Below, one piece after another: positions 1 to 22,542 of a stretch of DNA of 22,542 nucleotides. Made by a program: the position numbers and the translations under genes. Source of the DNA: a bacterium (lineage in GTDB: Bacteria > T1Sed10-126); assembly GCA_003557545.1 (NCBI GenBank), contig PWOD01000197.1, positions 1-22,542 of the forward strand. Reading direction: 5' to 3'. How positions within the stretch are numbered: position 1 is the stretch's first letter; every line of letters starts with the position of its first letter. A model generated the notes under the pieces. The model was not told where the DNA came from, searched no databases, and was given only the letters and a program-made list of their open reading frames with translations.

Positions 1-3000
1 AAAAAGCCTCAAGACGGGACTCGATTTCCTGAGAAAAACTTGTACCGTCGGTCTCAATCGCTAAAAACGGTAGGACTGAAAACTGCTTGATCAACTTATG
101 TACCTGATGGTCACTGGAGACCAGGTTAATCTTCTGCCGCTCCAAAACTTCTGAAAGAACCGACTCAGAAAGTCGATGGGGCATGCAGCCAAACGGACCC
201 AGAGCAATAATCCCATCAACACTGTCAACAATTTCACAGATAGCGCTGCCAATCGTAAGAATTGCTTCACCGGTTAATTCTGGTGAAAAAATCCCCCTGG
301 TAGCTGCAACAATCCGATCCACATCGGTCAATTCCGCCTCAGATAAACCAGTTCCAGCCAAAATATTTTTTATTGTCTTTTCCAGGTGCTGTTTAACCAT
401 CAGACCAAACTTATTTTTCAACTGCTCAAAAATTGATCCGGAGGGATGGTCGATCTTATCCTGAACAAGATAATCCAGATAATAAAGCCATTCGTGAGCC
501 GGGGAGACACGGGTAATAATTCCCCTGTCGGCCAGCCGTTTGACCAGATTTCTCCGGGAAAACTCATCACTGCGGACATAGATCTCCCCAACCAGTCCAA
601 CCCGGGGTGCTTTTTCTGCCTCCATCTTAAGCGGTATCTGTGCAAGTTTTTCTGCCTGCTCATGAAGCAGTTTTTTAACCTTAAACCAGGAATGTTCTGA
701 GAGTCCTCGAAAAATTTCTTCCTGACTCTGATGAAATATCTCTAAAGCCTCTTGCCTGTCCACCGCCAGGGTACGGAGTGTACTATAAATATCAGTCAGA
801 AGATCTCCAATGATGACTGACTGCCAGGCCCGCAGACGAAATCGCTGGCCCAGACCGGCATAATTATTCTGATCGGATAAAGATAACAGGGCCACATCTT
901 TAAGCTGATTATCCCGAATAAAGTTTTCCATAAAAACATTGTACTGTCCAAAACGGCAGGGGCCGGTTGAACGGGGCATGAAATATATCGTTATCTCATC
1001 ATCCTCACGGTTGTTTTTCAGATGGTTAACCAGAGTCCCCAGGGTTAACTGCAGTGGCAAACACTCCTTACCAGAGCAGTTTGCCTTGCCTTCCTGCAAT
1101 TCCAGCTTACCCGGCGGAGGACTGACCTCAGCAGTGAAACCACAATATTTCAGAGCACAGGAAAAAGCCCGGGTTACTGTCTGACCCATGGAGGGAACAA
1201 GTAGTTTGACCCGATCATCCGATAGAGCATGCCGGCCACCGGCTGAATCAACCAGCGCCACATGGCCGTTATCGGCCTCAATTCGAGCCGGTTGATAGCT
1301 CATATAAGCGCTTTTCTCCGGCTTTTTTTCAAGTTTTTTATAACTCCTTATCACATCCAGGAATGCCTCAATCCGGGTATCAATACCGGCATCGGCCGTA
1401 TGACTGTCCAATTCCAGAGTAAGCGATGGTTTGTGCTGATTACGCCGCCGAAAATAACCGATCAAAAAGGAATCGGGGCCACAGCTAAAATTTGTAATAT
1501 AACAACCAAACAGTTGCGGATGCTGACCGATAAATTCTGCAGCTTTGACAATCTGCTGACCTAATGCCCAGTACATAGAATCATCCACCGGTTGAGATTT
1601 CAACGGTAACATATCCAGCGGGAGGACCAGCTGATCCCGTGAAGCAAACTTCTGGGGGATCCCCATGTTGGCCACGTCGGTCAGGGCATTATAAGCTCGC
1701 CCAACCATTACTATCGCCTGGCGCTCAGGATCCTCTTCCAGACTCTTTAGCACCTCTTCCCCTTTTTGCAAACAGGTTTTTTCAAAAGCCTGCTGAAAAT
1801 TAACCGCCGCTTCAAACGCCCGACGAATCTCTGTATCAGATTTTCCCAGCTCCTCACCCAGCTCAACAAAAGCTTCAATACCGTTCTGATAACCACCCTG
1901 AAAATCCAGCACTGGATCCAGCAGATTCCGCTCTTCCAGCTCCGGCCAGACCGCCTTAAGATAATAAGGCTCACCCTGGGAAAGTGGACAGAGAACTGAG
2001 CGTTCTAACTTTTCATCGGCCGGAACCCCTTTCAACTGGGGAAGAAAAATATAATCTGTCTCCTCATTATTTAACAAATCATGCATATAACCATGACTTA
2101 TTTCAACCGGGTAACAGAAAGCAGCTGAGGTCCGGCTTTTACCCTCTTGACTGAGATTATCCGGCAATACAACCCGGTAACCAAGTTCACCAAAAAATCG
2201 AGAATAAAGTGGTAACAGGGAGTTAACAGATAATGAGCGGTTAAGACCAACCCGGCCGGAGGAATTTTCAGGTTGATAAAAATATTTCCCGAATAACAGC
2301 TGTTCCCGAAACCGAACCAGGTCCAGCTCAGCCATATCAGTCTCCTGGTTACCAGAACGGCTGTAATATTTATCACAGACCCCCCCGAAGGGATATTTTT
2401 CACCATCGATCTCCAGCAGGTTGATCTCACATTTTCTATCACATTCTTCTTTTCCCCCACGGCAAATAAATGGCTGGTGGTAGGTAACCTCACGTTCAGC
2501 CAGCCGTTCCAGAGAAAAGCTCCCCGGGGAAGCAAGCCCCAATTGAAGATTTTTTTCTACCACAAGTGCCACACCAAAAGCCCCCATCAGACCAGGTTCC
2601 GGGGGAACAATAATTTTTTTTCCAGTCAGAGCTGCCATGGCGATCGGAACCGCCCTGTTATAACAAACCCCACCCTGCATAAAAACAGTTGACCCGACCG
2701 GCCGGTTTTCCTTAACCCGATTGGTATAATTCCGACAGACCGAATAAACTAATCCGGCACAGATATCCTCAACACTGATTCCTTCCTGGATGGCAGTCTT
2801 TATATCACTGCTAATAAAGGCCGAACACTGATCACTAAAGTCAGGGGGCGACTCCCCGTCCAGCGCATATCCAGCTATTTCTTCCATCTCAACCTTTAAA
2901 GTCTCATAGGCAGACTCTTCTAAAAATGATCCCGTTCCGGCGGCGCAGGCCTCGTTCATTGCATAATCGGTTGGAACACCATTGACCAAATATGTATATT

Positions 3001-4219
3001 TGGCATCCTGGCCACCAATTTCAAAAATCGTATCAACCTGTGGATTAAAATGAACAGCTGCCTCGGCATGGGCAATAATTTCATTGATTACCGAATCGGT
3101 CAGAGAATGAAGACCCACTATATGCCGGCCGGAACCGGTAACCCCCAGCCCGACAACTGAAACGTCCGCAATACCAGGCTGTTCTAACAGCTGGCGATAA
3201 CAGCTCCGGGCCGCCCCGACCGGATCACCCTCGGTTCGCAAATATACCGAACCAACAACCGCCTTATCCGACTGGCGCAGTATGACAGCCTTAGTTGTAG
3301 TTGATCCCACATCTACTCCAAGAATACAACTATCCCCCGCCTCAGGGGTGGCCTCCTGCAGCTGATGAAAATCAACCTGATCAGCAAACTTTTTCAACGG
3401 TTCCATATATTCAAAAGAACTGCTATTGGGAATAAATAGTTTGTTTTGTGGAAGCTCGGCCCCATTTTCGATAGCCCAGATAGCAGCACCCAGCGCCTCA
3501 AAATAAGCTGCCTCTTCAGGAACCAGGAGCTGATCAACCCGCCGGTCAATAATCTCCAGCATTATCCGATTTTTAGCGGTCCCTCCGACCAGCATAATCT
3601 TTCCCGGTTTAAATTTTTCTAACTGTTCACAGATACGGTTGGCCATCATCTTACTCAACCCGGCCACAATTCTTCCCTTGTCCTCCCCCTTGTTCAGGGC
3701 ATGAGTACAGTCACTTTTACAAAAAACCGAACAGCGGCCGGAAACCTCATACGGATCATCAAGCTCGGCTATCTGCTCCGTTTCATCGGGCGAAAGTCCC
3801 ATTCTCTTAAGCTGTTGAAAATAAAATTCACCGGTCCCGGAGGCACATTTATTTCCGGTATAGACGTTCACAATCTGACCGCTCTCACTTAACTCATAAA
3901 CCATAAAGGTCTCTCCTCCGGCGGAAACTATCGCCCCGACCCCGTCTAACGATTGATCCAGCTGACGACAGGCCAGCTCAGTAGCCAGCGGTTCTGAAAT
4001 AATCGGGAGATTAAGTTGAGATTTGAAATTTCTCCCGGTAACCGCAAACTTATCCACTTCCGAAAGCTCGGGCAGGGAGAGTATACTCCTCAGGCTATCT
4101 TTGACCTTTCCATTGTGGGATCGACAACAGGTAAAAATGATCTCTGATTGAGCTGACCGGTGGCTCAAAACCACAACTTTAATATTTGAGGAACCCATGC
4201 AGATTCCAGCTACATTCAT
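1..4219 (-). CDS. 2-hydroxyacyl-CoA dehydratase activase-type protein with DUF2229/COG3581-like C-terminal part (partial)
   Basis: An uninterrupted reading frame starts at ATG 4219 after a GGAG ribosome site (4227-4230) and runs off the left edge without a stop, giving 1406 visible residues. It has two ASKHA-type ATPase domains of the BadF/BadG/BcrA/HgdC family. The first phosphate loop is near residues 5-15 (GICMGSSNIK) and the second near 300 (GVDVGSTTTK). Each has a cysteine pair placed like the [4Fe-4S] ligands of HgdC: C125 (NKCASGTG) and C163 (CSVFC), then C425 (NEACAAGTG) and C465 (CSAF). From about residue 650 it matches DUF2229 and the dehydratase-like C-terminal families, with TNFSCGPDSF and GPCRFGQYN motifs. 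HgdC-type activases use ATP to drive an electron into a 2-hydroxyacyl-CoA dehydratase. The substrate of these giant fused versions is not established. It lies 54 bases after the DJ-1-like gene and is probably co-transcribed with it. Confidence 0.9.
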   Translation of the reverse strand, partial: MNVAGICMGSSNIKVVVLSHRSAQSEIIFTCCRSHNGKVKDSLRSILSLPELSEVDKFAVTGRNFKSQLNLPIISEPLATELACRQLDQSLDGVGAIVSAGGETFMVYELSESGQIVNVYTGNKCASGTGEFYFQQLKRMGLSPDETEQIAELDDPYEVSGRCSVFCKSDCTHALNKGEDKGRIVAGLSKMMANRICEQLEKFKPGKIMLVGGTAKNRIMLEIIDRRVDQLLVPEEAAYFEALGAAIWAIENGAELPQNKLFIPNSSSFEYMEPLKKFADQVDFHQLQEATPEAGDSCILGVDVGSTTTKAVILRQSDKAVVGSVYLRTEGDPVGAARSCYRQLLEQPGIADVSVVGLGVTGSGRHIVGLHSLTDSVINEIIAHAEAAVHFNPQVDTIFEIGGQDAKYTYLVNGVPTDYAMNEACAAGTGSFLEESAYETLKVEMEEIAGYALDGESPPDFSDQCSAFISSDIKTAIQEGISVEDICAGLVYSVCRNYTNRVKENRPVGSTVFMQGGVCYNRAVPIAMAALTGKKIIVPPEPGLMGAFGVALVVEKNLQLGLASPGSFSLERLAEREVTYHQPFICRGGKEECDRKCEINLLEIDGEKYPFGGVCDKYYSRSGNQETDMAELDLVRFREQLLFGKYFYQPENSSGRVGLNRSLSVNSLLPLYSRFFGELGYRVVLPDNLSQEGKSRTSAAFCYPVEISHGYMHDLLNNEETDYIFLPQLKGVPADEKLERSVLCPLSQGEPYYLKAVWPELEERNLLDPVLDFQGGYQNGIEAFVELGEELGKSDTEIRRAFEAAVNFQQAFEKTCLQKGEEVLKSLEEDPERQAIVMVGRAYNALTDVANMGIPQKFASRDQLVLPLDMLPLKSQPVDDSMYWALGQQIVKAAEFIGQHPQLFGCYITNFSCGPDSFLIGYFRRRNQHKPSLTLELDSHTADAGIDTRIEAFLDVIRSYKKLEKKPEKSAYMSYQPARIEADNGHVALVDSAGGRHALSDDRVKLLVPSMGQTVTRAFSCALKYCGFTAEVSPPPGKLELQEGKANCSGKECLPLQLTLGTLVNHLKNNREDDEITIYFMPRSTGPCRFGQYNVFMENFIRDNQLKDVALLSLSDQNNYAGLGQRFRLRAWQSVIIGDLLTDIYSTLRTLAVDRQEALEIFHQSQEEIFRGLSEHSWFKVKKLLHEQAEKLAQIPLKMEAEKAPRVGLVGEIYVRSDEFSRRNLVKRLADRGIITRVSPAHEWLYYLDYLVQDKIDHPSGSIFEQLKNKFGLMVKQHLEKTIKNILAGTGLSEAELTDVDRIVAATRGIFSPELTGEAILTIGSAICEIVDSVDGIIALGPFGCMPHRLSESVLSEVLERQKINLVSSDHQVHKLIKQFSVLPFLAIETDGTSFSQEIESRLEAF

Positions 4220-4273
4220 ATTATCGCTCCAATGTAAACCACTCTAGTCACGATGGGAAATATGTCGATCGGC

Positions 4274-4897
4274 CTACTCCTCTATCAGATCCTCCATCAA
4301 ATAGAAAGAGAGAGTCTCCGTAAAAACTGGTAGGTCGTCGGAGCCCCTGGAACTGAGCAGATAACGATCAATAGCTACTTCCTGGTCAACAAACTCAGCC
4401 CCGGCCTTTAGCAGTTGTTCCTCGGTCTCTGAAGAGCCGGTAACAATCCTTCCCTCCAACAGACCGGCTCTGGACAGTAAAACCGGACCCTCACCGATAG
4501 CCGCTATTAGCACCATCCTGTCATAAAACTCCGTGACCAGCTCAATTACCTCTGTATCCTGTTCCAGCAATGCGGGTGATTCTCCACCAGGAATTATCAG
4601 AGCATCAAACCGCTGCACGGAAATTTCAGTTGCTGACAGGTCAACTTCTATCATAGTGTCACCATCATGCGGCCTAACTGCTTCCGTATCAACCCCTATA
4701 ATCAAAGTCCGTACACCATGTCCCTGCAGAACTTCCAGTGGATAAATTGTTTGAGCATAATCAACTCCCGGGCCCACCAAAAAACCCACTGTTATATCCC
4801 GATACTGCTCTGCTTGACCAACTCCAGGCAAACCGACCAGTAACGCTGCTACCAGTACAGTCAGAATCGATAGACGTAACAACCCTGAAAACGACAT
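4274..4897 (-). CDS. Exported DJ-1/PfpI-fold protein lacking the catalytic cysteine
   Basis: A 207-residue protein with an N-terminal signal peptide (hydrophobic residues about 9-23, likely cleavage after GQA at 29) followed by a complete DJ-1/PfpI (class I amidotransferase-like) domain. Family landmarks are VGFLVGPG near 37-44, IYPLEVL near 51-57, DALIIPGGESP at 98-108 and the nucleophile-elbow region AAIGEGPVLLSRAGLLEG from 132. Where the family has AxCHGP, this protein has Gly135-Glu136, so both the Cys and the His are gone. The acidic residue that activates the Cys (E18 in DJ-1) aligns with Gln49. It is thus unlikely to be a protease, glyoxalase or deglycase; ligand binding or scaffolding outside the cytoplasm is an inference. 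A GGGAG ribosome site precedes the ATG. A promoter lies just upstream, and the giant activase gene follows after 54 bases. Confidence 0.85.
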   Translation of the reverse strand: MSFSGLLRLSILTVLVAALLVGLPGVGQAEQYRDITVGFLVGPGVDYAQTIYPLEVLQGHGVRTLIIGVDTEAVRPHDGDTMIEVDLSATEISVQRFDALIIPGGESPALLEQDTEVIELVTEFYDRMVLIAAIGEGPVLLSRAGLLEGRIVTGSSETEEQLLKAGAEFVDQEVAIDRYLLSSRGSDDLPVFTETLSFYLMEDLIEE

Positions 4898-4915
4898 GTT
4901 ACCACTCCCTTTGAT

Positions 4916-4943
4916 ATATTAATCGAGCTCTAATCCCTGACAA
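4916..4943 (-). promoter_or_regulatory. Candidate promoter of the DJ-1-like/activase operon
   Basis: On the minus strand a TTGTCA (-35, 4938-4943) is separated by 16 bases from TAATAT (-10, 4916-4921), just upstream of the ribosome site of the DJ-1-like gene. One copy of a 10-base direct repeat lies in the spacer. The -10 matches the consensus at only four of six positions. Confidence 0.45.
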
Positions 4944-4966
4944 TTAGCTGATTGATAGCTCTAATC
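4926..4966. repeat. Direct repeat AGCTCTAATC, two copies 31 bases apart
   Basis: Identical 10-base sequences occupy 4926-4935 and 4957-4966, about three helical turns apart. The first sits between the -35 and -10 elements of the candidate promoter and the second lies upstream of the -35. The layout suits a pair of operator half-sites for a regulator bound on one DNA face; no regulator can be named. Confidence 0.45.
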
Positions 4967-4993
4967 TTATCATTATGAGAATTCTCTTTACAA

Positions 4994-6127
4994 CTATTTT
5001 TCAATCAGTAGAAGATACTCTCTCAGCAACACGGCAGCATTTTTTAAATGGTATTCAATACGATTCAACGCACTCAGTAGATCGGTCACCATAAATCTTA
5101 CCTCTCCCTCAATCTGACAGCTCTGTAAAAATTGACGGAAATCCTGGGTAGGACTACCCGTATCTTCTATTCCCTCAAGAATGGCGGGATTTCCCTCCTC
5201 AACCGCCCGTTGAATCACAGTTAACAGCTGGGCCAGCAACCTTCCCTGCCGGGAAATCGAACAATAATCGGTTTCCGGCAGCATCTCCTCCCCCTTTTCT
5301 TCAGTAATCACCATCAACTGAGTAAAATTTATTGCTCCCGCTTCCAGTTGAAATCCAATTAAACGAAGATCTCTTAACAACCGCTGAATTTTCACTACCT
5401 GTTCGGGGCTAATACCACGGATATCAGCCGGACGGAAATCCAACTCTTTTTCAAGATCCTCGACCTTGCCGGTCACATAATTCAACATATTCTGTGTTTC
5501 AACCATCAGATCAAGTATCTTCTCCATCATAATACCACTGCGAAACATCAAAGCTTCGACAAATAGCTCGACCATTTTATCTAATGAGCTAAGGGCCTGC
5601 ATAATCCGTTTTCGAAACAATCTTTTGTATTCAAAACCGGAAAAAAGATAATCGATTAACAGAGCAATAAAACTACCCAGAAGCACCGATCCCAACCGGA
5701 TGAAAGCTCGCAGCAAAAAAAGGTTCTCAGCCTCCATATCAGCCTCCATCCCCAGTATATAAAGAACTGTTAACATCCCGATTAAACTGGAATCATACCA
5801 ACCAAAATAGAGGACCAGCATAACAACCACACCGAGGGCCAGGGCAATTACAAGAAAATCAAGAAAAGGAAGATCCAGCTCCAGAAAGAAATTAAACTCA
5901 ATCAAGCCACCGGCCAGCATCGCCACCATTGTCGCCATCACAGTTATTTTAAACTCTTCAGAAAATCGGCGGAGACTGCTGAGGAAGGTCTGTCTGATAC
6001 AAAAACAGGCGGCAAGAACCGGAAAGATAATGTAACTCAATCCAATAGTATCGGCTAAAATAAAGGTAATAAAAGCGGCAAGAACTGTTTTGACAACCCG
6101 AAAATGTGTAAAACCTCTAAGAAACAT
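4994..6127 (-). CDS. Aromatic acid exporter (ArAE)/FUSC-like membrane protein
   Basis: A 377-residue inner-membrane protein. The first about 165 residues form roughly six hydrophobic helices (about 10-30, 33-48, 62-80, 86-107, 112-130 and 140-162), followed by a charged, mainly helical cytoplasmic part. The N-terminus, with VVKTVLAA and an early pair of membrane helices, and the short loop between helix groups resemble the ArAE_1 family of Gram-positive bacteria, related to FUSC/YccS exporters. Those full-length exporters usually have a second membrane half, which is absent here, so a dimer is likely. The substrate is unknown; aromatic acid export is only the family name. The gene has its own promoter between it and clpB, so it need not follow clpB expression. 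It is followed after 96 bases by the DJ-1-like gene. Confidence 0.75.
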   Translation of the reverse strand: MFLRGFTHFRVVKTVLAAFITFILADTIGLSYIIFPVLAACFCIRQTFLSSLRRFSEEFKITVMATMVAMLAGGLIEFNFFLELDLPFLDFLVIALALGVVVMLVLYFGWYDSSLIGMLTVLYILGMEADMEAENLFLLRAFIRLGSVLLGSFIALLIDYLFSGFEYKRLFRKRIMQALSSLDKMVELFVEALMFRSGIMMEKILDLMVETQNMLNYVTGKVEDLEKELDFRPADIRGISPEQVVKIQRLLRDLRLIGFQLEAGAINFTQLMVITEEKGEEMLPETDYCSISRQGRLLAQLLTVIQRAVEEGNPAILEGIEDTGSPTQDFRQFLQSCQIEGEVRFMVTDLLSALNRIEYHLKNAAVLLREYLLLIEK

Positions 6128-6161
6128 AGCTGATTTCTCCCAATAAACTTAAGATTTTCCA

Positions 6162-6184
6162 GGACAGAAAAAAATAGACTGTCC
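6162..6184 (-). promoter_or_regulatory. Inverted repeat in the leader of the ArAE-like gene
   Basis: A perfect 6-base inverted repeat, GGACAG and CTGTCC, flanks an 11-base T-rich loop on the minus strand, between the promoter and the ATG. The GGACA arm can instead pair with the TGTC just upstream, giving a hairpin followed by a seven-T run. The two folds exclude each other, which looks like a small attenuator, but the stems are short. Confidence 0.35.
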
Positions 6185-6199
6185 AACAGACACAGCCAT

Positions 6200-6228
6200 A
6201 TTATACTCTGAATTTTCAACTAATTTAA
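6200..6228 (-). promoter_or_regulatory. Candidate promoter of the ArAE-like gene
   Basis: A perfect TATAAT (-10, 6200-6205 on the minus strand) lies 17 bases after a weak -35 TTAAAT (6223-6228). It is located between the clpB stop and the ArAE-like ATG and predicts a leader of about 65 bases. Confidence 0.5.
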
Positions 6229-6255
6229 GCCTGGTCAGAAAACTCCCGGGATTAA

Positions 6256-8889
6256 TCAGCCCCGATGATTTTTTTCCTGGAAGATAAACTGCTGATCTGT
6301 TTCATCATATTCTACCTCGACTGTACTGCCCGGTTCAACTGATCCCTCCAGAACTCTTAGAGCAAGGGGGTCAACTATTTCATTCTGAATCACCCTTTTC
6401 AGCGGACGCGCCCCATAAACCGGGTCATATCCCGCTCGGGCCAACGCTTCCCGGGCTTCCGAGGATAGCCGAAGTTTTAACTCTTTTTCCTCCAACCGGG
6501 GCATCAACTGAGCAAGTTGAATATCGACAATTTCTCGCAGATCATCACGACTGAGGCTATGAAAAATAATGGTCTCATCCACCCGGTTTAAAAACTCCGG
6601 TCGAAACCGCTCCCGTAACCGGGCTGTAACCTGTTTGCGCAGCTGCTCATAAGCCTCAGAATCCTCCGACAGCCGCGGGTCCTGTTCAAAAGCTTGCTGA
6701 ATATCTTCACTGCCCACATTCGAGGTCATAATCAATACTGTGTTGGTAAAATCAACAGTTCGGCCCTGGCCATCGGTCAACCGGCCATCATCAAGAATCT
6801 GTAACATAGCATTAAAAATATCGCGATGCGCCTTTTCAATCTCATCTAACAGAATTACTGAATAAGGATTACGACGGACCTGCTCGGTCAGATAGCCTCC
6901 TTCCTCATAACCAACATATCCCGGGGGCGCTCCAATAAAACGGGAAACCGAATGTTTTTCCATGAACTCCGACATATCTATCCTGATCATCGCCGTTTCA
7001 TCGTCAAACAGATATTCAGCCAGCGCCCGCGCCAGTTCCGTTTTACCCACACCGGTCGGACCCATGAAGATAAATGAACCGATCGGTCGCTGAGGATCCT
7101 GAAGCCCCGAGCGAGCCCGTCTGACCGCATCTGAAACAGCTTTTACAGCCTCCTGCTGACCAACAACCCGTTCACGTAATTTGTCCTCCATCTTTAACAG
7201 TTTGTCCCGCTCCGTTTCCAATAGCCGATGTACCGGGATTCCTGTCCAGCGAGCTACAATCTCACCAATATCATCCTCCGTAACCTCTTCCTTCAACATC
7301 CGCCGGCCCTCCTGTAACTCCGACAAACGAGCCTCTGCCGCTTCTAAACTTTTTTTCAATTCTGGCAGACGGCCGTATTCCAGTTGACTGGCCTCTTCCA
7401 GATCTCCCTCCCTCTGGGCCTGCTGCTGACGCAACCTGGTCTTTTCGATCTCTTCATCCAACCGACGAATTTCATCCAGTATCTGCTTCTCATGTTCCCA
7501 TTTACCCTTTAATTCAGTCAGTTTTTCAGTTAAGTTGGCCAGTTTTTCCTGGACCTTTTCCAACCGGTCATGGGACTCCTCATCCTGCTCTTTAGATAAA
7601 GCTTCCCGCTCCATCTGTAACTGAATAATTTCCCGCTCAATCTGATCAATCTCATTCGGTTTACTATCCATCTCAATCCGTAATCCGGAGGCCGCTTCAT
7701 CTATCAGATCGATCGCTTTATCCGGCAAAAACCGATCATTGATATAGCGGTCGGATAAGCGAGCAGCCGCCACCAGAGCAGAATCCTGTATTCTTACCCC
7801 GTGGTGAACCTCATACCGTTCAGCCAGTCCACGCAGAATTGAAATCGTATCTTCAACCGTAGGTTCCTCCACTTTGACCTGTTGAAAACGTCGCTCCAGC
7901 GCAGCATCCTTTTCTATATATTTCTTATATTCTTTCAGGGTGGTAGCACCGATTGCCCGCAGTTCCCCCCGGGCCAGAGGTGGTTTTAGCATATTAGAAG
8001 CATCAACTGCTCCTTCAGCATCGCCGGCACCGACCACGGTATGCAACTCATCAATAAACAATAAAATCTCACCGTCTGATTCGGTAACCTCTTTAACAAA
8101 TGCTTTGAGACGATCCTCGAACTCTCCCCGATATTTAGCACCGGCAATCATCGAACTTATGTCAAGCTGAATAATTTTTTTATTCTGCAGTCCCTTAGGA
8201 ACATCTCCCGCCACAATACGGCGGGCCAAACCCTCCACTATGGCAGTTTTACCAACCCCCGGCTCGCCAATTAAAACCGGATTGTTTTTTGTTCGCCGGG
8301 TCAATATCTGCATCAAACGGCGAATCTCACCATCCCGTCCGATTACCGGATCAAGGGCTTCTTTACGCGCTTCCCTGGTGAGATCTCTACCATATTTTTC
8401 CAGGGTTTCATATTTATCCTCAGGATTTTGATCAGTAACCCTCTGACTCCCTCTGATATGACTCAACACCTGGAGAACTCGATCATAACTAACTCCCAGA
8501 TCCGCCAAAATCTTCCCCTCTGGTGAGTTTTTATCAGCTGCGATGGCAAGGAAAAAATGTTCTGTGCTGAGATACTCATCATCCAGTTTTTTAACCTCTT
8601 TCTTTGCTCGCTCAAACAACTGTTGTAATGCCCGGGATGGGTAGATTTCAGAGCCTACCAGCCCACTAACCGCCGGTTTCTGCTGGAGCAATCGATCTAA
8701 CTCTGTCTGAAGATGGCCGGGAGCTACATTAAGTCGATTCAACAGAGCCGGAACCACACCTTTATCCTGGCCGACCAGTCCATACAGCAGATGGGTCACC
8801 GCAAGTTCCTGGTGATTTTGTTCTAACGCCTTATCCTGAGCCAGTTTCAAAGCTTCTTGAGCCTTGGTTGTCCAACGATTTAAATCCAT
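6256..8889 (-). CDS. clpB: ATP-dependent chaperone ClpB
   Basis: An 877-residue Hsp100 disaggregase, the normal length for ClpB. Domains in order: Clp N-domain repeats (about 1-145); first AAA+ module with Walker A GEPGVGKT (208-215), Walker B LLFIDE (276-281) and pore loop KYRGEFE (252-258); a coiled-coil middle domain (about 405-530), which distinguishes ClpB from ClpA/ClpC; and a second AAA+ module with Walker A GPTGVGKT (610-617), Walker B LLDE (680-683), pore loop GYVGYEEGG (657-665), sensor-1 TSN (722-724) and sensor-2 GAR (826-828). It threads aggregated proteins through a hexameric cytosolic ring and works with DnaK/DnaJ. The start ATG follows a GGAGTGA ribosome site. No CIRCE element was seen upstream, so HrcA control of the usual kind is not supported. 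A short J-protein gene lies about 1 kb away in a separate unit. Confidence 0.97.
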
Positions 8890-9118
8890 TTCGATTCACT
8901 CCAAAAAAAAATTAAGTTTAAGGTTCCGCTATTAAATGAATTGATCAGCACTATCTAAACAACAGGGCTGCAGAGCTTTTTATTCCCTGTTTGAAATTGC
9001 AAATTTTAGCCAGTATTCCTGAAACTTAAAAAAGTCTGGAATAACCTGCGACCATTACCTGTTTTAGCAGTAGTCAGAGAGTTTTTTAGACAATTCTGAC
9101 CAACTGAATAGATACTGT
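8890..9118. other. Intergenic region between divergent clpB and BON-like genes
   Basis: AT-rich and without a gene. It holds an inverted repeat, AACAGGG (8961-8967) and CCCTGTT (8985-8991), about 72-102 bases upstream of the clpB start. I could not define a convincing clpB promoter here: candidate -35/-10 pairs had poor sequence or spacing. Confidence 0.5.
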
Positions 9119-9147
9119 TTGACATTTCCCTTTTGATTTACTATTTT
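9119..9147 (+). promoter_or_regulatory. Sigma-70-type promoter of the BON-like gene
   Basis: A consensus TTGACA (9119-9124), a 17-base spacer and TATTTT (9142-9147), followed about 25 bases later by a strong GGGAGGA ribosome site. A 6-base inverted repeat, TTTACT (9137-9142) and AGTAAA (9153-9158), brackets the -10 and the likely start point and could be an operator. Confidence 0.65.
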
Positions 9148-9182
9148 ATAGCAGTAAAAATTACTTTTCGGGAGGAATAAAA

Positions 9183-9527
9183 ATGAGCGATTTACAATCA
9201 CTCAGTGACGAAGAACTATACGATCAGATAGTTGATGAGATAGAAACAACGATGGAGATAAATATCGATAATCTTGAAATCGATGTGGAAGATGGTTTTG
9301 TAACCATCTGGGGCTCAGTCTCCAGCATTAAGGACAGCGAAGAGCTGGAAAAACTGCTGTTTGAGGGTCTGGGTCTGGAGGATGTAGATTTTGATGTGGT
9401 GATCGACGAGGGTATTCAACCACCCCCGGAAATTCTTGATGAACGAAATCGACCACACGACGAGTTCGATCTTTCTCCAGGCGATCCTGGTTTCGACGAG
9501 TTTGGTGAACCTCGCCGCCAGATCTAG
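9183..9527 (+). CDS. Small acidic BON-domain-like protein
   Basis: A 114-residue protein with a good promoter and a GGAGG-type ribosome site, so it is a real gene. Residues about 14-76 follow the BON pattern: a helix, a strand (NLEIDVEDGFVTIWGSV), a second helix (about 49-62) and a closing strand (VDFDVVID). The IDVEDGFVTIWGSV segment corresponds to the typical VxDGxVTLxGxV of BON domains. The tail is proline- and aspartate-rich. About 35 of 114 residues are Asp/Glu against six Lys/Arg. There is no signal peptide or membrane segment, so it is probably cytosolic. BON domains often bind phospholipid or polysaccharide at membranes; its role here is unknown. Its TAG stop overlaps the stop of the convergent yjbQ-like gene. 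Confidence 0.75.
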   Translation: MSDLQSLSDEELYDQIVDEIETTMEINIDNLEIDVEDGFVTIWGSVSSIKDSEELEKLLFEGLGLEDVDFDVVIDEGIQPPPEILDERNRPHDEFDLSPGDPGFDEFGEPRRQI

Positions 9528-9913
9528 GCGGGATAGAGCTTTACAGTGCGTCTCCTGGGACCATCCAGCTCAAGAAAAAATATTCCCTGCCAGCGACCCA
9601 GAGCCAGCCTGTTCCCTTCAACCGGAACCCATTGATGAGAACCCACAAGAATTGATTTAATATGTGCGGCTGAGTTCCCCTCAAAATGTCGGTAATCATT
9701 ATCAAAAGGTATCTGCCGGTTTATCTGGTCGATAAAATCTCTCATCACATCAGGGTCTGCTGCTTCATTAACGGTGATAGCGGCAGTTGTGTGGGGTACC
9801 CAGAGATTGATTCCAGTAACTGAATCAAACTCCTCCAGGGCCTTTTCAACCCGCCGGGTCAGATCGATAACTTCGACTTTACTACTGCTGTTTACCTCTA
9901 TACTAACCGGCAT
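9524..9913 (-). CDS. YjbQ/UPF0047 family protein
   Basis: A 129-residue protein matching the whole YjbQ (UPF0047, PF01894) family, whose usual length is 130-140. Diagnostic segments are VPHTTAAITVNEAADPDV near residues 39-56, HFEGNSAAHIKS near 76-87, and LGRWQGIFFLELDGPR near 105-120. The conserved histidines in the HTTAA and SAAH motifs are present. Some members have weak thiamine-phosphate synthase activity, but the physiological reaction is not settled, so no specific function is assigned. It follows the J-protein gene by 21 bases with its own GGGAGA ribosome site, so the two probably form an operon. No terminator can fit between its stop and the convergent BON-like gene. Confidence 0.9.
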   Translation of the reverse strand: MPVSIEVNSSSKVEVIDLTRRVEKALEEFDSVTGINLWVPHTTAAITVNEAADPDVMRDFIDQINRQIPFDNDYRHFEGNSAAHIKSILVGSHQWVPVEGNRLALGRWQGIFFLELDGPRRRTVKLYPA

Positions 9914-9934
9914 AGTAATTAAAATCTCCCACTA

Positions 9935-10633
9935 TTAGAAGTTTTTACGGACAAACTCCTGCTGTTCAGCAGTTAACCTGCCCGGTATTTTGACATCTAT
10001 CTCTACAATTAAATCGCGCCCCCGCCCACCCTTACCTGGAATCCGCTTTTTAGTGCCCGGTTGAATACCTGGTTCTAAACTGATTTTCAACAGTTCACCG
10101 GTGGGAGTATGAACCTTAAGCTTCCCACCAAGCAGTGCCAGTTTAAGCGGAATACGACGTTTTATCTCAACCCTGTTAGCATTAGTCCCTGTTGTCTGCT
10201 CCCGGGTTCTATAAGCGCCGCCGGACGAACCCCAGCTGTGACTGTTCTGACCCCCCCCGTTACCGCCAAAAATATCAGTAAAACTGAATCCACCACCACC
10301 GGTTGTTTGAGCTGATCTGCGAGAGCCGGTAACCTGCTGAAACAGATCGAAAAAATCAAACCCATCCGCATTAAACTGAAACCCGCTGCTTCCCGGGGCC
10401 TGGCCATACTGTCTGAATCTATCGTACTGTGCCTTTTTTTCTGGATCACCAAGAACGGCGTAGGCCTCACCAATCTGTTTAAATCGCTCTTCTGCATCCT
10501 CCGCATCAGACCTGTCAGGATGCCATTTCTGAGCAAGTTTTCGATAGGCTTTTTTTATCTCTTCCGGGGAAGCGTCCTCGCTCACTCCAAGTACTTTATA
10601 ATAATCCTTTTTAGTGTTCGTGGCTGACATCAT
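9935..10633 (-). CDS. Short DnaJ/CbpA-like J-domain co-chaperone
   Basis: A 232-residue J-protein. The J domain is at about 10-75, with the HPD motif at 38-40, which stimulates DnaK ATPase. A Gly/Phe-rich linker follows (about 80-145), and then one C-terminal beta domain (about 150-232) containing a [13 protein letters not shown] segment and ending [12 protein letters not shown]. There is no CxxCxGxG zinc finger, so it is not a canonical DnaJ. It is also shorter than CbpA (about 300 residues) because one of the two C-terminal substrate domains is missing. GGAGG lies 5 bases before the first of two consecutive ATG codons; either could be used. It is probably transcribed from an extended -10 promoter just upstream and followed by the yjbQ-like gene. 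Helping DnaK, and indirectly ClpB, is inferred. Confidence 0.9.
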
Positions 10634-10663
10634 ATCTACCTCCGTTAGTAATTATCTCCTATA

Positions 10664-10672
10664 AGTATAACA
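10664..10672 (-). promoter_or_regulatory. Extended -10 promoter of the J-protein operon
   Basis: On the minus strand TGTTATACT fits the extended -10 pattern TGnTATAAT and lies about 30 bases before the start codon. No good -35 is present at 17 bases, as is usual for extended -10 promoters. Confidence 0.5.
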
Positions 10673-10827
10673 GAAGCTACCCGGCTATTTATTCCACAGA
10701 CCCGGGCAAACCTGGCTGTCCAACCAGATTTTTTTGCCGTCTTATTATCTTACATCTCAATAGAGAACAACCAAATTAAACAGACTAACTCAATTCAACT
10801 CCAGCCTCGAGCGAAACCGGAAGAAGC

Positions 10828-10856
10828 AAGACAAATCATTACAACTGTTTTATAAT
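10828..10856 (+). promoter_or_regulatory. Candidate promoter of the moaD operon
   Basis: AAGACA (-35, 10828-10833), a 17-base spacer and a perfect TATAAT (-10, 10851-10856) lie about 48 bases before the preferred moaD start. Confidence 0.6.
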
Positions 10857-10903
10857 TACGACTCTGAACAACTAATATTTAACTATTCTGAATGGTGAGA
10901 ACT

Positions 10904-11161
10904 ATGCATCAAACAGTTCATCTGCGGTATTTTGCCGGCCTTCGTGAAACTCTTGGTGTTGAGGGCGAAGAGTTCAAACTGCCCCGGACACCAATAACTT
11001 TAAACCGGCTGCGCGAACTTCTTCTGGAACAGTATCCCGAAATCGCACCACAACTTAAAAGCTCAGCGGTAGCTGTTAACCTGGAGCTTACCTCGCAGCC
11101 CGACAGTCAAATCAATCCAGGCGATGAAGTAGCCTTTATGCCCCCGGTTGGAGGCGGTTAA
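10904..11161 (+). CDS. moaD: Molybdopterin synthase sulfur-carrier subunit MoaD
   Basis: An 85-residue ubiquitin-fold protein of the MoaD/ThiS type. It begins with HLRYFAGLRETLG and ends PPVGGG, the C-terminal Gly-Gly that is adenylated and converted to a thiocarboxylate to donate sulfur to precursor Z (cPMP). An in-frame ATG 12 bases upstream (10892) has no ribosome site. The ATG at 10904 is preceded by GGTGAG, so the shorter form is preferred. It is the first gene of the moaD-moaE-moaB cluster; the coding end overlaps or abuts the start of moaE, consistent with the two subunits being made together. moaA, moaC, moeA and the activating MoeB are not in the window. Confidence 0.92.
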   Translation: MHQTVHLRYFAGLRETLGVEGEEFKLPRTPITLNRLRELLLEQYPEIAPQLKSSAVAVNLELTSQPDSQINPGDEVAFMPPVGGG

Positions 11162-11612
11162 GCTGAACTTTTCTGAAGATCAGCTTCCATTCATCAAGCT
11201 ATTCCCACCCGGTCAACTACCACAAATTAACCAGCTGACAGAGCTTGTTACAACAGCTGAAACAGGGGCAGTTGTAAGTTTCACCGGCACAGTCCGGGCC
11301 AGCTCTGGAAATAAACCGGTAACCCACCTTTATTATGAAGCCTACCCCGAATTACTTATCCCCCTTGCTCGACGGATTATTGATAAAATTGCCAGAAAGC
11401 TTGGTGCCAAAGAAAGATTTAACGTCGCCTGTGCCTTCCAGACCGGCAAAGTGCAAATCCAACAGCCCAGCACTCTAATTGCCGTGGCCACTCCCCATCG
11501 CCAGGCAGCTTTCCAGGGCTGTAGCCAGCTGCTCAATCAGTTTAAATTACAGCTGCCAATCTGGAAAAAAGAATATTATACGGATGGGAGCTCCTGGATT
11601 GTCAACAATTAA
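11148..11612 (+). CDS. moaE: Molybdopterin synthase catalytic subunit MoaE
   Basis: About 150 residues matching MoaE. It contains SFTGTVR, LYYEAYPE, an HRQAAF segment and the C-terminal IWKKEYY with the lysines that form the active site next to the MoaD tail. Together with MoaD it inserts two sulfurs into cPMP to make molybdopterin. The start is uncertain: no ATG or GTG occurs in frame near the beginning. TTG at 11148, used here, overlaps moaD but lacks a ribosome site. A GGAGG at 11150-11154 (inside the moaD end) is 8 bases before an in-frame CTG at 11163. The end overlaps the moaB start by 29 bases. Confidence 0.92.
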   Translation: MEAVKLNFSEDQLPFIKLFPPGQLPQINQLTELVTTAETGAVVSFTGTVRASSGNKPVTHLYYEAYPELLIPLARRIIDKIARKLGAKERFNVACAFQTGKVQIQQPSTLIAVATPHRQAAFQGCSQLLNQFKLQLPIWKKEYYTDGSSWIVNN

Positions 11613-12087
11613 ACCGGAAAATATTGGGATCTATCTGCTAACTATCAGTGATACCAGAACCAAATCAACAGATGTTTCCGGGAAAACACTGCGCGAAAAA
11701 ATCACCAGTTCAGCTTTTCCCTGTATCGGCCATCAGATTATTCGTGAAAACTCCGGGGAAATTCTACAATCAGTCCAAACTCTACTGAAGCAACCGGAAA
11801 TCAGGGTTATAATTAGCTCTGGTGGAACAGGGTTGGGCAAACGTGATATCACAATTGAAGAGCTGGCTCCCCTGTTCGACCGGGAACTAAAAGGGTTCGG
11901 GGAGCTGTTTAGAATGCTCAGCTATCAACAGGTTGCTGCACGCTGTCTGCTGAGCCGGGCGACCGCCGGACTGGTGAACGATAAAATGTTATTTATCTTA
12001 CCCGGTTCACCGGCCGCTGTTGAACTGGCAGTTGACAAACTTATTCTACCGGTTTTACTCCATATGTTCGAAGTAATTGAAAAATAA
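11584..12087 (+). CDS. moaB: MoaB/MogA-type molybdopterin adenylyltransferase
   Basis: About 167 residues of the MoCF_biosynth (MoaB/MogA) family. Family motifs are the N-terminal LLTISDTRT, the SSGGTGLGKRDITIE loop that binds molybdopterin, GFGELFRMLSYQQ, and RATAGLVNDKMLFILPGSPAAV. It activates molybdopterin by adenylation before molybdenum insertion. Three reading-frame starts are possible. An upstream extension into moaE is unlikely. ATG 11584 is used here and overlaps moaE by 29 bases, but TTG 11599 has the better ribosome site (GGGAG 8 bases upstream). This is the third Moco gene in a row. Confidence 0.9.
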   Translation: MGAPGLSTIKPENIGIYLLTISDTRTKSTDVSGKTLREKITSSAFPCIGHQIIRENSGEILQSVQTLLKQPEIRVIISSGGTGLGKRDITIEELAPLFDRELKGFGELFRMLSYQQVAARCLLSRATAGLVNDKMLFILPGSPAAVELAVDKLILPVLLHMFEVIEK

Positions 12088-12116
12088 ATAATCTTATCAG
12101 GTCAGGATTGATTAAG

Positions 12117-13523
12117 ATGGAAATCACTTTCGCCGGGGCCACCGGCACCGTTACAGGATCAAAATTTTTACTCCGTTCCAACAGTCAAACAGTATTACTT
12201 GACTGTGGACTATACCAGGGATATAAACATCTTCGCCGACGCAACTGGGCAGAACTCCCCTTTGAAATCGACAGTATCGATGCCGTGGTCCTGTCACACG
12301 CCCACATCGATCACAGTGGATATCTGCCAAGACTGGTAAAATCAGGTTATACAGGACCAATCTATTGTACTGAATCAACCCTTCATCTCTGTAATATCCT
12401 GCTGCCTGATAGCGGCCGAATACAGGAGGAGGACGCAAACTATGCCAATAAAAAAGGCTTCTCTATTCACGATCCAGCACGACCTTTATACAGCGAAGAC
12501 GATGCTCGCAAGGCCCTTACCCAGTTCAAATCCTGTCAATTCAATCAAACGATCGAACTGACCAAGGACTTCCGGGTAAATTTCCGACCGGCCGGACATA
12601 TAATTGGTGCGGCCATGACCGAAATTACCGATGGAACCAACCAACTGCTTTTTTCCGGTGATCTTGGTCGACCGGATGATCCACTGCTTTATCCCCCGGA
12701 GAACCAGCTAAACCCAGATCTACTGATTCTTGAATCAACCTATGGCAACCGGCTCCATTCACCGGTTGATCCCCAGCAGAAACTCGGCGAACTGGTCAAC
12801 CAGACCGTTGAGAACAACGGAACAGTTTTGATTCCCTCCTTTGCAGTGGGACGTGCCCAGGTACTTGCCTTCTTTCTTCACAGGTTGAAAGAATCCGGAA
12901 CAATTCCCGATCTCCCCATCTATATGGACAGTCCGATGGCCGCCCGGGCGACTAAGATATTCAACCAGAACCCGGCTCTTCATCGACTCGACGAAGCTAC
13001 CTGTCGAGCACTTGATGAAACAATCACCTTCACCAACAGTGTCGAACAATCAAAACAGATAAATCGACAGACCGGACCTAAAATCATTATTTCAGCCAGT
13101 GGTATGGCGACCGGAGGACGAGTTTTACACCATCTAAAAGTCTACGCTCCGCACAAGGAAAATCTCATTTTATTTGTCGGGTACCAGGCCCCCGGTACGC
13201 GGGGAGCAAAGATTTTGGCGGGTAACCCCTCAGTTAAGATTCATGGATACTATAGTCCGATGAGAGCCCGTATTGAAAAATTGGACAATATCTCGGCCCA
13301 TGCTGACCATCAAGAAATAATCGCCTGGTTAGAAACTTTCAAAGCAGCACCTGAGAAGACCTATCTGGTCCATGGGTCTCCCGATTCACTCGATCGCTTT
13401 CGCCTTAAAATTGAGGATAAACTGGGCTGGGACTGTCAGGTCCCTGAATATCTCGGAAAAGTCACCCTGGATAATCAGCAGGCCAGCTACAGACCACCGG
13501 AAATTCCACGAATACATGTCTGA
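12117..13523 (+). CDS. MBL-fold beta-CASP RNase-like protein (COG1236 type)
   Basis: A 468-residue metallo-beta-lactamase/beta-CASP protein with a C-terminal RNA-specificity domain. The N-terminus ITFAGATGTVTGS is typical. The zinc motif HAHIDH has H61, H63, D65 and H66; later metal ligands are in RPAGHIIGA and FSGDLG. The beta-CASP part has PSFAVGRAQ and ISASGMATGGRVLHHL, and the C-terminus has DNISAHADHQE and TYLVHG. Relatives are CPSF-73-like RNA nucleases in prokaryotes; the length fits. ATG 12117 is preferred because homologues begin M-x-I-T-F; a TTG at 12108 would add three residues. It follows moaB by 29 bases, so it is likely in the same operon, although no known link to Moco exists. 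Cytosolic. Confidence 0.9.
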   Translation: MEITFAGATGTVTGSKFLLRSNSQTVLLDCGLYQGYKHLRRRNWAELPFEIDSIDAVVLSHAHIDHSGYLPRLVKSGYTGPIYCTESTLHLCNILLPDSGRIQEEDANYANKKGFSIHDPARPLYSEDDARKALTQFKSCQFNQTIELTKDFRVNFRPAGHIIGAAMTEITDGTNQLLFSGDLGRPDDPLLYPPENQLNPDLLILESTYGNRLHSPVDPQQKLGELVNQTVENNGTVLIPSFAVGRAQVLAFFLHRLKESGTIPDLPIYMDSPMAARATKIFNQNPALHRLDEATCRALDETITFTNSVEQSKQINRQTGPKIIISASGMATGGRVLHHLKVYAPHKENLILFVGYQAPGTRGAKILAGNPSVKIHGYYSPMRARIEKLDNISAHADHQEIIAWLETFKAAPEKTYLVHGSPDSLDRFRLKIEDKLGWDCQVPEYLGKVTLDNQQASYRPPEIPRIHV

Positions 13524-13574
13524 CTTAACCAATCATCTGGAGCAACATCTAATTCTTACCCAAAGGTGAATAGA

Positions 13575-14654
13575 ATGAAATTTTTCAACAAAATAAATTA
13601 TTTGGCTATTGTTTTAATAATTGTTTCAGCCACACTATTTCCTGCTGCCTGCACCGCCGACTCAGAACCCCCGATAACCTTAACCAGACAACCCGCCGAA
13701 GCTGTAAATGCACAAGTTATAGCCAACGACGACTATCTTGACCAGTTGCTGAAAATGATTCGAACGGCGGAGGAGTCGTTACACCTGGCACAGCTTTATT
13801 TTAACGATGATGGTGCGGTAAGATGGATCATCAATGAGTTAGAAGAAGCGGCCGACCGGGGAGTTAACATAACCGGAATAGTCAATCGAGACGATCCCCA
13901 GGATTTTATGAGCATGCAGGGTGTCCAACAGCTCCAGGAAGCCGGGGCTAATATCAACTGGGCCAGCCGCGAGGGTTATGGAAAGCTCCACGCGAAGCTT
14001 GTGGTTGCCGATGTTGAGCGGGTTCTTGTCGGCTCAACCAACTGGAGCGCCATGTCGATCTTCAACAACAACGAACTCAATCTCTACGTCGAACACCCAG
14101 GTATCGGCTATAGTTATGTCAACTGGATCGAACGACTCTTCCTTAATCCAACCACTGACCCCGATATCACCCCCCTGGCAACCGCTAAATTTAAACCGGT
14201 CTTTGACCGGCAGCTCCCCCAAAAAATCAAACAGATGCTGGAAAAGGCAGAGGAAAAAATTTGGCTGGGTCTTTACGTTTACCGCACCTATTTTGCTAAT
14301 GATGAGGATGATCAATCAACCGTCGGAAAAGTTTCACAATTACTGGCTGAAGCCCATCGGCGGGGGCTCGACCTACGGATTATGCTAGATGAAAGCGACT
14401 ACCAGGAGTTTATTAATCAGATTAATTCAGAAACCATCAACTGGTTCAAAGAACAGGGAGTTGAAGTTCGACAGACTCCTAAAGAGACAATCTCCCACTG
14501 GAAACTGTTAATAGTTGATGATGCCGCCCTGGTAAGCTCAATGAACTGGGGATTCAGCGGTTTTAAAAGCCATGCTGAAGCTGGCCTGTGGACAGCAGAT
14601 TCAAACCTTGTCACTGAGTTAAAATACTATTTTTCGAACCTCTGGGACCCTTAA
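13575..14654 (+). CDS. Exported phospholipase D-like protein with two HKD motifs
   Basis: A 359-residue protein with an N-terminal signal (hydrophobic residues about 9-22, then FPAAC at 22-26) and two phospholipase D halves. HKD1 is H139-K141-D146 (HAKLVVAD) followed by GSTNWS; HKD2 is H308-K310-D315 (HWKLLIVD) followed by SSMNWG. Both catalytic His/Lys pairs are intact, so a phosphodiesterase active site is expected. The family includes nucleases, phospholipases and cardiolipin synthases; the substrate cannot be told from sequence. Cys26 could be a lipoprotein site, but Pro at -3 is atypical. ATG 13575 is chosen because AGGTGA sits 5 bases upstream; an in-frame GTG at 13566 is less likely. 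It lies 51 bases after the RNase-like gene and is the probable last gene of the operon. Confidence 0.88.
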   Translation: MKFFNKINYLAIVLIIVSATLFPAACTADSEPPITLTRQPAEAVNAQVIANDDYLDQLLKMIRTAEESLHLAQLYFNDDGAVRWIINELEEAADRGVNITGIVNRDDPQDFMSMQGVQQLQEAGANINWASREGYGKLHAKLVVADVERVLVGSTNWSAMSIFNNNELNLYVEHPGIGYSYVNWIERLFLNPTTDPDITPLATAKFKPVFDRQLPQKIKQMLEKAEEKIWLGLYVYRTYFANDEDDQSTVGKVSQLLAEAHRRGLDLRIMLDESDYQEFINQINSETINWFKEQGVEVRQTPKETISHWKLLIVDDAALVSSMNWGFSGFKSHAEAGLWTADSNLVTELKYYFSNLWDP

Positions 14655-14767
14655 ACCCAGCGGAAAATCGACTGAACTATTTGACCTTTAACTAACAACC
14701 AGATAGCTCTAAGATTTACCCCATTAACTCTATACTCTCAAAAGGACAGCTCTTTACTTTGAGCAGC

Positions 14768-16069
14768 CTAAGGGGCGGCTAACTGATCCAGCGCATAGCG
14801 AGCATAGTCATTGCCAGGTTCGATCTCCAGTACCCTTTCAAACCACTCTATCGCCGCCTCAAAATTACCCTGTCGCTGTCGGGTCACACCGAGCCAGTTT
14901 AAGTTGTTCGTATCCTCGGGAAAATATTCATAACCCTCCAGAAATATTTCATAGGCCAGCCCATAATTACCGGCTTCAAACTGTTCAACAGCCTCGGCCC
15001 GGCGACTTTCCCAATCATAAATCTCTTCCTCTGGCTCCTCGACCTCATCAACTTCAACCATCACCGGCGGTGCCACATCGGCCACCGGCCGTTCAGGAGT
15101 TCCTAACCGGTAGTTAAAAGCCACCTGATGCAGATCACCAAAAACACCATAGGGAATATATGCATAATCAAGCCCAATATTTTCCCCGAAAGCAAAACCG
15201 AAACCGGCCGTTAAACCATTATCGATATCACCAAGATTACCATCATAACCAAGCCGCAGAGCGACCTCATCAGTTAGATCATATTCCATCCCCAACTTTA
15301 ATCCCAACTCGCTGCTGTTGATTAAATATTCAAAATCAAGGTGGGTCCGAAGGGCAACATCAAGCAACGTATAAAAATCTACTGTAACCCCGCCACGGGT
15401 AAGAAAGGGTAGATCTTCACTACGATCACCAAACTCAATTCCGGGGCCGAAATTTGCCGCCATTATCCCCAGCGATATCGGCAGATCCGGATTGGGAGAA
15501 TGGTATTGAAATCCCAGATCAAGCGCCCGACCGTTAGCAGTTGTTCCATCAATATTAAGATGGATCAATTTTACTGAAGCACCCCAGGCCCAGCTGCCAA
15601 TCCGCTCCCCATAGCCTACCGTTCCAACCAGATCAAAATCACTGAACTTGCCGGTTTTAACCAGCTGTTTATTAATCAACTCCATCCGGTCCAGAGAACC
15701 ATAACTTAAGTATCTCAGTCCCCCGCCCAATCTTCCCCTCACAAGATTATGATTATAATCCAGGTTGCCATAACCAATGTCCTCGACAATCTGTTGATAG
15801 GTAAACTTCAGGTCCCGCTGCGGTCCATAAGCCAATCCAGCCGGATTATAATGGAGAGAAGGGGCACCACTAACGGAGGCAACCCCCGCCCCACCCATGG
15901 CCGGATGAATAGCTCCAGAACCAAACAACAGCACTTCGGCCGCAGTCTGCCCTGCATCTCCAGCAGCCAGCGGTAAAACAGTTAACAGGCAGAAGCCGAT
16001 CACTGCAACAACCACAGTTATTTTTTGGCAAACCTCTGATACGTCCTTAATAAATTGATTTAATCCCAT
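14768..16069 (-). CDS. PorV/PorQ-like outer-membrane barrel protein with C-terminal TPRs
   Basis: A 433-residue protein. A signal peptide (hydrophobic residues about 18-34, cleavage near LAA|GDAG) is followed by a barrel-like region rich in alternating Gly/aromatic strands (about 50-330). It opens with GSGAIHPAMGGAGVASV and HYNPAGLAY, the hallmark of the PorV/PorQ (UPF0164) family. An acidic linker (about 335-350) leads to two TPR-like units, ending FERVLEIEPGNDYARYALDQL. PorV is an outer-membrane shuttle of the type IX secretion system; this homologue may act in surface export or anchoring, but no other T9SS gene is visible. Its ATG lies inside the end of the upstream surface-protein gene (ATGGGATTAA, 10-base overlap), so the two are probably translated in coupling. 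The TPR extension is not part of classic PorV. Confidence 0.82.
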   Translation of the reverse strand: MGLNQFIKDVSEVCQKITVVVAVIGFCLLTVLPLAAGDAGQTAAEVLLFGSGAIHPAMGGAGVASVSGAPSLHYNPAGLAYGPQRDLKFTYQQIVEDIGYGNLDYNHNLVRGRLGGGLRYLSYGSLDRMELINKQLVKTGKFSDFDLVGTVGYGERIGSWAWGASVKLIHLNIDGTTANGRALDLGFQYHSPNPDLPISLGIMAANFGPGIEFGDRSEDLPFLTRGGVTVDFYTLLDVALRTHLDFEYLINSSELGLKLGMEYDLTDEVALRLGYDGNLGDIDNGLTAGFGFAFGENIGLDYAYIPYGVFGDLHQVAFNYRLGTPERPVADVAPPVMVEVDEVEEPEEEIYDWESRRAEAVEQFEAGNYGLAYEIFLEGYEYFPEDTNNLNWLGVTRQRQGNFEAAIEWFERVLEIEPGNDYARYALDQLAAP

Positions 16070-19000
16070 CGTATTATTGCCAACCTCCCGGTTTTACTCT
16101 GTCCGGTTGAGCGTTCTTCAACAGAGTATAAGTAATAACCACTGTTAACTAAATCGCCTGAATTATTTCTTGTATCCCATCGATATCTTATATCACCGGT
16201 ACTGGTACTGTAGACCAGTCTTCCAGCTATACTGTATATTTTTATTTTAAACGGTCCGGGCTCCCTTGAATCAAAATGAAACCAGATACCATCAGAACCG
16301 GTACCCGGTTTGCCATCATCCGGTCTAAACGGATTAGGACCAACCGACAGATCCGACAGACCGGGAGCACCTTCAGCAAAAGTTGCCACAAGCTGTTTGT
16401 CAGAATTGAGGTAAATCTCCAGAGTTTCAGTCTCCCCGGTAAAATCCCCTGTCCAACCTTCAAATCTTAAGAAACCCACCGGAACTGCTTCAACCAGTAC
16501 CGTTTCACCGGCAGTCAATGAAAGCGGATTCTGGTATTTATCCCCATCCACCAGAACCTCTCCGGTACCCTGAATATCAATACTGAGCAGATAACTCTGT
16601 CGATCAAACACCGCCAGAATCTGTTTGTCATCTTCTACATATATTTCACGCTGGCGAACCGTTCCGCTCAAAGCCCCCCCCCAGCCCACAAAATTCCAGT
16701 AGTCCTGTTCCACTATCTCAAGTTTAACAGTATCACCGGCCTCCACATAGACCGGATCATAATACAGATCATTATCAACCAGGACAAACCCCTCACCCAC
16801 AACGGTCACCGTTAACTTTTTCATATCCCTCCCAAATACAGCACTGACCTGTTTATCTGACCTCATAAACAGCTCGACCAACGTATCGCTCCCGGAGAGC
16901 GCCATCCCCCACTCATGAAAAAACCAGTATTCGTCAGGAACAGCCTTCAACAGGGCTGTTTCACCACCGGTTAATTCGACCGGCGTCTGATAGGTTTCCC
17001 CATTAACCAGAACCTGCCCCTCACCGGTAATTCCAACTGTCAGAAGATAAGTATCCCGAACAAAAACAGCTGTCACCTCTTTATCATCGTCAAAAAACAA
17101 CTGTTCTGTTAGAGCGGTACTGCTCAAATCCCCCTCCCATCTGACAAAATGATAAAACTCAGCCGGTTCAACCTCCAGAGCGGCCGTCTCGCCTCCCTTG
17201 ATCACAACCGGGTCAATATACGAATCACCATCCACCCTGATAAGTCCTTCACCACGTCGATTAACTGTCAAAATATGTGTATCCTGCTGGAAAAGCAGTT
17301 CGACGAATTTATCCTCGTCAATGAATAAATCCTTGACCAGCTCACTACCCGAGAGTTCTCCTCCCCAGCTCTTAAAATGCCAGAACTGATCAGCAACAGC
17401 TTCCAGCTCTACCGTATCGCCGGCAATCACCACCATGGGATCCTGGTAAACTGTACCATCCACCTCGAGCTGACCGGCTCCAACAAAATCTGCAGTTAGT
17501 ATATAGGTGTCCCGTTCAAATATTGCAGAAATATTTTTTTCTGAATCTACCATTATTTCGGCTGTTTTATCGGTACTGGTCAGATCCCCTTCCCAATGAG
17601 AAAAATGATAAAACCGATCAGAAATAGCCTCAAGACTGATTGTCTCCCCTCCCAGTACCTCGACCGGTGCAAGATAACTATCACCATCCACCAGAACTGT
17701 TCCACCACCCTGGATATCTATATTAACCAGATGAGTGTCCTGCTGGAACCATGCGTTGACCTGCCGGTCATCCGGAAAAAACAGCTCCTTTTCCATCTCT
17801 ACCCCGGAAAGATCACCTGTCCATCCAGTAAAATGCCAGAACTCTGCCGGTTGAGCCGTCAGAGTCCGGGTTTCCCCACCATTCACAACCAGCGGGCCCG
17901 TATAGGTATCACCATCCACCAGAACATCTCCTTCACCGAAAATATCCACGGTTAATATATGGGTGTCCGGTTGAAAAACAGCCTCGATAACCTTATCTGA
18001 ATCAATAAACACCTGGTTTAGAGGATCATCGCCACTGAGATCCCCACCCCAGCGTTTAAACTGCCAGAAATCATCTGGCTCGGCCTCCAGTTCAATTGTA
18101 TCTCCAGCAATCAGTTCCAGGGGATCGGTATATTGCAAAAAACCTTCCAGAAATACCCGGCCATCACCAATAATATCGATCGTTAATAGATATGTATCCT
18201 CTTCAAAGTTGGCCGAGAGATTAAAATCCCGATCAACCAAAAAAACTATTTCCGTATCAGTTCCGGTGATATCCCCGGTCCATTCCTGAAAATGCCAGAA
18301 TTCAGCTGCTTCAGCGATTAAAGATATGGTCTCCCCACCCTCAACCACAAAAGGATCGATGCCGATTACAGTCCCCTGGCCGACCATAACATCACCATTG
18401 CCGTTGATGGTAAGATTTATCGTATGGGTATCACGCTGAAAAACTGCTGTCACCTCACGATCATCATCAACAAACAACTGCTGCACCGTTTCACCACCGG
18501 TCAAATCTCCTTCCCAGCGAGCAAAATGGTAATATGGCTCAGGAACTGCTTCCAGCGTGACAGTCTCACCAGAATCAATTACCTGTGGACCAGTATAGGT
18601 AATTCCATCCACCTCAACCGTCCCCTCCTCCACAATATTAACTGTCAGAACCTCAGTATCACGCTTAAAATTAGCAGTAATTAATTTATTTGAATCAACA
18701 TATAAATTTTCTGTCAACTGAGCTCCGGTCAGATCCCCTTCCCAGACATCAAAACTATTATACTGGTCGGGAATAGCCTCAAGCTGGATTGTCTCTCCGG
18801 CAACAATAGTAACTGGAGCGGTGTATGGAACACCATCCAGCCAAACAGCTCCTTCCCCTTCAATATCTATCTCTACAGTATATTCAATTTCAGAAAAAAC
18901 TGCTGTTATATCCTTATTGGCATCGATTAAAACTGTTTCATTTAACGCATCACCGGTCAGATCTCCGGTCCATTCCTCAAGCTCCCAGTACTGATCCGGA

Positions 19001-20451
19001 ACAGCTTCCAGGGTAACATTATCTCCTCCGGTAAAAGTTAAGGGGTCAACATAGCTGGAACCATTAACCAGGACATCCCCCTGGCCTACTATGTCAACTG
19101 TTAAAATAAATGTATCAACAAAGGTGGCAGTTACTTGCTGATTATGATCAACAAATAAAGTTTCAACCGGCTGAACTCCACTGAGTGCTTCCCCCCACTC
19201 TAAAAACCGCCAGTAAGTGTCAGGTAGAGCCTCGAGGGTTGCATCCTCATTAGCCGGCACCAGAACCTCCTCCGGAGCCTGGGCCGCAGTCACCAGGGTA
19301 TCACCATTTACCAGCACCGCCCCTTCTCCAACAATATCAATCGTCAATGTAAGATGGGTAACCGGGACCACCCAGACCGTAGGACCCTCCGATAGATAGG
19401 GATAACCATCATTTTTATCCTCCCCGGTACCATCAATATCCCAGCCGGCATTCAGATAATTATCGATATCCTGCATCTGCCCGGTAGTACGACCCTGGCC
19501 ACCGTCACTACCGGTCATACCAGAACTGTTAACGTCCCAAAAACTGTTATTAACATCACGGATATTATCTCCAACCAATCCTCCAACATTAGAATTACCG
19601 ATTACTTCGCCAGTAGAAAAGCTATTATTAATAACATCTCGATTGTAGCCAACAAGCCCTCCCACCCTGTCATCACCAGTTACATAACCCCGAGCGTAAG
19701 AATTAAAAATTAATCCAAAATTATACCCGGTAAGCCCCCCGTTACGACTCCCATTTGCATCTACATCAACATCAGCAAATGATCTCAAAATCATCGCCGG
19801 CCCCATATTTCTGCCGGTTAATCCCCCGGCATAGCTACGTCCATCACCATCCGCCCCGGCAGTTAATATGCCTTTAGCATAAGCATCTTCAATTGTTCCA
19901 TAGTTGATTCCCGCCAGCCCACCAACCCGATGGCCACCCACAATCACCCCGGTGGCATAAGAGTTTTCCACCACCGCATCACGCTCAATCATTCCCACCA
20001 ACCCACCGACAAAGGTATCCCCGGTAACTGTGATATTGCCCACACCAAGATTTTTAATCATCCCCGGATCATCAAGCAAGCCAAACAAACCCACATGTGA
20101 AGCCCCCGGGCGATCGATATAAACGTCAGATATTGTATAGTTTTGACCATCAAATACCGCAGTACAGGGCACATCATCATCACCTAAAGGAAGCCATCCC
20201 ATGCCACCATCAGCCGCTGAACTGGCCACATCAGCCCAGCCAAAACTATTTTGATCAAGTGAGTTTTCTAATCGATAATAAGCTCCAAGGTCAAGTCGCA
20301 CAGCATCCAGGTGATGCCAGTGCTCAATTCTGTAGGGATCAGTTTCTGTCCCGTCACCATCCCCCGGAAAGGCCAGAGCCCTCCCACAGGGAAAGCTGCC
20401 GAGAATTACAACAATTAAAATCAAATGTATCCATCTGATTTTGATCTGCAT
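16060..20451 (-). CDS. Large exported GLUG and InlB-type-repeat surface protein with FlgD-like C-terminus
   Basis: A 1463-residue secreted protein. Its signal peptide ends near ALA|FPG. An N-terminal beta-solenoid part (to about residue 365) contains GLUG-type units (VGGLVGYN, RNGGLTGYN and others) preceded by a domain starting GDGTETDPYRIEHWHHLDAV. Thirteen tandem repeats of 75-82 residues follow, each with the pattern GEGxVxVxG, GETVxLEAxP, FWHFxxWxGDLSG and DDKxVTAVF of the divergent InlB B-repeat (PF18998-like) family. A 102-residue C-terminal domain (VGPNPFRP, SIAGRLVY, SGYYLYSV, IIRWD) resembles FlgD-Ig/T9SS type-A-like sorting domains. It is strongly acidic. Adhesion or cell-wall/polymer binding is inferred. 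ATG 20451, with AAGGGTGG 5 bases upstream, is preferred over a GTG at 20460. It overlaps the PorV-like gene by 10 bases. Confidence 0.88.
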   Translation of the reverse strand: MQIKIRWIHLILIVVILGSFPCGRALAFPGDGDGTETDPYRIEHWHHLDAVRLDLGAYYRLENSLDQNSFGWADVASSAADGGMGWLPLGDDDVPCTAVFDGQNYTISDVYIDRPGASHVGLFGLLDDPGMIKNLGVGNITVTGDTFVGGLVGMIERDAVVENSYATGVIVGGHRVGGLAGINYGTIEDAYAKGILTAGADGDGRSYAGGLTGRNMGPAMILRSFADVDVDANGSRNGGLTGYNFGLIFNSYARGYVTGDDRVGGLVGYNRDVINNSFSTGEVIGNSNVGGLVGDNIRDVNNSFWDVNSSGMTGSDGGQGRTTGQMQDIDNYLNAGWDIDGTGEDKNDGYPYLSEGPTVWVVPVTHLTLTIDIVGEGAVLVNGDTLVTAAQAPEEVLVPANEDATLEALPDTYWRFLEWGEALSGVQPVETLFVDHNQQVTATFVDTFILTVDIVGQGDVLVNGSSYVDPLTFTGGDNVTLEAVPDQYWELEEWTGDLTGDALNETVLIDANKDITAVFSEIEYTVEIDIEGEGAVWLDGVPYTAPVTIVAGETIQLEAIPDQYNSFDVWEGDLTGAQLTENLYVDSNKLITANFKRDTEVLTVNIVEEGTVEVDGITYTGPQVIDSGETVTLEAVPEPYYHFARWEGDLTGGETVQQLFVDDDREVTAVFQRDTHTINLTINGNGDVMVGQGTVIGIDPFVVEGGETISLIAEAAEFWHFQEWTGDITGTDTEIVFLVDRDFNLSANFEEDTYLLTIDIIGDGRVFLEGFLQYTDPLELIAGDTIELEAEPDDFWQFKRWGGDLSGDDPLNQVFIDSDKVIEAVFQPDTHILTVDIFGEGDVLVDGDTYTGPLVVNGGETRTLTAQPAEFWHFTGWTGDLSGVEMEKELFFPDDRQVNAWFQQDTHLVNIDIQGGGTVLVDGDSYLAPVEVLGGETISLEAISDRFYHFSHWEGDLTSTDKTAEIMVDSEKNISAIFERDTYILTADFVGAGQLEVDGTVYQDPMVVIAGDTVELEAVADQFWHFKSWGGELSGSELVKDLFIDEDKFVELLFQQDTHILTVNRRGEGLIRVDGDSYIDPVVIKGGETAALEVEPAEFYHFVRWEGDLSSTALTEQLFFDDDKEVTAVFVRDTYLLTVGITGEGQVLVNGETYQTPVELTGGETALLKAVPDEYWFFHEWGMALSGSDTLVELFMRSDKQVSAVFGRDMKKLTVTVVGEGFVLVDNDLYYDPVYVEAGDTVKLEIVEQDYWNFVGWGGALSGTVRQREIYVEDDKQILAVFDRQSYLLSIDIQGTGEVLVDGDKYQNPLSLTAGETVLVEAVPVGFLRFEGWTGDFTGETETLEIYLNSDKQLVATFAEGAPGLSDLSVGPNPFRPDDGKPGTGSDGIWFHFDSREPGPFKIKIYSIAGRLVYSTSTGDIRYRWDTRNNSGDLVNSGYYLYSVEERSTGQSKTGRLAIIRWD
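16369..19356 (-). repeat. Thirteen tandem repeats of about 228 bp coding for InlB-type units
   Basis: Within the surface-protein gene the protein repeats have lengths 82, 75, 76, 76, 78, 77 and then seven of 76 residues. They are diverged in DNA but not fully: a 19-base sequence at 17679-17697 recurs exactly one unit (228 bp) away at 17907-17925. No frameshift breaks the array. Confidence 0.85.
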
Positions 20452-20485
20452 AAAATCCACCCTTAATTTTTTTTACTTATGTCAA

Positions 20486-20514
20486 AGTATAAAGGTTTTT
20501 AGCCCAAAGAGCAA
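20486..20514 (-). promoter_or_regulatory. Candidate promoter of the surface protein/PorV-like operon
   Basis: On the minus strand TTGCTC (-35, 20509-20514), a 17-base spacer and TATACT (-10, 20486-20491) lie just upstream of the AAGGGTGG ribosome site and ATG 20451. The -10 is good; the -35 is only partial. Confidence 0.5.
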
Positions 20515-20766
20515 TTTTTTCCTGTGATGAAAGGAGGTTATTTTTATTTTTTTAACAAAAAAACATTTCTCTTCAGTTAAACGATTATCTTCGTCCTGCT
20601 AAAATCAGATTTTTCTGACCACTCACAGCAGTTGACTTAAAAAAGATTGGACCCTGAAGAGATTATTAGGAAGGCTAATTATTTGATAAATAAAATTTGA
20701 AAACTAATTGAATCGCCGGTTGTAACTATCCCTGATCGGTCCACAACAACAATTTCGAATATCAAT
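20515..20766. other. AT-rich intergenic stretch without a gene
   Basis: Between the two surface-protein genes, apart from the promoter and terminator given separately, I see no coding frame with a ribosome site and no RNA gene. It contains A/T runs (20545-20570) and a short palindrome TCAGATTTTTCTGA (about 20606-20619). Confidence 0.5.
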
Positions 20767-20796
20767 AAAAAAGGGCGGACCACTACTAAACCGCTC
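20767..20796 (-). terminator. Probable intrinsic terminator of the truncated GLUG gene
   Basis: On the minus strand GAGCGG pairs with CCGCCC (20791-20796 with 20773-20778, one mismatch) across a 12-base loop and is followed directly by six T residues (20767-20772). It lies about 56 bases beyond the stop of the upstream GLUG gene, so the two surface-protein genes are probably separate transcription units. Confidence 0.5.
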
Positions 20797-20851
20797 AGCC
20801 GAATAAATACTTGTTACTCTCACCGCTTAAGGGACACAAAATTAAACTTTA

Positions 20852-22542
20852 TTAGCGAATAATTGTCACCGTAGAACTGCTCACCCGACCGTTACCCTCT
20901 ATCAGGTATATGTAGGTGCCGGATGCCACTCGGGGTTCCCAACTGGCCAGCCGGCTGTTTGTTTCAACCGCAAGGTTCCGGCTAACTATCTCACGTCCGT
21001 TCAACGTATAGACCGTCAACCGCACACGGTTACCAAAATTTTCCGGGACTAAAAAGCTCAGCTCATCGCTCTTATCAGCTCGATAAGGATTGGGATAAGA
21101 AAAGACTTCGCCCGACAGACCCAGCCCATCAGCTGCGGCCTGCAGGTTTAAGAAATACTCGTCGGTGATCTGCCAGACAGCCCCGGTCTCTTCCCCGGTT
21201 TCCCAGCTCAAGAAGGGATACCCTTGATTATGCAGCTCATCCGCCGCTGCAATATTCCAGCCGGCATCCAGATAGGGGAAAATACCCTGCATTTTATCGG
21301 CTGACATACCTACACCACCATGACTTATATCCTGACCGGTCGTCTTAATATTCCAGAAACTGTCCTCCACATTACCCTGATGATTATCACCGGCCAGCCC
21401 ACCGGTCTGATGCTCACCCCGCACCTCACCCATGGCATAGCTCTGTCTGATTAATCCCCGGTTGTTTCCAACTAAACCTCCAGTTCGATGATCAAAACCT
21501 CTAACTGCAGCCCGGGAATAACTCTCCAGCACCCGACCGTCAAGGTTTTCTCCAACTACCCCGCCGACATTATTACCGGCGCCGACTATCTGACCGTCAA
21601 CGACCACCCGACCAATAACACCTTCAACATTCCAACCGGCAACTCCACCAACCTGACCACCTTCACCGGTAACATATCCGTCAAACGAACTATTCAGAAT
21701 ATTGCCGCCAACCTGGCGACCTACCAGGCCACCAACTCTGTAATCCCCGGCGATGTCACCCTCAACCTGCAGATTGCTTAATTCGCCCGAACTATGGCCG
21801 GCTACGGCACCAACAAACCAGCCGCCTGCCAGATCGATCTGAACAGTTAAATGCTCAACAACTGAAGCTTCCAGGTGACCAACCACGCCACCGATAAACC
21901 GATCCTTACCCGACACCGCACCACTAACCTCAACACGCTCTATGCTTCCTCCCGCCAGCCGGCCAAACAGCGCACCAGCAGCTTCCCGGGCATCAATAGC
22001 CACATTTTCCAGCTGTAGATTGTTAACTGACGCACCATACCCACCTGCACCAAACAGTCCTGCTTCACTTGCTTCCAGGCGATCTATCTGCAGCTCAATT
22101 ATGCTGTATCCATCCCCCTCGAGAGTTCCAGTAAAGGGCTGATCAAGATCACCCAACGGCTGCCAGCCCTGCCCCTGGTTGGCGGCCGGGCCGGCCTGAT
22201 CGGCATATCCTTCGACAGCAGGAGACAGATCATTCAACAGCCGATAGTTAGCATCTAACACCCGGCTGACCTCCTGCAGCTGGTGCCAGTCGGACAGTTC
22301 ATAAGGTTCCTCTACGGTTCCCCAGCCACCAGCCAGATTTAGCACCTTGATAACAGTAGTATCGGCATCATCCTCACCGGTTATTTTAACCTCAGCACCA
22401 TCCTCGACCAGCACCGGCGTATAAATATACTCTACAGTCACAGTACTCTTAGGTCCAATTTCTACATCCAACATATCAGCCAGCATTCCATCAACAGTCA
22501 GATCAAGCCGCTGAATAGCCGAATAATCTCCCAGATTTTCCA
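20852..22542 (-). CDS. GLUG-repeat surface protein with FlgD-like C-terminus (5' partial)
   Basis: The frame is open to the right edge, so the true start lies outside the window and the internal ATG at 22486 should not be taken as the start. 562 C-terminal residues are visible. An acidic Ig-like or connecting part comes first. Next is the domain GGWGTVEEPYELSDWHQL, paralogous to the start of the neighbouring surface protein, and GLUG-type beta-solenoid units (FIGGVVGHL, VGGLVGRQ, TGGLVGNN, TGGLAGDN). A C-terminal domain of about 90 residues has YPNPYRADKSDELSF, TVYTLNGREIVS, ASGTYIYLIEG and a final TIIR, as in FlgD-Ig/T9SS-like sorting domains. It is likely exported and surface-exposed; the ligand is unknown. 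It shares orientation and architecture with the large repeat protein downstream but lacks the InlB-type repeats in the visible part. Confidence 0.85.
   Translation of the reverse strand, partial: ENLGDYSAIQRLDLTVDGMLADMLDVEIGPKSTVTVEYIYTPVLVEDGAEVKITGEDDADTTVIKVLNLAGGWGTVEEPYELSDWHQLQEVSRVLDANYRLLNDLSPAVEGYADQAGPAANQGQGWQPLGDLDQPFTGTLEGDGYSIIELQIDRLEASEAGLFGAGGYGASVNNLQLENVAIDAREAAGALFGRLAGGSIERVEVSGAVSGKDRFIGGVVGHLEASVVEHLTVQIDLAGGWFVGAVAGHSSGELSNLQVEGDIAGDYRVGGLVGRQVGGNILNSSFDGYVTGEGGQVGGVAGWNVEGVIGRVVVDGQIVGAGNNVGGVVGENLDGRVLESYSRAAVRGFDHRTGGLVGNNRGLIRQSYAMGEVRGEHQTGGLAGDNHQGNVEDSFWNIKTTGQDISHGGVGMSADKMQGIFPYLDAGWNIAAADELHNQGYPFLSWETGEETGAVWQITDEYFLNLQAAADGLGLSGEVFSYPNPYRADKSDELSFLVPENFGNRVRLTVYTLNGREIVSRNLAVETNSRLASWEPRVASGTYIYLIEGNGRVSSSTVTIIR

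Follow-up and report, generated by a model that had tools for sequence, protein, structure and literature searches.

When the gene of a PorV-like outer-membrane barrel starts inside the end of a gene for a repeat-rich surface protein, the question arises whether the barrel serves its neighbour, either as an export shuttle or as an anchor, and through which secretion route it would do so. To our knowledge, the type IX secretion system (T9SS) is usually described as limited to the Bacteroidota and their near relatives, in which a single PorV serves every type A cargo. The pair considered here lies on a stretch of 22,542 nucleotides (contig PWOD01000197.1, hereafter the window) from a genome of Candidatus Busufiota (T1Sed10-126), a phylum represented by two genomes from soda lakes.

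The surface protein and its C-terminal domain

The surface protein gene, here called the cargo gene (16060-20451, minus strand, as are all features given below), encodes a predicted secreted protein of 1463 aa. Its translation begins with a signal peptide recognized by eye (MQIKIRWIHLILIVVILGSFPCGRALA, 20371-20451), followed by a GLUG-motif region (approximately 19552-20100; Pfam Glug, 3.7e-14), an array of divergent InlB B-repeats (approximately 16405-19353; Pfam Flg_new_2, 8.9e-82, 10 stretches) and a C-terminal T9SS-type sorting domain (16063-16404). A neighbouring GLUG protein, cut by the contig end (20852-22540), carries its own divergent Por_Secre tail and has no barrel of its own.

The cargo tail, which the preliminary description labelled FlgD-like, is better described as a T9SS C-terminal domain (CTD), closest to that of PorZ. 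It stays below the cut-offs of two sequence models, TIGR04183 for T9SS type A CTDs (20.7 bits at 16096-16284, cut-off 23) and CHU_C (22.7, cut-off 27). The predicted structure is a 7-strand sandwich, as in the CTDs of PorZ, PorU and NucA, and the nearest solved structure is the PorZ CTD (Foldseek 3.5e-7; Z 12.4, rmsd 2.3 over 92 residues), which also leads the profile comparison (1.8e-14), with PorU second.

The barrel, its TPR domain, and the gene overlap

The barrel gene (14768-16069) encodes a 433-aa protein of the PorV/PorQ family, scoring 155.5 bits against NCBIfam NF033709 (cut-off 90). It falls short of the equivalog cut-offs for both PorV proper (NF033710, 56.7 of 250 bits) and PorQ proper (NF033711, 100.5 of 220 bits); the PorQ model outscores the PorV model for all six class I barrels of the source genome, and no match to the PorP/SprF family appeared among the NCBIfam hits of this barrel at E up to 0.01. 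The structure model comprises a 14-stranded FadL/PorV-type barrel (residues 45-325, 15095-15937), an acidic disordered linker (residues 329-348, 15026-15085; pLDDT <50) and a C-terminal TPR domain (residues 353-431, 14777-15013), and it superimposes on PorV in the SprA complex with a Z of 33.9 (rmsd 3.3, 287 residues). Both the PorV-like barrel and the TPR fusion proposed earlier are thus upheld, the latter by a Pfam TPR_2 match above cut-off and by predicted helices over the same residues. With 14 strands, and by the topology of FadL and PorV, the C-terminus carrying the TPR domain should face the periplasm. The fusion occurs in 6 of 128 barrels, every one from the two genomes of the source phylum, which rules out the TPR domain as a general barrel feature.

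The two genes share 10 nt (ATGGGATTAA, 16060-16069; spacing of -10 nt), so that the barrel ATG is indeed nested in the end of the cargo gene, as first read. This start is credible, since the paralogue C119 starts in the same nested manner (ATGGGAATAA), and from that start a clean signal peptide can be read.

Recurrence and co-divergence of the pairs

The same adjacency was sought elsewhere, and it recurs in the source genome, in its sister and in other phyla. All eight PorV-family genes of the source genome with a readable upstream neighbour directly follow a tail gene, with gaps of -11 to +23 nt; because tail genes lie at only about 33 places in 2.15 Mb, chance adjacency is excluded. The sister genome, the sole relative, gives 10/11, and a tail gene precedes 70 of the 108 PorV-family genes in 18 further genomes. 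On named contigs from other phyla, the order was found in 48/79 cases, and the phyla with pairs besides the source phylum include Hydrogenedentota, Elusimicrobia and Aerophobetes, among others. A single-protein scan of genome contigs returned no relatives, whereas an alignment-based scan did find them. A pair unique to this genome, or a barrel fold that was not predicted, had been named at the outset as counting against a partnership, and neither was found.

Across the pairs, the conserved feature of the partner is the T9SS-type tail, while the cargo bodies differ and are unrelated. Within genomes, the distances between tails track those between their adjacent barrels (r = 0.60, a value reached by 0 of 2000 permutations made inside genomes), a pattern also expected if gene pairs merely duplicate as units.

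Secretion machinery of the source genome

The pair had been placed outside a full T9SS locus, a view that needs correction, as the source genome encodes a divergent SprA-like protein, a putative translocon. It is present as two fragments on two contigs, scoring 59.6 and 24.7 bits where the cut-off is 200, which align to adjoining parts of a single 1826-aa frame in another genome (G029) and have no match among PDB sequences or in Pfam. Of the genomes that carry PorV-type genes, 21 of 23 show an SprA-like match, compared with 0 of the 12 that lack such genes.

The search for T9SS parts gave a divergent candidate for the SprA-like pore and was negative for the PorU sortase, whose model NF033707 reached a best E of 3.4e-8 in the source genome, under its cut-off, compared with strong matches in 10 other genomes. 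The C25 domain (PF01364) also gave no match in the source genome, but the controls were silent too, so the absence of PorU is read from NF033707, in a MAG that is 92% complete in 239 contigs and from which PorU may be missing in assembly or in which it may be too divergent. One genome counted as lacking a full PorU (G072) has a C25-domain match and hence is not protease-free. The GldM model matched in none of 22 genomes, PorU-bearing ones included, and is therefore uninformative on the motor.

Pairing is found for 36/60 barrels in genomes with PorU and for 52/67 in genomes without full PorU (p = 0.04). The lack of a sortase as the sole reason for pairing is ruled out, because pairing is also common where PorU is present.

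Relationship to known cargo-barrel systems

In the attachment complex of P. gingivalis (PorZ-PorQ and PorU-PorV), a PorV/PorQ-family barrel holds an uncleaved CTD protein on the surface (PMC5562754, PMC10202324); PorQ holds PorZ, and without PorU, uncleaved substrates accumulate on PorV (PMC5562754). The present pair resembles PorZ-PorQ in having a tail closest to the PorZ CTD and a barrel favouring the PorQ over the PorV model. It differs in that the cargo is an adhesin-like GLUG/InlB-repeat protein rather than a beta-propeller or a sortase, in that the source genome has at least 8 such pairs and no PorU was found there, and in that the barrel is TPR-extended and under both curated cut-offs.

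The gene order, with the barrel directly downstream of the cargo, is that of type B CTDs with PorP/SprF barrels (SprB-SprF, PG1035-PorP), where the cognate downstream barrel is required for secretion (PMC12618676) and the CTD remains bound to it (PMC9143113). Cargo-barrel pairs are already known for this type (PMC12618676). Orphan cargos exist in both settings, and those of the type B systems share a barrel (PMC12618676, PMC9143113). Unlike these, however, the source barrel belongs to the PorV/PorQ family, the tail is nearer to the PorZ and PorU CTDs, and the organism lies outside the Bacteroidota. As in the F. johnsoniae SprA-PorV translocon, the barrel fold matches PorV and an SprA-like protein is encoded, but F. 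johnsoniae uses one general PorV for all type A cargos (PMC12618676), whereas the source genome has several barrels, each encoded with a cargo, and a divergent putative SprA. In its TPR module, predicted to lie at the periplasmic face of the barrel, the pair recalls the PorE/SprE TPR lipoproteins (PMC9143113, PMC10994853), although here the module is fused to the barrel itself and no peptidoglycan-binding domain was seen.

Competing explanations for the pairing

Strict one-to-one use of the barrel is unlikely. In the source genome, 13 orphan tails belong to the class of the cargo tail (class I) yet have no barrel, and this weakens the earlier suggestion of stoichiometric production for a single cargo, since strict dedication fails when so many tails of one class lack a partner. 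Nine of these orphans lie nearest to the cargo tail, and the barrel of the window may therefore serve several cargos. These orphans, together with about 10 class II tails that also lack an adjoining barrel, could be taken to indicate a general shuttle, in which interchangeable PorV-like barrels collect any T9SS-type tail, adjacency keeps carrier supply in step with the cargo genes, and a further enzyme subsequently frees the cargo or attaches it. In F. johnsoniae, one SprF-like barrel serves three orphan cargos and PorV handles all type A cargos (PMC12618676). We nevertheless regard a general shuttle as improbable, given that the source genome has not one barrel but at least eight, every one next to a cargo of its own, and that within genomes the sequences of barrels and tails diverge together.

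A FadL-like nutrient channel, that is, a small-molecule uptake unit with a substrate-capturing surface cargo and no role in protein export, would agree with the FadL-like fold (Z up to 29.8 to CymD, TodX and FadL) and with adhesin-like GLUG and InlB repeats that could bind ligands. This is very unlikely, because PorV ranks above these channels both in structure (33.9 versus 29.8) and in profile comparison (3.9e-39 versus 1.1e-8 for TodX), and because the tail, rather than the cargo body, is what the partners conserve. Plain operon packing, with the overlap arising from genome compaction and duplication of two-gene units and no functional partnership, seems scarcely probable. Overlapping starts are also seen in 27% of other same-strand neighbours in genomes without full PorU (20/75), but the pairs there overlap in 67% of cases (35/52; p = 9e-6), 2.5 times the local background, and across many phyla the two families keep this gene order while the cargo bodies are unrelated. 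In PorU genomes, the overlap occurs in 4/36 pairs and 5/44 other neighbours. Between genomes without and with PorU, it is only this overlap of start and stop (35/52 versus 4/36) that differs strongly.

A proposed cargo-carrier unit of a type-IX-like route

We consider it most likely, as first proposed, that the barrel serves its neighbour; recurrence, tail-barrel co-divergence and the combination of a PorZ-type CTD with a PorV/PorQ-family barrel all point to this. Specifically, we favour, with a probability of roughly 0.68, dedicated CTD-barrel pairs comparable to PorZ-PorQ and SprB-SprF that form the cargo-carrier unit of a type-IX-like route, where we infer binding, export route, retention, coupling and the role of the TPR domain. 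The cargo would reach the periplasm via Sec, where its C-terminal sandwich would fold before threading into the SprA-like pore. The co-encoded barrel would then take the CTD from the pore and pull it out sideways, so that the cargo would be held at the cell surface with its CTD still bound to its own barrel. Since no PorU was found that could cleave off the CTD and so release the barrel, every major cargo would require a barrel supply of its own, which the overlapping gene order could provide, and the periplasmic TPR domain may tether the barrel to the translocon or to cell-wall parts.

More broadly, and only tentatively, sortase-less type IX secretion might be widespread outside the Bacteroidota, with an SprA-like pore, no PorU, and PorV/PorQ-type barrels encoded with their cargos and consumed one for one as permanent surface anchors, of which the PorU-PorV, PorZ-PorQ and SprB-SprF pairs of the Bacteroidota would be specialised descendants; we think this rather doubtful.

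The pairs place PorV/PorQ-type barrels, matched gene by gene with CTD cargos and accompanied by divergent SprA-like pores, in phyla beyond the Bacteroidota. They supply naturally occurring cognate CTD-barrel pairs with which CTD recognition can be studied, and they suggest, in testable form, how exported proteins could be retained on the surface of bacteria that lack a PorU sortase.

Gene pair and start-stop overlap

The protein encoded by the cargo gene (16060-20451, minus strand, 1463 aa) starts with a signal peptide, carries GLUG motifs and an array of divergent InlB B-repeats, and has a short C-terminal domain (the tail). The nested start of the barrel gene (14768-16069, minus strand, 433 aa) noted in the preliminary description is real, with the two genes overlapping by ten bases (ATGGGATTAA). 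The equivalent overlap of the paralogue on contig C119 is ATGGGAATAA, and a four-base ATGA overlap occurs in C53, C77, and C198. Because the aligned cargo C-termini read IIR-stop in C53 and C77, IIRWD in the window, and ILRWE in C119, the ten-base overlap looks like an ATGA overlap whose TGA stop turned into TGG. Translational coupling of cargo and barrel is plausible.

A second GLUG protein (20852-22540, minus strand), without a barrel of its own, lies 391 bases upstream of the pair; its divergent Por_Secre tail falls into the genome's second tail class (class II), which is more distant. Another GLUG protein, truncated by the contig end, begins immediately downstream of the C119 pair (L015:1-564), so GLUG genes gather around the pairs.

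Predicted structures of barrel and tail

The barrel scored 155.5 bits against the PorV/PorQ family (cut-off, 90), with the PorQ model (100.5) above the PorV model (56.7), although each equivalog score is below its own cut-off. As previously described, it is fused to a C-terminal TPR domain, which follows an acidic linker: the model (pLDDT 89.6) shows a barrel of 14 strands, then a disordered linker (residues 329-348) and a helical TPR domain (353-431). PorV (6h3i) matched this model with a Z of 33.9, FadL-type channels matching lower (29.8 and below), and a profile search also placed the barrel with PorV (3.9e-39). Since the strand number is 14 and the N-terminus is in the periplasm, the modeled TPR domain should lie on the periplasmic side. 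Such a domain was found in 6/128 barrels, all within this phylum. FadL-like barrel genes of about 550 aa without an adjoining tail gene were also seen (L113:4875-8486 in genome G001, C99; L115:4023-5654 in the own genome, C164), G001 having two of them near each other.

The tail was modeled as a seven-strand sandwich (mean pLDDT 89.2), and its top solved match was the PorZ C-terminal domain (Foldseek 3.5e-7; Z 12.4, rmsd 2.3 over 92 residues, 34% identity); PorU, mirolase, and the NucA domain trapped in the SprA-PorV complex came next. By sequence, a profile built from tails also matched PorZ (1.8e-14) and PorU (3e-6). The FlgD resemblance proposed earlier is present in the match lists but is more distant than that to PorZ.

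Recurrence of the pair

The same adjacency recurs in other genomes and phyla. In the own genome, at least eight PorV-type genes have a readable upstream neighbor: a close set of six (the window barrel and five paralogues with 48-70% identity to it) and two distant genes (C198 and C153). All eight directly follow a gene with a T9SS-type tail, at gaps of -11 to +23 bases. T1Sed10-126 corresponds to Candidatus Busufiota, represented by two genomes (2.15-2.2 Mb) recovered from the sediment of hypersaline soda lakes (PMC11382960). In the sister genome (contig PWHN01000074.1, isolate T1Sed10_126), the only other of the family, 10/11 PorV-type genes directly follow a tail gene, as do 70/108 (omitting one row interrupted by a contig end) in 18 further genomes sharing the domain alone with the own genome. 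A tail gene was directly upstream in 48/79 named contigs (Hydrogenedentota, Elusimicrobia, Aerophobetes, Lindowbacteria, WOR-3, and others). Because rows were chosen by similarity to the window barrel, these figures should not be read as unbiased survey rates. Cargo bodies vary among the pairs (GLUG and InlB, InlB alone, Ig-like, or no known domain). PorV-type genes at L130, L132, L134, L135, L139, L143, and other Endomicrobia-like loci have no detectable upstream tail gene, and those of these Elusimicrobia relatives may have a different conserved context.

Does one barrel serve one cargo?

Within genomes, barrel distances correlated with those of adjacent tails (r = 0.60, 75 pairs), a value reached by 0/2000 within-genome shuffles; the correlation was 0.89 in the own genome and weak or negative in two genomes. 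Such co-divergence of sequences shows that a tail and its barrel move together as one unit; binding is not thereby demonstrated. Adjacency and co-divergence favor the earlier proposal that the barrel serves its neighbor, but its strict one-to-one form is weakened by the 19 class I tails (the type of this cargo) in the own genome, six with a barrel and 13 without. As 9 of these 13 orphans are closest to the tail of the window cargo, the window barrel may serve several cargos, like Fjoh_1677 of Flavobacterium johnsoniae, which serves three orphan type B cargos (PMC12618676). Three class II-tail genes also stand in a row without a barrel (L027:2487-10077, own genome C80).

Secretion machinery and the PorU sortase

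The own genome carries divergent SprA-like sequence at two contig ends, C23 (L078:77-3088) and C86 (L079:7270-9369). Both match adjoining stretches of the same 1826-aa reading frame in comparison genome G029 and are therefore probably halves of a single translocon gene split by assembly. SprA-like matches were obtained in 21/23 genomes with PorV-type genes versus 0/12 without; the sister genome is among the two misses, yet a contig-end fragment there matches the own SprA-like protein. The PorU model, strong in ten comparison genomes, matched the own genome weakly (best E 3.4e-8, below cut-off), and no C25 peptidase domain was detected there; as this MAG is 92% complete, PorU absence is provisional. 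The GldM model matched no genome searched and is thus uninformative on GldM.

Pairing was found for 52/67 in genomes without full PorU versus 36/60 in genomes where PorU, or a long PorU-like match, was present (P = 0.04), and start-stop overlap for 35/52 versus 4/36 of these pairs (P = 1e-7). Enrichment over other same-strand neighbors was limited to genomes without full PorU (35/52 pairs versus 20/75 neighbors in the same loci, P = 9e-6; in the other group of genomes, 4/36 versus 5/44, P = 1.0). In two PorU genomes (G066 C14 and G055 C79), a PorV-family barrel gene comes directly after the PorU gene, so the canonical PorU-PorV attachment pair fits this order too, with the cargo tail preceding the barrel.

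Implications for cargo export and retention

The observation is thus confirmed, and its first interpretation is partly supported. In Bacteroidota, both the pairing of genes in this order and cognate shuttles have already been described for type B CTD proteins, which require the PorP/SprF barrel encoded downstream (PMC12618676) and remain bound to it (PMC9143113). Our literature search, which covered few subscription journals, found no description outside Bacteroidota of a PorV/PorQ-family barrel paired with a type A-like CTD gene. In known systems, PorV loops extend into the pore of SprA, where they bind the CTD before bringing it out (PMC10994853); PorZ is held on the surface by PorQ, and uncleaved cargo accumulates on PorV without PorU (PMC5562754). 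By analogy, the simplest reading is a dedicated CTD-barrel pair acting like the known PorV/PorQ and PorP/SprF systems, in which the cargo would be exported through the SprA-like pore and then retained at the barrel. The TPR domain could do the job of the PorE or SprE TPR parts near the barrel (PMC9143113, PMC10994853). Without a sortase, the barrel might act as a consumable one-for-one anchor, an idea that agrees with the overlap data.
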